64,000 nucleotides of DNA from Sphingomonas profundi (lineage in GTDB: Bacteria; Pseudomonadota; Alphaproteobacteria; Sphingomonadales; Sphingomonadaceae): positions 1,116,001-1,180,000 of the forward strand of contig NZ_CP046535.1 of assembly GCF_009739515.1 (NCBI RefSeq), in the 5' to 3' direction. This document shows positions 1-64,000 of the stretch, piece after piece. Each line of letters begins with the position of its first letter. The stretch's first letter is position 1. Made by a program: the position numbers and the translations under genes. The notes beneath the pieces were generated by a model. It saw nothing but the letters and a program-made list of their open reading frames with translations. It was not told the origin of the DNA and ran no database searches.

Positions 1-2
1 AT

Positions 3-1415
<1,413 letters not shown>

Positions 1416-1417
1416 CG

Positions 1418-1693
1418 GTGGCGGCGATCCGGCTGGTCGTTCGCGGCCGCGTCCAGGGCGTGTTCTTCCGCGACTGGACGGTACGGGCGGCGCGATCGGC
1501 CGGCATCGCCGGCTGGGTGCGCAACCGATTCGATGGCGCGGTGGAGATCCACGCCGAGGGCGACGCCGCGGCGCTGGACGACTTCGCCGCCGCCTGCCGA
1601 CATGGGCCTGAACGGGCGCGGGTGGACGCGCTGGAAGCGAATGACGCGACCGTTACCGGCGCTCAGATTTTCGAGCGGCGACCCGATGCCTGA
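1418..1693 (+). CDS. acyP: Acylphosphatase
   Basis: A 91-residue acylphosphatase, the normal size, which hydrolyses acyl phosphates such as acetyl phosphate. The active-site segment GRVQGVFFRDW places the phosphate-binding arginine at residue 18, and the catalytic asparagine is N36 in GWVRN. The GTG start two bases after the acs stop fits the family N-terminus; an in-frame opening at 1208 lies inside acs and is not used. The link to acetyl-CoA synthetase suggests a role in acetate or acetyl-phosphate metabolism, which is inference. Confidence 0.93.
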   Translation: MAAIRLVVRGRVQGVFFRDWTVRAARSAGIAGWVRNRFDGAVEIHAEGDAAALDDFAAACRHGPERARVDALEANDATVTGAQIFERRPDA

Positions 1694-1831
1694 TCGCTTC
1701 GCGCCCGCCGCCTGATCGCACCGCGCTCACCGGCTGAGCGCCGCGACGATCCGGCGGCGTGCCGCGACAATCGCGATGGAAAGCGCCACGACCCGGCTGC
1801 CATCGATCGCGCTTTGTTCTATACTGCGGCC

Positions 1832-2923
1832 ATGTCGGACGAGCCGATCAGCGACGAGGCGCCACGCACCCGCCGGATCATCCATGTCGACATGGATGCC
1901 TTCTACGCCTCGGTCGAGCAGCGCGACGATCCGGCCTTGCGGGGGAAGCCGGTAGCTGTCGGGGGCGGATCGGCGCGCGGCGTGGTGGCGGCGGCCAGCT
2001 ACGAGGCGCGCGTGTTCGGCGTGCGATCGGCGATGGCGTCCGTCACCGCCCGGCGGCGCTGCCCGGACCTGCTGTTCGTGAAGCCGCGCTTCGACGTCTA
2101 CAAGGCTGTCTCGAACGAAATCAGGGAGATATTCGCCGGCTTCACCGATCTGATCGAACCGCTGTCGCTGGACGAGGCGTATCTCGACGTGACCGACACC
2201 GTCGCCGCGCACGGCTCCGCCACCGCGATCGCGCAGGCGATCCGCGCCGCCATCCGCGCGCGGACCGGCCTCACCGCCTCGGCCGGCGTCTCGTACAACA
2301 AGTTCATCGCCAAGATCGCTTCGGACCAGAACAAGCCGGACGGGCTCTGCGTGATCCCGCCGCATCGCGGGCCGGATTTCGTTGCGGCGCTGCCGGTGAA
2401 GCGGTTCCACGGCATCGGCCCGGTGACGGCGGCGCGGATGGCGCGGCTGGGAATCGAGACCGGCGCCGACCTGCGGGCGCGGCCGCTCGCGTGGCTGCAG
2501 GCGGAGTTCGGCAAGGCGGCCGATTATTATCATCGCGCCGCCCGCGGCGAGGACGACCGCCCGGTGCGGCCCAACCGCATCAGCAAGTCGGTGGGCGCCG
2601 AACGTACCTTCGACACCGATCTGACCGCGCTGCCCGACCTGCTGGAGCGGCTGGATGTGGCGGTGGAGGCGGCTTGGGCGCGGGTGGAGCGCGCCGGCCT
2701 GCGCGGGCGGACGGTGACGCTGAAGGTTAAGTTCGCCGACTTCCGCCAGATCACCCGCGCCCGCAGCTTCGCCACCCCCATAGCCGGCCGCGCCGCCTTC
2801 GCCGAGGCGGGCGCCGCGCTGCTGGCGGCGCTGATGCCGCTGCCGCTGGGCGTGCGCCTGATCGGCCTGACACTCTCCGGCTTCGACGGCGAGGAGGAGC
2901 GGCAGTTGGGGCTGGGGCTGTGA
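1832..2923 (+). CDS. dinB: DNA polymerase IV (Y family)
   Basis: Error-prone translesion polymerase of 363 residues. The palm starts with DMDAFYASVEQRDDP, which carries a catalytic aspartate; the second catalytic region contains SLDEAYLDVTD; the segment SAGVSYNKFIAKIASDQNKP is the usual finger/palm signature; and a helix-hairpin-helix follows at GIGPVTAARM. The little-finger region is complete. ATG at 1832 was chosen over an upstream TTG at 1814 because it gives the normal short N-terminus. No clear LexA box was seen in the 138 bases before it. It converges on higBA. Confidence 0.96.
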   Translation: MSDEPISDEAPRTRRIIHVDMDAFYASVEQRDDPALRGKPVAVGGGSARGVVAAASYEARVFGVRSAMASVTARRRCPDLLFVKPRFDVYKAVSNEIREIFAGFTDLIEPLSLDEAYLDVTDTVAAHGSATAIAQAIRAAIRARTGLTASAGVSYNKFIAKIASDQNKPDGLCVIPPHRGPDFVAALPVKRFHGIGPVTAARMARLGIETGADLRARPLAWLQAEFGKAADYYHRAARGEDDRPVRPNRISKSVGAERTFDTDLTALPDLLERLDVAVEAAWARVERAGLRGRTVTLKVKFADFRQITRARSFATPIAGRAAFAEAGAALLAALMPLPLGVRLIGLTLSGFDGEEERQLGLGL

Positions 2924-2946
2924 ACCCCGCGCCGCGTGATCCGGGT

Positions 2947-3246
2947 TCAGGCGGGCGTCAGTGCCTCTATGCGCGGTGCGCCGGCATGCGCGCGAGCGTC
3001 GGCGAGGTCATGGGCCGCCTGCATCCGCATCAGCGTATCGGCCTGCAGGCCGAACGCCTGCTCGAAACGCAACGCCATCTCGGCCGAGAGGCCGGCCCGT
3101 CCGTTGAGAAGCGCGCTCAGCGCCTGCCGGCTGACATGCAGATGATCGGCAAGCCGCGAGATCGAGAGGGCATTCGCCTCCACCACCTCGGTGCGGAGCC
3201 ACTCGCCGGGATGAACCCGGAAGCTCGGATGAACCCGGACAGCCAT
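2947..3246 (-). CDS. higA: HigA-type antitoxin (XRE helix-turn-helix)
   Basis: A 99-residue antitoxin with one XRE/Cro helix-turn-helix (ISRLADHLHVSRQALSALLNG) followed by the helix typical of the HigA family. It would neutralise the adjacent HigB RNase and repress the operon. The ATG shares its A with the TGA of higB (TGATG), so translation is coupled; the frame is open further upstream, but those codons overlap higB. The toxin-first order is normal for higBA. Confidence 0.9.
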   Translation of the reverse strand: MAVRVHPSFRVHPGEWLRTEVVEANALSISRLADHLHVSRQALSALLNGRAGLSAEMALRFEQAFGLQADTLMRMQAAHDLADARAHAGAPRIEALTPA

Positions 3247-3530
3247 CAGTGATAATCCTCCAGATCGAGGTCGACGATAGCGCCGGCGGCATCGAGCCGG
3301 AACGTCATCCGCCAGTTGCGCGTGACCGTGAGCGACCATGTGCCGGCACGATCGCCACCCAACTGATGCGCGCCGAAATTGGGTGGAACGTACAACTCTG
3401 CAATCTCTTCGATTGCCGCGATGTACGCGATCATGTTGCGGATGCGGGACACGTCACCTGGCAGGCCACGCGCATTGCCGGTTTCGACGAAGCGGCGCAG
3501 CGCCTTGTGCGTGATCGTCCCGATCTCCAC
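3246..3530 (-). CDS. higB: HigB/RelE-type toxin
   Basis: A 94-residue RelE/HigB toxin, expected to cut mRNA on the ribosome. Family features seen: RFVETGNARGLPGD near the N-terminus, LGGDRAGTWSLTVTRNWRMTF in the centre and the end VDLDLEDYH with its histidine. The start is GTG at 3530; no Shine-Dalgarno sequence precedes it, and the nearest promoter-like boxes lie so close that the message could be leaderless. It overlaps higA by one base. Confidence 0.9.
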   Translation of the reverse strand: MEIGTITHKALRRFVETGNARGLPGDVSRIRNMIAYIAAIEEIAELYVPPNFGAHQLGGDRAGTWSLTVTRNWRMTFRLDAAGAIVDLDLEDYH

Positions 3531-3536
3531 GAGATC

Positions 3537-3578
3537 TAGGTACGTCGCGACACACCCGGTGTCAAGTGTAGCTTTACA
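3537..3578 (-). promoter_or_regulatory. Candidate higBA promoter and operator
   Basis: Read on the minus strand, a perfect TTGACA (3565-3560) is followed after 17 bases by TACCTA (3542-3537), a weak -10 match. Just upstream is the palindrome TGTA-N4-TACA (3567-3578), a plausible operator for HigA autoregulation. Transcription would start at or next to the higB GTG. This is pattern matching only. Confidence 0.4.
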
Positions 3579-3611
3579 GGCTTGGACCCGACGATTGCCT
3601 TTCGCCCCCTC

Positions 3612-4637
3612 TCAGCGCGCCAGCGTACGGTTGAAGAAGCGGGCGATCACGCGGTAGGCCTCGCGCGATTCGGGCAGTTCCGCGTCCGAGAAGAAGCTGT
3701 GCCACATGCCGTCCCACACGTGGAGTTCGGCGGGCACCGCCTGCGCCACCAGCGCGCGGTGGGAGCGCAGCACGGCGCTCAGCGCGAAATCGCGCGTGCC
3801 GCTGATCAGCAGGGTCGGCGGGAAGGCGGCGACCACCTTGGGGTCGACGGCCGGCAGCACCAGCGGATCATCCTGGCGCGCCCTGGCGAAATAGCCGCGC
3901 GCCGTGATCGGCGGCGCGGCCGTGGGCAGCGCGCCGTTGGACAAAGCGGGCGAGATGTAGGCGCCGTCCCCGTCGAAATCGGTGATGCCGGCGCAGAACA
4001 GGCCGATCGCGCCCGGGCGCGGCAGGCCCTGCGCGGCGATCGCGGCCACCGCCTCGCCGGTCAGGATCGATCCGGCGGAGCAGCCGTAGATGCCGATCGC
4101 GGCCGGCGCATGATCCGCCAGCAGCGCGCGATAGACCGCTACGACATCGTCGCTGCCGGCGGGGAACAGATGCTCCGGCGCCATGCGATAGTCGATCGCG
4201 ATCACCCTAACGCCGGCCTCGGCCGCGATCGGGATGGCCTCCACCCGCCCGCCGCTGCCGGCGCCCCACAGAAAGGCGCCGCCGTGCACGTTCAGCAGCA
4301 CGCGCCCGCGATTGGCGGCGGGAACCCCGCCTCGGGGCTCGATGATCTCGACGGGAACGCCGCCGATCCGCCCGGCACGGATCGTGACCGGGAAGATCGC
4401 GTGCATGCGGCGCGCCCGGGCGCCGTTGATCGCGTCATAATGCGCGCGGGCGGCGGCGATCGGCTCCTTCGTCCAGTCCTTGCCGGGCACCGCCACGTCT
4501 CGCGCGAACACGGCGCGCGCCTCGGCGGAGGCGTGGGCCGGGAAGGGTATCGTGCCGGCGGGCAGCGTCACGTCTCCCTCGGCGGCCGGCGCGGCGGATG
4601 CGGCGAGCGCCAGCAGGGGGATCAGGAAGCGGTGCAT
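3612..4637 (-). CDS. Secreted alpha/beta hydrolase (HSL/acetyl-esterase type)
   Basis: A 341-residue protein with an N-terminal signal peptide (MHRFLIPLLALAASAAPAAE). The oxyanion-hole motif HGGAF and the nucleophile elbow GCSAG, where most relatives have GDSAG, place it in the hormone-sensitive-lipase/acetyl-esterase group; the C-terminal aspartate (SGTRDF) and histidine (MWHSFF) complete the triad. It probably hydrolyses small esters in the periplasm. ATG at 4637 starts the signal peptide; the in-frame codon at 4709 would bury it. It is divergent from the LacI regulator with a gap of under 100 bases, so the regulator might also control it. Confidence 0.85.
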   Translation of the reverse strand: MHRFLIPLLALAASAAPAAEGDVTLPAGTIPFPAHASAEARAVFARDVAVPGKDWTKEPIAAARAHYDAINGARARRMHAIFPVTIRAGRIGGVPVEIIEPRGGVPAANRGRVLLNVHGGAFLWGAGSGGRVEAIPIAAEAGVRVIAIDYRMAPEHLFPAGSDDVVAVYRALLADHAPAAIGIYGCSAGSILTGEAVAAIAAQGLPRPGAIGLFCAGITDFDGDGAYISPALSNGALPTAAPPITARGYFARARQDDPLVLPAVDPKVVAAFPPTLLISGTRDFALSAVLRSHRALVAQAVPAELHVWDGMWHSFFSDAELPESREAYRVIARFFNRTLAR

Positions 4638-4735
4638 GGCGTGGTCCTCCGTCACGAAGGAGGGTGCGCATAGCGTCGCGCAGTTGTCGGCGCCACCGTG
4701 GGGTGGCATGCCGGTGTCGCGACGGCGGGGGCGAG

Positions 4736-5743
4736 ATGGCGAGCGACGATGCGGGCCGGGCGGGTGGCGCCCGGCTGACGATGGCGGATCTCTCGCGCAT
4801 CGCGGGGGTGTCGAAGATCACGGTCTCGCGCGCGTTGCGCGACAGCGATCTGGTGCGCCCGGAACTGCGCGCGCGTATCCGCGAGCTGGCCGAGAGCAAG
4901 GGCTACCGGCTGAACGTGGCCGCGCGCGACCTGCGCCTGCAGCGACGGCGGCGGGTGGCGGTGATCGTCGAGATGCAGCCTTCGGAGGAGCGGCCGATGT
5001 CCGATCCCTACCCGCTGGCGCTGCTGGGGGGCATCGTGCAGGAATGTTCGTCGGCCGGCTACGGCGTGCTGCTGACCACCGCCGAGCCGAAGATGCGGGC
5101 CGAGGTGGAGGATGCCAGCGGCATCATCCTGCTGGGCCAGGGATCGCACGACGATGCGGTGCGGCGGCTGGCCGGCCACCGCGTGCCGCTGGTGATCTGG
5201 GGGGCGGACGACGGCTTCGACGGCCAGGCGATCGTCGTCGGCAGCGACAATCGCCACGGCGGACAGCAGGCGGCGGGGCACCTGCTGCGCGCCGGACGGC
5301 GGCGGCTGGCCTTCGTCGGCGATACCAGCCACGCCGAGCTCGCCGATCGCCACGCCGGCTTCGGCGAGACGGCGGCGGCCGGCGGCGCGGCGATCGTGGC
5401 GACCTGCGCGGCGGGCTTCACCGTCGCATCGGCGCGGGCGGCGGTGGCGGATCTGATCGCCGGCGGCCCGGCCATCGACGGCCTGTTCGCCGCCAGCGAC
5501 CTGATGGCGATCGGCGCGGTGGAGGCGATCCGCGCGGCGGGCCTGACCGTGCCGGGCGACATATCCGTGATCGGCTACGACGATTCGCCGGCCGCCGCGG
5601 CGCACGCGCCGCCGCTCTCCACGATCCGGCAGGATTGGGTCGCCGGCGGACGCCTGCTCGCCACCAAGCTGATCGCCTGCCTGAGCGGCGCACCCGCCGC
5701 GTCCGAGATGCTGGAGACGGAACTGGTCGCGCGCGGCACGTAG
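4736..5743 (+). CDS. LacI-family transcriptional regulator
   Basis: A 335-residue regulator with an N-terminal LacI helix-turn-helix (MADLSRIAGVSKITVSRALR) and hinge, followed by a periplasmic-binding-like sensor domain with the usual FAASDLMAIGA and PGDISVIGYDD segments. It sits directly before the GH65 phosphorylase operon in the same direction and most likely represses it until the sugar is present. ATG at 4736 was chosen because the DNA-binding domain follows it at the normal distance; the opening from 4598 runs through the divergent gene region. A TGnTATCGATAnCA palindrome lies between it and the phosphorylase. Confidence 0.92.
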   Translation: MASDDAGRAGGARLTMADLSRIAGVSKITVSRALRDSDLVRPELRARIRELAESKGYRLNVAARDLRLQRRRRVAVIVEMQPSEERPMSDPYPLALLGGIVQECSSAGYGVLLTTAEPKMRAEVEDASGIILLGQGSHDDAVRRLAGHRVPLVIWGADDGFDGQAIVVGSDNRHGGQQAAGHLLRAGRRRLAFVGDTSHAELADRHAGFGETAAAGGAAIVATCAAGFTVASARAAVADLIAGGPAIDGLFAASDLMAIGAVEAIRAAGLTVPGDISVIGYDDSPAAAAHAPPLSTIRQDWVAGGRLLATKLIACLSGAPAASEMLETELVARGT

Positions 5744-5776
5744 GGCGGCGCGTGCGCTCTCGTGCACATCGCCTAT

Positions 5777-5790
5777 TGTTATCGATATCA
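5777..5790 (+). promoter_or_regulatory. Candidate LacI-type operator before the GH65 operon
   Basis: The sequence TGTTATCGATATCA is a 14-base palindrome with one mismatched pair and a central CG, the usual form of LacI-family operators. It lies 54 bases before the phosphorylase start, in the only intergenic gap of the operon that is long enough for a promoter. A second TGnTATCGATATCA copy lies inside the coding region at 6416-6429. Confidence 0.5.
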
Positions 5791-5843
5791 TACACCGCTA
5801 CAAGGCTCGCAAGCGGCGATGAGACGCGCGGGCGGAGGGGCAG

Positions 5844-8072
5844 TTGGCCAGATTGGCAGAGCGGGACGAGCGACGGGTGCGGGGCGACGGCTGGACCGTC
5901 GTGATCGACGATCGCGCCCCCGATGCGTGGGCCGCCACCATCCTGGCGCTGTCGAACGGACAGGTCGGCATACGCGGCGTGGCCGAGCATGTCGCGCGCG
6001 GCGAAGGCGCCGCCTTCCTGGCCGGCATGTACGAGACGGTGCCGATCCACTATCATGAACGGCTTTCCGGCTTCGCCCGATCGACCGACACGCGCGTGCC
6101 GGTGGCCGACGGGCTCGCCATCGATATCGCGGTTGACGGCGTACCGCTCAGCGGCGCGCCCGGCGCGTCCGAGAGCAGCCTCGATCTCCGCCGTGGCCTC
6201 GTCACCCGCACCGCGCAATGGACCGTCGGCGGGCGCGCGGTGACGGTGACGGCCGAGCGGGTCGTGCCGTTCGATCGCGCCGCCACCGTGGCGCTGCGCC
6301 TCTCCGTCACCGCCGAGGGCGCGCGCGAGATCGCCTTCACCTCCCGCCTGGTGGTCGCGGCGCAGGCGCAGGGGCAGGGAGACGATCCGCGCATCGGTGT
6401 CGATTTGGGCGCTGGTGGTATCGATATCACCGACAGCGGGCCGCACCATCTGATCCAGCGGACGCGTGCCAGCGGTCGGCAGATCGCGATCGCGCAGGCG
6501 CATTCGCCCGCCGGAGAAGCGTCGGACTCGCGGCCGGTGGAGCGGATCGGCATCGCCGGGGCGCGTGCGACGCTCACCAAGGCGTTCGCCTATGCGGAGG
6601 ATCCCGCGGCGGCCGAGGATGCCGCCCGTGCAGCCGTGGCGACCGGCTTCGATGCCCTGGTCGAAGGGCAGGAGCGGGCGCTCGCCGCCTTCTGGCGGGT
6701 GGTGGACCTGGAACTGCCCGATGTTCATGCGGAACAGGCGCTGCGGCTGAACCTGTTCCACCTGTTCCAGGCGGCCAGCCGTGACGGGGCCGGCAGCGTC
6801 GCCGCCAAGGGACTGACCGGCGAGGGCTATGAGGGCCATTATTTCTGGGACACGGAGGCGTTCGTCCTGCCCGTGCTCGCCTTCACCGCGCCGGCGCTGG
6901 CGCGGGAGATGCTGCGCTACCGCTTCAACACGCTCGACGCGGCCCGCGCCAATGCCCGCGCGCTGAACCATGAACATGGCGCGCTCTATGCGTGGCGCAC
7001 GATCGGGGGCGGCGAATGTTCGGCCCACTATCCCAGCGGTTCGGCGCAGTACCACATCAACGCCGCGATCGCCTTCGCCATCGGCATCTACCATGCCGCG
7101 ACCGGCGACGACGCCTTCATGGCCGAGATGGGCGCCGAGATGCTGGTGGAGACCGCGCGCATCTGGTTGCAGATCGGCCACCACGATGCGCGGCGCGGCG
7201 GCTTCTCGATCCAGGGCGTGACCGGGCCGGACGAATATACCGCGCTGATCGACAACAACTGGTACACCAACCGCATGGCGCAGAAGCATCTGCGCCTAGC
7301 TGTGCGCACCGCCGCCAGCCTGGCCGCGCGGGACGATGCGGGCTGGCGCGCGCTGTCGCAGCGGCTCGCCCTGTCCGTCGAGGAGATCGCCGGCTGGGCG
7401 CTCGCCGCCGACGCCATGCTGCTGCCCTATGACGAGGCTCTCGGCGTTGACGCGCAGGATGACAGCTTCCTCGCCAAGCCGCGGTGGGACGTCGCCGGCA
7501 CGCCGGCGGATCGCCTGCCGCTGCTGCTGCACAACCATCCGCTGACGCTCTACCGCCACCAGGTCGCCAAGCAGGCCGATCTCGTGCTCGGCATGGTGCT
7601 GGGCGGTGAGGAGATCGACCGCGATCGCAAGCGGCGCAACTTCGATTATTATTCCGGCGTCACGATCCACGATTCGACGCTCTCGGCGGGCAGCTTCGCG
7701 ATCCTGGCAGCGGAGGTGGGTGCCGGGGAGGATGCCTGGCGCTTCTTCCGCGAGACGCTGTTCGTCGATCTCGACGATCTGCACGGCAATACCGATCACG
7801 GCGCGCACATGGCGGCGATGGCGAACAGCTGGCTGGCGCTGGCCTGGGGCTATGGCGGGCTGCGGGTGAGCGACGGGCAGTTGCGGCTGGCCCCGACCCG
7901 CCCGGCGGCGTGGAACGGCTACCGCTTCGGCATCCTGTGGCGGGGCACGCGCCTGTCGGTCGCGGTGGATCGCGACGGCGTCACCTATCGCGCGGCCGGC
8001 GGCGGCATCGCCTTCGCGCATCGCGGCACGCCCGTGTCGCTGGACGCGGGCGGGGAGGCGAAGTTCGCATGA
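5844..8072 (+). CDS. Glycoside hydrolase family 65 disaccharide phosphorylase
   Basis: A 742-residue GH65 enzyme, the family that splits maltose, trehalose, kojibiose or nigerose with phosphate to give beta-glucose 1-phosphate. Seen: a large N-terminal beta-sandwich, the helical-barrel segment EGHYFWDTEAFVLPVL, the general-acid motif VTGPDEYTALIDNNWYTN (Glu about residue 464) and KQADLVLGMVL, which lines the phosphate site. There is no signal peptide, so it is cytoplasmic. The TTG at 5844 follows GGAGGGG closely; a TTG three codons later is equally possible. The next gene, beta-phosphoglucomutase, takes the product; the exact disaccharide cannot be told from sequence. It overlaps pgmB by ATGA. 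Confidence 0.92.
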   Translation: MARLAERDERRVRGDGWTVVIDDRAPDAWAATILALSNGQVGIRGVAEHVARGEGAAFLAGMYETVPIHYHERLSGFARSTDTRVPVADGLAIDIAVDGVPLSGAPGASESSLDLRRGLVTRTAQWTVGGRAVTVTAERVVPFDRAATVALRLSVTAEGAREIAFTSRLVVAAQAQGQGDDPRIGVDLGAGGIDITDSGPHHLIQRTRASGRQIAIAQAHSPAGEASDSRPVERIGIAGARATLTKAFAYAEDPAAAEDAARAAVATGFDALVEGQERALAAFWRVVDLELPDVHAEQALRLNLFHLFQAASRDGAGSVAAKGLTGEGYEGHYFWDTEAFVLPVLAFTAPALAREMLRYRFNTLDAARANARALNHEHGALYAWRTIGGGECSAHYPSGSAQYHINAAIAFAIGIYHAATGDDAFMAEMGAEMLVETARIWLQIGHHDARRGGFSIQGVTGPDEYTALIDNNWYTNRMAQKHLRLAVRTAASLAARDDAGWRALSQRLALSVEEIAGWALAADAMLLPYDEALGVDAQDDSFLAKPRWDVAGTPADRLPLLLHNHPLTLYRHQVAKQADLVLGMVLGGEEIDRDRKRRNFDYYSGVTIHDSTLSAGSFAILAAEVGAGEDAWRFFRETLFVDLDDLHGNTDHGAHMAAMANSWLALAWGYGGLRVSDGQLRLAPTRPAAWNGYRFGILWRGTRLSVAVDRDGVTYRAAGGGIAFAHRGTPVSLDAGGEAKFA

Positions 8073-8737
8073 GCGCCACCCTGCCGCGCCGCCTGTCGGC
8101 CGTGATCTTCGATCTGGACGGCGTGCTCACCGATACCGCGACGGCGCATTATCGCGCGTGGAAGCGGCTGGCCGACGAGCTGGGCATCCCGTTCGACGAG
8201 GCGGACAATGCGGCGCTGAAGGGCATCGACCGCATGGGATCGCTGGCGCTGATCCTGGCGAAGGATCGCGGCCGCACGCATGACGAAGCCGCCCGCGCCG
8301 CCTACGCCGCGCGCAAGAACGGCTGGTATGTCGATGAGATCGCCCGCTTCGGCCCGGGCGACCTGTTCGCCGGCGCGGCCGAGAGCCTGCGGGCGATCCG
8401 CGCCGCCGGGCTTCGCACGGGGCTTGCCTCCGCCAGCCGCAACGCGCCCGCGCTGATCGATCGGCTCGGCATCGCCGGCCTGTTCGACGTCGTCGTCGAT
8501 CCGGCGAGCCTCGCCGCCGGCAAGCCCGCGCCGGATATCTTCCTGGCCGCCGCCGCCGCCATCGGTGCCGACCCCGCCGACTGCCTTGGCGTGGAGGATG
8601 CCGCCGCCGGCATCGCCGCGATCCGCGCCGCCGGCATGACCGCGCTTGGCATCGGCACGCCGGCCGAGCTGCCGGGCGCGGATCGCGTGATCCCGCACAT
8701 CGGCGCCTTCCGGCTGGACGACTACCATGCCCGCTGA
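8069..8737 (+). CDS. pgmB: Beta-phosphoglucomutase (HAD superfamily)
   Basis: A 222-residue HAD enzyme converting beta-glucose 1-phosphate to glucose 6-phosphate. The motif FDLDGVLTDTATAHYRAW holds the nucleophile D15 and the acid/base D17, the second being the mark of phosphoglucomutases. The cap follows (GIDRMGSLALIL), then ASASRNA (motif II), KPAPDIF (lysine motif) and GVEDAAAGI (metal-binding acidic pair). It is coupled to the GH65 gene by ATGA and overlaps the transporter gene by 11 bases, so the three work as one unit. Confidence 0.93.
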   Translation: MSATLPRRLSAVIFDLDGVLTDTATAHYRAWKRLADELGIPFDEADNAALKGIDRMGSLALILAKDRGRTHDEAARAAYAARKNGWYVDEIARFGPGDLFAGAAESLRAIRAAGLRTGLASASRNAPALIDRLGIAGLFDVVVDPASLAAGKPAPDIFLAAAAAIGADPADCLGVEDAAAGIAAIRAAGMTALGIGTPAELPGADRVIPHIGAFRLDDYHAR

Positions 8738-10025
8738 GCAAACGCGCGGCGCGCGGCGGCGCGCGACGATCGCGCTGATCCTCACCTACGCCAATTTCGC
8801 GGTGCTGCTGAACAGCGTCGGCACGGTGATCCTGCAGTCGATCGCCAGCTTCGGCGTGGGCGCGCGCGACGCGGCGATCCTGGAGGCGTTCAAGGATCTG
8901 CCGATCGCGATCGTCTCGTTCGCGGTCGCGGCCTTCCTGCCCCGGCTGGGTTATCGGCGCGGCATGATGGTGGGCCTCGCCATCGTCACCGTCGCCTGCG
9001 CGGCGATGCCGCTGGCGCCGGGCTTCCTCACCGCCAAGATCCTGTTCCTGGCGGTCGGCGTCTCGTTCGCGCTGGTGAAGACGGCCACCTACGCGATGAT
9101 CGGCCTGCTCACCCGCGACGATCGCGGCCACGCGGCGCTGACGAACCTGATCGAGGGGCTGTTTATGGTCGGCGTGCTCGCCGGCTACTGGCTGTTCAGC
9201 GCCTTCATCGATCCGGCCGATCCGGGCGCGCTCGGCTGGCTGGACGTCTACTGGGTGCTGGCGGCGGTCTCGGCGGCGAACCTGCTGCTGCTGCTGCTCA
9301 GCCCGATGGACGAGAGCGGCAGCCGCATCGCCGGCGTGCCGCCGATCGAGGAGGCGCGCGCCATGGTCGCGCTGCTGGCCCGCGCGGCGGTGGTGGCGTT
9401 CGTCGCGGCGGCCTTCCTCTACGTGCTGATCGAACAGAGCGTCGGATCCTGGCTGCCCACGTTCAACGCCACCGTGCTGCACCTGCCGCAGGCGATGAGC
9501 GTGCAGGCGGCGAGCCTCTACGCCGCCACGCTGGCGATCGGGCGGATGGCGGCGGGCGTGCTGATCCGCGGCGCCGGCTGGCTGCCGGTGCTGCTCGGCT
9601 GCGTGGCCGGCATGCTGGCCGTGATCCTGATCGTGGTGCCGCTGGCCGAGGGGTTGACGCCGCGACCGGGCATGACGTGGGCCGATGCGCCGCTCGCCAC
9701 CTATGCGATGCCGCTGATCGGCCTGTTCCTGGCGCCGATCTATCCCACGATCAACTCGGTGATCCTCTCCTCCCTGCCGCGCACGCGCCATGCCGCGATG
9801 GCGGGGCTGATGATCATGTTCTCCGCGCTCGGCGGCACCACCGGCAGCTTCATCACGGGCCGCATGTTCGCGGCGTTCGGCGGCACCACCGCTTTCCGCC
9901 TGGTGATCGTGCCGGTGCTGCTGCTGGCCCTCGCGCTCGCGATGCTGCGCCGGCTGGCGCGCCCGGCGGCCGCGGCCACAGGGCCGGAGGATGGCCCGCA
10001 CCCCATCACACCCTTGTCTGCCTAG
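8727..10025 (+). CDS. MFS sugar transporter
   Basis: A 432-residue major-facilitator protein with about 12 membrane segments, the best visible being ILTYANFAVLLNSVGTVIL, AIVSFAVAAFLP and the segment around EGLFMVGVLAGYWLFSAFI, reminiscent of the FucP/GlcP sugar:proton symporter branch. It lies between the phosphomutase and a TonB receptor, so it probably brings the disaccharide across the inner membrane after the receptor has carried it across the outer one. ATG at 8727 overlaps pgmB by 11 bases. The family is clear; the substrate is inferred from neighbours. Confidence 0.85.
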   Translation: MPAEQTRGARRRATIALILTYANFAVLLNSVGTVILQSIASFGVGARDAAILEAFKDLPIAIVSFAVAAFLPRLGYRRGMMVGLAIVTVACAAMPLAPGFLTAKILFLAVGVSFALVKTATYAMIGLLTRDDRGHAALTNLIEGLFMVGVLAGYWLFSAFIDPADPGALGWLDVYWVLAAVSAANLLLLLLSPMDESGSRIAGVPPIEEARAMVALLARAAVVAFVAAAFLYVLIEQSVGSWLPTFNATVLHLPQAMSVQAASLYAATLAIGRMAAGVLIRGAGWLPVLLGCVAGMLAVILIVVPLAEGLTPRPGMTWADAPLATYAMPLIGLFLAPIYPTINSVILSSLPRTRHAAMAGLMIMFSALGGTTGSFITGRMFAAFGGTTAFRLVIVPVLLLALALAMLRRLARPAAAATGPEDGPHPITPLSA

Positions 10026-10047
10026 AAGAAGAAACGGGAGGAAAACC

Positions 10048-12462
10048 ATGACGATCAAGCACCTGCTCCTCGCATCCGCCGCGCTCGGCATCGCCGCGCC
10101 GGCGTTCGCCCAGGCCGATCCGGCCGCCTCGCCGCCGCTGCGCAGCGACGGCACCACCCCCACCGCCGAGAGCCAGACGGCGGCCGAGCCCGCCGGCGAG
10201 GACATCGTCGTCGTCGGCACGGCCGGCGGCGGCACCCGGCGGCAGGACGCCGCCTTCGCCGTCACCGCGCTCAGCAACGACGCGATCGAGCGGGCCGCGC
10301 CCACCAGCACGGCCGATCTGCTGCGCACGATCCCCGGCGTGTCGGCGGAGAGTTCCGGCGGCCAGAACGGCGCCAACATCTTCGTGCGCGGCTACCCCTC
10401 CGGCGGCGACGCGCAGTTCGTCACCTTCCAGGTGGCGGGCGTGCCGGTCTACCCGCCGCCCACGCTCTCCTTCCTCGAAAACTCGCAGCTGATCCGGCTG
10501 GACGAGACGGTCGAGCGGGTCGAGGCGGTGCGCGGCGGCACCGGCTCGCTCTTCTCGAGCGGGCAGCCCGGCCTGACCGTCAACGTGGTGCAGCGCGAAG
10601 GCGGCAACGAGCTCGCCGGCCTCGCCAAGATCTCCGCCACGGATTTCGGCGAGGTGCGCGGCGACGGCTGGATCTCCGGCCCGCTGGGCGAGAATACCAG
10701 CTTCATGGTCGGCGGCTTCTACGCCCGCTCGCACGGTATCCGCGATCCGCAGTTCACGGTGGACAAGGGCGGCCAGATCACCGCCAACATCCGCCACCGC
10801 TTCGCCGACGATCGCGGCTCGGTGATGGTCTACGGCCGCTACCTCAACGATTTCGGCCAGTGGCTGCTGCCGGTGCCGATCGTGCAGAACGGCAAGAAGA
10901 TCTCCGGCTTCCCCGGCTTCGATCCCGGCACCGGCGCGCTGGCGAGCGACGACACCCGCCGCACGACGATCAACGACGGCCGCACCATCGATCTGGCCGA
11001 CGGTCGCGGCGCGCGCCTGTTCAACGCCGGCGGCACCTTCGACTATGAACTGGTCGACGGCCTGCGCGTGCGCGAGCGCGCGACCTATCTGAAGGGCGAT
11101 GCCGATACCACCGGCCTCGTGCCGCAGGGCCCGCCCGTCACGGCGGCCGCTTATGCGGCGAGCCTGGGCGGCACCGTCTCGTCGCTCACCTTCGTCAACG
11201 GTGGCGGCGCGGTGCCGCTGTCGCAGCAGGTGATCCGCGCCGGCGTGTGGCAGGTGCGCAAGGATATCAAGTCGTTCGTCAACGATCTCGCGCTGGAATA
11301 TGAAGGCGGCGGCAACAAGCTGACCGGCGGCTTCTATTATGCCGACTATTCCAGCGACGATCGGTGGGTGCTGGGCAACGGCCTGCTGCTGACCGCCGAG
11401 GAGAATGCGCGCCGGCTGAACATGACGCTATCCGACGGCCGCATCGTGACGCGCGACGGCTTCGCGCAGGGCGCCACCTTCAACGTCAACGCGAACTATG
11501 ACGGCAAGGACTATGCCTTCTACCTCGTCGACGAATATCAGGTGACGCCGGAGCTGCGCGTGGATGGCGGCATCCGCTACCAGAAGCACAAGGTGACGGG
11601 CCGGCTGGAGAATAACAGCAACGGCATCGATACCGACAACAACCCGCTCACGCTCTACAATAACGGCACGGCGGTGCTGAACGGCACCTTCAGCACGATC
11701 GACTATTCGCACGGCGACTGGTCGTGGACGGCGGGCGTGAACTATGACTTCTCGCGTCAGGTGGGCGCCTTCGCCCGCTACAGCGTGGGCCGCAGCTTCC
11801 CGCAATTCGACAATCTGCGCGAGGGGTTGAGGATCACGGCGCGGGTGGAAACCTATGAGGGCGGCCTCAAGCTCTCCTCGGGGATCGCGAACGCCTATCT
11901 CACCGTGTTCCACAACAAGTTCGACGGGCTTGCCACCACCCAGCTGATCAACGACGTGCCGAACGCCGCGGTCGGCGGCGCGAAGGCGACGGGCGTGGAG
12001 CTGGAGGGATCGGTGCGGCCGTTCGACGGCTTCAGCGTGACGGCGGCGGGCACCTATCTGGATGCCAAGTATCGCGGCTTCTTCACCAACAACGGCCTGA
12101 TCGACAATACCGGCAACCGCGTGCAGCGTCAGCCGAAGTGGATGTGGCGGGTGACGCCGGCCTACGAGACCGAGTTCGGCAACCTGAAGCCATCGATCTT
12201 CGCGACCCTGCAATATACCGGCGATCGCTTCTCCGATCCGGAGAACAACCAGCTTCTGCCGAACTATCTGCAGCTGGACGCCGGCATCGCCGTGGAGATC
12301 AACCGCGCGATCCGCCTGCAGGTGACGGCGAACAACCTCACCGACGAGGTGGGGCTGACCGAGGGCAATCCGCGCATCATCGGATCGCAGGGCAGCGGCG
12401 TGATCCTGGCGCGGCCGATCCTGGGCCGGCAGTTCCGCTTCAGCGCCAGCTACAGCTTCTAG
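10048..12462 (+). CDS. TonB-dependent outer-membrane receptor (sugar operon)
   Basis: An 804-residue receptor with signal peptide (MTIKHLLLASAALGIAAPAFAQ), a TonB-box-like stretch EDIVVVGTAG, a plug domain (LLRTIPGVSAESSG, NIFVRGYPSG, ETVERVEAVRGGTGSLF) and a 22-strand barrel ending in FRFSASYSF with the terminal phenylalanine required for outer-membrane assembly. ATG at 10048 follows GGGAGG at good spacing. Only 22 bases separate it from the MFS gene, so it belongs to the GH65 operon and probably imports the sugar. It is followed by a strong terminator. Confidence 0.93.
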   Translation: MTIKHLLLASAALGIAAPAFAQADPAASPPLRSDGTTPTAESQTAAEPAGEDIVVVGTAGGGTRRQDAAFAVTALSNDAIERAAPTSTADLLRTIPGVSAESSGGQNGANIFVRGYPSGGDAQFVTFQVAGVPVYPPPTLSFLENSQLIRLDETVERVEAVRGGTGSLFSSGQPGLTVNVVQREGGNELAGLAKISATDFGEVRGDGWISGPLGENTSFMVGGFYARSHGIRDPQFTVDKGGQITANIRHRFADDRGSVMVYGRYLNDFGQWLLPVPIVQNGKKISGFPGFDPGTGALASDDTRRTTINDGRTIDLADGRGARLFNAGGTFDYELVDGLRVRERATYLKGDADTTGLVPQGPPVTAAAYAASLGGTVSSLTFVNGGGAVPLSQQVIRAGVWQVRKDIKSFVNDLALEYEGGGNKLTGGFYYADYSSDDRWVLGNGLLLTAEENARRLNMTLSDGRIVTRDGFAQGATFNVNANYDGKDYAFYLVDEYQVTPELRVDGGIRYQKHKVTGRLENNSNGIDTDNNPLTLYNNGTAVLNGTFSTIDYSHGDWSWTAGVNYDFSRQVGAFARYSVGRSFPQFDNLREGLRITARVETYEGGLKLSSGIANAYLTVFHNKFDGLATTQLINDVPNAAVGGAKATGVELEGSVRPFDGFSVTAAGTYLDAKYRGFFTNNGLIDNTGNRVQRQPKWMWRVTPAYETEFGNLKPSIFATLQYTGDRFSDPENNQLLPNYLQLDAGIAVEINRAIRLQVTANNLTDEVGLTEGNPRIIGSQGSGVILARPILGRQFRFSASYSF

Positions 12463-12471
12463 CCTTCCTTG

Positions 12472-12508
12472 GCCGGCCGCCGTCCCCTCCGGCGGCCGGC
12501 TCTTTTTT
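12472..12508 (+). terminator. Rho-independent terminator of the GH65 operon
   Basis: A perfect 10-base-pair GC stem (12472-12481 with 12491-12500), a 9-base loop, then TCTTTTTTGT. It begins nine bases after the TonB receptor stop codon and separates the sugar operon from the sulfatase. Confidence 0.9.
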
Positions 12509-12526
12509 GTCTCGCGGGGTACAGCC

Positions 12527-13957
12527 ATGGATCGCCGCACCCTGCTTGCCGCCACCGCCGGGCTCGCCATTGGCCGATCGCTGCCGGCGGTCGCACGACC
12601 GGCGGCGACGCGGCGCAACGTGCTGCTCGTCATCGCGGACGATCAGGGGCTGGATGCCGGCTGCTACGGCGTGGCGGTGAGAACGCCGCGGCTGGACGCC
12701 TTCGCCGCCCGCGCCACCCGCTTCGCCCGCGCCTTTGCCACCGTATCCTCGTGCAGCCCCAGTCGCGCCGTCATCAACACCGGGCTGCATACGCACGCCA
12801 ACGGCATGTACGGCCTGGCCCACGACATCCACAATCAGGGCGTGCTGGACGGCATCCGCACCTTGCCGGCGCTGATGCGGGAGGGCGGCTACGCCACCGC
12901 GCTGGTCGGCAAGAAGCATCTGCGGCCGGACGCCGCCTTCCCCTACGAGGCCGAACTCGCGCCGGAGCGGGCCGGCATACGCGACGTGAAGCTGATCGCG
13001 GACGAGGCGCTGCGCTTCATCGGCCAGGCCGGCGATCGGCCCTTCTTCGTCACCGTCGCCTATTCCGATCCGCATCGCGCGGCGGCGGGTTTCGGCAACG
13101 AACGGGCGTGGCCGGGTGTCGAGCCGGTCCGCTACGATCCGGCGACGGTGCCGGTGCCGCGCCATCTGCCGGACCTGCCGGCCGTGCGGGCGGATCTGGC
13201 CGGCTACTATGAATCGATCAGCCGGCTGGATGCGGGCTTCGGCATGCTGCTGGATGGCCTGACCGCCGCCGGCCGCGCCGCGGACACGCTGATCCTGTTC
13301 CTGTCAGACAATGGCCGCCCGTTTCCCGGCGCCAAGACCAACCTCTACGATCCGGGGCTGCACCTGCCGCTGATCGTGCGGGCGCCTGGCACGGCGCCGG
13401 CGGTGTCCGACGCGATGGTCAGCTGGGTGGATATCGCCCCGACGATCCTGGGCTGGGCCGGCGTGGCGCCGCCCGCCTACCCGCTGCACGGGCGATCGCT
13501 GCTGCCGCTGCTGGGCCGTCGCGGAGAAGGCGGGGGCGGCGGCAAGGGCGAGGACGGCTGGGACGAGGTGTTCGCCAGCCACGACTTCCACGAGATCAAC
13601 CAATATTATCCCATGCGGGCGGTGCGCACCCGCACTCACAGCTACATCCGCAATCTCGCCTGGCAGCTGCCCTATCCGATCGCCGGGGATGTCGCCGCCT
13701 CGCCAGGCTGGCGGGCGATCGCGGCCGATCCGGCGATCCGCCTCGGCCGGCGCACGCAGGCGGCCTACCTCCAGCGCCCGGCGGAGGAACTCTACGATCT
13801 CGCCGCCGATCCGGACGAGGTGCGCAACCTGGCCGGCGATCCGGCCGCCGCCGCCATCCTGGCCGATCTGCGCGCGCGCCTGCTGGCCATGCGCCGCGCG
13901 ACGAAGGATCCGTGGCTGGGCGACCAGAGCGATCCCTACGGCCACCTCCACCGCTGA
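12527..13957 (+). CDS. Sulfatase (FGE type), exported
   Basis: A 476-residue sulfatase of the alkaline-phosphatase superfamily. The active-site motif CSPSRAVINTG begins at C76, the cysteine oxidised to formylglycine in type I sulfatases; metal-binding residues occur in NVLLVIADDQG and FLSDNGRPFPGAKT. The N-terminus MDRRTLLAATAGLAIG looks like a signal sequence with a twin arginine, so Tat export is possible. It most resembles heparan-N-sulfatase-like members, but the substrate is unknown. It lies alone after the terminator and converges on a TonB receptor that is followed upstream by a second sulfatase. No maturation enzyme is in the window. Confidence 0.9.
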   Translation: MDRRTLLAATAGLAIGRSLPAVARPAATRRNVLLVIADDQGLDAGCYGVAVRTPRLDAFAARATRFARAFATVSSCSPSRAVINTGLHTHANGMYGLAHDIHNQGVLDGIRTLPALMREGGYATALVGKKHLRPDAAFPYEAELAPERAGIRDVKLIADEALRFIGQAGDRPFFVTVAYSDPHRAAAGFGNERAWPGVEPVRYDPATVPVPRHLPDLPAVRADLAGYYESISRLDAGFGMLLDGLTAAGRAADTLILFLSDNGRPFPGAKTNLYDPGLHLPLIVRAPGTAPAVSDAMVSWVDIAPTILGWAGVAPPAYPLHGRSLLPLLGRRGEGGGGGKGEDGWDEVFASHDFHEINQYYPMRAVRTRTHSYIRNLAWQLPYPIAGDVAASPGWRAIAADPAIRLGRRTQAAYLQRPAEELYDLAADPDEVRNLAGDPAAAAILADLRARLLAMRRATKDPWLGDQSDPYGHLHR

Positions 13958-13978
13958 GGCGGGGCGGCCGGCGGTGGA

Positions 13979-16378
13979 TCAGAAGTCGGTCGAGACGTTC
14001 ACGCCGAAGTAGCGGGAGGCGTCGCGCGGCACGAAGCGGACCAGACCGCCCCCCGCGCCGCTCGCCAGCAGGTAGGAGGAATAATTCTTGTCGGCGATGT
14101 TCTTCACCACGCCGCGCACCTGCCACCCGCCCGCATCGCCCTTGCCGACGAGCGCGATCGAGGCGTTCCAGATGCCGTAGCCCGGCTGGATCGTGTCCGG
14201 CCGCTCGTCCAGCTGATACTGCGTCTTCGATTTCCAGGTATAATCGCTGTTCAGCTCCAGCCCGTAATCGCCGCCCAGCGGGATCGTGTAGGTGGCCTCG
14301 CCATGCAGCTTCCACTTCTGCGAGAAGGGCAGCGGCTGGCCATCGATGTTCACGCAGGTGGTGGAGGAGGCCGGGCAGGTGAACCGGTCCACCCGCGCCC
14401 TGGTGCGGGCGAAGGCGAAGCTGAGCGCCAGAGCGTCGATCGGCCGGGCTGAGATGTCGCCCTCCACGCCGCGGGTCGAGACCTTGCCGGCGTTGATCAG
14501 CTTGGTGATGGTCGCGCCGTTCAGCAGATCGCTGAAATTGGCCTGGAAATTGTCGAACTTCGTGATGTAGCCGGAGAGCGCGAAGTTCACCCGGCGATCG
14601 AGCGCGCTGCCTTTCAGGCCGATCTCGTAACTGTTCGACGTTTCCGGCTTCAGCGCCGGCTCGTCGAAGCTGCGCATGTTGAAGAACACGTTGTACGCCT
14701 GCCCCTTATAGCCGCGTGAGTAGGTGGCGTAGGCGTTCACGTCCGGCGTGATGTCATATTGCAGGCCGGCGCGGGCGCTGAAATCGGTCTTGCTGGTGCT
14801 GCCGGTGGAGCTGTGGTTCGGCTGGATCGCCGTCGTGTCCCCCGCCAGCGTGGCCGCCGACACCTGGACGGAGGTGGACACCCGATTATGGTAGCTCGAC
14901 AGCCTGTCGTGGATCAGGCGGCCGCCGACGATCGCGCGGAAGGCGGGCGTGAAGTTGACGTTGGCCTCGCCGAACAGCGAGTAGTTCTTCGCGACGATGC
15001 CATAGTCCGCGACGCCGCAGTCATTGCGGACGAGCGGGCTGGGATCGGCCGGGCAGTAGGCCGGGTGGGCATAGCCGGGCAGGCGGGTGGCGGGCGCCGG
15101 GAAGGGTGCGACCTGCCGGATGTCGCGGCGATAGGTCTCGTCGGTCTTGGCGCGCAGGAAGTAGGCGCCGATCACGTAATCGAGGAAGCCGCCCTTGGGC
15201 GAGGTGAGCCGCACCTCCTGCGAGAACTGGTTGAAATCCACCCGGCCGCGATCCTCGCCCTGCGGGATGCCGGAGGGCGGCAGGCCCGCGGCGGTATCCG
15301 CGAAATTGTCCTGATCCTGGTGCTGGCGGTTCTTCCACTCGCGATAGGCCGTGATCGAGGTGACGGTGAAGTCGCCGAGGGACAGATCGGCCTGCACCGA
15401 CCCGCCGTAATTCTTGTCCCGCACCTCGCTGACGAAGCTCGACCGGATCGTCCGGTTCGAGAGCGAGGCGGTGATGCCCTGCGTGGCGAGATAGTTCGCC
15501 AGGGTCGCCGAGTTGGTGAACGCACCCGAGGGGAAGGCGCGCCGCCCGGTGGAGGCGGCCACGCCGGTGGGCGCATCGTCCCGCTGGTACAGGTAATCGG
15601 CCGAGGCGACCACCGAGAGCGTCTCCGTGGGCGTCCACTTCAGCTTGCCGCGCCCGCCGCGCCGGCGATAGCCGTTGACGTGGCTGTCGGACGTCTGATC
15701 GTAGACGTTGCCCTTCCACCCGCCGATCAGGCCGGACAGTAGATAGTCGAGCTTGCCCGGCACGATCGGGCCGGAGACGGTGGCCTTGAAGCGATACTCG
15801 CCGCCCTCGTAATAGCCGGCCTCGGCATGGCCGTAGTCGCTGTCGGTCGGCGCCTTGGTGACGATGTTGATGACGCCGGCGGACGCGTTCTTGCCGAACA
15901 GTGTGCCCTGCGGCCCGCGCAGCACCTCCACCCGGTCGATCTCGCCCAGATCCAGCGTCTGCTGGCCGGGGCGGACCAGCACCACGCCGTCCACCACGGT
16001 GGAGACGGAGGATTCGACGCCGGGCGAGGTGGTGATCGTGCCGATGCCGCGGATGAAGATCGTGCGATCCTTGTTCGAGGCGCCGGCGCGGAAATCCACC
16101 GTGGGGACGATCGCGGAGATGTCCTGAAGGTTGTTCAGGTTCTTCTGCGCCAGCGTATCGCCGCGCAGGGCGGTAATCGCGATCGGCACGCTGTTCAGCG
16201 ATTCGGTGCGGAAGCGCGCCGTGACGACGATCTCGCCGCTGTCGTCCGCGGCCGCCGCCGGCGGCGGGGTCTGCGCGGTCGTCGCGTCGGGCGCGTTCTG
16301 GGCGAAGGCCGCCTGCGGTGCGATCGTCGCGGCGCCGGTCAGCATGATCGCCAGCGCCCTTGCCTGTATCCTCGTCAT
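13979..16378 (-). CDS. TonB-dependent receptor (sulfatase cluster)
   Basis: A 799-residue receptor with a signal peptide (MTRIQARALAIMLTGAATIA...AFAQ), TonB-box-like GEIVVTARF, a plug domain with the segments TIFIRGIGTITTSPGVESSV and EVLRGPQGTLFGKNASAGVI, typical of the large sphingomonad receptor group for organic substrates, and a barrel ending YFGVNVSTDF. The start at 16378 follows GGGAAGAAG; the longer frame to 16498 runs through the upstream gap. It is downstream of a sulfatase on the same strand and probably imports the sulfated substrate. Confidence 0.92.
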   Translation of the reverse strand: MTRIQARALAIMLTGAATIAPQAAFAQNAPDATTAQTPPPAAAADDSGEIVVTARFRTESLNSVPIAITALRGDTLAQKNLNNLQDISAIVPTVDFRAGASNKDRTIFIRGIGTITTSPGVESSVSTVVDGVVLVRPGQQTLDLGEIDRVEVLRGPQGTLFGKNASAGVINIVTKAPTDSDYGHAEAGYYEGGEYRFKATVSGPIVPGKLDYLLSGLIGGWKGNVYDQTSDSHVNGYRRRGGRGKLKWTPTETLSVVASADYLYQRDDAPTGVAASTGRRAFPSGAFTNSATLANYLATQGITASLSNRTIRSSFVSEVRDKNYGGSVQADLSLGDFTVTSITAYREWKNRQHQDQDNFADTAAGLPPSGIPQGEDRGRVDFNQFSQEVRLTSPKGGFLDYVIGAYFLRAKTDETYRRDIRQVAPFPAPATRLPGYAHPAYCPADPSPLVRNDCGVADYGIVAKNYSLFGEANVNFTPAFRAIVGGRLIHDRLSSYHNRVSTSVQVSAATLAGDTTAIQPNHSSTGSTSKTDFSARAGLQYDITPDVNAYATYSRGYKGQAYNVFFNMRSFDEPALKPETSNSYEIGLKGSALDRRVNFALSGYITKFDNFQANFSDLLNGATITKLINAGKVSTRGVEGDISARPIDALALSFAFARTRARVDRFTCPASSTTCVNIDGQPLPFSQKWKLHGEATYTIPLGGDYGLELNSDYTWKSKTQYQLDERPDTIQPGYGIWNASIALVGKGDAGGWQVRGVVKNIADKNYSSYLLASGAGGGLVRFVPRDASRYFGVNVSTDF

Positions 16379-16469
16379 CCCCGCTTCTTCCCTTTGGAGC
16401 CTGTCGCCGGCTCTATGTCTACTCAGCCGATAGGCAAGATAGTTTTCCTGTCCGCTCCACCGCAAGCGC

Positions 16470-18023
16470 CTATCGGGCGAGCAGCCGCAGCAGCGCATCG
16501 GGAAACGGGGCGAGCCCCGGCCCGGCGGCGTCGCGCAGTATGTTGCGCTCGCCGGCGTCGCGCGGCAACGGTATCTGCAATCCGCCGGTTGCCGCCAGCC
16601 GATCGAACAGGGCGGCGTTCAGCCGGCGCGCCACATCCTCGTGGCCGGGGCTGAAGATCAGGTTGCGCGACTCCAGCGGATCGTCCTGCAGGTCGTAGAG
16701 CTCGTCCACATCCCAGATGCCGTGGAAGTGGACATATTTGTAGCGGTCCTCGCGCAGCGCGTGGACGGTGGGGGTCTGCGGGAAATTGCGCTCCCAATAA
16801 TATTCGTACAGCAGGGCGTCGCGCCACGGCACGGGCCTGCCCTGCATCAGCGGCAGCATGTCGCGCCCCTCCATCCACGCCGGCGGCGCCAGCCCGGCGA
16901 TGCCGAGCAGGGTGGGCGCGACATCAAGGTTGGCGACCACCTGCTCCACCACGGTGCCGCCCGGGAACAGCGCCGGGCAGCGCGCCAGCATGGGCACGCG
17001 CATCGATTCCTCGTAGGCGCAGCGCTTGTCGATCAGGCCGTGCTCGCCGAACAGGAAGCCGTTGTCGCCCATGTAGAGGATCAGCGTGTCGTCCAGCTCG
17101 CCGCGCGCCGCCAGATGATCCATGATCCGGCCGATGCCCTCGTCCACGGCGAGGAACGTCTCCATGTAGCGCTTGTAGTAATCGCCCACGTCCAGATTGG
17201 CGTGATAGGCGAAGTCCACGCCGTGCCAGCTGTTGCGCTGGTTCTCCACCCACATCGGCCGCCCTTCCACGCCGGCCGCCATCGTCTCGGGGTAGCGGAA
17301 GGCGGCACCGGCGTAGCGGCCTTCGTGGCGGGGCGCGGGGTAGAATTCGGCGTGCACCGCCTTGTGCGCCAGGAACAGCATGAACGGCTTCTCGCGCGTG
17401 CGGCTCTCCAGCCAGTCCAGCGCGAAATCGTTGAGCACGTCGGTCAGATAGCCGTTTTGCGCGATCCGCTCGCCGTCCACGTTCAGGCCGTCGCCATTGG
17501 GCCAATAGTCGCCCTGGCCCTTGAAGCTCACCCAGCGATCGAAGCCGGGCTGCGGATCGTCCCCCTCCAGCCCCATGTGCCACTTGCCGATGAACGCCGT
17601 CTCGTAGCCGGCCGCCTGCAGATATTCGGGGAAGAAGACGAGGCCCGGTGCGATCGGGTGGTTGTTGTCCACCACGCGATGCTGGTGCGCGTAGAGGCCG
17701 GTGAAGATCGTCGCCCGGCTGGGGCTGCACAGGGCGGTCGTCACGAACGCGTTCTTCAGCCACGCGCCCTCGCGCGCCAGCCGGTCCAGCATCGGCGTTT
17801 CGACGAAATCCTGCGTGCCCATGAAGCCCATCGCGTCGTAGCGATGATCGTCGGTGAGGATCACGACGATGTTGCGCGGCTTCGCGGCCGTGCGCGGCAG
17901 TGCGAGATCGCCGGTGCGGGTGGCGAAGGCGGGTTCCTCCGCCCGCCAGCTGAGCGCCGCCAGCGGCTCGCCGGGGCCGGCGGCGGCCAGGAGGACGGAT
18001 CGGGTTTCGTCTGGTTCGCTCAT
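16470..18023 (-). CDS. Sulfatase (FGE type), second copy
   Basis: A 517-residue sulfatase with ILTDDHRYDAMGFMG, the formylglycine motif CSPSRATIFTG starting at C99, FIGKWHMG and ILYMGDNGFLFGEHG. Unlike the sulfatase at 12.5 kb it shows no convincing signal peptide from the start chosen (ATG at 18023), so it may act in the cytoplasm; the frame is open up to 18119, but that part lies in a repeat. It sits between the MFS gene and the TonB receptor on the same strand, in a likely uptake and desulfation operon. The substrate is not evident. Confidence 0.9.
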   Translation of the reverse strand: MSEPDETRSVLLAAAGPGEPLAALSWRAEEPAFATRTGDLALPRTAAKPRNIVVILTDDHRYDAMGFMGTQDFVETPMLDRLAREGAWLKNAFVTTALCSPSRATIFTGLYAHQHRVVDNNHPIAPGLVFFPEYLQAAGYETAFIGKWHMGLEGDDPQPGFDRWVSFKGQGDYWPNGDGLNVDGERIAQNGYLTDVLNDFALDWLESRTREKPFMLFLAHKAVHAEFYPAPRHEGRYAGAAFRYPETMAAGVEGRPMWVENQRNSWHGVDFAYHANLDVGDYYKRYMETFLAVDEGIGRIMDHLAARGELDDTLILYMGDNGFLFGEHGLIDKRCAYEESMRVPMLARCPALFPGGTVVEQVVANLDVAPTLLGIAGLAPPAWMEGRDMLPLMQGRPVPWRDALLYEYYWERNFPQTPTVHALREDRYKYVHFHGIWDVDELYDLQDDPLESRNLIFSPGHEDVARRLNAALFDRLAATGGLQIPLPRDAGERNILRDAAGPGLAPFPDALLRLLAR

Positions 18024-18055
18024 ACGCGCTCTCGTATGATCCCCGTGTCCCCCTT

Positions 18056-18113
18056 GTGTCGAGCGAAGTCGAGACACGGCCTCGCCCCTCGCCCCTCGAC
18101 TTCGCTCGGGGGG
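18056..18113. repeat. Inverted repeat pair between sulfatase and MFS genes
   Basis: GTCGAGCGAAGTCGAG (18058-18073) and CTCGACTTCGCTCGGG (18095-18110) are near-exact inverted copies, and the first arm is itself a palindrome (GTGTCGAG...GACAC). This looks like a dispersed intergenic repeat of the REP type. It fills most of the gap between two co-directional genes and could attenuate or stabilise the transcript. Confidence 0.7.
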
Positions 18114-18136
18114 AGGCACCCGTTGGTCGCCGGCGG

Positions 18137-19372
18137 CTACGTCCTCGCCGCATCCTCCACCCGCTCAAGCCTTGGCAGCAGCAGCTGGATCCACGCGAGG
18201 CCGAGCAGGTACGAGACCGAGGCCACCAGGAACAGCGGCAGATAGCCATAGCCGTTCGCCAGCAGCACGCCGGCCACGAACAGGATGTTCATGCCGGCCA
18301 GATTGCCGATCAGCGCGCCGAAGCTGGTGACGGAGCCCACCTTCGCCTGCGGCACGATATCAGCGATCAGCGCGAACATGTTGGTGGAAAAGCCCTGATG
18401 CGCCGCCAGCGTGAGGCCCAGGAAGGCCACCGCGACCCAATAGTCGCTGGTGTAGAGGGCGAGCGGCACCGGCAGCACCAGCAGCCCGCACACCAGCATC
18501 GATCCCTTGCGCACCGCGTTCACGCCGTAGCCGCGATCCAGCAGCCGGGTGGAGATGGCGCCGGCGGCGAGCGACCCGGCGGCGGCGCAGGTGTAGACCA
18601 CGGCGAGCGGCGGGCCGAGCTCGGCGACCGAGAGGCCGAAGGTGCGGTGGAAGAAGTCGGGCATCCAGAACAGCAGCAGCCACCATGTCTGATCGGAGAG
18701 CGCCTTGGCGATCGCGATCGCCCACGTCCGCCGCTCGCGGATCACCGCGCCGTAGGCGGGGGTGGGATCGGCGGGGGAGCAGGCCTCGGGCGGCGGCGGC
18801 GCCAGATCCAGCCCGCGCGTCACCAGCAGCCACGCCGCCGCCCACACGAAGCCCAGGATGCCGGCCGCGACGAAGGCGCCGCGCCAGCCCCACGCCGCCG
18901 CGACCAGCGGGATCATCAGCGGGGTGACGATCGCGCCCATGTTGCTGGCGGCGTTGCCCAGGCCGTAGCCGGTGGACCGCTGGTTCGGCGGGAAGATCGT
19001 GGCGATCGTCTTGATCTGGGTGGGCGTGCCCATCGCCTCCGTGGCCCCCAGGGCGACGCGGCAGAGCGCGAACTGGATCATCGATCGCGCCCAGCCGTGT
19101 GCCATGGCGGCGATGCTCCACGCGGCCACGCCGATCGGGTTCGCCCACTTCACCCCCAGCCGGTCCACGATCCAGCCGGTGAAGATGAACGCCACCGCCG
19201 CCGAGAACTGGAACAGCGAGGCGAGGGTGCCGTAGTCGCGGTCGCTCCAGCCCATGTCCACCTCGATCAGCGGCTTCAGCACGGCGATGATCTGGCGATC
19301 GACATAGTTGAGGATGCCCGCCGTCACGACCAACGCGAACAGCAGCCAGCGGCGGGTGGGCGAGGGGATCAT
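18137..19372 (-). CDS. MFS transporter, anion:cation symporter type
   Basis: A 411-residue major-facilitator carrier with about 12 membrane helices. VVTAGILNYVDRQIIAVLKP in helix 1 and the WIVDRLGVKWANPIGVAAWS loop resemble the ACS branch (ExuT/hexuronate and related organic-anion symporters). ATG at 19372 overlaps the dioxygenase stop by ATGA. The position between a dioxygenase and a sulfatase suggests uptake of an acidic organic substrate, perhaps a sulfated one, which is inference. Confidence 0.87.
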   Translation of the reverse strand: MIPSPTRRWLLFALVVTAGILNYVDRQIIAVLKPLIEVDMGWSDRDYGTLASLFQFSAAVAFIFTGWIVDRLGVKWANPIGVAAWSIAAMAHGWARSMIQFALCRVALGATEAMGTPTQIKTIATIFPPNQRSTGYGLGNAASNMGAIVTPLMIPLVAAAWGWRGAFVAAGILGFVWAAAWLLVTRGLDLAPPPPEACSPADPTPAYGAVIRERRTWAIAIAKALSDQTWWLLLFWMPDFFHRTFGLSVAELGPPLAVVYTCAAAGSLAAGAISTRLLDRGYGVNAVRKGSMLVCGLLVLPVPLALYTSDYWVAVAFLGLTLAAHQGFSTNMFALIADIVPQAKVGSVTSFGALIGNLAGMNILFVAGVLLANGYGYLPLFLVASVSYLLGLAWIQLLLPRLERVEDAART

Positions 19373-20118
19373 GCGACCGTCACCTGCGCGCCATCGCGCA
19401 GGAAGGCGACCGCGTTGCGCCGCAGGTGCCGCGTGCCGGGATCGAGCATCGCCTCCGCCGTATACTGGGCCAGGTACACGCGGCGCGGCGCGGTCGATCG
19501 GTTGGCGCCCGTGGCGTGCAGTAGCAGGCTGGAGAAGGCGACGACGCTGCCGGCCCTTGCCGCCACGACCACGCCCTCGCCATCGGCCTCCGCCGCCAGA
19601 TCGCCGGTGGCGGGATCGCGGCGGTGGCGGCGGATGCCGGCGCGATGGCTGCCGGGGATCACGCGGACGGTGCCGTTCTCCGCCGTCGCGTCGTCCAGCG
19701 GGCACCAGCAGGTGAGATAGGGCGCGTGATCCGGCGGGCCGCCATTGCCGGCGACATAGCCGCTATCCTGATGCCAGGCGAACGGCAGGCCGCCCTCCGG
19801 CCCCTTCACGACATATTGATCGAAGAAGAAATAGGCGTCGCCGCCCAGCGTGGCGCGGCAGATATCCGCCATCACCGGGCTGAACAGCATCGCCCGCAGC
19901 GCCGGCGTCTCGCGCTGGCATTCGCTGGCGAAATAGCGCCGGCCGCGATGGCTGAGGCCCAGCCGGTCGGTGCCGGCGGCGTCCATGCGGCCGTCCTCCC
20001 GCCGCACGAAGGCGTCGCACTCCGCGCGCAGCAGCGCGAGCGGGGCGCCGTCCAGCGCGCCCTCGAACACGGCATAGCCGTCGCGCGCGAACCCTTCGGC
20101 CTGTGCCTCGAACCTCAT
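19369..20118 (-). CDS. Phytanoyl-CoA dioxygenase-family Fe(II)/2-oxoglutarate oxygenase
   Basis: A 249-residue PhyH-family protein. The iron ligands are visible as H-x-D in AWHQDSGY and a distal histidine in LLLHATGANRS, and the 2-oxoglutarate-binding arginine follows in TAPRRVYLAQY. It probably hydroxylates a small molecule using Fe(II), oxygen and 2-oxoglutarate. Members of this family, like TauD and alkylsulfatases of the same fold, can release sulfite or sulfate, which would suit the neighbouring sulfatases and sulfonate-type monooxygenase, but the substrate cannot be named. It is coupled to the MFS gene by ATGA. Confidence 0.85.
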   Translation of the reverse strand: MRFEAQAEGFARDGYAVFEGALDGAPLALLRAECDAFVRREDGRMDAAGTDRLGLSHRGRRYFASECQRETPALRAMLFSPVMADICRATLGGDAYFFFDQYVVKGPEGGLPFAWHQDSGYVAGNGGPPDHAPYLTCWCPLDDATAENGTVRVIPGSHRAGIRRHRRDPATGDLAAEADGEGVVVAARAGSVVAFSSLLLHATGANRSTAPRRVYLAQYTAEAMLDPGTRHLRRNAVAFLRDGAQVTVA

Positions 20119-20177
20119 CCGCTTTCTCTCCGGCGGCCGGGCGCGCGCGCCCAGCCAGTTTTTCTATCGACGACCGC

Positions 20178-21530
20178 TCACAGGCCTTCGCCGCCGACCC
20201 ACTGGGCGTTGGCCAGGCGCCGGGCGAGATCCCAGGTCTGCACGCGGATGTCGGGCACCGCCACGATCTCCCAGAAGGTGCCGCGGGTCAGCGGGCCGAG
20301 CGCGAACAGCCGCTCGTGCGGCGTGCTGTCTGCGCGGATCACGCGCGCCTGCGCGTCCACGTCCAGCCCGATGGCGTTGGCATCGGGGCGGATGGCGCCG
20401 CGCGCCGTCATCCGCCGCAGCATCGGCTCGGCCGTGCGGGCGAGATCGATCTGCGGGCCGCTGCAATTCACCACCCGGCGCACCCGGATCGTCTCCGCCG
20501 CATCGCTGCCGCGCGGCCGCCACGTCACCCGCACACCATCGCCGTCGGCCACGAAGCCGGTCGTCCGCCCGGCGGCAAAGGCGAGGCGGCCGGCGGCCTC
20601 CATCGCCGCTATGCGATCGGCCACCGCCGGCGCCAGGCGGTGGCGGTGCACATCCCACCACGGCCGCAGGTGGCGCAGGAAGCGGGCCTTCTGCTCGGCC
20701 GGCGCGGCCAGCCACATGCCGCGCGTATAGGGCCGCAGCTCGTCCACCGCCGCGTGCCAGCCGACCGCTTCCGCCCGCGCCCGCACCTCCGCCACCAGGG
20801 CGGAGGCGGCGATGCTCGGCCGCTCGGCGAGGGCGGTGGAGACCGGCGCGCCCGGCTGGTGCCCGCGCGGCCGCAGCCCCCGCCGGGATACCGCCAGAAT
20901 GCGCCCGCCGAAGCCGCGCGCGTTTAGCAGCAGCGCCACGTCCACCATCGTCAGCCCGGTGCCGATCACCAGCACCACATCCTCGTCGGCCAGCCCGTCC
21001 GCCACGCCGGCGGCCCACGGATCGGCGGCGTAGAGATCGGGGCCGAGCGTCGCCGGATCCAGCCCCGCCGGCGGATGCGGCGGCAGGTTGCCGAGCGCGA
21101 GCACCACCGCGTCGGCCGCGATCCGCTCGCCATCGGCCAGCAGCACGCTGCCGCCGCTCGCATCGGCGGTTACGTCCACGGCGTCGCCGCGCACGATCCG
21201 CACCCGCTCCGGCGCGGCCGCCACGGCCTCGTCGAGCAGTTCGGCCAGGTAGGCGCCGTAGACGATGCGCGGCACGAAGCTGCCCGCGCCGCCATGGCCG
21301 CGCGCCTCCGCCCAGCGGACGAAGTGGCCGGGATCGTCCGGCAGCGCGCTCATGTTGCCGGCGCGCACGTTCAGCAGGTGGCTGGGATGCGCCGCCGCAT
21401 AGGCGACGCCACGGCCGGCTTCCGGGCGACGCTCGATCAGGGTGGCGCGCGGGCCGCCGTGGCGCAGCAGGTTGATCGCCTGCAACGCGCCGGAAAAACC
21501 CGCGCCGACGATCGCGACGTCGCGGATCAC
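20178..21530 (-). CDS. FAD/NAD(P)-binding protein (NAD_binding_9 type)
   Basis: A 450-residue flavoprotein-like protein. The N-terminus VAIVGAGFSGALQAINLLRHG is a dinucleotide-binding Rossmann loop, ERRPEAGRGVAYAAAHPSHL is typical of the YdhS/NAD_binding_9 group, and VVLVIGTGLTMVDVALLL is a second GxGxxx loop for NAD(P). The GTG start at 21530 overlaps the stop of the flavin monooxygenase by GTGA, so the two are translated together. It may deliver reducing power or act as a monooxygenase; no biochemical role is established for this group. Confidence 0.85.
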   Translation of the reverse strand: MIRDVAIVGAGFSGALQAINLLRHGGPRATLIERRPEAGRGVAYAAAHPSHLLNVRAGNMSALPDDPGHFVRWAEARGHGGAGSFVPRIVYGAYLAELLDEAVAAAPERVRIVRGDAVDVTADASGGSVLLADGERIAADAVVLALGNLPPHPPAGLDPATLGPDLYAADPWAAGVADGLADEDVVLVIGTGLTMVDVALLLNARGFGGRILAVSRRGLRPRGHQPGAPVSTALAERPSIAASALVAEVRARAEAVGWHAAVDELRPYTRGMWLAAPAEQKARFLRHLRPWWDVHRHRLAPAVADRIAAMEAAGRLAFAAGRTTGFVADGDGVRVTWRPRGSDAAETIRVRRVVNCSGPQIDLARTAEPMLRRMTARGAIRPDANAIGLDVDAQARVIRADSTPHERLFALGPLTRGTFWEIVAVPDIRVQTWDLARRLANAQWVGGEGL

Positions 21531-22642
21531 GCCGCGTCCGGCGGCGCCAGCGGGGCGTGATCCAGCCGCGGCAGCACGTGGCGGGCGAACAGGTCCGCCT
21601 CCGCCGCGTGCGGGTAGCCGGAGAGGATGAACGCCTCGATCCCCTCGGCGCGGTACGCCTGCAGCTTGGCGAGCACCTGATCGGGATCGCCGACGATCGC
21701 CGCGCCGCAGCCCGATCGCGCGCGGCCGATGCCGGTCCACAGATTGTCCTCGGCATATTCGCCGCCCGCGCCCTCGCGCAGCTCCGCCTGCCGGCGCACG
21801 CCGGCCGAGCCGGAATCGAGCGACTGTGCGCGGATCGCCGCGCCGGTGCGATCGTCCAGGCGGGAGAGCAGCCGGTCCGCCGCCGCGCGCGCCGCCGCCT
21901 CCGTCTCGCGCACGATCACGTGGACGCGGTAGCCGAAGCGCAGCATCCGCCCGTGGCGCGCGGCGCGGGCGCGCATGTCGGCCACGATCGCGCGCACCGC
22001 CGGCATCGTATCCGGCCACATGAGGTAGACGTCGCACCCCTGCGCCGCCGCCTCCCGCGCATCGTCCGAGAGGCCGCCGAAGTAGAAGAGCGGGCTGCGG
22101 CCGCTGACGGTGGCGATGCGCGGCGGATCGAGCGCGAGCTGCCAGTGCGCGTCCTGATGATCGAGCCGCCGCCCGTCCAGCAGCGTGCGCAGGATCTGCA
22201 TGCCTTCCAGGGTGCGGGCGTAGCGCGGGCCGCTCGCCAGCGTCTGCCCCGGCAGGTCGGAGGAGATGATGTTGATCGCCAGCCGCCCGTTGCCGGCCGC
22301 ATCCGGCCCCAGCATGCGATCGATCGTGGCGATCTGACGGGCGAGCTGCGGCGGCCAGCTCTCGCCGATGCGCACCGCCATCAGCAACCGCATCCGCCGG
22401 AGCAGCGGCGCGATGGCGGCGGCGAAGGCGGTGGTGTCGATGCCCAGCGCGTAGCCGGAGGGCAGGAGGATGTTGTCGAAGCCGCCGCTCTCCGCCTGCA
22501 GCACGATATCGCGACAGTGCGCCCAGGAGGAGCGGAGCAGCGGATCGGGTACGCCGAGATACTCGTAATCGTCGTCGCACAGCGCCGAGAACCAGCTGAC
22601 CTCGCACGGCGGCATCGGCGTGGCGGCAGGCGCTCCGCTCAC
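21527..22642 (-). CDS. LLM-class flavin-dependent monooxygenase (alkanesulfonate type)
   Basis: A 371-residue TIM-barrel luciferase-like monooxygenase. The segments ESGGFDNILLPSGY, GRLAINIISSDLPG, RTLEGMQILRTLLDG, LFYFGGLSDDAREAAA and YRVHVIVRETEAAA match the layout of SsuD-like enzymes, which use FMNH2 and oxygen to cut C-S bonds of sulfonates. The start is a GTG overlapping the aldo/keto reductase stop (GTGA); the frame is open further upstream inside that gene. It is flanked by coupled redox genes. A partner flavin reductase is not obvious nearby; the FAD/NAD(P) protein may serve. Confidence 0.87.
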   Translation of the reverse strand: MSGAPAATPMPPCEVSWFSALCDDDYEYLGVPDPLLRSSWAHCRDIVLQAESGGFDNILLPSGYALGIDTTAFAAAIAPLLRRMRLLMAVRIGESWPPQLARQIATIDRMLGPDAAGNGRLAINIISSDLPGQTLASGPRYARTLEGMQILRTLLDGRRLDHQDAHWQLALDPPRIATVSGRSPLFYFGGLSDDAREAAAQGCDVYLMWPDTMPAVRAIVADMRARAARHGRMLRFGYRVHVIVRETEAAARAAADRLLSRLDDRTGAAIRAQSLDSGSAGVRRQAELREGAGGEYAEDNLWTGIGRARSGCGAAIVGDPDQVLAKLQAYRAEGIEAFILSGYPHAAEADLFARHVLPRLDHAPLAPPDAA

Positions 22643-23559
22643 GGCAGTTTCTCGCCGGTCGCCGCCTCCAGCACGGCATACCATTCGGCGCGCGTCCACG
22701 GCGCCCGGAAGGCATCGGCGGCCTCCACGATGCGGCCCGGGGTCTGCGTGCCGACGATCGGAATCGGCCGCGCCGGGTGCGACATCAGCCAGGCATAGGC
22801 GGCGGCCGTGCCCGAGACGCCGTGGCGGGCGCCGTGCGCGGCGAGCAGGGCCGCGACCGCGCCGTCGCCCGCGCGCCCACCCGCTTGCCCGGCCGCGCCG
22901 ATGCGTCCGCCGCCCAGCGGAGACCAGGCGAGCACCGCCATGTCCCGCTCCATCGCCTGATCGGCGATGCCGTCGAACAGCGGCGCGGGCACCAGCGGCG
23001 AAAACTCCGGCTGGTGGCTGGCGAGCGGGAAGGGCAGCCACGCCTGCAGGGCCGCCGCCTGCGCGGGCGTGTAGTTGGAGACGCCGATCGCCCGCGCCTT
23101 GCCGCTCTCGACCATCTTCGCCAGCGCGGCGGCGGCCTCCTGCGGGTGGGTCAGCAGGTCCGGCCGGTGGATCTGGTAGAGATCGACCTGCTCCACGCCC
23201 AGCCGGGCGAGCGACGCGTCCAGCGCGGCGGCGAGATAGCCGGCGCTGGAATCATAGGGCGTGCCGATCACGATGCCGCCCTTGGTGGCCAGCACCATGC
23301 GATCGCGCAGCGCCTTGTCCTCGGCCAGCACGCGGCCGAGCAGCGCCTCCGCCGCGCCGAACGCCTCGCCATTGTCCGGCCCGTAGATGTCGGCGGTGTC
23401 GAACAGCGTGATGCCGATCGAGAGGGCGGCGTCGATCCGCGCGCGGGCGGCGGCGAGATCGGTGCCCGCGAACCGCCACATGCCCCAGGCGAGCGGCGAG
23501 ACGGTGAGTCCGCTCTTGCCCAGGGCACGCGGTTCGGGAGAGAGGGGGAGGGTCATCAT
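22639..23559 (-). CDS. Aldo/keto reductase
   Basis: A 306-residue NADPH-dependent aldo/keto reductase of the YdhF-like group. Three of the four tetrad residues are easily seen: D54 and Y59 in LFDTADIYG and the lysine in LATKGG; the fourth is the histidine in YQIHRPD. The cofactor segment IPIVGTQTPGRI is near the C-terminus. It is the first gene of the minus-strand run and couples to the monooxygenase by GTGA. The start is ATG 23559 or the next ATG at 23556. Only 29 bases separate it from the divergent dehydrogenase. Confidence 0.92.
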   Translation of the reverse strand: MMTLPLSPEPRALGKSGLTVSPLAWGMWRFAGTDLAAARARIDAALSIGITLFDTADIYGPDNGEAFGAAEALLGRVLAEDKALRDRMVLATKGGIVIGTPYDSSAGYLAAALDASLARLGVEQVDLYQIHRPDLLTHPQEAAAALAKMVESGKARAIGVSNYTPAQAAALQAWLPFPLASHQPEFSPLVPAPLFDGIADQAMERDMAVLAWSPLGGGRIGAAGQAGGRAGDGAVAALLAAHGARHGVSGTAAAYAWLMSHPARPIPIVGTQTPGRIVEAADAFRAPWTRAEWYAVLEAATGEKLP

Positions 23560-23588
23560 GGCCGACCAATGGCACAGCGGGGAACGGG

Positions 23589-24677
23589 ATGGGAGAGTTG
23601 ATCCGGTACGGGATCGTCGGAACCGGCATGATGGGCATCGAGCATCTGCGCAACATCGCGATCCTGCCCGATGCCGAGCTGGTCGCCATCGCCGATCCGA
23701 CGCCCGCCTCGCTCGGCTGGGCGGCCGACGCGCTGGGCGCCGACGCGGCGCGGGTGCGGCGGTTCGACTCGGTCGAGGCGTTCGCCGCGGGCGCGCAGGT
23801 CGATGCGGTGGTGGTCGCCTCGCCCAACTTCACCCATCGCGCCGTGCTGGCGCCGCTGCTGGACACGGATGCGGCGATCCTGTGCGAGAAGCCGCTCGCC
23901 ACCACGCTGGCGGATGCGCGCTGGATCGTGGAGCGCGCGCGCGGCCGGGCGGCGCCGTTCTGGACCGGCATGGAATATCGCTACATGCCGCCCGTCGCCG
24001 CCTTCATCGATCAGGTGCATGGCGGCCGCGTCGGCGCGCTCAGGATGCTGGCCATGCGCGAGCACCGCTTCCCGTTCCTCGCCAAGGTGGGGGACTGGAA
24101 CCGCTTCGCCCGCAACACCGGCGGCACGATGGTGGAGAAATGCTGCCACTTCTTCGATCTGATGCGCCTGATCGTGCGGGCCGAGCCGGTGCGGGTCTAC
24201 TGCTCCGGCGGCAACGACGTGAACCATCGCGGCGAACTCTATGGCGGCGAGGCGCCGGACATCATCGACAACAGCTATACGGTGGTGGATTTCGGCGATG
24301 GCGTGCGGGCGATGCTGGATCTCTGCATGTTCGCGGAAGGGGCCGAGACGCAGGAGGAGATCAGCGCCACCGGCGACGCCGCAAGGCTGGACGTGCTGAT
24401 CCCGCCCGGCGACATCGTCTTCTCGCCACGGGTGGACTGGCGCGGACCGAAGGCGGTGGAGCGGCGCCATGTTGCGGTGGACGCCGCGGCGATGGCGGCG
24501 GGAACGCACCACGGCGCGACCTACTATCAGCACGCCGCCTTCGCGGCCGCCGTGCGCGGGCAGGCGCCGGTGGCCGTCACCGCCGAGGATGGCCTGCGCG
24601 CGGTGGCGATCGGCGTCGCCGCCGAGATCAGCGCGCGTGAGAAGAGGGTGGTCGAGATGGCGGAGCTGGGCGTCTGA
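23589..24677 (+). CDS. Gfo/Idh/MocA-family dehydrogenase
   Basis: A 362-residue NAD(P)-dependent oxidoreductase of the Gfo/Idh/MocA family. The Rossmann motif GIVGTGMMGIEHL, the ILCEKPLATTL segment with its conserved lysine, and GGTMVEKCCHFFDLMR near the catalytic histidine are all present. Family members oxidise sugars, inositols and related polyols. It is divergent from the aldo/keto reductase, and the two may act in sequence on a polyol or sugar freed by the sulfatases, which is inference. Confidence 0.9.
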   Translation: MGELIRYGIVGTGMMGIEHLRNIAILPDAELVAIADPTPASLGWAADALGADAARVRRFDSVEAFAAGAQVDAVVVASPNFTHRAVLAPLLDTDAAILCEKPLATTLADARWIVERARGRAAPFWTGMEYRYMPPVAAFIDQVHGGRVGALRMLAMREHRFPFLAKVGDWNRFARNTGGTMVEKCCHFFDLMRLIVRAEPVRVYCSGGNDVNHRGELYGGEAPDIIDNSYTVVDFGDGVRAMLDLCMFAEGAETQEEISATGDAARLDVLIPPGDIVFSPRVDWRGPKAVERRHVAVDAAAMAAGTHHGATYYQHAAFAAAVRGQAPVAVTAEDGLRAVAIGVAAEISAREKRVVEMAELGV

Positions 24678-24693
24678 TGCCGCGCGCCGGCCG

Positions 24694-25617
24694 TCACACC
24701 GCCCAGGGCGGCGGCGGATCGTAGAGGCCGGCCAGATAGTCGATCATGGCGGCGACGTTGGGCGAGGGCAGCGGCGTGCGCTGGTGGACGGCGTAGATGC
24801 CGACATCGGCCGAGCCCTCATGATCCGGCAGCACCCGCGCCAGCCGGCCCGCGGCGAGATCGCGCGTGACGTCCCACAGCGAGCGGAGCGCGATGCCGGC
24901 GCCGGCGACCGCCAGCTCGCGCACCACCTCGCTCGAATTGGTGCGCACCGCCGGGATGCCGTCCACCAGGGTCGGCCCGTCCGGCCCGATCAGCCGCCAC
25001 GGCAACTGCCCGGTGGCGGCGAGCAGCCGGTGGCGGGGGAGCGCCGCCACGTCCGCCGGCACGCCGTGGCGGGCGAGATAGGCGGGGGAGGCGCACAGGA
25101 TGCGCCGGCTGGTGCCGAGCCGGCGCGCCGCCAGCTGCGGCGGCACCTGCGCCGTGATGCGCACCGCCAGATCGATCCGGTCGGCGATCAGGTCGCTGAA
25201 CGCGTCGGAGAGGTCGAGGGTCAGCTCGATGTCAGGATAGCTCTCGACGAAGCGGCCGAGATGGGGGGCGACGTGGAGGCGGCCGAACGATGTCGGCGCG
25301 GACAGCCGCAGCGGGCCGCGCGGCCGCCCGGGCTGGCCGGAGGCGGTCCGCTCCGCCGCCGCCACCGCCGCCAGGATCGTCAGCACGTCCTGATGGAAGC
25401 GCCGGCCCGCCTCCGTCAGCGCCATGCGGCGGGTGGTGCGATGGATCAGCCGGGTGCCCAGCCGCCGCTCCAGCCGGGCCATGCGCTTCGACACCATCGG
25501 CGCGGAGATGCCGAGCGCCCGGCCGGCGGCGGCAAGGCTGCCATGCGCCACCACGGCGGCGAACAGATCGTAGTCGCCGGCGGCGATCCGTTCCTCCGGG
25601 GAAAGGCTGTCGTCCAT
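24694..25617 (-). CDS. LysR-family regulator
   Basis: A 307-residue LysR regulator: winged helix at the N-terminus (DYDLFAAVVAHGSLAAAGRALGISAPMVSKRMARLERRLG region) and a LysR substrate-binding domain with LRLSAPTSFGRLHVAP and IDLAVRITAQVPPQLAARRL. It is transcribed away from the glycolate operon with a 58-base gap, so it is the likely regulator of that operon; E. coli uses a GntR-type GlcC instead. It could also regulate the neighbouring dehydrogenase with which it converges. Confidence 0.92.
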   Translation of the reverse strand: MDDSLSPEERIAAGDYDLFAAVVAHGSLAAAGRALGISAPMVSKRMARLERRLGTRLIHRTTRRMALTEAGRRFHQDVLTILAAVAAAERTASGQPGRPRGPLRLSAPTSFGRLHVAPHLGRFVESYPDIELTLDLSDAFSDLIADRIDLAVRITAQVPPQLAARRLGTSRRILCASPAYLARHGVPADVAALPRHRLLAATGQLPWRLIGPDGPTLVDGIPAVRTNSSEVVRELAVAGAGIALRSLWDVTRDLAAGRLARVLPDHEGSADVGIYAVHQRTPLPSPNVAAMIDYLAGLYDPPPPWAV

Positions 25618-25623
25618 CCCGAT

Positions 25624-25653
25624 CGTCTACCGACGCCAGCGGAAAGCGTCTAC
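25624..25653. promoter_or_regulatory. Direct repeats in the LysR/glcD intergenic region
   Basis: CGTCTAC occurs twice, at 25624-25630 and 25647-25653, 23 bases apart (about two helical turns), in the 58-base gap between the divergent regulator and glcD. This could be a binding site for the LysR protein, though LysR sites are usually inverted T-N11-A repeats. Confidence 0.25.
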
Positions 25654-25675
25654 ACGGGCCGGCGGGAGTGATGCG

Positions 25676-27169
25676 ATGTCGCTGAAGATGCCGGAGCCGG
25701 ATCAGGCCGTCCTCGCGCGCAGGGCCGCGATCGTGCGCGCGCTGCGCGCGATCGTGCCAGGCGAGGGCGTGATCGACGATGCCGACGCGCTGCGCCCCTA
25801 CGAATCGGACGGGCTGACCGCCTACCGCCAGCCGCCGATGGTGGTTGTGCTGCCGGAGACCACCGCGCAGGTCGCCCGCATCCTCGCCTGGTGCCATGGC
25901 GAGGGGGTGAAGGTGGTGCCGCGCGGCGCCGGCACCTCCCTCTCCGGCGGCGCGCTGCCGCTGGCGGACGGCGTGCTGCTAGGCCTCGCCAAGCTGAACC
26001 GGGTGCTGGAGATCGACTATGACGCGCGCATCGCCGTGGTGCAGCCCGGCGTCACCAACCTGGCCGTCACCCGCGCGGTGGAGGAGGAGGGCTTCTACTA
26101 CGCGCCCGATCCCTCCAGCCAGATCGCCTGCTCGATCGGCGGCAACGTGGCGGAGAATTCGGGCGGGGTGCACTGCCTGAAATACGGCCTCACCACCAAC
26201 AACGTGCTCGGCGTGGAGTTCGTGACCATGGCGGGCGAGGTGCTGCGCATCGGCGGGCGCACGCTGGACCCGGCCGGGCTCGACCTGCTGGGCGTGATCG
26301 TCGGATCGGAAGGGCTGCTCGGCGTCGTCACCGAGGTGACGGTGCGCATCCTGCCGGCGCCGCAGACGGCGCGCGCGGCGCTGATCGGCTTCGCCACGGT
26401 GGAGGGGGCGGGCCGGTGCGTGGCCGCGGTGATCGCCGCCGGCATCATCCCCGCCGGCATGGAGATGATGGACCGGCCGGCGATCCACGCCGCCGAGGCC
26501 TTCGTCCAGGTCGGTTATCCGCTGGACGTGGCGGCGCTGCTGATCGTGGAACTGGACGGGCCGGAGGCGGAGTGCGGCCACCTGCTGGCGGAGGTGGAGG
26601 CGATCGCGCTGGCGAACGGCGCGGTCTCGATCCGCCTCTCGCAGGACGAGGCGGAGCGGATCGCCTTCTGGGCCGGGCGCAAGGCGGCCTTCCCCGCCGT
26701 CGGCCGGATCGCGCCCGATTACTACTGCATGGACGGCACGATCCCGCGTCGCCGCCTGCCCGAGGTGCTGGAGCGGATGGCGGGGATGGCGGAGCGACAC
26801 GGCCTGGGCGTCGCCAACGTGTTCCACGCGGGCGACGGCAACCTGCACCCGCTGATCCTCTACGATGCGAACCAGCCGGGCCAGCTGGAGCGCGCCGAGG
26901 CGTTCGGCAACGACATATTGCGCCTGTGCGTCGAGGTGGGCGGCGTGCTGACCGGCGAACACGGCGTGGGCGTGGAGAAGCGCGACCTGATGCCGGTGAT
27001 GTTCGGCGAGGTGGACCTGGCGCACCAGCAGCGGCTGAAATGCGCGTTCGACGCCAAGCTGCTGCTGAACCCGGGCAAGGTCTTCCCCACGCTCAGCCGC
27101 TGCGCCGAACTCGGCCGGATGCACGTGCATCACGGGCAGACGCCGTTTCCGGATCTGCCGCGCTTCTGA
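25676..27169 (+). CDS. glcD: Glycolate oxidase FAD-binding subunit
   Basis: A 497-residue FAD-linked oxidase subunit (GlcD), which oxidises glycolate (or D-lactate-like 2-hydroxyacids) to glyoxylate. The FAD-binding PCMH domain shows VVPRGAGTSLSGGALPL and SSQIACSIGGNVAENSGGVHCLKYG; the C-terminal substrate domain includes NVFHAGDGNLHPLI and LTGEHGVGVEKRDLM, with histidines conserved in the family. ATG at 25676 follows GGGAG. Its stop TGA shares a base with the glcE ATG. Confidence 0.95.
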   Translation: MSLKMPEPDQAVLARRAAIVRALRAIVPGEGVIDDADALRPYESDGLTAYRQPPMVVVLPETTAQVARILAWCHGEGVKVVPRGAGTSLSGGALPLADGVLLGLAKLNRVLEIDYDARIAVVQPGVTNLAVTRAVEEEGFYYAPDPSSQIACSIGGNVAENSGGVHCLKYGLTTNNVLGVEFVTMAGEVLRIGGRTLDPAGLDLLGVIVGSEGLLGVVTEVTVRILPAPQTARAALIGFATVEGAGRCVAAVIAAGIIPAGMEMMDRPAIHAAEAFVQVGYPLDVAALLIVELDGPEAECGHLLAEVEAIALANGAVSIRLSQDEAERIAFWAGRKAAFPAVGRIAPDYYCMDGTIPRRRLPEVLERMAGMAERHGLGVANVFHAGDGNLHPLILYDANQPGQLERAEAFGNDILRLCVEVGGVLTGEHGVGVEKRDLMPVMFGEVDLAHQQRLKCAFDAKLLLNPGKVFPTLSRCAELGRMHVHHGQTPFPDLPRF

Positions 27170-28335
27170 TGGCCGCGCTGCGCCCCGAGAGTGAGGAGGA
27201 GCTGGTCCGCATCGTCTCCGCCGCCGCTTCCGCCGGCGAAAGGCTGGCGCTGCGCGGCGGCGGCAGCAAGGCCGGCGTCGGCGCGCCGGAGGGCGACGCG
27301 ACGATCCTGGACATGGGCGGCTTCGCCGGCGTGATCGACTATGATCCCGCCGAGCTGGTGCTCACCGTGGGCGCGGGCACGCCGCTGGCGCAGGTGCAGG
27401 CGCTGGTGGCGGGCGAGGATCAGATGCTGGCCTTCGATCCGTTCGATCACGGCCCCGTGTTCGGCGCCGCGGAGGGGGCCGCGACGATCGGCGGCGTGGT
27501 GGCGGCCGGCGTCGCCGGATCGCGCCGCGTCTCGGCCGGCGGCGCGCGCGATCACCTGCTGGGCTTCACCGCCGTTTCCGGGCGCGGCGAACGCTTCGTC
27601 GCGGGGGCGAAGGTGGTGAAGAACGTGACCGGCTACGATCTGCCCAAGCTGGTGTGCGGCAGCTGGGGGCGGCTGGTGGCGCTGACCGAGCTGACCCTGA
27701 AGGTGCTGCCCCGCCCGCGCGAGACGGTGACGCGGCTGTACCGCGGCCTGCCGGCGGAGCGTGGCCTTGCGACCATCACCGCGGCGATGCGATCGCAGGC
27801 GAGCGTGGCGGCCGCGGCGCACGTCCCGGGCGATCTCGCCGGCGGCAGCGCGATCACGGCCTTGCGGCTGGAGGGGTTCGGTCCCTCGATCGCGGCGCGC
27901 CTGGCGATGCTGGACGACCTGATCGGCCCCGGCGACGATGATGGCGGCGCGCACGACGCCGTCTGGCGCGACGTGCGCACGCTGGCGCCGCTGGACGACG
28001 GCCGGCCGCTGTGGCGCGTCAGCCTGCCCGCCGGCGGCTGCCCGCCGGTGATCGCCGCGCTGCGTCCGGACGGCGCGCGCTACCTGATCGACTGGGCGGG
28101 CAGCCTGCTGTGGCTGACCCATGACGGGCCGGCCGCGTCGGTGCGCGCGGCCGCCGCCGCCGCCGGCGGCCACGCGATGCTGGTGCGGGCCGATGCGGCG
28201 ATGCGCGCCGCGACGCCCGCCTTTCACCCGCAGCCCGGCCCGCTGGCGGCGCTGGAGGCGCGGGTGCGGCGCGCGTTCGATCCGGCCGGCGTGTTCGAGA
28301 CCGGCCGCTTCGGGGAGCGCAACGGTGCAGACTGA
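27169..28335 (+). CDS. glcE: Glycolate oxidase subunit GlcE
   Basis: A 388-residue second FAD-binding subunit of glycolate oxidase. RLALRGGGSKAGVG is the FAD loop; GAAEGAATIGGVVAAGVAGSRRVSAGGARDHLLG and VVKNVTGYDLPKL are the typical GlcE segments. It forms the membrane-associated complex with GlcD and GlcF. The start overlaps the glcD stop (TGATG) and the end overlaps glcF by 11 bases. Confidence 0.94.
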   Translation: MAALRPESEEELVRIVSAAASAGERLALRGGGSKAGVGAPEGDATILDMGGFAGVIDYDPAELVLTVGAGTPLAQVQALVAGEDQMLAFDPFDHGPVFGAAEGAATIGGVVAAGVAGSRRVSAGGARDHLLGFTAVSGRGERFVAGAKVVKNVTGYDLPKLVCGSWGRLVALTELTLKVLPRPRETVTRLYRGLPAERGLATITAAMRSQASVAAAAHVPGDLAGGSAITALRLEGFGPSIAARLAMLDDLIGPGDDDGGAHDAVWRDVRTLAPLDDGRPLWRVSLPAGGCPPVIAALRPDGARYLIDWAGSLLWLTHDGPAASVRAAAAAAGGHAMLVRADAAMRAATPAFHPQPGPLAALEARVRRAFDPAGVFETGRFGERNGAD

Positions 28336-29635
28336 CTTCTCGCCCGCCCAGCTGGCTGATCCTGCCACCGCCGCGTCGGAGGCGGTGATCCGCAAGTGCG
28401 TGCACTGCGGCTTCTGCACGGCGACGTGCCCCACCTACGTGCTGCTCGGCGACGAGCTGGATAGCCCGCGCGGCCGCATCTACCTGATCAAGGACATGCT
28501 GGAGCGGGAGCGCGCGCCCACGGCCGAGATCGTCAAGCATGTCGATCGCTGCCTCTCCTGCCTGTCCTGCATGACGACGTGCCCGTCCGGCGTGAACTAC
28601 ATGCATCTCGTCGATCATGCCCGCGCCTATATCGAGGAGCGGTATCGCCGGCCGCTGCGGGAACGACTGCTGCGCGGCATCCTGGCCCGCGTGCTGCCGC
28701 ATCCGCGCCGCTTCCGCTGGGCGTTGCGGCTGGCGCGGCTGGGCCGGCTGGCCGCGCCGCTGCTGGCGCGATCGGCGGCGCTAAGGCCGATCGCCGCGAT
28801 GCTGGCGCTGGCACCCGCCCGCGTGCCGCCGGCGGCGAGGCCCACGAACGCGCCGGTGCCGGCGGCGAAGGGCCGCGTCGCCCTGCTGCAGGGCTGCGCG
28901 GAGCCGGTGCTGCGGCCGGAGTTCCGCGCCGCCGCCGTCCGCCTGCTCAACCGCGCCGGCCACGACGTGGTCTTCGCCCCGGGCGAGGGGTGCTGCGGCG
29001 CGCTGGTGCACCATATGGGCCGCGATGCCGACAGCCTCGCCGCCGCACGCCGCAACGTGGACGCGTGGAGCCGCCTGATCGACGCGGGCGGCCTCTCCGC
29101 GATCCTCGTCACCGCATCCGGCTGCGGCACGACGATCAAGGATTACGGCTTCATGCTGCGGGATGATCCCGCTTATGCGGAGCGGGCTGCGGCGGTGTCC
29201 GCGCTGGCCAGGGACATTGCCGAGTTCCTCATCGGCTGCGATCTGCCGGCGGGCGAGGGGCGGGGGCTGACGGTGGCCTACCACGCCGCCTGCTCGCTGC
29301 AGCACGGCCAGAAGGTGACGGAGGCGCCCAAGCGCCTGCTCGTCCACGTCGGCTATGCGGTGCGCACGCCGATCGAGGCGCATCTGTGCTGCGGTTCCGC
29401 CGGCACTTACAACATCCTGCAGCCGGAGATCGCCGGCCGGCTGGGCGATCGCAAGGCCGCCAACATCGCGCGGCTGGGGGCGGACGTGATCGCCACCGGC
29501 AATATCGGCTGCGCGATGCAGATCGGCCAGCGCGCCGCCATCCCCGTCGTCCACACCGTGGAGCTGATCGACTGGGCCACCGGCGGCCCGCCGCCCGCCG
29601 CCTTCGCCACCTTTCCCGAACGGAGACCCGCATGA
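28325..29635 (+). CDS. glcF: Glycolate oxidase iron-sulfur subunit
   Basis: A 436-residue subunit with two 4Fe-4S ferredoxin motifs near the N-terminus, CVHCGFCTATCP (from C25) and CLSCLSCMTTCP, followed by two cysteine-rich CCG-type domains (EGCCGALVHH and LCCGSAGTYN). It passes electrons from the FAD subunits to the quinone pool. The start is GTG at 28325, overlapping glcE by 11 bases; translation of glcG begins in the glcF stop (ATGA). Confidence 0.95.
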   Translation: MQTDFSPAQLADPATAASEAVIRKCVHCGFCTATCPTYVLLGDELDSPRGRIYLIKDMLERERAPTAEIVKHVDRCLSCLSCMTTCPSGVNYMHLVDHARAYIEERYRRPLRERLLRGILARVLPHPRRFRWALRLARLGRLAAPLLARSAALRPIAAMLALAPARVPPAARPTNAPVPAAKGRVALLQGCAEPVLRPEFRAAAVRLLNRAGHDVVFAPGEGCCGALVHHMGRDADSLAAARRNVDAWSRLIDAGGLSAILVTASGCGTTIKDYGFMLRDDPAYAERAAAVSALARDIAEFLIGCDLPAGEGRGLTVAYHAACSLQHGQKVTEAPKRLLVHVGYAVRTPIEAHLCCGSAGTYNILQPEIAGRLGDRKAANIARLGADVIATGNIGCAMQIGQRAAIPVVHTVELIDWATGGPPPAAFATFPERRPA

Positions 29636-30057
29636 CCCACATCTCGCTCGATCAGGCCAATGGCGTGATCGCCGCCGCTTTCGCCAAGGGCGCGGAACTG
29701 GGGCTGAAGCCGCTCAGCGTCGCCGTGCTCGACGGCGGCGGACATCCGATCGCCTTCCAGCGGCAGGACGCCGCGTCGTCGCTGCGTTTCGCCATCGCCG
29801 CCGGCAAGGCCGGGGGCGCGCTGGCGCTGGGCGTCTCCAGCCGCAAAATCGCCGAGATGGCGGCCGATCGACCGAGCTTCGTCGCCTCCCTGGGGCCGAT
29901 CGCGCCGCAGGGCGTGATCCCGGCGGCGGGCGGCGTGATCGTGGTGGACGCGGGCGGACGCGCGATCGGCGCGGTGGGCGTCACCGGCGACACATCGGAC
30001 AATGACGAGGCATGCGCGCTGGCGGGCATCGCCGCCGCCGGCCTGACGGCGCAGTGA
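29632..30057 (+). CDS. glcG: GlcG/HbpS-family protein
   Basis: A 141-residue protein of the GlcG/HbpS (DUF336) family, which is often found in glycolate and haem-related operons and whose function is not settled; some members bind haem or cobalamin. Family marks are [19 protein letters not shown] and the glycine-rich [25 protein letters not shown]. It is coupled to glcF by ATGA and 11 bases separate it from the malate synthase gene. Confidence 0.9.
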
Positions 30058-30068
30058 GGAGCGGAGCG

Positions 30069-32186
30069 ATGACGACGATCGACACCATGGTCGAGAAGGC
30101 CGGCCTGAAGGTCGCCGCGCCCCTCGCCAGCTTCATCGAGGAGCGGGCGCTGCCCGGCACCGGCATCGATGCCGCCGACTTCTGGCGCGGCACGGCCGCC
30201 ATCTTCGAACGGTTCGCGCCGGAGAATGCGGCGCTGCTGGCGGTGCGCGAGACGATGCAGGCGCGGATCGACGCGTGGCATGCCGATCGCGCCGGCCAGC
30301 CGGTCGATCCCGCCGCCTACCAGGCGTTCCTGCGCGAGATCGGCTATCTGGTGGCGGAGCCCGCGCCCTTCGTCATCTCGCCCGGAGACGTGGACGACGA
30401 GGTGGCGCGGCTGGCCGGGCCGCAGCTGGTGGTGCCGGTGCTGAACGCCCGCTTCGTGCTGAACGCCGCCAATGCGCGCTGGGGCAGCCTGTACGATGCG
30501 CTCTACGGCACCGATGCGATTCCCGGCACGGCTGCGGGCAAGGGGTATGACGCGGCGCGCGGCGCCAAGGTGATCGCCCGGGCGAAGGATCTGCTGGACA
30601 AAGCGGTGCCGCTGGCGGCGGGCAGCTGGGCCGATTTCGCCGGGGGCGATCCGGTGCTGGCCGATCCGGCGCAGTTCGTCGGCCGCAGCGGCAACGGCCT
30701 GCTGTTCCGCCACAACGGCCTGCATATCGAGGTGGCGATCGATCGCGACCACCCGATCGGCCGGGACGACCCCGCCGGCATCGCCGACGTGGTGCTGGAA
30801 TCCGCCTTGTCGACGATCGTCGACCTGGAGGATTCGATCGCCGCCGTCGATGCCGAGGACAAGGTGGCGGCCTATGCCAACTGGCTGGGGCTGATGAAGG
30901 GCGATCTGGAGGCGAGCTTCAAGAAAGGCGGGCAGACGATGACCCGCGCGCTGGAGGCCGATCGCGTGTTCGAGACGCCCGATGGCGGCACCTTGACGCT
31001 GCCGGGCCGCAGCCTGCTGTTCGTGCGCAACGTGGGCCACCTGATGACGACGCCGGCGGTGCTGCTGGCCGACGGCACGCAGGCGCCCGAGGGCATATTG
31101 GACGGCATCGTCACCAGCCTGATCGCGCTGCACGACCTGAAGGGGCTGGGCCGCCTGCGCAACAGCCGGGCGGGATCGATCTACATCGTGAAGCCCAAGA
31201 TGCACGGGCCGGACGAGGCGGCCTTCGCCGATCGGCTGTTCGATGCGATCGAGGACATGCTGGGCCTCGCCCGCCACACGATCAAGCTGGGCCTGATGGA
31301 CGAGGAGAGGCGCACGTCGGCCAACCTCGCCGCGTGCATCGCGGTGGTGCGCGGGCGCATCGTGTTCGTCAACACCGGCTTCCTCGATCGCACCGGCGAC
31401 GAGATGCACACCTCGATGCAGGCCGGCGCGATGATGCGCAAGGGCGACATCAAGGGCAGCGACTGGATCGCCGCCTATGAGGATCGCAACGTGCAGATCG
31501 CCCTGGCCAGCGGCTTTTCCGGCCGGGCGCAGATCGGCAAGGGCATGTGGGCGGCGCCCGATCGCATGGCGGACATGCTGGCGCAGAAGATCGGCCATCC
31601 GCGCAGCGGCGCCAGCACGGCGTGGGTGCCGTCCCCCACCGCCGCCACCCTGCACGCCACCCACTATCATGCGGTGGACGTGTTCGCCCGCCAGGCCGAG
31701 CGGGCGGCCGAGCCGGTCTCCGCGCTGGAGCGGCTGCTGACGATCCCGCTGGCGCAGGGCCGCAACTGGTCCCCCGACGAGATACGCGACGAGCTGGAGA
31801 ACAACGCCCAGGGCATACTCGGCTACGTCGTGCGGTGGATCGATCAGGGCGTCGGCTGCTCCAAGGTGCCGGACATCCACGACATCGGCCTGATGGAGGA
31901 TCGCGCGACGCTGCGCATCTCCAGCCAGCACATGGCCAACTGGCTGCTGCACGGCGTGGCGACCGAGGCCGAGGCCGAGGGCGCGCTGGTGAAGATGGCG
32001 GCCAAGGTGGATGCGCAGAACGAAGGCGATCCGCTCTATCGGCCGATGGCCGGGCGGGAGGGCGAGAGCCTGGCCTTCCAGGCCGCGCGCGCGCTGGTAT
32101 TCGAGGGCGTGACGCAGCCGAGCGGCTATACCGAGCCGCTGCTTCACGCCTATCGTGCGCGGGTGAAGCAGGGTGGGCCGGGCTGA
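30069..32186 (+). CDS. glcB: Malate synthase G
   Basis: A 705-residue malate synthase G, slightly under the usual 720. It condenses glyoxylate with acetyl-CoA to malate, completing glycolate use. Seen: [17 protein letters not shown] with the catalytic metal-binding acidic residues, [15 protein letters not shown], the metal-site region [13 protein letters not shown] and the C-terminal segment [28 protein letters not shown] at 30069 follows GGAGCG; the longer frame runs back into glcG. Its stop overlaps the carbonic anhydrase start (TGATG). Confidence 0.96.
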
Positions 32187-32716
32187 TGGCGATCTACGAA
32201 TATGACGGGCAGCGGCCGAGCGTGCCGGCGGACGGATCGAGCTGGATCGCGCCTTCCGCCGACGTGATCGGCGACGCGCGGATCGGCCGCGAGGTGGGGA
32301 TCTGGTTCGGCGCCGTGATCCGCGCGGACAACACGGCCATCACCGTGGGCGATCGCAGCAACGTGCAGGAGGGCGCGATGCTGCACTCGGACCCCGGCGC
32401 GCCCCTCGCCATCGGCGAGGATTGCACCGTGGGCCACCACGCCATCCTGCACGGCTGCACGATCGGCGACCGGGTGCTGATCGGCATGGGTGCGCGGGTG
32501 CTGAACCATGCGGTGATCGGCGACGATTGCCTGGTGGGCGCCGGCGCCTTGGTGAGCGAGGGCAAGGTGTTCCCGCCCGGCAGCCTGATCGTGGGCGTGC
32601 CGGCCAAGGTGATCCGCTCGCTCTCCCCCGAGGCCATCGCCGGGCTGAAGCAGTCGGCCGAGGGCTATGTGGCACGGCAGCGCGCCTTTGCCGCCGGGCT
32701 GAAGCGGATCGACTGA
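32186..32716 (+). CDS. Gamma-class carbonic anhydrase-like protein
   Basis: A 176-residue left-handed beta-helix protein with hexapeptide repeats from about residue 20 to 130. The metal-ligand histidines of the gamma class are present (LHSD, VGHHAILHG), as are RADN near the active site and the usual C-terminal helix. Relatives are annotated PaaY/YrdA/CaiE. It is translationally coupled to malate synthase by TGATG, an unexpected place for it, and may act on CO2/bicarbonate or another small molecule in glyoxylate metabolism. Its gene ends 6 bases before the convergent PepSY gene. Confidence 0.9.
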   Translation: MAIYEYDGQRPSVPADGSSWIAPSADVIGDARIGREVGIWFGAVIRADNTAITVGDRSNVQEGAMLHSDPGAPLAIGEDCTVGHHAILHGCTIGDRVLIGMGARVLNHAVIGDDCLVGAGALVSEGKVFPPGSLIVGVPAKVIRSLSPEAIAGLKQSAEGYVARQRAFAAGLKRID

Positions 32717-32722
32717 GGGGCA

Positions 32723-34114
32723 TCAGGCGGCGGACGCGCGGGCGGCCGGCGGGCGCAGGCCCAGCCAGCGGCGCGCGGCCGGCATGCGGCGCAGCGCCAG
32801 CCGCTCCAGCGCGAGCACCGCCAGCATCGAGAGGCCGAGCAGCGGCAGCAGCACGCCGAGGGCGGCGAGCAGCAGCACGAAGCCGGCCGCCGCCGGCGCC
32901 CGCGCGGTTGCCGGCGGCGCGCCAAGCCGGTCCGCCGGCCGCCGCCGCCACCACAGCACCACGCTGCTGACCGAGAGCAGCACCAGGCCGATCGCGGTGA
33001 GCAGGCCGAGCAGCTGGTTGAGCCAGCCGAACAGCTGCCCCTCATGCGCCGCGACGCCGTAGCCGACGATCCGGTCGATCAGCCGCCGCTGCGCGAAATC
33101 CTTGCGCGTGAGCAGGCGGCCGGCGGCGTCGAGCGTGAGATCGGTGCGCAGCGGGCGATCGGCGGCGTCGGACTTCGCCGTCCAGGGCTGGCCCGGGCCG
33201 GTGGGCGGCGCCACCAGCACCGGCCCCGCCAGACCGAGCGGCCGCACCGTGCGCACCACGCGATCGAGCGGGGCGAGCGGGCCGGAGGGATGCGCCATCG
33301 CCATGCCGCCATGCTCCGCATGATCGTCGAGCATGGCGCGCGTGCCGGCATCGAGGGCGGCGCGCCGGCGGCCCTCGTCCGCTGCGCCGGTGGACCAGTC
33401 CGTCGGCGTGGCGGGGCCTGCCGCCAGCGATCGCGCCGCCTTCAGGTAGCCGCCCCAGCCGGCCGACCAGGGCAGGCCGGAGAGCAGCAGGAACAGCGCG
33501 AAGAAGGACACCCAGAAGCCGGTGACGCCGTGCAGATCGCGCCAGAAGGTCCGCCCGCCGGCGCGCAGCCGCGGGTAGAGCACGCCGCCCAGCCCGCCGT
33601 TGCGCGGCCACCAGAGGAACAGGCCGGAGAGGATCATCACTATCGCCCAGGATGCGGCGAGCTCCACCACGTAGGAGCCCGGATCGCCCATCAGCAGCTG
33701 ACCGTGCAGGCGGAACACCACCCGCATCAGGCGATCATCCTCCCCCACCGTCTTCAGGATGGCGAGGCTGTGCGGGTGGACGTAGACCCGCGTCTCGCGC
33801 GCCGTGCGGCCGACGACGACTTGCACGGCATCGTCCGCCGCGTCCGGCAGCTGGTAGCGGTGCAGCACCGATCCCGGCACCGCGCGCACGGCCGCAGCCG
33901 CCTGCGCGGCGGCCGTGGCGGGCGGGCCGATCGTGGCGAGATGCGCGTAGGGGCGATCGATCAGCGCCTCGATCTGCGGGCGGAACAGGTAGATCGATCC
34001 GGTGCAGGCGAGCCACAGCACGAAGGGCACGCAGAACAGGCCGGCGTAGAAGTGCCAGCGCCAGATCGCGTTGTACGAAGGCCAGCGGCGGCGTGCGGCA
34101 TGGATCATCTCCAC
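32723..34114 (-). CDS. PepSY-associated membrane protein
   Basis: A 463-residue PepSY_TM protein with an N-terminal helix (WHFYAGLFCVPFVLWLACTGSIYLF), a periplasmic region containing PepSY motifs and three or more further helices (FWVSFFALFLLLSGLPW and the C-terminal pair). Such proteins are commonly paired with TonB siderophore or metal receptors and some act as ferric or cupric reductases. It lies four bases after the TonB receptor gene on the same strand, so the two form an operon. Confidence 0.88.
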   Translation of the reverse strand: MEMIHAARRRWPSYNAIWRWHFYAGLFCVPFVLWLACTGSIYLFRPQIEALIDRPYAHLATIGPPATAAAQAAAAVRAVPGSVLHRYQLPDAADDAVQVVVGRTARETRVYVHPHSLAILKTVGEDDRLMRVVFRLHGQLLMGDPGSYVVELAASWAIVMILSGLFLWWPRNGGLGGVLYPRLRAGGRTFWRDLHGVTGFWVSFFALFLLLSGLPWSAGWGGYLKAARSLAAGPATPTDWSTGAADEGRRRAALDAGTRAMLDDHAEHGGMAMAHPSGPLAPLDRVVRTVRPLGLAGPVLVAPPTGPGQPWTAKSDAADRPLRTDLTLDAAGRLLTRKDFAQRRLIDRIVGYGVAAHEGQLFGWLNQLLGLLTAIGLVLLSVSSVVLWWRRRPADRLGAPPATARAPAAAGFVLLLAALGVLLPLLGLSMLAVLALERLALRRMPAARRWLGLRPPAARASAA

Positions 34115-34118
34115 CTCC

Positions 34119-36470
34119 TCAGAAACGCGATTTCACGCCGGCATAGACCGTGCGCGGCTGGCCGGCGTAGATCGATCCCGTGCTGTCCATCAGCACCGCC
34201 GCCGGGTTGGGCTGCCCGGCCGCGTTCACGCTGTCGGCGATGATCGAGGCGGAGCCGATATAGTCCTTGTCGAACAGGTTCTGGACCGACGCGAAGAAGG
34301 TGAGGCGCGACCACCAGCCACGCCCGCCCGGCGGATCGTAATGCAGGTTCAGGTTGGCGAGCGTGTAGCCCGGCACCCGCAGCAGATTGGCATTGTCGAT
34401 GAAGTAGCGCTGGCGCCAGGTGAGTTCCACGAAGCCGCCCAGGCCGGCCAGCGCGCCATCCGGCCGATCGTAGCCCAGGCGGGCGTTGACGAAGCCGGGG
34501 ATGACGCCCGGGATGCGATTGCCGGAGCGATCGAACGCAGCGGAGGCCGCGCCGGACGTCAGCCGCTCGACATAGCGGGTATAGCGCTGGTCGTTATAGC
34601 TGTAGTTCGCCTGCACGTAGGCGCCCGGCGCCACGACGGGCAGCGGCGTCCAGTTCAGCCCTATCTCGATGCCGCGATGCTCCGATCGCGGCACGTTGGT
34701 GGTGAAGGCGAGCAGGTTGACGCCGGCGGACTGGCTCACCTGCTCGTTGCGGAACCACTCGTAATAGCCGGTCAGCTCGGCGCGCAGCGTGTCGCTCAGG
34801 GTCAGCTCCACGCCCAAGTCGACGCCATCGTTCTTCTGCGTCTTCAGGTCGGCATTGTTGCCCGGCACGCCCGCCGGCGTGACGAACAGGTTGCCCGCCT
34901 GCGGGATGCCGTAGCCGGTGCCGAAGCGGGCGTGCAGGCGCACCGCCTCCGTCGCCTGCCACAGCAGCGAGGCTTCCGGCGCGACGTTGGCGAAGCGGCG
35001 CAGCGCGGGGATGAGGGTGAGGGTGGCGCCGCCGGTCAGCGGATAGGCGTAGGCCGTCTGGCGGACGTTGAGGATCGAACGCTCCGCCCCGATGCCGAGG
35101 ACGAGGTGCAGATCGCGCGCAAGGCCCAGCTCCTCGCGCGCGCGGACGCCCATGTTGCGCACGTCGCCGAACACCGTCTGCAGCGGCGCGCCGAAGCCGT
35201 TGCGGCCGGCCCGCGTTCTGTTGAACGTGAAGCTCTGGTTATCGAGATAATTGTAGAACAGGCCGACGAAGCTCACCGCCTCCATGCCCAGGATGCGGCG
35301 GCGATCGGTGACGTCCGACGTCACGTTGTAGCTGTCCAGCGTGCCCTTGAACGGGTTGGCGCTGGTGGGCTGGTTGACGACGCGGCTGTCGAACGTGGCC
35401 TGCGTGCGCCAGACGGTGTCGGCGGCGAAATCATGCTCGTAGCGCGCGCCTGCGATGGTGCGGCGATCGTTGCGGGCGAGATCGCCTTCGGCCGCCGTCT
35501 GAAGTATGCGCGGGCCGTTGATGCCGTTCGCCAGCACCGCGATGGTGCCGCAGCCGGGCGCCTTCGTGGCGGCGGTGGCGCAGCCGTGCTGATAGGGGTT
35601 GGCGCGATACTGGTTGAACGAGAGCCGGGTCGAGAGGCGGAACTCGCCCTCATTGTAGATCAGCTTGGCGGCCAGCCGATCCCGATCGGAGAGCGAGACG
35701 GTGGCGAGCGCGTTGATCGTGCCGGTCTCGTACCCCGTATGCCCGGTCGCGCCGTCTGCCCGGGCGAAGCTGCCGAACAGGGCATATTCGTGGGACGCGC
35801 CGGCGCCGCCGATCGTGCCGTAGAGATTGGCGTAGCCATCGCCGCCGCCATCGAGGCCCAGCTCGATGCCATCCACGTCGCGCCCGCGCCGGGTGCGGAA
35901 GTTGATCGCGCCGCCGATCGCGTAATTGCCGTAGCGCGCCGAGGAGGGGCCGCGCACCACGTCGACCGCGCCATAGGCGTGCGGATCGGTGAGGTCGAAG
36001 CGGGCGAGGCCATCCGGCTGGGTGACGGGGAAATCATCCTCGAACACCTGGATGTTGCGGGCGCCGAAGCTGTTGCGCGCGTTGGAGCCGCGGATCGACA
36101 CGCCCACGTCGCGCGGGCCGTTGCCAGCGATCACGGTGACGCCGGGCGACAGCTTCACGATGTCCGCGATGGTGGTGGCGGGCGTGGTGCGGAAGGCGCG
36201 ATCGGTGATCGTGGTGTCCGTCTGCCCCGTCACCCCGGTGGTGAGGGTGAGCGCGCCGGCGGTGACGACGATGTCGTCCGGATCGCCGGTGGCCGACACT
36301 GGGATTGCTGCGGGCGCCGGAAGCACGTCCAGCGCGCGCAGTTCGGCGTCGATGGCGGCGCGTTGGCGGAGCAGTTCGGCGCGGCGCGCCTCGGGTGCAG
36401 TCTCGGCATGGGCCGCCGGGGCCGCGAGCGCCATCGCACACAGCGCGATGGCGAGATTATGGGTGGGCAT
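34119..36470 (-). CDS. TonB-dependent receptor (probable metal uptake)
   Basis: A 783-residue receptor with a signal peptide (MPTHNLAIALCAMALAAPAAHA), a short Glu/Arg-rich helix (about residues 24-48), the TonB-box-like DDIVVTAGA, a plug (IADIVKLSPGVTVIAGNGP, VSIRGSNARNSFG, VDVVRGPSSARYGNYAIGGAI) and a barrel ending YAGVKSRF. The FGARNIQVFEDDFPVTQPDG stretch is found in FecA-like and copper-type receptors. Its operon has a DUF2946-like Met/His-rich gene before it and a PepSY gene after it, suggesting iron or copper uptake. Confidence 0.9.
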   Translation of the reverse strand: MPTHNLAIALCAMALAAPAAHAETAPEARRAELLRQRAAIDAELRALDVLPAPAAIPVSATGDPDDIVVTAGALTLTTGVTGQTDTTITDRAFRTTPATTIADIVKLSPGVTVIAGNGPRDVGVSIRGSNARNSFGARNIQVFEDDFPVTQPDGLARFDLTDPHAYGAVDVVRGPSSARYGNYAIGGAINFRTRRGRDVDGIELGLDGGGDGYANLYGTIGGAGASHEYALFGSFARADGATGHTGYETGTINALATVSLSDRDRLAAKLIYNEGEFRLSTRLSFNQYRANPYQHGCATAATKAPGCGTIAVLANGINGPRILQTAAEGDLARNDRRTIAGARYEHDFAADTVWRTQATFDSRVVNQPTSANPFKGTLDSYNVTSDVTDRRRILGMEAVSFVGLFYNYLDNQSFTFNRTRAGRNGFGAPLQTVFGDVRNMGVRAREELGLARDLHLVLGIGAERSILNVRQTAYAYPLTGGATLTLIPALRRFANVAPEASLLWQATEAVRLHARFGTGYGIPQAGNLFVTPAGVPGNNADLKTQKNDGVDLGVELTLSDTLRAELTGYYEWFRNEQVSQSAGVNLLAFTTNVPRSEHRGIEIGLNWTPLPVVAPGAYVQANYSYNDQRYTRYVERLTSGAASAAFDRSGNRIPGVIPGFVNARLGYDRPDGALAGLGGFVELTWRQRYFIDNANLLRVPGYTLANLNLHYDPPGGRGWWSRLTFFASVQNLFDKDYIGSASIIADSVNAAGQPNPAAVLMDSTGSIYAGQPRTVYAGVKSRF

Positions 36471-36600
36471 GATCGTCCCCTGACAGGTGCGAGGGGCCGG
36501 CCGCGCGCGTGCGGGCCGGCAGGTGGGGCGTGCAGGCGGGGGCGCATCGTGCGGATGCGCACGCCTGGCCGGCGTGCGCGCGGAGGTGATGCCGCCCCGG

Positions 36601-37014
36601 TCAGCCGATCGCCGGCGGCCCTCGCAGCGGGGGACGGAGGTGGAGCGCCGGGGCCGGCGGCGCGGGCCGCACGGCGGCCCGGAACACCGTGAGCAGGATG
36701 AAGGCGATCGCGCCCGCCAGGATCAGCGGATCGGCGCCGCCCAGCGACGGCGCGGCGAGGGCGGAGAAGGCGCAGGGCATGTCCGGCCGGGCGTGATCGC
36801 CCTTGCCGGAATGGTGCGCCATCCCCGGCATGGTCATCCTGACGGGTGTCATCTTCATCGGGCCGGTGCCGCTGCACAGCTCGATCGTGATCGTGCCGGC
36901 CGAAACGCTGGTCATGTAGCCCGTGGGCACCAGCAGCTTCATCATCAGCGCCAGCGCGATCAGCCAGCCGGCCGACAGGCGGTGGCGCAGGAGATGGCGG
37001 CGAAGCGCGGTCAC
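36601..37014 (-). CDS. DUF2946-like Met/His-rich membrane protein
   Basis: A 137-residue protein with one N-terminal helix (LSAGWLIALALMMKLLVPTGYM), a cysteine (ELCSG), a Met/His-rich central stretch (MKMTPVRMTMPGMAHHSGKG) and a second helix near the C-terminus. This layout matches DUF2946 proteins, which often accompany TonB copper receptors. It precedes the TonB receptor on the same strand with a 130-base gap. Metal binding is inferred from the Met/His residues; the function is unknown. Confidence 0.72.
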   Translation of the reverse strand: MTALRRHLLRHRLSAGWLIALALMMKLLVPTGYMTSVSAGTITIELCSGTGPMKMTPVRMTMPGMAHHSGKGDHARPDMPCAFSALAAPSLGGADPLILAGAIAFILLTVFRAAVRPAPPAPALHLRPPLRGPPAIG

Positions 37015-37081
37015 GCCGTGCCCCTAGAGCGGATCGGGCGGCCTGTCACCCGGCCAGGTGGCCGGCGGGCGGCCCATGCGA

Positions 37082-37115
37082 AAGGCCCGCCCCAAGCTGC
37101 CTTGGAGCGGGCCTT
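37082..37115. terminator. Hairpin after the glycine-zipper gene
   Basis: AAGGCCCGC (37082-37090) pairs perfectly with GCGGGCCTT (37107-37115) around a 16-base loop. On the minus strand it lies about 20 bases after the stop of the glycine-zipper gene and is followed by TTTCGC, so it can act as its terminator. Confidence 0.6.
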
Positions 37116-37137
37116 CGATGTCCGTAGGCGGAGCGCG

Positions 37138-37425
37138 TTACTTGTAGACGCGGTAGCCGCGCTTGTTGATGTAATATTTGCGACCGCGATTATCGCGATA
37201 ATATTTCTTGTTCTTGGTGAGCGCGGTGACGGCCACGCCGGCGCCGGCGCCCAGCAGCGCACCCTCGCCAGTGGAGATGCCGGGGATGACCGCGCCGGCC
37301 ACCGCGCCGCCTGCGCCGCCGATCGCGCCGCCCTTCAGCAGCTGGCCGGAGCTCTGCGCATAGGCCGGCGCGGCGAACGCCACCGAGAGTGCGACGACGC
37401 CGGAGATCAGACCGATATTCTTCAT
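37138..37425 (-). CDS. Exported glycine-zipper protein, unknown function
   Basis: A 95-residue protein with a signal peptide (MKNIGLISGVVALSVAFAAPAYAQ), a glycine zipper (GGAIGGAGGAVAGAVIPG and GALLGAGAGVA) and a basic, tyrosine-rich C-terminus with KYYRDNRGRKYYINKRGYRV. It is probably inserted in or attached to the outer membrane or periplasm. ATG at 37425 was chosen because it starts a normal signal peptide; ATG at 37434 is an alternative. It is divergent from the SH3-domain gene. Confidence 0.75.
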   Translation of the reverse strand: MKNIGLISGVVALSVAFAAPAYAQSSGQLLKGGAIGGAGGAVAGAVIPGISTGEGALLGAGAGVAVTALTKNKKYYRDNRGRKYYINKRGYRVYK

Positions 37426-37591
37426 GGCTTCCATTCCCTGACTGCGAACCGATGCCGGGTGAACGGCGCGCCCGCAATGCGGTTCCACCGCCGGAACGAT
37501 GCGGCCGGCCGGTTCGATCAGGTGGTTCACCGCTGGCGCGAACCGCTCTACAGGAGCCGGGGTGGTGACGGCGGACGGACGGGTGACGGGT

Positions 37592-38089
37592 ATGCGTGGC
37601 GGATCGATCGGGGCTTGGGCCGCAGGCGGCTGGCTGGCGGCGGCGATGGCCGTTCCCGCACCGGCGGTGGCGCAGAAGGCGCGGGAGGTGCCCTACTGGG
37701 CCTCAATCTCCGCCCCCAAGGCGCGGATGCGGACGGGACCGGGCACCAACTATCCGGCGAACTGGGAATATGTCCGCGCCGAACTGCCGGTGAAGGTGAT
37801 GCAGGTGCGCAACGAGTGGCGCCGGATCGTCGATCCGGACGGAGTGGAGGGCTGGATGCGCTCCTTCCTGCTCAGCGAGCAGCGCACCGCCATCATCCGC
37901 GGCGAGATCCGGCCGCTCCGCGCCGCGCCCGATCGCGGCGCCAAGGTGACGTGGCGGGCGGAGCCGGGCGTGGTCGGCAAGGTCTCCCACTGCGCGGCCG
38001 GCTGGTGCGAGTTCGACGTGCACGGCCGCGCCGGCTATGTCGAGATCGACCATATCTGGGGCGTGGCCGCTGGCGAGACGATCGACTGA
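37592..38089 (+). CDS. Exported SH3-domain protein
   Basis: A 165-residue protein with a signal peptide (WAAGGWLAAAMAVPAPAVAQ) and two SH3-type (SH3b) repeats: RMRTGPGTNYPANWEY...WRRIVDPDGVEGWMRSFLL and PLRAAPDRGAKVTWRAEPG...GWCEFDVHGRAGYVEIDHIWG. Similar proteins bind cell wall. The start is uncertain: GTG at 37562 or 37565 behind a GGAG, or ATG at 37592, which gives the cleanest signal peptide. Its stop overlaps the prepilin peptidase start region, linking it to the secretion operon. Confidence 0.82.
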   Translation: MRGGSIGAWAAGGWLAAAMAVPAPAVAQKAREVPYWASISAPKARMRTGPGTNYPANWEYVRAELPVKVMQVRNEWRRIVDPDGVEGWMRSFLLSEQRTAIIRGEIRPLRAAPDRGAKVTWRAEPGVVGKVSHCAAGWCEFDVHGRAGYVEIDHIWGVAAGETID

Positions 38090-38853
38090 CGCCCGAACTC
38101 CCCCTCTGGCTGTGGCTCTCGCTCGGCGCCCTGCTCGGTGCCGTGGCGGGCAGCTACCTCGCGACGATCGTGGTGCGCTGGCCGCGCGGCGAGGCGGCGC
38201 GCGGGCGATCGCGCTGCGACGGCTGCGGCCGCACGCTGGGCGCGGGCGAACTGGTGCCGCTGCTCTCCTTCGCCATCGCGGGCGGTCGCTGCCGGGCCTG
38301 CGCCGCGCCTATCGACCGGCGTCACCTGGCAATCGAGGCGCTGGCGACCGGGATCGGCGCGGCGGCGCTGCTGGCGGCACCGGGGCCGGCGGGCCTGGCG
38401 GGCGCGCTGTTCGGCTGGCTGCTGCTGGCGCTGGCGGCGCTGGACCTGGAGCATTACTGGCTGCCGAACAGGCTGACGGCGCCGCTGGCGCTGCTGGGCC
38501 TGGCCGGCGGGATCGCCGGGCTGCATCCGGCGCTGCGCGATCGGCTGATCGGCGGCGTCGCCGGCTACGCGGCGCTGGCCGCCATCGCTCATGCCTATCG
38601 GGCGCTGCGCGGCCGGGAGGGGCTGGGGGCGGGGGACGCCAAATTGTTCGGTGCGATCGGCCTGTGGCTCGGCTGGCGGGCGCTGCCGCCGGTGCTGCTG
38701 GCCGCCAGCCTGATCGGCATCGCGGCGCTGATCGCCGCGCGCGCCGGCGGTCGATCGGTCGCGGCGACGACGCGGGTGCCGCTGGGCACGCTGCTGGCGA
38801 TCGCCGCCTGGGGGCTGTGGCTGGGCGAGGCGTCGGGGCTGGGCGCGGGATAG
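38086..38853 (+). CDS. gspO: Prepilin peptidase (type II secretion GspO/PilD)
   Basis: A 255-residue inner-membrane aspartic peptidase and N-methylase for type IV prepilins. The cytoplasmic zinc-binding loop has CDGCG and CRACA; the two catalytic aspartates are in LAALDLEHYWLPN and GLGAGDAKLFGA. About eight membrane segments are visible. No ATG, GTG or TTG occurs at a plausible N-terminus: the only reasonable start is CTG at 38086, which overlaps the previous stop as CTGA. The nearest GTG is about 85 bases upstream in the SH3 gene or inside the first helix. It heads the gsp operon. Confidence 0.9.
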   Translation: MTPELPLWLWLSLGALLGAVAGSYLATIVVRWPRGEAARGRSRCDGCGRTLGAGELVPLLSFAIAGGRCRACAAPIDRRHLAIEALATGIGAAALLAAPGPAGLAGALFGWLLLALAALDLEHYWLPNRLTAPLALLGLAGGIAGLHPALRDRLIGGVAGYAALAAIAHAYRALRGREGLGAGDAKLFGAIGLWLGWRALPPVLLAASLIGIAALIAARAGGRSVAATTRVPLGTLLAIAAWGLWLGEASGLGAG

Positions 38854-38938
38854 CGTCGTTCACGCCCACGAAAGCAGTCGCGCGGGCACATGCGAATGTA
38901 ATAAGGGTGGCGCCGGGCTTGCGGGGGTTGGTTGGCAG

Positions 38939-39796
38939 ATGCGTCTTGTTCTCGATCGGCGGGCCCGGCGCCTGCTCGCGCGGCTGCCCCGCACGAACTG
39001 GTATTCCGTCGCCGAACTCGCCTTGCTCTCGGTGCTGGCGCTGCAATCGGCGCGGCTGCTGCTCACCCTGGTGACGCCGGTCGGCCCGGTGGGAGACTGG
39101 CGGCCGGATACCGGCGCGGCGATCGTCTCGCCGGCCATCTTCGGCGCGTTCGATCCGTTCTTCCGGCTGGCCGCGCCCGGCGGGCCGGCGGTGGTGACGG
39201 GGCTGGACATCAAGCTGTTCGGCATCCGCGCCGATCAGGCATCCGGCCGCGGCTCGGCGATACTGGGGCTGCCGAACGGCGTGCAGCAGAGCGTTTCCGT
39301 GGGTGAGGAGGTGATGCCGGGCGTGACGCTGAAGTCCGTCGCGTTCGATCACGTCACGATCCTGCGCGGCGGCGCGGACGAGCAGGTGTTCCTCGATCAG
39401 TCGCAGCCGGCGACCGTGGTCTCGCCGCCGCCTCCTCCTCCGGGCCAGCCCGCGGTGAGCGCCGCCGCGCCGCCGCCGCCCGCCGCCGGCAATCCGCTGC
39501 TGCCGCCGGTGCCGGCCGTCACCGCCTCCTCACTGCTGGGCGACGCGCGCTTCGCGCCGCGCACCGGCCGCAACGGCGTGGACGGCTTCACCGTGCAGGC
39601 GAACGGCACGGGCGACGCGCTGCGCGCCGCCGGCCTGCAGCCGGGCGACGTGGTGATATCGGTGAACGGCGCGCGCGTGAGCGGCGCGGAGGATGCGCGA
39701 CGCATCCAGCAGCAGCTATCCGTAAGCGGCGAGGTGACGATGATCGTGGAGCGCGGCGGCAGCGAAGTGCCGCTGCGCGTGAGGGTGGTGCAGTGA
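38939..39796 (+). CDS. gspC: Type II secretion protein GspC
   Basis: A 285-residue inner-membrane protein linking the platform to the secretin. It has one membrane helix (SVAELALLSVLALQSARLLL), a periplasmic homology region (IKLFGIRADQASGRGSAIL to VSVGEEVMPGVTL), a proline-rich spacer (PPPPPPGQPA and similar) and a C-terminal PDZ domain (GLQPGDVVISVNGARVSG). It starts 85 bases after gspO and overlaps gspD by GTGA. Confidence 0.92.
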   Translation: MRLVLDRRARRLLARLPRTNWYSVAELALLSVLALQSARLLLTLVTPVGPVGDWRPDTGAAIVSPAIFGAFDPFFRLAAPGGPAVVTGLDIKLFGIRADQASGRGSAILGLPNGVQQSVSVGEEVMPGVTLKSVAFDHVTILRGGADEQVFLDQSQPATVVSPPPPPPGQPAVSAAAPPPPAAGNPLLPPVPAVTASSLLGDARFAPRTGRNGVDGFTVQANGTGDALRAAGLQPGDVVISVNGARVSGAEDARRIQQQLSVSGEVTMIVERGGSEVPLRVRVVQ

Positions 39797-42039
39797 AGGC
39801 GCCGGCACTCATCCCCGCGCTGCTGCTGGCGCTGGCGGCGCCGACATCGGCCCAGCAGGTGCTGAATCTGCGCGACGCCGACATCCGCGCCTTCATCCAG
39901 GATGCGTCGAAGGTGACGGGCCGCACCTTCATCATCGATCCGCGCGTGCAGGGAAAGGTATCGGTCGTCACCGACCGGCCACTCTCCCGCTCCGAGTATT
40001 TCGAGCTGTTCCTCTCCACCCTGCGCGCCAACGGGCTGGTCGCGGTGCCGGCGGCGGGCGGCGCCTTCCGCGTGCAGCCGGTGGATACCGCCGCCTCGCA
40101 GCCGGGGCGGGTGGGCAGCCGCGGCCAATCGAACAACAGCTTCGTGACGGAGGTCTTCCGCCTGCGATCCATCGACGCGCCCTCCGCCGTCGATACGATC
40201 CGCCCGCTGGTGAGCCGCGAGGGATCGGTGAGCGCCAACCGCGCCGGCAATTCGGTGATCGTGGCCGACTATGCCGACAATATCCGCCGCATCCGCGAGC
40301 TGATCTCCCGCATCGATCGCGATACCGCCGCCACGCGGGTGGTGGTGCTGAAGAACGCCGCCGCGCGCGAGATAGCGACATCGCTGCAGACCTTGGCGGG
40401 CGCGGGGCAGGGCGGCGCCGGCGGCACCGGCGGGCCGGCCGTATCGGTGGTCGCGGTGGAGAGCAGCAACGCGATCGCGCTGCGCGGAGACCCGACGACC
40501 GTCTCCCGCCTGGCCGAGATCGCCCGCGACCTCGATTCGCGGGCGGCCAGCGGCACCGAGATCCGCGTGATCTTCCTGGAACATGCCGATGCCGCCAAGC
40601 TGCTTCCGGTGCTGCAACAGCTCGTCGGCCAGCAGGTGACGGCGGCGGCTTCGGTGGCGCCGGCGGCCAACAGCTCCACCATCGTGCCGCCGGGCGCGCG
40701 CGCGGTGGGCGCCTCCGCCATATCGCCGGAGCCGGTTTCCACCCCCGCCGCGGCCGGCGGCACGGCCGCCACGAGCGGCAGCGGCGGTGGCGCTGGAAAC
40801 GGCCGGGCGCAGCCGGTGATCGCCCGCTACGAGGGCGCGAACGCGATCATCATCTCGGCCCCCAGCGATCTTCAGCGCACGTTGGGCGCGGTGATCCGCC
40901 AGCTCGATTCGCGGCGCGAGCAGGTGCTGGTCGAGGCGATCATCGTCGAGATATCGGACAATGCGGCGCGCAACCTGGGCGTGCAGTTCCTGCTGGGCGG
41001 CCTGCCCGGATCCGGCATCCCGTTCGCCGCGACCAACTATTCGAACAGCGCGCCTAACATCCTGACCATCGCCGGCGCGATCGGCGCGCGCCAGCTGAAC
41101 CAGACGACCACCACCGTCAACGGCACCACCACCGTCACCCAGACGAGCAACTCCGTGAGCGATTCGCTGGCGCAGGCGGCGGTCAGCTCCATCCTGGGTG
41201 CCGCCGGCGGCTTCGCCGGCTTCGCCAGCAAGATCGGCAATGACGGGCTGTTCGCCACGATCATCAACGCGGTGAAATCGGATACCCAGTCGAACATCCT
41301 CTCCACGCCCTCGGTGATGACGCTCGACAATCAGGAGGCCAAGATCCTGGTCGGGCAGGAGGTGCCGATCACTACCGGCCAGGCGCTGAGCAACAATTTC
41401 GACAACGCCTTCCGCACCGTGCAGCGCGAGAATGTGGGCATCCAGCTGGAGGTGAAGCCGCAGATCAACGCCGGCGGCGCGATCAAGCTGTTCCTGCGGC
41501 AGGAGGTGAGCTCGATCGCCGGGCCGGTCTCGTCCGACAATAGCGACCTCATCATCAACAAGCGCGAGATCGAGACGACGGTGACCGTCGACGACGGCGA
41601 GATCATCGCGCTGGGCGGGCTGCTGGACGACAATGAGCGGCGCACGATCGAGAAGATTCCGCTGCTGGGCGACATTCCGGGTCTTGGCGAGCTGTTCAAA
41701 TCGCGTTCACGCTCGCGCGCCAAGACCAACCTGATGGTGTTCATCCGCCCGACGATCGTGCGATCGGCCGACGAGGCGCGCGCCGTGGCGGCCCAGCGCT
41801 ACGGCTATATCCGCGACATGCAGGCCACCCAGCGACCCGAGCGCGAGCCGACGATCGACGAGATGGTGCGCGACTATATGGGCACGACGGCGCCGGGCGC
41901 CCCGCCGGCCAACGGCCCGGGCGAGGATGCCGCGCCGCCGCTCGCCCCGCCGGCCAAGCAGATCATCACGCCGCAGATGCGATCCTCCACCGAGGTGATC
42001 CGGCCGGTGCCGGTGCCGCCTTCGCAGGCGGGGCGGTGA
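39793..42039 (+). CDS. gspD: Type II secretion secretin GspD
   Basis: A 748-residue outer-membrane secretin with signal peptide, N0 domain (LNLRDADIRAFIQDASKVTG), three KH-like N domains and the secretin core (QVLVEAIIVEISDNAARNLG to GEIIALGGLLDDNERRTIEKIPLLGDIPGLG). The gate residues VPITTG are visible. The C-terminus is rich in proline. GTG at 39793 overlaps the gspC stop. It is followed by a repeat pair before gspE. Confidence 0.95.
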   Translation: MKAPALIPALLLALAAPTSAQQVLNLRDADIRAFIQDASKVTGRTFIIDPRVQGKVSVVTDRPLSRSEYFELFLSTLRANGLVAVPAAGGAFRVQPVDTAASQPGRVGSRGQSNNSFVTEVFRLRSIDAPSAVDTIRPLVSREGSVSANRAGNSVIVADYADNIRRIRELISRIDRDTAATRVVVLKNAAAREIATSLQTLAGAGQGGAGGTGGPAVSVVAVESSNAIALRGDPTTVSRLAEIARDLDSRAASGTEIRVIFLEHADAAKLLPVLQQLVGQQVTAAASVAPAANSSTIVPPGARAVGASAISPEPVSTPAAAGGTAATSGSGGGAGNGRAQPVIARYEGANAIIISAPSDLQRTLGAVIRQLDSRREQVLVEAIIVEISDNAARNLGVQFLLGGLPGSGIPFAATNYSNSAPNILTIAGAIGARQLNQTTTTVNGTTTVTQTSNSVSDSLAQAAVSSILGAAGGFAGFASKIGNDGLFATIINAVKSDTQSNILSTPSVMTLDNQEAKILVGQEVPITTGQALSNNFDNAFRTVQRENVGIQLEVKPQINAGGAIKLFLRQEVSSIAGPVSSDNSDLIINKREIETTVTVDDGEIIALGGLLDDNERRTIEKIPLLGDIPGLGELFKSRSRSRAKTNLMVFIRPTIVRSADEARAVAAQRYGYIRDMQATQRPEREPTIDEMVRDYMGTTAPGAPPANGPGEDAAPPLAPPAKQIITPQMRSSTEVIRPVPVPPSQAGR

Positions 42040-42066
42040 GGGTGCGGCCGCCCTTCCGCTCCGCAC

Positions 42067-42218
42067 CGTCATCTTGGCGAGGGCCGAGATCCATGGATAC
42101 GGGCGCTTGCCGGGCAGGGCGATCGGCCGGAGGCGGGGGAACGGTCGTGCGGAGCGAGGCAGCGATCCGGCCATGATCGTGCAGCCGTCCATGGATCCCG
42201 GCATACGCCGGGATGACG
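42067..42218. repeat. Inverted repeat pair (REP type) between gspD and gspE
   Basis: Two 31-base arms, 42067-42097 and 42188-42218, are inverted copies with 25 of 31 bases matching; both include GATCCATGGA (second arm as TCCATGGATC). The second arm also has its own CCCGGCATACGCCGGG hairpin. It resembles the short palindromes scattered in sphingomonad genomes. It interrupts an otherwise closely spaced operon and covers the possible start codons of gspE. Confidence 0.8.
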
Positions 42219-43756
42219 AAGGGGGCGAGGAGACGCCGCCTGTTCCGCCTGCCTCGCTCCCACCGCTGGCCGCTATCCCCTATGGCTTCGCGCGGCGGTT
42301 CGGCATGGCGATCGTCGCCACCGATCCGCTGACGGTGGCGCTGCGGCAGGGCGCCGATCCGCGCCCGCTGCTGGAGGTGCGCCGCGTGCTGGCCCGCGCC
42401 TTTGCGGTCGAGCATGTCGCGCCCGAGCGGTTCGACCGCATCCTTTCCGAACGCTACGCGATGGACGGGCAGGCGGCGGCGGACGCGGCCGGCTCGCTGG
42501 GCCTCGGCGACGAGCTGATGATGCTGGCGAGCGACCTGCCCTCGGCGGACGACCTGCTCGACACGGCGGACGACGCGCCGGCCATCCGCCTCATCAACGG
42601 CATCATCGCCGATGCCGCGCGGCAGGGCGTGTCGGACATCCATATCGAGCCGTACGAGACCGGCCTCGTCGTGCGGATGCGGATCGACGGCGTGCTGCGC
42701 GAGACCCTGCGGATGCCGCCGCACGTCGCCCCCGTGGTCGTCAGCCGGGTGAAGGTGATGGCGCGGCTGGACATCGCCGAGCGGCGCGTGCCGCAGGACG
42801 GGCGCATCGGCCTGACCCTGGGCGGCAAGCTGCTGGACGTGCGCGTCTCCACTCTGCCCAGCCGGGCGGGCGAGCGGGTGGTGCTGCGCATCCTGGACAA
42901 GGAGAATGCCGGCATCGACCTGGAGATGCTGGGGATGCCGCCGGCGATCGACGCCGTGTTCCGCGCCGCCCTGGCCGAGCCGAACGGCGTGGTGCTGGTG
43001 ACGGGGCCGACCGGATCGGGCAAAACGACCTCGCTCTACGCCGGCCTGCGCACCCTGAACGACGGCAGCCGCAACATCCTGACGGTGGAGGACCCGGTCG
43101 AATACGCCATCGACGGGGTCGGCCAGACGCAGGTGAACGCCAAGGTGGGGCTGAGCTTCGCCGCCGGCCTGCGCGCCATCCTGCGGCAGGATCCGGATGT
43201 GGTGATGATCGGCGAGATCCGCGATCGCGAGACGGCCGACATCGCCGTGCAGGCCTCGCTGACCGGCCATCTGGTGCTCTCCACCGTCCACACCAACGAT
43301 GCGATCGGCGCGATCACGCGGATGCGCGACATGAAGGTGGAGCCGTTCCTGCTCGCCTCCACCCTGCGCGCGGTGATCGCCCAGCGGCTGGTGCGGCGGC
43401 TGTGCCCGCACTGCTCGGCGGCGGAACCCGCGAGCGCGGCCGTCGCCGCCCTGCTGGGGCTGGAGCCGGGCGAGACCGTGCACGAGGCGCGCGGCTGCGA
43501 CGCGTGCGGCGGCAGCGGCTATCGCGGCCGCATCGGCGTGTTCGAGGCGGTGCGGATCGACGACCGGATCCGCCGCATGATCAACGAGGACGCGGACGAG
43601 GATGCCATCGCCGCCCACGCCTTCGCCCACGCGCCGACCCTGACCGCCGCCGCCCGCGCGCTGGTGCGCGAAGGCGTGACGACGCCCGAGGAGGCGGTGC
43701 GCATCTCCCGCCGGGAGAGCGTGCCGGATGCGCCGGCGGTGCCGATCGATGCCTGA
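42173..43756 (+). CDS. gspE: Type II secretion ATPase GspE
   Basis: The cytoplasmic ATPase of the secretion system, about 527 residues from this start. Seen: N-terminal domain (PYGFARRFGMAIVATDPLTVAL), the Asp box (SDIHIEPYETGL), Walker A GPTGSGKTTSLY, Walker B VVMIGEIRDRETAD, the His box and a zinc motif CPHC...CDACGG. The real start is uncertain: ATG 42173 and ATG 42191 both lie in a repeat pair, neither has a clear Shine-Dalgarno sequence, and no start codon exists between the repeat and the conserved domain. The end overlaps gspF by 8 bases. Confidence 0.93.
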   Translation: MIVQPSMDPGIRRDDEGGEETPPVPPASLPPLAAIPYGFARRFGMAIVATDPLTVALRQGADPRPLLEVRRVLARAFAVEHVAPERFDRILSERYAMDGQAAADAAGSLGLGDELMMLASDLPSADDLLDTADDAPAIRLINGIIADAARQGVSDIHIEPYETGLVVRMRIDGVLRETLRMPPHVAPVVVSRVKVMARLDIAERRVPQDGRIGLTLGGKLLDVRVSTLPSRAGERVVLRILDKENAGIDLEMLGMPPAIDAVFRAALAEPNGVVLVTGPTGSGKTTSLYAGLRTLNDGSRNILTVEDPVEYAIDGVGQTQVNAKVGLSFAAGLRAILRQDPDVVMIGEIRDRETADIAVQASLTGHLVLSTVHTNDAIGAITRMRDMKVEPFLLASTLRAVIAQRLVRRLCPHCSAAEPASAAVAALLGLEPGETVHEARGCDACGGSGYRGRIGVFEAVRIDDRIRRMINEDADEDAIAAHAFAHAPTLTAAARALVREGVTTPEEAVRISRRESVPDAPAVPIDA

Positions 43757-44975
43757 CTTCGACTATCTGGCGCTCGACGTGGCCGGGCGGGAGAAGCGCG
43801 GGCAGGTGAGCGCCGCGACGATCGAGGATGCGCGCGCCCGCCTTGCCACCCGCAAATTCTACGTCGTGCGGATCGAGGCGGGAAGGGGCGGCGCGCCGGC
43901 CTCGCCGGCCCTGCTCTCGCAGCGCATCACCCTGCGGCGCAAACTCTCCGCCAAGCAGCTGACGTTGTTCACCCGCCAGCTCGCCACCCTGGCGCAGGTG
44001 AGCCCGCTGGAGGAGGCGATCCGCACCATCGTGCGCCAGGCCGAGCAGGAGCAGGTGCGCCGCGTGTTGGGGCGGGTGCATGGCGGCGTGGTGGAGGGCC
44101 GGCGCCTGTCGGAGGCAATGACGCGCGAGGCGCCGAGCTTCCCGCCGCTCTACCGCGCGATGGTGGCGGCGGGCGAGGGATCGGGCACGCTGCCGACCAT
44201 CCTGGAGCGTCTGGCCGACCTGCAGGAGCGGCAGGCGACGGTGCGCGGCAAGGTGATCACCGCGCTCGCCTACCCCACGGTGCTGGCCTTCGTGGCGATC
44301 GCCGTGGTGTTCGCGCTGATGGTGTTCGTGGTGCCGCAGGTGGTGGAACAGTTCGACACGGTGGGCCAGACCTTGCCGCTGCTCACGCGGATGGTGATCG
44401 GCCTCTCCGCCTTCCTCGTCGGCTGGTGGTGGGCGCTGGCGATCGGGCTGGCCGCTGCCGGCTTCCTGATCTGGCGGGGCTTGCGCGATCCGGCGATACG
44501 GATGTGGGTGGATCGCAGCATCCTGCGGCTGCCGCTGCTGGGCCGGCTGGTGCGCGATCTCCACGCCGCCCGCCTCTCCCGCACCCTGGCGACGATGGTG
44601 GCGAGCCGCCTGCCGCTGCTAGAGGGGCTGACCCTGACCGTATCGACCGTGCACAACCGCGCGCTGCGCGCCGCCTCCAGCGATATCGTCGAGGCGATAC
44701 GCGGCGGCGGCAGCCTGTCGGCGGCGATGCGGCGGGCGGGCGTGTTCCCGCCGCTGCTGGTCTACATGGCGGCATCGGGCGAAGCGTCCGGCAAGCTCGA
44801 CACCATGCTGGAGCGCGCGGCCGACTATATGGAGCGCGAGTTCGATTCGTTCACGGCGACGGCGCTCTCGCTGCTGGAGCCGCTGATCATCGTGCTGATG
44901 GGTGGCATCGTGGCGCTGATCGTCCTCTCGATCCTGCTGCCGATCCTGCAACTCGATACGCTCGCCGGAGCCTGA
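43749..44975 (+). CDS. gspF: Type II secretion platform protein GspF
   Basis: A 408-residue polytopic inner-membrane protein with two T2SSF domains and three membrane segments (AYPTVLAFVAIAVVFALMVFVVP, the pair around FLVGWWWALAIGLAAAGFL, and LLEPLIIVLMGGIVALIVLSI). The repeated pattern LFTRQLATLAQVSPLEEAI and LARTLATM-like LSRTLATMVASRLPLLEGL is characteristic. ATG at 43749 overlaps the gspE stop. GspG follows after three bases. Confidence 0.94.
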   Translation: MPDFDYLALDVAGREKRGQVSAATIEDARARLATRKFYVVRIEAGRGGAPASPALLSQRITLRRKLSAKQLTLFTRQLATLAQVSPLEEAIRTIVRQAEQEQVRRVLGRVHGGVVEGRRLSEAMTREAPSFPPLYRAMVAAGEGSGTLPTILERLADLQERQATVRGKVITALAYPTVLAFVAIAVVFALMVFVVPQVVEQFDTVGQTLPLLTRMVIGLSAFLVGWWWALAIGLAAAGFLIWRGLRDPAIRMWVDRSILRLPLLGRLVRDLHAARLSRTLATMVASRLPLLEGLTLTVSTVHNRALRAASSDIVEAIRGGGSLSAAMRRAGVFPPLLVYMAASGEASGKLDTMLERAADYMEREFDSFTATALSLLEPLIIVLMGGIVALIVLSILLPILQLDTLAGA

Positions 44976-44978
44976 AGG

Positions 44979-45509
44979 ATGACGATGACCAAGCGACGGA
45001 CCGAAACTTCCCGTGCGCCGGCGAGGCGCTCCGCCGAGTGCGGCTTCAGGCCGGTAGCGCGCTCCGCCGAACACGGCTTCACGTCCTTTGTGCGTTCCGC
45101 CGAACACGGCTTCACGCTGGTCGAGCTGATGGTCGTGATCGTCATCATCGGGCTCTTGACCACGATCGTCGTCATCAACGTGCTGCCCAGCCAGGACAAG
45201 GCGCGGGTGGAGAAGGCGAAGACCGACATTGCCCTGCTGGAGCAGGCGGCCGAGATGTACCGGCTGGACAATCTCTCCTATCCCGGCGGCGGCGACGGCC
45301 TGAAGGCGCTGGTGAGCGCGCCGGCCGGCGTCGATACCGGGCGCTACCGGCCCGGCGGCTACATCCGCAAGCTGCCGGACGATCCGTGGGGCAACCCCTA
45401 TCACTACGTTTCGCCGGGCAAGCATGGCGCCGTGGACATCTTCAGCTACGGCGCCGACGGCCGCGAGGGTGGCGAAGGGAACGATGCCGATATCGGCAAC
45501 TGGAAGTAA
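44979..45509 (+). CDS. gspG: Major pseudopilin GspG with repeat-extended leader
   Basis: The major pseudopilin of the type II secretion pseudopilus. Cleavage by GspO is expected at G|FTLVELMVVIVIIGLL, after codon 44, leaving a mature protein of about 132 residues with normal GspG features (LDNLSYPGGGDGLKALV, LPDDPWGNPYHYVSPG). The leader is exceptional: 44 residues containing three in-register copies of an 11-codon unit (EHGF-x4-RSA). The start is ATG 44979 with GAAGG before it (ATG 44985 is possible). GspG leaders are usually well under 25 residues. Confidence 0.92.
   Translation: MTMTKRRTETSRAPARRSAECGFRPVARSAEHGFTSFVRSAEHGFTLVELMVVIVIIGLLTTIVVINVLPSQDKARVEKAKTDIALLEQAAEMYRLDNLSYPGGGDGLKALVSAPAGVDTGRYRPGGYIRKLPDDPWGNPYHYVSPGKHGAVDIFSYGADGREGGEGNDADIGNWK
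45036..45116 (+). repeat. 33-base tandem repeats in the gspG leader
   Basis: Units begin at 45036, 45069 and 45102, exactly 33 bases apart. They share CGCTCCGCCGA(A/G) and GGCTTC and encode ECGF-RPVA-RSA, EHGF-TSFV-RSA and EHGF-TLVE. The third is the cleavage site. Confidence 0.95.
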
Positions 45510-45540
45510 CGGCCCCGGCGGCCATCCGCCGGCGGCACGG

Positions 45541-46311
45541 ATGCGGCGGCCGGAAGCGGCCGGGCGGCGGCCCCGCGTCATGCCGCACCCAGGCGCCAAG
45601 CATCACCCTCCCACTTCCCGTCACCCCGGACTTGTTCCGGGGCCTACCCCGCCGCGATCGGCGTCATCAGCGCCTCTCGCAGGGTCGTCGGCCGCGCGGT
45701 GGGCCGCGGAACAAGTCCGGGATGACGGGGAGGGAAAGCGTTTCGCCGAGCACGGCTTCATGTCCTTTGTGCGTTCCGCCGAGCACGGCTTCGTGTCCTT
45801 TGTGCGTTCCGCCGAGCACGGCTTCACGTGCGTGAGGCGTTCCGCCGAACACGGCTTCACGCTTGTGAGGCGTTCCGCCGAACACGGCTTCACGCTGGTC
45901 GAGCTGATGATCGTGATGGCGATCATCGGGCTGCTGACCGGCGCGGTGGTGCTGGCGATGCCCGATCCGCGCGGCGACCTGCGCAGCGATGCCGAGCGTT
46001 TCGCCGCCCGCGCCCACGCCGCGCAGGACAAGGCGGTGATCGAGGCGCGCGCCATCGCCCTGCTGGTGACGAGCGACGGCTACGGCTTCGAGCGGCGCGA
46101 GCGGGGCGCGTGGACCCTGCTGGGCGAGAAGCCGTTCGAGCAGCGGCGCTGGGCCAAGGGGGCGACGGCGCTGGTCGGCGACGTGGGCCAGGCGCGCGCC
46201 CTGTTCGACCCGACCGGCATCGTCGAGCCGCTCGACGTGACCCTGGTGCGCGATGCGACGCGCATGACGGTGCACATCGCCGCCGACGGCTCGGTGCGCG
46301 TCGATGGTTGA
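45541..46311 (+). CDS. gspH: Minor pseudopilin GspH with repeat-extended leader
   Basis: The mature part, from G|FTLVELMIVMAIIGLLTG, is about 140 residues and fits GspH (segment ERFAARAHAAQDKAVIEARAI and a C-terminal half with few conserved marks). The leader is uncertain. From ATG 45541 it would be 116 residues; ATG 45580 or ATG 45760 (inside the repeats) give about 103 or 43 residues. None has a clear Shine-Dalgarno sequence. The frame crosses a repeat pair (45619-45727) and then five copies of the 33-base unit. The frame is open further back inside gspG, which is not used. The last 8 bases overlap gspI. Confidence 0.8.
   Translation: MRRPEAAGRRPRVMPHPGAKHHPPTSRHPGLVPGPTPPRSASSAPLAGSSAARWAAEQVRDDGEGKRFAEHGFMSFVRSAEHGFVSFVRSAEHGFTCVRRSAEHGFTLVRRSAEHGFTLVELMIVMAIIGLLTGAVVLAMPDPRGDLRSDAERFAARAHAAQDKAVIEARAIALLVTSDGYGFERRERGAWTLLGEKPFEQRRWAKGATALVGDVGQARALFDPTGIVEPLDVTLVRDATRMTVHIAADGSVRVDG
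45619..45727. repeat. Inverted repeat pair between gspG and gspH domains
   Basis: CGTCACCCCGGACTTGTTCC (45619 on) and its inverted copy ending CAAGTCCGGGATGACG (to 45727) flank about 57 bases. This is the REP-type element with consensus GTCA-CCCCGGA-TTCCGGGG; the reading frame of gspH runs through it without a stop. Confidence 0.85.
45748..45894 (+). repeat. 33-base tandem repeats in the gspH leader
   Basis: Five units start at 45748, 45781, 45814, 45847 and 45880, all 33 bases apart. The variable four codons read MSFV, VSFV, TCVR and TLVR; the fifth unit is the cleavage site FTLVE. Units one to three share CCTTTGTGCGTTCCGCC or closely related sequence with gspG. Confidence 0.95.
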
Positions 46312-46915
46312 GCCGGCGCCCGGTGCGAGGCTTCGTCACCCCGGACCTGTTCCGGGGACTGCCTTCCGTCGAGCGGTGTCGTCTGCGCCTCCGGTGGCGG
46401 CGTCCGCCGCAAGGTGGGCCCCGGAACAGGTCCGGGGTGACGGGGGAGAGGCGCGTTCCGGCGGACACGGCTTCGCACGTTCGCGACGCTCCGCCGAGCA
46501 CGGCTTCACGGCTTTGCGACGTTCCGCCGAGCACGGCTTCGCGGCTTTGCGACGTTCCGCCGAACACGGCTTCACGTTGATCGAGCTGATGGTCGCGCTG
46601 GCGATCTTCAGCCTGGCGGCGATCGCGCTGCTGCGGCTGGAGGGGGCGACCGTGTCGCAGACCGCGATCCTGCGCGATCGGACGATCGGCCAGATCGTCG
46701 CGCGCAACGTGGCGGTGGAGGCGCTGACCGATCGTGGCGCCCCGCCGCTCGGCCTGCTGAACGGCGAGGAGCGCAATGGCGGTCGGCTCTGGCACTGGGT
46801 GCGGCGGACGACCAAGACGCCCGATCCGCGCGTGCAGCGGATCGACGTCTCGGTGACGGACGATGACGGGCAGCGCGCCGGCGTGCTCACCGTGTTCCGG
46901 CTGTCTCTGGCGTGA
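46304..46915 (+). CDS. gspI: Minor pseudopilin GspI with repeat-extended leader
   Basis: The mature protein from G|FTLIELMVALAIFSLAAIALL is about 114 residues and matches GspI (ARNVAVEALTD, WHWVRRTTKTPDPRVQRIDVSVTDD). ATG at 46304 overlaps the gspH stop by 8 bases, as expected in this operon, but makes a leader of 89 residues. That leader includes a peptide encoded by a repeat pair (HPGPVPGTAFRR...APEQVRGDG) and four 11-residue repeats. No later ATG, GTG or TTG is in frame before the repeats. GTG at 46912 of gspJ overlaps its stop. Confidence 0.88.
   Translation: MVEPAPGARLRHPGPVPGTAFRRAVSSAPPVAASAARWAPEQVRGDGGEARSGGHGFARSRRSAEHGFTALRRSAEHGFAALRRSAEHGFTLIELMVALAIFSLAAIALLRLEGATVSQTAILRDRTIGQIVARNVAVEALTDRGAPPLGLLNGEERNGGRLWHWVRRTTKTPDPRVQRIDVSVTDDDGQRAGVLTVFRLSLA
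46334..46442. repeat. Inverted repeat pair within the gspI leader
   Basis: CGTCACCCCGGACCTGTTCC (46334 on) and the inverted copy GGAACAGGTCCGGGGTGACG (to 46442) flank about 60 bases. It is the same repeat family as at 45619-45727 and stays in frame with gspI. Confidence 0.87.
46463..46576 (+). repeat. 33-base tandem repeats in the gspI leader
   Basis: Four units start at 46463, 46496, 46529 and 46562. The first is degenerate (GHGF-ARSR), then EHGF-TALR, EHGF-AALR and the cleavage unit EHGF-TLIE. Confidence 0.95.
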
Positions 46916-47664
46916 TCGTCGATGCCCGCCCTGCCGGCAGCCGGGAGGCGGGCGTGACGGTGCCAGTGCCGCCGCGACCGGCCGGGTGCGGCTTCGAAGG
47001 TTCGCCGCGCTCCACCGAACACGGCTTCGAGCCTTCGCAGCGTTCCGCCGAACACGGCTTCGAGCTTTCGCAGCGTTCCGCCGAACACGGCTTCACGCTG
47101 ATCGAGCTGATGGTGGCGTTGTTCGTGTTTGGGCTGCTGGCGGCGGCGGGGGTGGCGCTGCTGGGATTCAGCGCCAGGGCGCAGGGTGCTGCGGGGGAGA
47201 AGCTGGCGGAGATCGCGGCGATCCGGCGGGTCTCGGCGATCCTGACGGCCGATCTCGCCCAGGCCGCGCCGCGCATCAGCCGCAGTGCCAGCGGGGCGGC
47301 GCAGGTCGCCTTCTTCGGCTCGGCCGGCGGCGATCGGCAGGTGGCGCTCGCCTTCGTCCGGCGCGGGTGGGAGAACCCCTATGGGGCGCCGCGCGCCTCG
47401 CTGCAGAAGGTGCAGTACCGGCTGGTCGGCGACCGGCTGGAGCGGAGCGCCGCGCCGATGCTGGACGGCGCCGAGCCGGGGCCGCCCGCCGTCATCATCC
47501 GTGGCGTGCGGTCAATGAGCCTGCGCTACCGCCTTGGCGGCGAGTGGCGCGAGCGGTGGGATGCCACGCGCGCCGACGCCGTGCCGCGCGCGGTGGAAAT
47601 GGTGCTCGACATAGACGGGATCGGCCCGGTGCGGCAGGTGTTCCAGACGGGCACCGGCCTGTGA
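46912..47664 (+). CDS. gspJ: Minor pseudopilin GspJ with repeat-extended leader
   Basis: A 250-residue precursor; the mature GspJ from G|FTLIELMVALFVFGLLAAAG is about 190 residues, a normal size, with RRVSAILTADLAQAAPRI and MSLRYRLGGEWRERWDA in the usual positions. GTG at 46912 overlaps the gspI stop. The 60-residue leader ends with four copies of the 11-codon unit, whose variable part here is EGSP, EPSQ and ELSQ. It is overlapped by gspK through GTGA. Confidence 0.92.
   Translation: MIVDARPAGSREAGVTVPVPPRPAGCGFEGSPRSTEHGFEPSQRSAEHGFELSQRSAEHGFTLIELMVALFVFGLLAAAGVALLGFSARAQGAAGEKLAEIAAIRRVSAILTADLAQAAPRISRSASGAAQVAFFGSAGGDRQVALAFVRRGWENPYGAPRASLQKVQYRLVGDRLERSAAPMLDGAEPGPPAVIIRGVRSMSLRYRLGGEWRERWDATRADAVPRAVEMVLDIDGIGPVRQVFQTGTGL
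46984..47097 (+). repeat. 33-base tandem repeats in the gspJ leader
   Basis: Four units start at 46984, 47017, 47050 and 47083, each 33 bases, coding GCGF-EGSP-RST, EHGF-EPSQ-RSA, EHGF-ELSQ-RSA and the cleavage unit EHGF-TLIE. Confidence 0.95.
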
Positions 47665-48644
47665 CGGCGCCGGCGCGGGAGCGTGGCGCCGCCCTGTTGG
47701 CGGTGCTGCTGCTGGTGGCGGTGATGGCGGCGATCTCGGTCGTGGCGCTCGAGAAATTGCGGCTGGCCACCAGCCTCGCCACCAACGCCGCCGCGCTGGA
47801 TCAGGCGCGCGCCTACGCGTTCGGCGCCGAGGCGCTGGCGATGACGAAGGTGGGCCTGCTCGACGGCCGCCAGACCGGCACCACCACCCTGGCGGGCGGC
47901 TGGAACGGGCGCGTCACGCGCCTGCCGATTCCGGGCGGCATCGCCGCCCTGCGCGTGCGCGACGGCGGCAACTGCTTCAACCTGAACAGCCTGGCGGAAG
48001 GGATCTCCGCCAGCCAGCTTACCGCGCGGCCGGCCGGCATCGCCCAGTTCCTGTCGCTGATGCGGCTGCTGGGCATCGCCGATCCGGATGCGCGGCGGGT
48101 GGCGGCGGGCCTGGCCGACTGGCTGGACACGGACTCGACGGCGATCCCCGACGGCGCGGAGGACAGCGACTATCTGCGCGCGCAGAAGCCCTATCGCGCC
48201 GGCAACACCCTGCTTTCCGAGGTGAGCGAACTGCGCGCCGTATCGGGCGTGACGAGCGACATCTACCGCATCCTGCGGCCGTGGGTGTGCGCCCTGCCGA
48301 CCACCGACATGTCGCCGTTGAACGTGAACACGCTGCTGCCCGATCAGTCCGTCCTGCTGGCCATGCTGCTGCCGTACCGGATGGATGCGGCGCGGGCGGC
48401 GCAGGTGCTGGTGCAGCGGCCGCCGCTCGGCTGGAACAGCATCGCCGAGTTCTGGGATCAGCCGGGCCTAGCCGGCGTGCCGCCCGAGGCGGACGTGCGG
48501 AGCCAGCCGCAATTGCGCACCCGCTGGTTCGCGCTCGACCTTGACGTGGAACTGGGCGGCGCGCAGGTGACGGAGACGGCGCTGATCGATGGCGGGCTGA
48601 CCCCCGCCAAGCTGGTGGTGCGGCGTTGGGGGATCGACGAATGA
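47661..48644 (+). CDS. gspK: Minor pseudopilin GspK
   Basis: A 327-residue pseudopilin that caps the pseudopilus tip. The short leader MTAPARERG precedes AALLAVLLLVAVMAAISVVAL; as usual for GspK the mature N-terminus lacks phenylalanine and the glutamate at +5. The central alpha domain includes LADWLDTDSTAIPDGAEDSDY with the calcium-binding acidic residues and ends with a NVNTL segment. In contrast to gspG-J it has no 33-base repeats. GTG at 47661 overlaps the gspJ stop. Confidence 0.93.
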   Translation: MTAPARERGAALLAVLLLVAVMAAISVVALEKLRLATSLATNAAALDQARAYAFGAEALAMTKVGLLDGRQTGTTTLAGGWNGRVTRLPIPGGIAALRVRDGGNCFNLNSLAEGISASQLTARPAGIAQFLSLMRLLGIADPDARRVAAGLADWLDTDSTAIPDGAEDSDYLRAQKPYRAGNTLLSEVSELRAVSGVTSDIYRILRPWVCALPTTDMSPLNVNTLLPDQSVLLAMLLPYRMDAARAAQVLVQRPPLGWNSIAEFWDQPGLAGVPPEADVRSQPQLRTRWFALDLDVELGGAQVTETALIDGGLTPAKLVVRRWGIDE

Positions 48645-48654
48645 CCGGCGGCGC

Positions 48655-49779
48655 ATGAGCGGGGGCGACTTCCTGCTGCTGTTCCTCGACGACGGCCTGA
48701 CGCCGCCGCGCGGCTGGATGCGCCTGCGCGACGGCGCGGTGATCGCCCGCGGCGGGGCGGGCGCGGTGCCGCCACCGGCGGACGAGGCCGGCGACCCCGA
48801 TCGCGACGGCGACGAGCGCGTCGTGCTGATCGTGCCGGGCGAGGATGTGGTGATCCATTGGATCGAACTGCCCGCCCTTTCCCCCGCGCAGGCGATCGCC
48901 GCGGCGCGGCTGGCGGCGGGCGAGGTGAGCGCCGCGCCGGCCGAGCGGCTGCACGTGGCGCTGGGCGCCGCCGGCGGCGAGACGCGGGCGGTGGCGCTGG
49001 TGGCGCCGGAGCGGATGGCCGCGTGGCTCGCCCAGGCGCAGGCGCTGGGCCTCGATCCCGACGCGGTGCTGCCGGAGCCGCTGCTGCTGCTGCCGCCGGA
49101 GGAGGGCATTGTGCGCTGGGCGCAGGGCGGGCTGCACCTGCTGCGCGGCCCGGCGGTGGCGCTGGCGGCCGAGCCGGCGCTGGCCGCCCTGATGGCCGAC
49201 GGGTCGATCGTGGCGGTGGACGATGCGGCGGTGGAGGCGGGGCTGGGTGCTGCGCTAGCGGCGGCGCCGCTGGACCTGCGGCAGGGGCCGTTCGCGCGGC
49301 GCCGGCGCTGGCGGATCGACTGGCCGCTGGTCAGGCGGCTGGCGCTGCTCGGCGGCTTCATCCTGCTCGCGATCCTGGCCGTGCAGATCGTGCTGATCCT
49401 GAAATACAGCTTCGCCGCCGACCGGCTGGAGCGCGAGGTGGCGGGCGTCGCGCGATCGGCGCTGCCGCGGGTGGCGACGATCGACGATGCGCCGTCCCAG
49501 CTTTCCGGCCGGCTGGCGGAGCTGCGCGGCGCCGGGCTGGGCTTCAGCGCCAGCGCCGCCGCCGTGTTCGCCGCCGTGCGCGACACGGCCAATGTGGAAC
49601 TCTCCGCTCTGGCCTTCGACGAGGGCGGCGCGCTGCGGGTGACGGCGACGGCGGCGGACGCGGCGGACATCGCCGCGCTCGCCCGGCGGATCGAGGCGGC
49701 CGGCTTCGCGGTGGACAGCGGCGACGTGCGGCCCGGCGGCGGCCGCCAGATCGCCGAGATCACGGTGCGCGGCCGATGA
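48655..49779 (+). CDS. gspL: Type II secretion protein GspL
   Basis: A 374-residue bitopic protein that anchors GspE to the membrane. The N-terminal cytoplasmic actin-like domain includes VVLIVPGEDVVIHWIELPAL; a single membrane helix (LALLGGFILLAILAVQIVLIL) lies at about residue 225-245; the periplasmic ferredoxin-like part ends the protein. It starts 10 bases after gspK and overlaps gspM by ATGA. Confidence 0.9.
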   Translation: MSGGDFLLLFLDDGLTPPRGWMRLRDGAVIARGGAGAVPPPADEAGDPDRDGDERVVLIVPGEDVVIHWIELPALSPAQAIAAARLAAGEVSAAPAERLHVALGAAGGETRAVALVAPERMAAWLAQAQALGLDPDAVLPEPLLLLPPEEGIVRWAQGGLHLLRGPAVALAAEPALAALMADGSIVAVDDAAVEAGLGAALAAAPLDLRQGPFARRRRWRIDWPLVRRLALLGGFILLAILAVQIVLILKYSFAADRLEREVAGVARSALPRVATIDDAPSQLSGRLAELRGAGLGFSASAAAVFAAVRDTANVELSALAFDEGGALRVTATAADAADIAALARRIEAAGFAVDSGDVRPGGGRQIAEITVRGR

Positions 49780-50255
49780 TGCGCCAGCTGCGCTTCTGGT
49801 GGGGCCTGCGCACCACGCGCGAGCAGCGGATGCTGCTGGCGATGGCGGCGGCGATCGCGATCGTGCTGGCCTGGCTGCTGATCGTCCGCCCGCTCGACGA
49901 TGCGCTGGCCGACGCGCGGGAGCGGCACGGCCGCGCCGTGCTGGACATGGCGCAGGCGCGCGGCCAGGCGGACCGCATCGCCTTCCTGGAAAAGAGCGGC
50001 CCGCCGCCGCCGCAGGCGCCGCTCGCCACCCTCGTCGGCCAGAAGGCGGTGGAGGCTGGCTTCGCGAAGCTGCGGGTGACGCCGGACGGCAACCGCGTGG
50101 CGATCGCGCTGGAATCGGCCAAGGCGCAGGCCTTCTTCGGCTGGATCGCCGATCTGGAACGGCGCGACGGCATCATCGTCGAGCGGCTGTCCGCCCGCAC
50201 GAACAGCGATGCGACGATCGCCGTCGACGCCAGCCTGCGGGCGAGGAGCCGCTGA
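49776..50255 (+). CDS. gspM: Type II secretion protein GspM
   Basis: A 159-residue inner-membrane protein that partners GspL. It has one N-terminal helix (MAAAIAIVLAWLLIVRPLDDAL) preceded by WWGLRTTREQR, and a periplasmic ferredoxin-like domain with RVAIALESAKAQAFFGWIADLE. The first of two adjacent ATGs (49776) overlaps the gspL stop; the second (49779) is equally possible. It shares a base with gspN. Confidence 0.88.
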   Translation: MMRQLRFWWGLRTTREQRMLLAMAAAIAIVLAWLLIVRPLDDALADARERHGRAVLDMAQARGQADRIAFLEKSGPPPPQAPLATLVGQKAVEAGFAKLRVTPDGNRVAIALESAKAQAFFGWIADLERRDGIIVERLSARTNSDATIAVDASLRARSR

Positions 50256-50977
50256 TGCGAAGGATCCGCCTGCCGCTCCGCCCGAGCCTGTTCTTCCTCT
50301 GCGCGCTGCTGGTCGGCCTCGTTTTGCTGATGCCGCTGCGGCTGGTGATCGGCTGGCTGGACCTGGGCGCCGGCGGCTTCGCCGCGCGGGAGGCGCGGGG
50401 CAGCGTGTGGCTGGGCACGCTGGCCGAGGCGCGCTTCGGCGATGCGCCGCTGGGCGATCTCTCTGCCCGGCTGGCGCCGCTGCCGCTGCTGGTGGGCCGG
50501 GCACGCCTGGATCTCGCCTCCGCCGGCGAGACCGCGGGCGGGTTCGCCGGCGCGCTGACGGTGTCGCGGCATCGCTTCGGGATCGACGACGTCACGGCGC
50601 GGGTGCCGCTGGGCCGGCGGCTGATGCCGCTGCCGGTGGCGGCGATCGACCTCTCCGACGTGAGCGTCACCTTTCGGGACGGGCTGTGCGACCGGGCCGA
50701 CGGGCTGGTGAAGGCCGTGATCGAGGGCGCGCCGGCCGGGCTGAACCTGCCCGGCGGCCTGAGCGGCGCGGCGCGCTGCGACGGCGGCGCGCTGCTGCTG
50801 CCGCTTGTCGGCCAGAGCGGGATGGAGAGCCTGACCCTGCACGTCGCGACAGGCGGCGCCTATCGCGCGGACCTGAAGGTGCAGCCGACCACGCCCGCCA
50901 CGCGCGACGCGCTGCTGGCCGCCGGCTTCTCGCCCGTGGCCGGCGGCTATGCGCTGGCGGTGACGGGCGCGCTGTGA
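50255..50977 (+). CDS. gspN: Type II secretion protein GspN
   Basis: A 240-residue GspN-family protein with an N-terminal helix (PSLFFLCALLVGLVLLMPLRLV) and a beta-rich periplasmic part starting GGFAAREARGSVWLGTLAEA, the AsmA-like pattern of GspN. GspN is missing from many type II systems but common in alphaproteobacteria. The ATG shares one base with the gspM stop. It is the last recognisable gsp gene. Confidence 0.87.
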   Translation: MRRIRLPLRPSLFFLCALLVGLVLLMPLRLVIGWLDLGAGGFAAREARGSVWLGTLAEARFGDAPLGDLSARLAPLPLLVGRARLDLASAGETAGGFAGALTVSRHRFGIDDVTARVPLGRRLMPLPVAAIDLSDVSVTFRDGLCDRADGLVKAVIEGAPAGLNLPGGLSGAARCDGGALLLPLVGQSGMESLTLHVATGGAYRADLKVQPTTPATRDALLAAGFSPVAGGYALAVTGAL

Positions 50978-50990
50978 CGGGCGCCGTGGC

Positions 50991-51461
50991 GTGTTCGTGA
51001 CGCGCCGCCGCGCCGCCGCGCTGCTGCTGTTCTCGCTGGCCGCCGGCTGCGGCGGGCGCCCGGCGGATCGGGCGGGTCCGGCGCCGTCCCAGCGGCCGGA
51101 CGGCATACCGCTCGGCGCGCTGCCGCGGCAGGCGCTGGGCGCGGGCGAGTGCGGGCTGTTCCTGTGGAAGGCGGCGCCTTCCGCGCGGCTGGTGCTGATG
51201 GCGAAATCCGGCCCGCCCACCTTCGCCCGCATCCTGCTGGACGGCCGCCCGGTGGATCTGCCGCGCCTGGGCGGCGGCGATTTCGCCAGCGAGCCGACGG
51301 CGCGCTACGGCGACGGCCGCATCACCCTCTCGCTCGAACTCTCGATCGAGAACCGGCGGGGGCTGAGCGACGGCGCCGTGGTCGCCGGATCGCTGGGGCT
51401 GGAGCGGACCGACGGAGACGGTTTCGTGCTGCCGGTGACGGGCCTGCTCGCATGCGGTTAG
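50991..51461 (+). CDS. Probable lipoprotein, end of the gsp operon
   Basis: A 156-residue protein that begins 13 bases after gspN. The N-terminus (TRRRAAALLLFSLAAGCGG) has a lipobox-like LAAGC, so the mature protein would start at that cysteine and be membrane-anchored. The rest contains PPTFARILLDGRPVDLPRL and is probably beta-rich; I do not recognise the family. The start is GTG 50991, or GTG 50997 two codons later. A pilotin-like role for the secretin is possible from its position but not shown by sequence. Confidence 0.7.
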   Translation: MFVTRRRAAALLLFSLAAGCGGRPADRAGPAPSQRPDGIPLGALPRQALGAGECGLFLWKAAPSARLVLMAKSGPPTFARILLDGRPVDLPRLGGGDFASEPTARYGDGRITLSLELSIENRRGLSDGAVVAGSLGLERTDGDGFVLPVTGLLACG

Positions 51462-51478
51462 TTTGCGTGCAACCGTAC

Positions 51479-51504
51479 CGACGGCCGCTTGACTTTGGCC
51501 GTCG
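51479..51504. terminator. Hairpin after the gsp operon
   Basis: CGACGGCC (51479-51486) pairs perfectly with GGCCGTCG (51497-51504) over a 10-base loop, 18 bases after the lipoprotein stop. No T-run follows, so it is either a weak terminator or an operator for the next gene. Confidence 0.4.
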
Positions 51505-51584
51505 TTCGGGCGGAAGATAAGATCGCGGTATCCGGAGATCAGATTTTTATCAAAACTCCGGGCCGCTGTTTGCGAGGTGGGGCA

Positions 51585-52550
51585 ATGCTTGTCACCGTCT
51601 ACGCGCCGCCCGATGTCTACGCGCTCGAACTTGCCGCGATATTCGATGTTCTCGCCTGCGTGCGCCAGCATGCATCGCCGGCCGTGCCGAACTATGTCGT
51701 GCGGCTGGTGGCGAACACGCCGGCGCCGCTGGCCACCCGATCCGGCATGACGCTGCTGCCGGCGGCGGGCATCGCCGCGTCCGACGAGCCGGCGCAGCTG
51801 CTGATCGTCGCATCGAGCGGCAGCTGGAAGACGCCCCCGGCGGCCGAGGTGGTGGCGTGGCTGAAGCGGCACGCGGCGGCGGCGACGCGGTTCGGATCGA
51901 TCGGCAACGGCGCCTTCCTGCTCGGCGCGGCCGGTCTGCTGGACGGGCGGCGGGTGACGACCCACTGGGAATGCTCGGCCGAGCTGCGCGCCGCCTTTCC
52001 ACTCGCGCGGCTGGAGCCGGACCGCATCTTCGTGCGCGATGGGCCGCTGTTCAGCTCGGCCGGCGGGGCGGCGGCGGCGGACCTGATGCTGAGCCTGGTC
52101 GAGGAGGATCACGGCCGCGAGCTGGCGCTCGCCATCGCCCGGCGGCTGGTGCTGTTCATGAAGCGATCCGGCGCGCAGGCGCAGCTGAGCGTGCAGCTGG
52201 CGACGCAATCCGCCACCCGCGACCCCATCCAGCGGGTCCAGCAGCATGTGCGCGACCATATGGAGGCGGACCTCTCGGTGACGGCGCTGGCCGCGCTGGC
52301 GGCGATGAGCCCGCGCAACTTCGCCCGCGTGTTCCAGCAGGAGGCCGGCATGCGGCCGACCGACTTCGTCGAGCAGACGCGGGTGAACCAGGCCAAGCGG
52401 ATGCTTGAGGAGAGCGCGCTGCCGCCGCAGCAGATCGCCCGGCTGGTCGGTTTCTCCAGCACGGAGGCGGCGAGGCGGGCGTTCCAGCGCCGGGCCGGCA
52501 CCACCATGTCGCGCTATCGCGCGCGGCTGGCGGCCACGCGCGACGGGTGA
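51585..52550 (+). CDS. AraC-family regulator with amidase-like domain (GlxA type)
   Basis: A 321-residue regulator with an N-terminal DJ-1/PfpI-like domain (segment ATRFGSIGNGAFLLGAAGLLDGRRVTTHWEC) and a C-terminal AraC helix-turn-helix pair (LSVTALAALAAMSPRNFARVFQQEAGMRP and LPPQQIARLVGFSSTEAARRAFQRR). GlxA-type regulators sense diverse small molecules. ATG at 51585 follows GAGGTGG at proper distance; the opening from 51489 lacks a ribosome site. The target is unknown; the nearest genes are the VOC protein and the gsp operon. Confidence 0.88.
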   Translation: MLVTVYAPPDVYALELAAIFDVLACVRQHASPAVPNYVVRLVANTPAPLATRSGMTLLPAAGIAASDEPAQLLIVASSGSWKTPPAAEVVAWLKRHAAAATRFGSIGNGAFLLGAAGLLDGRRVTTHWECSAELRAAFPLARLEPDRIFVRDGPLFSSAGGAAAADLMLSLVEEDHGRELALAIARRLVLFMKRSGAQAQLSVQLATQSATRDPIQRVQQHVRDHMEADLSVTALAALAAMSPRNFARVFQQEAGMRPTDFVEQTRVNQAKRMLEESALPPQQIARLVGFSSTEAARRAFQRRAGTTMSRYRARLAATRDG

Positions 52551-52557
52551 GCGCGGC

Positions 52558-53085
52558 TTAGTCGAAGGCGATCTGGCGGATGGGATCGGTGCCGTCGAAC
52601 CCCACCGACGCCGCCTTCACGAAATCGTAGAAGCCGGTGAGCGAGGGCACGCCCTCATACAGCTCGATCATGTGGCCGTAGCGGGCGACGCCGTCCATCA
52701 TCAGGAACACGAAGCCGTCGTTCATCTCCGCTTCCAGCGCGGTGACGAGGCCGTCCGCCTCGAAATGCGCCTGTGCCGCCCGCACGTCCGCCACGATGAT
52801 CGCGACATGGTGCATGCCCTGCTCGCCCTCGCCATACATGTCGCGGAAGACGGAGGGGCCGGGATTGTTCTGCTGGACGAACTCCACCATCACCTCGCCC
52901 CACTGGCCGTAGGCGGAGCTGTGATCGAGCTCCACCGGCGTGCCGCGGTGCCAGGCGGCGCGCAGCGGGATGTTGTCCGCGACGAAATAGGGGCCGGAGT
53001 TGAACAGGGCGGCGTGGCGGCGGGCGGCCTCGCGCACGTCGGGCACGAAGTAGGCGATCTGGCGAACGGGCAGGTCCAGCGGCAC
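52558..53085 (-). CDS. VOC-family protein (glyoxalase/dioxygenase fold)
   Basis: A 175-residue VOC protein with paired beta-alpha-beta units: LPVRQIAYFVPDVREAARRHA at the start and GMHHVAIIVADVRAAQAHFE in the second half, with possible metal ligands H and E (HHVAI, MIELYEG). The start is GTG at 53085 behind AAGGGG; a TTG at 53091 is an alternative and the frame is open far upstream. It is divergent from the nitronate-monooxygenase-like gene. The reaction cannot be told. Confidence 0.82.
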   Translation of the reverse strand: MPLDLPVRQIAYFVPDVREAARRHAALFNSGPYFVADNIPLRAAWHRGTPVELDHSSAYGQWGEVMVEFVQQNNPGPSVFRDMYGEGEQGMHHVAIIVADVRAAQAHFEADGLVTALEAEMNDGFVFLMMDGVARYGHMIELYEGVPSLTGFYDFVKAASVGFDGTDPIRQIAFD

Positions 53086-53302
53086 GGGCAATCCCCTTTT
53101 CGCCCAGCATAGCGCCCGCCGGAGCGGCGGCCGCTGGCATTTAGACCAGATCGGCCCCCGCGAATCTTTATGCCGGCGCGCGCGCAATGATCTTTCGCTT
53201 GTGGTATATCCGGTTTCACGCGGAGCGCGGCAGCCGGGCAATTCGCTCGCTTTGATCCGCGCCGCTGCTATAGCGGCGCCGGTACGTCCCATGGAGGCAT
53301 GA

Positions 53303-54706
53303 TTGTTCAAGGGTGTAAGACCGATTGTCTATGGCGGGCGAGAGGTCTGGCCGTTGATCGAGGGCGGCAAGGGCGTCGCCGTCTCCAACCATCTGAGTTC
53401 GGGGGCGTGGGCGGCGGCGGGTGGCATCGGCACCGTCTCCGCGGTGAATGCCGACAGCTACGATCCCGAAGGCAAGATCATCCCCCAGGTGTATCACGCG
53501 CTCACCCGGCGCGAGCGGCACGAGGAGCTGATCGAGTATGCGATCGAGGGCGCCGTGGAGCAGGTGCGCCGCGCGTTCGAGATCGCCGGCGGCAAGGGCG
53601 CGATCAACATCAACGTGCTGTGGGAGATGGGCGGCGCGCAGCGCGTGCTGCAGGGCGTGCTGGAACGCACCAAGGGCCTGGTGTCCGGCGTGACGTGCGG
53701 CGCGGGCATGCCCTATCGCCTGTCCGAGATCGCCGCCTCGCACCAGGTGAGCTACCTGCCGATCATCAGCTCCGCCCGCGCCTTCCGCGCGCTGTGGAAG
53801 CGGGCCTATTCCAAGGCGTCGGAGTGGCTGGCGGCGGTGGTGTACGAGGATCCGTGGCGCGCCGGCGGCCATAACGGCCTCTCCAATGCCGAGGATCCGC
53901 TGCGGCCGGAGGATCCCTATCCGCGCGTGAAGGCGCTGCGCGAGACGATGCGCGAGGGCGGCATATCGGACGACGTGCCGATCGTGATGGCCGGTGGCGT
54001 GTGGTTCCTGCGCGAGTGGGACAATTGGATCGACAATCCCGAGCTCGGCACGATCGCCTTCCAGTTCGGCACGCGCCCGCTGCTGACGCGCGAGAGCCCG
54101 ATCCCGCATGATTGGAAGAACCACCTGACGACGTTGGAGGAGGGCGACATCCTGCTCCACCGCTTCTCGCCCACCGGCTTCTACTCCTCGGCGGTGCGCA
54201 ACCCGTTCCTGCGTAATCTGGAGGCGCGCTCCGAACGGCAGATCGCCTTCTCCGGCGAGGCGGCGGGCGACCACCAGTATCAGCTGGACGTGGGCGTGAA
54301 GGGCAAGAGCTTCTGGGTGACGCGCGGCGACCTGCTGCGCGCGCGGGAGTGGCACGGCCTGGGCTTCACCAGCGCGCTGAAGACGCCGGACAACACGCTG
54401 GTGTTCGTGACGCCGGAGGAGATGAAGATCGTCCGCAAGGATCAGGCGGACTGCATGGGCTGCCTCAGCCAGTGCGGCTTCTCCTCATGGGCCGATACCG
54501 AGGGCAATTCCACCGGGCGGCTGGCGGACCCGCGCAGCTTCTGCATCCAGAAGACCTTGCAGGATATCGCGCATGGCGGCCCGATCGACGAGAATCTGAT
54601 GTTCGCCGGCCACGCCGCCTATCGCTTCAAGCAGGATCCGTTCTACTCGAACGGTTTCGTGCCCAGCGTGAAGCAGCTGGTCGACCGCATCCTGACCGGC
54701 GACTGA
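53303..54706 (+). CDS. Nitronate monooxygenase-like flavin oxidoreductase
   Basis: A 467-residue NAD(P)H-dependent flavin oxidoreductase related to nitronate monooxygenase (2-nitropropane dioxygenase). TIM-barrel features: VSNHLSSGAWAAAGGIGTVSA, GLVSGVTCGAGMP, PIVMAGGVWFLREWDNW and LGTIAFQFGTRP. It is longer than classic members and has a cysteine cluster CMGCLSQCG near residue 386. The start is TTG at 53303 behind GGAGG; an ATG at 53299 is in another frame and too close to that ribosome site. Confidence 0.85.
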   Translation: MFKGVRPIVYGGREVWPLIEGGKGVAVSNHLSSGAWAAAGGIGTVSAVNADSYDPEGKIIPQVYHALTRRERHEELIEYAIEGAVEQVRRAFEIAGGKGAININVLWEMGGAQRVLQGVLERTKGLVSGVTCGAGMPYRLSEIAASHQVSYLPIISSARAFRALWKRAYSKASEWLAAVVYEDPWRAGGHNGLSNAEDPLRPEDPYPRVKALRETMREGGISDDVPIVMAGGVWFLREWDNWIDNPELGTIAFQFGTRPLLTRESPIPHDWKNHLTTLEEGDILLHRFSPTGFYSSAVRNPFLRNLEARSERQIAFSGEAAGDHQYQLDVGVKGKSFWVTRGDLLRAREWHGLGFTSALKTPDNTLVFVTPEEMKIVRKDQADCMGCLSQCGFSSWADTEGNSTGRLADPRSFCIQKTLQDIAHGGPIDENLMFAGHAAYRFKQDPFYSNGFVPSVKQLVDRILTGD

Positions 54707-54787
54707 GTGCGCTGCCGGGCGCCGGCTTGGGCCGCCCCAAGAATCGCTAGCTTTCAGGGGCCGGCCGGCTTGGCTAGCCCCGCGCGC

Positions 54788-55489
54788 ATGAAAAGCGCAC
54801 TCGTGATCCGCCACACGCCCTATGAGGGCATCGCCGGCTTCCGCCTGCCCGTGGAGGCCGCCGGCTTCGCGATCGACCGGGTCGACGTGACCGACCCCGC
54901 CTTTCCCGCGCTGGACCTGATCGCGCCGGACCTAGTGGTGATGATGGGCGGGCCGATGGGCGTCTACGAGACCGCCGCCCACCCTTGGATCGTGCACGAG
55001 GTGGAGCGGCTGGCCGAGCGGCTGGCGGCGGACCGGCCGACCCTGGGCGTGTGCCTTGGCGCGCAGATGATCGCGGCGGCGCTGGGCGCCCGCGTCTATC
55101 CCGGGCCGGTGAAGGAGGTGGGCTTCGCGCCGGTGCTGCTGAACGATGCCGGCGCGGGATCGCCGCTGCGCCACATCGCCGGCGTGCCGGTGCTGCACTG
55201 GCACGGCGACACGTTCGACCTGCCGGACGGGACCGAGCTGCTCGCCTCCACACCCGCCTACCGCCACCAGGCCTTCCGCCGCGGCGACACGCTGCTGGCG
55301 CTGCAATGCCACCCCGAGATGGGCCTCGATCCGCGCTTCGACGCGTGGCTGGACGGGGCCGACGCCTATGTGGCGGAGGCGGGCACCGATGCGGCCCGGC
55401 TGCGCGCCGAGCATGCCCGGCTGGGCGCGGACACGGTGGCCGCCGGGCGGCGAATGATCGCCGACTGGCTGGACGGCTTGCCCGGCTGA
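54788..55489 (+). CDS. Class I glutamine amidotransferase (GMP-synthase-like)
   Basis: A 233-residue type 1 glutamine amidotransferase. The triad is visible: the cysteine in LGVCLGAQMIA and the histidine and glutamate in LQCHPEMG; VVMMGGPMGVYE is the oxyanion loop. It resembles stand-alone GMP-synthase-like amidotransferases of unknown acceptor rather than GuaA itself. ATG at 54788 matches the family N-terminus (MKSALVIRHTPYEG). Confidence 0.88.
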   Translation: MKSALVIRHTPYEGIAGFRLPVEAAGFAIDRVDVTDPAFPALDLIAPDLVVMMGGPMGVYETAAHPWIVHEVERLAERLAADRPTLGVCLGAQMIAAALGARVYPGPVKEVGFAPVLLNDAGAGSPLRHIAGVPVLHWHGDTFDLPDGTELLASTPAYRHQAFRRGDTLLALQCHPEMGLDPRFDAWLDGADAYVAEAGTDAARLRAEHARLGADTVAAGRRMIADWLDGLPG

Positions 55490-55561
55490 GCGCGCCATTT
55501 GCCCATTGAGGCGCGGCGCGCGATCGCGTAGGTTCCCGTTTCGTTCGATCGGGGAAGGTGC

Positions 55562-56932
<1,371 letters not shown>

Positions 56933-56966
56933 CGCTTCGCGGATGATGGTGCCGCCCAGCTACACA

Positions 56967-57106
56967 TTCCTCCCCGGCAGGGGGAGGGGGACCGCGCATC
57001 GCGCGGTGGAGGGGCGGCGCGGCGGGCGTGCCCTCGCTGCTCCTTCGCTTCGCCGCTCGCCCCCTCCACCACGCTTCGCGCGGTCCTCCTCCCGTTTCGG
57101 GGAGGA
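56967..57106. repeat. Long inverted repeat between radA and cvpA
   Basis: Two arms of about 48 bases (56967 to about 57016, and about 57058 to 57106) are inverted copies with many shared blocks, for example CCTCCCCG...GGGGACCGCGC and GGTGGAGGGG. This element type is common in sphingomonad intergenic regions. Its distal arm ends in GGGGAGGA, which is the ribosome-binding site of cvpA. Confidence 0.8.
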
Positions 57107-57111
57107 ACGGT

Positions 57112-57648
57112 GTGAATCTAACCACGCTCGACATCATCGTGCTGCTGCTGGTGGGCGGCGGGGCGCTGCTGGGCGCGGTGCGGGGCTTCGTCACCGAGGT
57201 GCTGTCGCTGTTCGCCTGGGTGGCGGCGATCATCGCGGTGAAGATGGTGCATTCGCCCGCCACCCTGCTGCTGGCGCCGCATGTCGGCACGACGATGGGC
57301 GCGTCGGTGCTGGCGCTGGTGCTGGTGTTCGGCGCCGTGTTCGTCGCCGGCAAGCTGGTGGCCGGATCGATCGGCGCGCGCACGCGGCAATCGGTGCTGG
57401 GTCCGCTCGATCGGCTGCTCGGCTTCGGTTTCGGCGTGCTGAAGGGGCTGATCGGCGCGACCCTGCTGTTCCTGCTCGCCAACCTCGCCAACGACACCTT
57501 CTACGGCGGTGGCGCCGCGCGGCCCGAGTGGATGACGACATCCCGCACCTTTCCGCTGCTGAACGCCAGCAGCCGCGCGATCGTGGATTTCGTCGCGATG
57601 CGGCAGGCGGCCGGGCGCGCGCCGGGCAAGCAGCGCGACACGCGCTGA
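57112..57648 (+). CDS. cvpA: CvpA-family membrane protein
   Basis: A 178-residue CvpA-family inner-membrane protein with four membrane helices (LTTLDIIVLLLVGGGALLGAV, EVLSLFAWVAAIIAVKMV, GASVLALVLVFGAVFVAGKLV, FGVLKGLIGATLLFLLANLA). The family is linked to colicin V production, envelope stress and purF operons; the exact role is unclear. The start is GTG 57112, with GGAGG six bases before it supplied by the repeat element upstream. Confidence 0.9.
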   Translation: MNLTTLDIIVLLLVGGGALLGAVRGFVTEVLSLFAWVAAIIAVKMVHSPATLLLAPHVGTTMGASVLALVLVFGAVFVAGKLVAGSIGARTRQSVLGPLDRLLGFGFGVLKGLIGATLLFLLANLANDTFYGGGAARPEWMTTSRTFPLLNASSRAIVDFVAMRQAAGRAPGKQRDTR

Positions 57649-57701
57649 CGGCGCGTCTTCAAGGGGTAGTGGCGCGGACGTGTCCGGCCTACATGGGGGC
57701 C

Positions 57702-58148
57702 ATGTCCGCCGCGCTCTACAACACCACCATCCTCCGCCTCGCCACCGCCATCCCGCATCAGGAGCGGCTGGCGGAGCCCGCCGCCAGCGTGGAGCGCCGC
57801 TCGCCTGTGTGCGGCAGCCGGGTGACGGTGGACGTGCGGCTGGACGCGGTCGGCCGCATCGCCGCGCTGGGGCAGGAGGTGCGCGCCTGCGCGCTGGGCC
57901 AGGCGTCCGCCGCGCTGATGGGCGAGCATGCGATCGGCCGCAGCGCCGACGAGCTGGCCGCCGCGCGCGACGCGCTGAGCGGCTTCCTGGCCGGCGAGCG
58001 GGACGATCCCGGCGACTGGCCGGGGCTGGAGATTTTCGCCCCCGCCCGCCCGCACAAGGCGCGCCACGCCTCGATCCGGCTGGCCTTCGAGGCGGTGGCG
58101 GAGGCCGCGGCCAGGGCGCGCACCGGCAGCCCGGCGACCCTCGCGTGA
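57702..58148 (+). CDS. Iron-sulfur cluster scaffold-like protein (NifU/IscU family)
   Basis: A 148-residue protein resembling the NifU/IscU N-terminal scaffold. RSPVCGSRVTVDVRLD holds the first cysteine in the position of the scaffold CGD-type motif and VRACALGQASAALM the second; the third scaffold cysteine is not evident, so cluster binding may be altered. Sphingomonads carry this shortened form commonly. ATG at 57702 follows GGGGG; ATG at 57693 is an in-frame alternative. Its stop overlaps the Kef gene as GTGA. Confidence 0.75.
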   Translation: MSAALYNTTILRLATAIPHQERLAEPAASVERRSPVCGSRVTVDVRLDAVGRIAALGQEVRACALGQASAALMGEHAIGRSADELAAARDALSGFLAGERDDPGDWPGLEIFAPARPHKARHASIRLAFEAVAEAAARARTGSPATLA

Positions 58149-59920
58149 ACGAGGGGGCGAGCACGGCGCTGCTGCTGCGCGACGGCGTGCTGCTGCTGGG
58201 TGCCGCCCTCGTCTTCGTCCTGATCTTCCGCCGCTTCGGCCTGGGCGCGGTGCTCGGCTACCTCGTCGCCGGGGCGCTGCTGGGGCCGCAGGGTCTGGCG
58301 CTGGTGGGCGGCGCGGAGAGCAAGCTGGGCATCGCCGAGCTGGGCATCGTGCTGCTGCTGTTCCTGGTCGGGCTGGAACTGAACCCAAGCCGCCTGTGGC
58401 GGCTGAAGCGCGACATCTTCGGTTTCGGCCTGGCGCAGGTGGTGGTGTGCGGCATCGCGCTGAGCGCCGTGATCTTCCTGTTCACCGGCTTCTCCGCCTC
58501 GGCCGCGCTGGCGCTGGGGCTGCCGCTGGCGCTCTCCTCCACCGCACAGGTGCTGCCGATGCTGCAATCGGCCGGGCGGCTGAACACGCCGATCGGCGAG
58601 CGCGCCTTCTCCATCCTGCTGTTCCAGGATCTGTCGATCGTGCCGCTGATCACGATCGTGGCGGCCCTTTCCCGCGCGCCGGCCGATCCGGCGGCGCCGC
58701 CGGGGTGGCTGCTGGGCGTCTACACCGTGGCGGCCGTCGTCGGGCTGGTGGTGGCCGGGCGGTACATCATGAACCCGCTGTTCCGCCTGATCGGCGGGCT
58801 GGGCGAGCGGGAGCTGTTCGTCGCCGCCGGCCTGTTCACCGTGCTGGCCTCGGCCGCGGTGATGGAGGCGCTGCACCTCTCCACCGCGCTCGGCGCATTC
58901 ATCGCCGGCATGATGCTGGCGGACTCGCCCTACCGGCACGAGCTGGAGGCGGATGTGGAGCCGTTCCGCACGATCCTGATCGGCCTGTTCTTCATCGCCG
59001 TCGGCATGATGCTGGATCTGCACGTGGTGGCGGCGCGGCCGCTGTTCGTGATCGGCATGGCGGCGGCGGTGGTGGTGGTGAAGGCGGTGGTGATCTTCGC
59101 CATCGCCAAGGCGTTCCGCGTCGGCACCAAGCAGGCCTTCGCGCTGGGCCTGCTGCTGAGCCAGGGCGGCGAGTTCGGCTTCGTGCTGTTCGGCCAGGCG
59201 GAGGCGGCCCGGCTGATCGCGCCGGAGGCGTCGAGCCTGTTCGGCGCGGTGGTGACGCTCTCCATGGCGACGACGCCGTTCCTGATGAAGATCGCGCGGC
59301 GTTACTATGCGACCCCGTCCAGCACCGCCCGCGACGATCTCGAACGGCCGGAGGGCGGGCAGGCGCGGGCGATCGTGGTGGGCTATGGCCGCTTCGGCCA
59401 GACGGTGGCGCAGATGATGATGGCCAAGGCGGTCAGCGTCACGCTGATCGATCGTAATCCGGTGCAGATCGATCGCAGCAACGATTTCGGCACCAAGGTC
59501 TATTATGGCGACGGCCTGCGGCTGGACCTGCTGCGCCAGGCGGGCGCCGGCGACGCGCGGGCCATCATCCTGTGCGTCGACGAGGACCAGCTGACCGCCG
59601 ATCTGCTGGAGCCGATCCTGAAGGCCTTCCCACAGGCGGCGGTGCTGGCGCGCGTGTACGACCGGCGATCGCTGATGCGGCTGGACGGGCTGGACCTGAC
59701 CGGCACGACGCGGGAGGTGTTCGAATCGGCGGTGTGCATGGGCCGGCAGGCGCTGGCGGCGGTGGGTTTCGACGAGGCGGAGGTGGATCGCGTGGAGGCC
59801 GAGTATCGTGAGCGGGACCGGCGACGACTGGCGCTGCAGAGCGAATCCGGCGATCTGCGCACCGCGATGGAAATGATGTTCTCGCCCAGCCGCGCGCTGG
59901 GTGACACGGTGCAGCCGTGA
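58145..59920 (+). CDS. Kef-type monovalent cation:proton antiporter
   Basis: A 591-residue CPA2 exchanger (KefB/KefC type) with about 12 membrane segments (ELGIVLLLFLVGLELNPSRLW, ALHLSTALGAFIAGMMLADS, LLLSQGGEFGFVLFGQAEA) followed by a TrkA-N/RCK NAD-binding domain (AIVVGYGRFGQTVAQMMM). It would export potassium in response to electrophiles or nucleotide state. GTG at 58145 overlaps the scaffold gene stop; its own stop overlaps the next gene (GTGA). Confidence 0.92.
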   Translation: MNEGASTALLLRDGVLLLGAALVFVLIFRRFGLGAVLGYLVAGALLGPQGLALVGGAESKLGIAELGIVLLLFLVGLELNPSRLWRLKRDIFGFGLAQVVVCGIALSAVIFLFTGFSASAALALGLPLALSSTAQVLPMLQSAGRLNTPIGERAFSILLFQDLSIVPLITIVAALSRAPADPAAPPGWLLGVYTVAAVVGLVVAGRYIMNPLFRLIGGLGERELFVAAGLFTVLASAAVMEALHLSTALGAFIAGMMLADSPYRHELEADVEPFRTILIGLFFIAVGMMLDLHVVAARPLFVIGMAAAVVVVKAVVIFAIAKAFRVGTKQAFALGLLLSQGGEFGFVLFGQAEAARLIAPEASSLFGAVVTLSMATTPFLMKIARRYYATPSSTARDDLERPEGGQARAIVVGYGRFGQTVAQMMMAKAVSVTLIDRNPVQIDRSNDFGTKVYYGDGLRLDLLRQAGAGDARAIILCVDEDQLTADLLEPILKAFPQAAVLARVYDRRSLMRLDGLDLTGTTREVFESAVCMGRQALAAVGFDEAEVDRVEAEYRERDRRRLALQSESGDLRTAMEMMFSPSRALGDTVQP

Positions 59921-60267
59921 GGCGGGCGAGCGGCGGCGGCGGCCTGCTGTTCGCGCTGGCGGCGCTCTCCGGCGCGTGCGCGGTGGCGGCGGGGGCGTTC
60001 GGCGCGCACGGCGCCGCCGGCAAGGCGGCCGAGTGGCTGCGGACCGGCGCGCTCTACCAGATGGTGCATGCGGTGGCGGCGCTGGTGGCGCTCGGCCGGC
60101 CGCGGGGGAGCATGGCGGCGCTGCTGTTCGTGGCGGGCGCGGCGGTGTTCGCGGGCACGCTCTACGCGATGGCGCTGGGCGCGCCGCGCTGGCTGGGCGC
60201 GGTGACGCCGCTGGGCGGCGCGGGGATGATCGCCGGGTGGCTGCTGCTGGCGGTGCGGGGGCGGTAG
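59917..60267 (+). CDS. DUF423 membrane protein
   Basis: A 116-residue protein with four predicted membrane helices. The segments GAFGAHG, YQMVHAVAAL and LGGAGMIAGWLLL mark the DUF423 (YgdD) family, whose function is unknown. GTG start overlapping the Kef gene stop suggests co-translation with the antiporter. Confidence 0.9.
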   Translation: MRRASGGGGLLFALAALSGACAVAAGAFGAHGAAGKAAEWLRTGALYQMVHAVAALVALGRPRGSMAALLFVAGAAVFAGTLYAMALGAPRWLGAVTPLGGAGMIAGWLLLAVRGR

Positions 60268-60338
60268 GCGCCCGTCGCGACGGGCAGGTGAGTGCGGCCG
60301 CTCGCCTTCTCCGCCCCGATGCTGAACCAGGGCGGGAT

Positions 60339-61130
60339 CTACTTGCCGATACGCTCGATCAGCGCCATCGCCGCGGCCGGCGCGCGCACCTTCGCGCCGT
60401 TGATCATGAAGACGAACACGTCGCGCGCCTTGCCCTTCGCCCGCGGATCGGCGGCATAGGGCAGGCCCTTCGGCGCCTCGCCCGCCGCCCAGCGCCGCGC
60501 CGCCTGCGCCCAGCGATCGAGTTCGGCGGGGGCGTAGCCGGTCGGCTCCTCCTCCCGCGCATTCTCCAGCCGGGCGTAGATGAAATCGCCGGACGGGTCG
60601 GCCAGGGCCGGATAGTCGGCATGATCGGCGAAGACGATCGCCACCCCCGCCTTGCGGGCCAGCGCGACGAACGCCGGATCGACGAAGCTTTCGTGCCGCA
60701 CCTGTACCGCGTGGCGCAGCGCCACGCCGTCCTTCTCGCGCGGCAGCAGGGCCAGGAAGGCGGCGAAATCGTCGGGATCGAAGCGTTTGGTCGGCAGGAA
60801 CTGCCAGAGCAGCGGGCCGAGCCGGTCGCCGAGTTCGACGATGCCCTGATCGACGAACCGCCGCACCGATTCGCCTGCTTCCGCCAGCACCTTGCGGCCG
60901 GTGCAGTAGCGCGATCCCTTCAGCGCGAACACGAACCCCGCGGGCGCCGCCTTCCCCCATTTGGCGAAGGTGGCCGGCTTCTGCGAGCCGTAGTAGGTCG
61001 CATTGACCTCGATCGCCGTCATGTGCGCGATCGCATAGTCCATCTCGCGCGTTTTCGGCAGGTCGGTCGGGAAGAAGGTGCCGCGCCACGGCTCGTAGTT
61101 CCAGCCGCCTATGCCCACCCGGATCGCCAT
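60339..61130 (-). CDS. DUF72 protein (YecE family)
   Basis: A 263-residue TIM-barrel-like protein of the DUF72/YecE family. VGIGGWNYEPWRGTFFPTDLP at the start, FALKGSRYCTG, LLWQFLPTKRFDPDDF and VQVRHESF are typical. The biochemical function is not settled. It is convergent with the DUF423 gene and has ten bases to the coiled-coil gene upstream on the same strand, which may form a small operon. Confidence 0.9.
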   Translation of the reverse strand: MAIRVGIGGWNYEPWRGTFFPTDLPKTREMDYAIAHMTAIEVNATYYGSQKPATFAKWGKAAPAGFVFALKGSRYCTGRKVLAEAGESVRRFVDQGIVELGDRLGPLLWQFLPTKRFDPDDFAAFLALLPREKDGVALRHAVQVRHESFVDPAFVALARKAGVAIVFADHADYPALADPSGDFIYARLENAREEEPTGYAPAELDRWAQAARRWAAGEAPKGLPYAADPRAKGKARDVFVFMINGAKVRAPAAAMALIERIGK

Positions 61131-61140
61131 GCGTGCCTCC

Positions 61141-61572
61141 TCAGCCTTTCCGCTCCGCGCGATAGCCGGCGATCAGCCGGTCGCGCGCGGCGATGTCCGC
61201 CTCCAGCGCGGCGATCTGGCAGGCGTCCTCGTCGGCCGCCGCCTCGCGCCGCGATATCGTCGCCCGGAGAGCGGCGATCTCCGCTGCGCTCGCCGCCGCC
61301 GCCCGCGCGGCCTGGCGCAGCGCGGTCTCCTGCGCCTTCACCCGGCGGGTGAGGGCGGCGATCTCCGTCTCGCGGCGCCGCGCCTCGCGGCCGTCCTCCG
61401 CCCGATCGGCGGACGGGGCCAGCGCCGCGTCGCAGATGGCGATGTCGCTGGGATGGAGGCCGGCGCGGTCCATGATCCGGTTGAACGCCGCCAGCGCCAT
61501 CAGCCGCTCATTGGGGCTGGACGACGGATGCAGCGCCGTCGTCAGCAGCGCGCGGGACTTGCTGTCGTTCAT
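61141..61572 (-). CDS. Coiled-coil protein, unknown function
   Basis: A 143-residue protein. The N-terminal 45 residues (LLTTALHPSSSPNERLMALAAFNRIM) resemble the DUF2786-type pattern; the rest (about residues 60-135) is an alanine/arginine/glutamate-rich heptad pattern that predicts a long coiled coil. No signal peptide or membrane helix. It is transcribed just before the DUF72 gene. Function unknown. Confidence 0.7.
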   Translation of the reverse strand: MNDSKSRALLTTALHPSSSPNERLMALAAFNRIMDRAGLHPSDIAICDAALAPSADRAEDGREARRRETEIAALTRRVKAQETALRQAARAAAASAAEIAALRATISRREAAADEDACQIAALEADIAARDRLIAGYRAERKG

Positions 61573-61634
61573 GACGGCGAGCTAGGGGCGGCGGCCATGC
61601 GCGGTCAAGCATGTGCGGCCCGCGGCGGGCCGCC

Positions 61635-61856
61635 TCAGCCGTCGGCCGCCGGCGCGATATCCTCTAGGATGCGGATCGCCGCTTCGCCGCTGGCCTTGGC
61701 CTCGCCCTCGGTTCCGCCGATCGCGTCCCGCAACGGGCCGAGCCCGATGTGGATCGCCTTGCGCGACGCATCGGAGAGCAGGCCCGCCGCTTCCAGATCG
61801 CGTGCCAGCGCCGCCGCGATCAGGAGCGGAAAGGCGGATGTCGTCGCTTCGGCCAT
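61635..61856 (-). CDS. Small hypothetical protein
   Basis: A 73-residue, mostly helical protein (PLLIAAALARDLEAAGLLSDASRKAIH). It follows GGAGAGAG at good spacing, has an ordinary residue composition and lies alone in its interval, which supports it being real. No family recognised. Confidence 0.6.
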   Translation of the reverse strand: MAEATTSAFPLLIAAALARDLEAAGLLSDASRKAIHIGLGPLRDAIGGTEGEAKASGEAAIRILEDIAPAADG

Positions 61857-62062
61857 GGTCTCTCTCCTCTGCCGCGCTCAACGTGCGAGCACGCGATCCG
61901 ATGCGTAGCCGCTCCGCCACCGGGGCAGGCATGGGAAAAAGTGCAGCTTTGCCAAGGCGAAGTCCGGGAGTAACCAATACTGTCTGGATGCTGACAAGGT
62001 GATTAGCGATGCGTTCAAACAGGGACACGTAATTGGCGGCCTCTTTCAAGAGGAGGACCCGC

Positions 62063-62281
62063 ATGGAGCCCACCGTCCACCGCGTTCGCCGTCATCGTCC
62101 CTGGACGACCGAGTCCGACGAGGAGCTGCGCAGGCTGATCGCGGCCGGCAAGTTCCTGCCCGAGATCGCCCGCCTCGTCGGCCGGACGCAGGAGGCGTGC
62201 CGCACGAGGGCCAATATCCTGAAGGTGCCGGTGCGCTCGTCGGAGCGTGCCCGTCGCGTCGGCATCCGTGGCGATCCATGA
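62063..62281 (+). CDS. Small SANT/Myb-like DNA-binding protein
   Basis: A 72-residue basic protein with one helix-turn-helix of the SANT/Myb type (RPWTTESDEELRRLIAAGK, then IARLVGRTQEACRTRANILK). Such small proteins in alphaproteobacteria are probable regulators. ATG at 62063 follows GAGGAGG; the upstream in-frame ATG at 62033 lacks this site. A palindrome CCTCTTTCAAGAGG (62040-62053) overlaps the start of the ribosome-binding region and could mask it. Coupled to the next ORF by ATGA. Confidence 0.78.
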   Translation: MEPTVHRVRRHRPWTTESDEELRRLIAAGKFLPEIARLVGRTQEACRTRANILKVPVRSSERARRVGIRGDP

Positions 62282-62385
62282 CGTGGCTGATGTGGTTCGG
62301 CGCCGGCTATCTGGCGATCGCGCTCGGCAGCCTGTGCGTGATCCTGATGATCGCCAAATTCACCTCGCCGGAGGATCGGAAATGA
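62278..62385 (+). CDS. 35-residue single-pass membrane protein
   Basis: A very short gene whose ATG overlaps the previous stop (ATGA). The product is MTWLMWFGAGYLAIALGSLC followed by VILMIAKFTSPEDRK: one clear membrane helix with a charged C-terminal tail. Translational coupling and composition support it. Function unknown. Confidence 0.65.
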   Translation: MTWLMWFGAGYLAIALGSLCVILMIAKFTSPEDRK

Positions 62386-62407
62386 GCGGCCGTCGACCGG
62401 TCGGCGT

Positions 62408-63106
62408 TCAGCCGATCCAGCGCCAGATGCCAGCCGGCCAGCCCGCCAGCGGGATGTGCGCCCATGTCGCGCCGAGCCAGACGACCAGACCGCCGAGCAG
62501 CGCGTGCGGGCCGAAGCCGCCCAGACGCGCGCGGCCCGCAGCGATGGCGGCGAACGGCAGGTAGCTCGTCTTCGCCTGCCACGCGCCCCAGGTGCGCGGA
62601 TGGAGGCCGATCTTCTTGCGATCCTGCAGCGCCGCGCCCGCCAGCGACAGGATGATGACGGCGATTGCCACGACGATGTTCTTCGCGACCGGATAGACGA
62701 GGATGTGGCACAGCCCCCACAAGGCGAACGACCACAGCATCGGATGGCGCGTGACCGCGTAGACGCCGCGCGCCTCCTCCGGGATCGCGATCGCGCCGCC
62801 GGGGTTGGGCAGCGCCGGATTGCGCACCAGCGAGCCCATCAGCAGGATCGCCGCCACCAGCATCAGCACCGTGGCGAGCGCCCACAGGCCATCGCCGACC
62901 GGCCACAGGAAGGCGGTGGGCTCGGCCGCGCGATAGGCGAAGACCAGCCACCCGAGCGTGACGAAGGCGACGACCGAGTAGACGAGGGCGAACGGCCCCT
63001 CGCCGATCCGCCCGACGATCGGCCGTCGCAGCGGATGCGAGAGGATGAAGTGGGTGCCGACGAAGGCGACCGCCGCCGCCGCGACCATGCCCGTTCCGGC
63101 CATCAT
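62408..63106 (-). CDS. NnrU-family membrane protein
   Basis: A 232-residue protein with about six membrane helices. THFILSHPLRRPIVGRIGEGPF, the core VYAVTRHPMLWSFALWGLCH and the GLHPRTWGAWQAKTSYLPF segment match the NnrU family, linked by name to nitric-oxide/denitrification regulons but also found in carotenoid and steroid contexts. Its ATG overlaps the stop of a small upstream gene (ATGA). Confidence 0.88.
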   Translation of the reverse strand: MMAGTGMVAAAAVAFVGTHFILSHPLRRPIVGRIGEGPFALVYSVVAFVTLGWLVFAYRAAEPTAFLWPVGDGLWALATVLMLVAAILLMGSLVRNPALPNPGGAIAIPEEARGVYAVTRHPMLWSFALWGLCHILVYPVAKNIVVAIAVIILSLAGAALQDRKKIGLHPRTWGAWQAKTSYLPFAAIAAGRARLGGFGPHALLGGLVVWLGATWAHIPLAGWPAGIWRWIG

Positions 63107-63363
63107 GCTCTCCCGCCGTCCCGCGCCGACTTGTCGCTAGGCCGGAGTGCCGTCGCCAGAGCGAGGCCGGCGGCGACCTGCAGCACGCCGTAGGCGCGCC
63201 GTCGCCCGGGCCGGCCGCCGAACGGACGGACGAGCGCGTCCAGCGCCGCCACGTCCGACCGCCACAGCGCGACATGGCGGCGCGGCTGGACGAGGCCGAG
63301 CAGCCCGTCGCCGATCATGAAGACGGCGGCCATCTCCACTGTCCTGCGCACGGCGATGGTCAT
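63103..63363 (-). CDS. Small hypothetical protein upstream of NnrU gene
   Basis: An 86-residue protein with a short hydrophobic stretch (VEMAAVFMIGDGLLGLVQP) and a basic middle part (RPGRRRAY). It is coupled to the NnrU gene by ATGA, which is the main evidence that it is expressed. No family recognised. Confidence 0.65.
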   Translation of the reverse strand: MTIAVRRTVEMAAVFMIGDGLLGLVQPRRHVALWRSDVAALDALVRPFGGRPGRRRAYGVLQVAAGLALATALRPSDKSARDGGRA

Positions 63364-63518
63364 GGCGGGTCTCCGGTCGTTCGATGCGTCAACGCGCGCC
63401 GGGGGCGATCGGTGCGGGCCGACGCCAGGCTTTTTGGCGGCTAACGGTTACGAAACCACGATGATCAGTCCGGTCGCAAGCACATGCTGCCATCCTCTCC
63501 GGCAACGGAGATGCCGCC

Positions 63519-63995
63519 ATGTCGATGACCAAGCCTGCCATCCACCACGATCAGCGCGCCGCCACGCGCGTGCCGCTGGGCCGCGACGGCACCGCGCGCG
63601 ATCCGCGCCAGCAGCCGATCGACATCATCATCGAGGATCTGTCGCGGGTCGGGTGCAAGCTGAACAGCCCGCTGCCGCTGCCGATCGACCGGGTGCTGAA
63701 CATCGGCATACCCGGCGTCGGCCGGCGCGAGGGGCGGGTGATCTGGGAGGCGCTGCCGGCGCACGGCGTGGAGTTCCTCTGGCCGCTCAGCGACGAGGAG
63801 GTCGCGTGCAGCCGCACGGCCGAGAGCCTGGTTCTCGGCGCCTTCCCGCAGCGGCTTGACGCGATGCTTCAGCCGGACGTGCCGCCCGACGTGCCGGGCC
63901 GGCTGCCGCGCGCGCTGGGCATCGCGGTGATCGCGGGCGGCAGCGTGGCGCTGTGGATCGCCTGCGGCTGGGCGTGGCTCGCGCTGGCCGGCTGA
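63519..63995 (+). CDS. PilZ-domain protein with C-terminal membrane helix
   Basis: A 158-residue protein. RAATR near the N-terminus (RxxxR) and DLSRVGCKL (D-x-S-x-x-G) are the two cyclic-di-GMP-binding motifs of PilZ. The C-terminal 25-30 residues form a membrane helix (ALGIAVIAGGSVALWIACGW). It probably responds to cyclic di-GMP at the inner membrane. ATG at 63519 has GGAG eight bases before it. Confidence 0.85.
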   Translation: MSMTKPAIHHDQRAATRVPLGRDGTARDPRQQPIDIIIEDLSRVGCKLNSPLPLPIDRVLNIGIPGVGRREGRVIWEALPAHGVEFLWPLSDEEVACSRTAESLVLGAFPQRLDAMLQPDVPPDVPGRLPRALGIAVIAGGSVALWIACGWAWLALAG

Positions 63996-64000
63996 GCGGC

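Follow-up and report, generated by a model that had tools for sequence, protein, structure and literature searches.

The genes of four adjacent pseudopilins (gspG, gspH, gspI and gspJ) of a sphingomonad type II secretion operon carry, within their leader-coding regions, tandem arrays of a 33-bp unit that ends in a prepilin cleavage site, and these arrays are probably stacked 33-bp prepilin-site cassettes, tolerated in a leader that is removed and spread by short-tract recombination. The window (the whole stretch of 64,000 nucleotides that was analysed) lies at positions 1,116,001-1,180,000 of a complete 4.54 Mb genome and contains the genes gspO, gspC, D, E, F, G, H, I, J, K, L, M and N, the relevant parts of which are listed in Table 1. 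No description of such arrays was found in the published literature on the motif, on pseudopilin leaders or on the sphingomonad type II secretion system (T2SS).

Table 1. Features of the pseudopilin region, in window positions (the coordinates of the arrays are those of their cores).
Feature	Position	Strand	Support
gspO, prepilin peptidase, expected cutter of the sites (predicted)	38089..38853	+	Pfam Peptidase_A24 1.6e-21, A24_N_bact 2.3e-19
gspG, major pseudopilin, leader of 42-44 residues	44979..45509	+	T2SSG 4e-39; TIGR01710 above cut-off
gspG array, 3 copies (RSAECGF-RPVA-RSAEHGF-TSFV-RSAEHGF), the last being the predicted working site	45027..45113	+	
gspH, open frame	45424..46311	+	GspH Pfam 6.9e-6; TIGR01708 80.1 bits, cut-off 80
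REP-like inverted repeat directly before the gspH array, 51-nt arms, 80% complementary	45605..45741	+	
gspH array, 5 copies	45739..45891	+	
gspI, ATG overlapping the gspH stop, leader of 89 residues	46304..46915	+	T2SSI 3.2e-20; TIGR01707
REP-like inverted repeat inside the translated gspI leader, 38-nt arms, 87% complementary	46334..46442	+	
gspI array, 4 copies	46454..46573	+	
gspJ, GTG overlapping the gspI stop, leader of 60 residues	46912..47664	+	T2SSJ 1.2e-36; TIGR01711
gspJ array, 4 copies, the first degenerate (PAGCGF)	about 46975..47094	+	
gspK, ordinary short leader without the repeat	47661..48644	+	NF037980 8e-75

The first-pass annotation had reported 3, 5, 4 and 4 in-frame copies of the 33-bp unit in gspG, gspH, gspI and gspJ, respectively, all retaining the Gly-Phe (G-F) step, with Glu+5 and the hydrophobic helix present only after the last copy of each gene. 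The sequence and its translation (with the genes assigned by Pfam and NCBIfam) bore this out, the G-F step being intact in 16/16 copies. Its constant E-H-G-F was recovered in 13 of the 16, the first copies being degenerate (AECGF in gspG, RFAEHGF in gspH, GGHGF in gspI and AGCGF in gspJ), and the unit begins slightly earlier than position 45036, at which the arrays had been said to start. Each array opens with a copy that resembles a displaced native site. The unit in the window is composed of a 21-base core, CGTTCCGCCGARCACGGCTTC (RSAEHGF), and a variable 12-base spacer. A search of the window with this 21-mer, allowing up to 3 mismatches, revealed 15 copies, as against 0.03 expected; the 16th, i.e. 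the first of gspJ, is more degenerate than this limit. Genome-wide, the unit is restricted to gspG/H/I/J, the remaining matches carrying 2-3 mismatches and equalling the control count. An assembly artefact was ruled out, as the arrays recur in dozens of independent assemblies.

GspK, as previously claimed, is normal and has a 9-residue leader, MTAPARERG/AALL (slashes mark cleavage sites). A second pseudopilin (T2SS) cluster of the same genome, near 2.20 Mb, has short, ordinary leaders in the genes read (e.g. MRAAGRHERG/MTLVEM and MMRAEAG/FSLIEA), and the generic form of the pattern is almost absent from 362 other alphaproteobacterial genomes, which rules out the arrays as a general feature of prepilins. 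GTG or ATG codons are found in many spacers; a translation start within each unit was rejected for gspI and gspJ, which start upstream and overlap the preceding gene, and is possible for gspH. There, ATG 45541 gives a 116-residue leader and ATG 45760, located within the array, a 43-residue one, and the true start codon may fall within the gene's own array. Inspection by eye found no Shine-Dalgarno-like sequence in the units.

The two REP-like palindromes (Table 1) are in keeping with leaders that generally tolerate inserts. The motif of the gspI leader occurs at about 6 places in the genome, and repeat-like read-through was recognised in 30/511 leaders and 19/159 core sites. The earlier suggestion that the leader may simply tolerate repeat growth is supported.

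A search of related genomes (one per species) for tandem arrays, defined as two successive E(H or N)GF units, a pattern with zero control matches, identified them in 23/398 Sphingomonadaceae genomes and in 12/96 genera, while a single core with one mismatch allowed was found in 28 of the 398. No array was detected in 362 other alphaproteobacterial genomes, where the generic GF-33nt-GFTL pattern gave two isolated, single, chance-like matches. Scanning 84,980 species genomes for exact matches yielded 81 stretches, and 80 GTDB loci were read, nearly all of them titled Sphingomonas, Sphingobium, Hephaestia, Sphingorhabdus or sphingomonad MAGs. Together with the window and its two nearest relatives, these 80 loci contain 344 cores (up to 2 mismatches), of which 342 lie in frame at or above the prepilin site of gspG/H/I/J and 341 keep the 11-codon register; the two off-site cores are a chance match in a Deltaproteobacteria MAG and, in Sphingobium scionense, a stray copy within the same operon. 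Among 215 in-register copies inside arrays there was one 3-bp in-frame deletion and there were zero frameshifts. The number of copies per gene ranges from 1 to 7 in the surveyed loci, a copy being called when at least 4/7 core residues were present; genes were labelled by a simple motif rule, and some gspG were labelled H. Searches of viral contigs and phages did not find the cassette, and those of plasmids gave one weak partial match, in an ABC transporter gene; carriage by phages or plasmids was rejected as an explanation.

Two sets of loci were used for the comparisons below, one chosen by the core (and therefore biased toward exact cores) and the other solely by similarity of GspJ, with some genomes occurring in both. 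The 88 loci of the GspJ-chosen set contain arrays in 22 and an RSAEHGF-like site in 35, although ranking by likeness to the window makes these counts overstate the family-wide rate. Mapping presence on a GspJ tree takes 12 to 13 changes, as against means of 17 and 21 after shuffling, and by this measure it is patchy, with repeated gain or loss indicated. Copies and related genomes are not independent of each other.

In all four genes the cassette consists of about 9 variable bases and a near-invariant 24-bp block, CGTTCCGCCGAACACGGCTTCACG, coding for R-S-A-E-H-G/F-T. It lies directly behind a native Gly-Phe, in frame and with a length that is a multiple of 33 bp, so that after insertion the old site is found 11 residues upstream and the cassette's own G/F abuts TLVELM and the hydrophobic helix. 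A GF exactly 11 codons above a core-topped site was present in 9/33 cases of the GspJ-chosen set and 36/91 of the core-chosen set, as compared with 0/221 controls without the core, and these upstream native steps are worded differently from the core (EEGF, EDGF, DDGF, NNGF). In 79/124 core-topped cases no native GF was seen 11 codons above; there it has either eroded, or the cassette arrived by another route. Evidence of insertion also comes from pairs of empty and filled genes in closely related genomes. The empty gspG of locus L215 (...RRENGF-TLVELM) and the filled one of L148 (...RPANGF-TPRRRSAEHGF-TLVELM) are 94% identical downstream, and their DNA reads ...CGTCGTGAGAAC GGCTTC ACGCTGGTCGAG and ...CGCCCGGCGAAC GGCTTC ACGCCCCGTCGG CGTTCCGCCGAACAC GGCTTC ACGCTGGTCGAG, respectively, which is an exact 33-bp gain between two GGCTTCACG. 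Further pairs, L217/L126 (gspG) and L093/L117 (gspI, two cassettes), also differ by exactly 33n bp. GGCTTC encodes the native GF in 78% of the sites above a cassette and in 58% of empty sites (P 0.0009, kinship ignored), an excess that is expected if GGCTTC is the junction. The Thr following the core is ACG in 147/159 core sites and in 172/339 empty sites, with the next codon alike in both; ACG hence belongs to the block, which makes the conserved part 24 bp long and places its downstream boundary after ACG. Five genomes have just one recognisable cassette, close copies being otherwise absent, and their donor was therefore either lost or resides in another genome.

Part of this pattern could be produced by an ordinary coding minisatellite, in which each gene's own RRSAEHGFTLV slipped and was duplicated locally, with no movement between genes. 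The unit is indeed RRSAEHG/FTLV repeated, spacers are shared by neighbouring copies within an array (identity 0.74, with 32% identical), one junction in gspH reads TLVR, exactly as local duplication predicts, and copy number differs between close relatives, as the earlier reading had asked to be checked (gspJ has 5 versus 2 copies in two Sphingobium whose downstream DNA is 96% identical). Local duplication leaves unexplained, however, how four paralogues and many genera came to share one and the same stretch of 21-24 bp, rare codons included, and why differently worded native G-F steps stand above the first copy; moreover, the empty members of the pairs contain no RSAEHGF that could have slipped. 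As the sole origin of the arrays it is unlikely. With a cassette in place, slippage surely adds further copies, and the term 'amplified' used in the first-pass annotation holds for this tandem duplication, but the first step is the insertion of a foreign-looking cassette behind a native G-F.

The core is conserved at synonymous positions and uses codons that are rare in the host. The GspJ-chosen set was also used for the codon figures, because the core-chosen one favours exact cores, and its 80 exact RSAEHGF copies are encoded by CGT in 74, TCC in 78, GCC in 78, GAA in 71, CAC in 78, GGC in 77 and TTC in 79 cases, whereas in the window operon's own genes CGT accounts for 7% of Arg codons and GAA for 15% of Glu codons. 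Immediately after the site, by contrast, codon choice for Leu, Val and Glu varies freely. Spacer identity between loci is 48-50%, i.e. near saturation, and between different genes of one locus it reaches 0.568, as against a null of 0.484 (sd 0.018, maximum 0.543; 300 permutations, none as high), from which it follows that copying inside the operon happens. For 118 copies flanked on both sides, neighbours differ 4-fold less in the core than in the spacer (0.043 vs 0.167 per site). Constraint acts on synonymous as well as non-synonymous sites, non-synonymous changes being about half as frequent per opportunity; the letters GCC and GGC of a potential stem are the least variable, and the third position of Ala is almost never changed. 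Deviations per 21 nt amount to 2.60 in the top copies and 0.56 in the real site, and the top copies are the most degenerate except at G (0.99) and F (0.92), which is what native sites should look like once displaced. Among double variants the most frequent, GCCCAACAGGGC, has 15 exact copies and keeps the stem by compensatory change; this change is largely restricted to Sphingobium and may have arisen just once.

Such constraint could reflect selection on the core as DNA or RNA, e.g. as a protein-binding site, a small hairpin (GCCG-AACA-CGGC) or an mRNA control element in the leaders. The 4-fold lower divergence, the low variability of the stem letters and the pairing preserved in the GCCCAACAGGGC variant would agree with such a role, but folding of the four window arrays was unremarkable (z +0.96, -2.0, -0.5 and -1.8) and no Rfam family reached the gathering score. 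A stable RNA structure is thus not supported, folding being not clearly better than that of shuffled sequence. In addition, the compensatory change may count only once, the element is never located away from prepilin sites (the two cores described above aside) and many relatives lack it. We therefore regard a nucleic acid function as rather improbable.

Insertion of cassettes into a removable leader would account for the persistence of the arrays as follows. Each cassette would supply a complete leader end (basic residues, Gly-1 and Phe+1), so that the prepilin would stay cleavable and the gene functional. GspO would remove the whole leader at the last site, and the insertion would hence be tolerated; the newest copy would take over as the working site and the displaced upstream sites would remain as uncut fossils. 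Prepilin leaders stay in the cytoplasm, the hydrophobic helix that follows them is the membrane anchor, and the cut is made after Gly (PMC4471445). The upstream G-F steps have no adjoining hydrophobic helix, and cutting there is therefore unlikely. The missing Glu would not by itself stop it, since processing does not require Glu5 (PMC4471445); some relatives even have internal copies with Glu at +5 (e.g. GF-TPSE and GF-TFSE). We infer from these features that only the last G-F, beside the helix, is cut, and that the removed leader offers copies a harbour in which to persist. What the first-pass annotation took for possible decoys would then be displaced sites, and nothing in the data showed decoy action, slowed processing or altered membrane insertion. 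A function of the repeated G-F at the protein level, as decoys or alternate cut sites through which GspO processing is slowed or tuned, would fit the intact GF of 111/118 flanked copies, the lower rate of non-synonymous change and the critical role of Gly in processing (PMC4471445), but it would have to act through sites without a helix, and patchy presence, free change in copy number and the constraint on synonymous positions, which a protein role does not explain, speak against it. We consider it very improbable.

As regards the spread of the cassettes, the loci compared establish where they insert, their length and frame, the retention of the native site, the identity of the core and exchange within the operon. 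Multiplication and spread would proceed via short-tract recombination or template switching anchored on conserved cleavage-site DNA, with the downstream homology provided by GGCTTCACG...GAGCTGATG, common to all four genes, and the upstream junction by GGCTTC of the native site or of an array copy. Within one operon, copying would take place among the four genes, and DNA transfer would extend it from one sphingomonad to another. One-sided homology at the shared site DNA combined with a template switch at GGCTTC is less certain than the fate proposed above for the upstream sites, and no donor/recipient event was caught in the compared loci. Copying of whole cassettes predicts wider spacer sharing than the identity seen between loci, and the conservation of the core needs an extra cause, i.e. 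purifying constraint, conversion of the core only or propagation from intact cores only. A tentative extension, which we find possible but doubtful, is that the 24-bp core represents a selfish DNA element of minimal size, which has the prepilin peptidase site as its sole habitat and recombines among pseudopilin genes and between species, re-creating its target motif, so that its sequence would be kept by the ability to propagate and not by use to the host.

These arrays indicate that copies of a conserved processing motif can come to overrun it, and that a protease site may serve as a safe harbour because everything ahead of the last copy is discarded. The system makes testable, in bacteria that are environmental and harmless, the choice of the prepilin peptidase among identical G-F steps, the maximal growth of a leader and the movement of short DNA modules between paralogous genes and species. 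In practical terms, automatic calls of start sites and signal peptides are unreliable in pseudopilin genes that bear arrays.

Among known systems, the last copy shares with the class III signal peptide (the type IV prepilin leader cut by GspO/PilD) the basic leader, Gly-1, Phe+1, Glu+5 and the hydrophobic helix of about 20 residues, and in all four genes the N_methyl Pfam and T2SS-G/H/I/J domains were found at this copy. Leaders of this class span 6-26 residues in a review (PMC4471445), whereas those described here have 42-116 residues and up to five G-F steps; the four proteins are clear pseudopilins by their mature domains despite this length, and the length rule is descriptive. With minisatellites the arrays have in common head-to-tail copies and variation in copy number, but the empty/filled pairs and the native GF above the first cassette disagree with an origin by local duplication only. 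Mobile repeats of the REP, MITE and RPE types are dispersed at unrelated places, whereas 342/344 cores are at prepilin sites, and carriage by phages or plasmids was not seen in the searches. Rickettsia palindromic elements (RPE) are short repeated DNA tolerated in frame within protein-coding genes, and the cassette resembles them by this description only; it differs in occurring only at one functional site, in four genes, in respecting an exact codon boundary and in re-creating the motif it interrupts. Integrating elements targeted to tRNA genes and inteins located in conserved motifs are harmless in an essential motif because the insert restores it. By analogy only, insertion of the cassette would likewise be harmless since the motif is re-created, although the cassette would achieve this with only 33 bp and without an enzyme, excision or splicing.

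The genome has only some six occurrences of the CACCCCGGACYTGTTCCGGGG motif, around which two REP-like inverted repeats of the operon are built. Two of these occurrences lie within the gsp operon, and this suggests that the repeat was copied between the gspH and gspI leaders. A weak Rfam match to Chlorobi-1 RNA within the gspH array (21 bits against a gathering threshold of 50, E-value of 0.019) is probably due to chance. Elsewhere the genome carries another cluster of type II pseudopilin genes, and those of its leaders that were read are short, ordinary and repeat-free.

Features of the Sphingomonas profundi genome (G000:C1, genome coordinates of its contig)
Feature	Position	Strand	Location
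REP-like inverted repeat around CACCCCGGACYTGTTCCGGGG	window 45605-45741		immediately 5' of gspH array
REP-like inverted repeat around CACCCCGGACYTGTTCCGGGG	window 46334-46442		within translated gspI leader
Chlorobi-1 RNA similarity	window 45787-45843	minus	within gspH array
Second type II pseudopilin cluster	G000:C1:2200542-2207688		same genome as window

Among the related loci, arrays are also present in L087, a record titled Microvirga sp. SRT01; since its gspJ site is Sphingomonas-like, the record may be mislabelled or the contig may come from another organism. In Sphingobium scionense (L114), one core copy of the QQ variant (near 6394) is out of frame; it lies 155 nt upstream of the gspI site, in inverted-repeat DNA, and is the sole real copy outside an array register. 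A Sphingobium MAG (L134) carries RSAEN, RSAQQ and RSAGQ versions of the core mixed in its G, H and I arrays, which are of use for working out the order in which the core variants arose.
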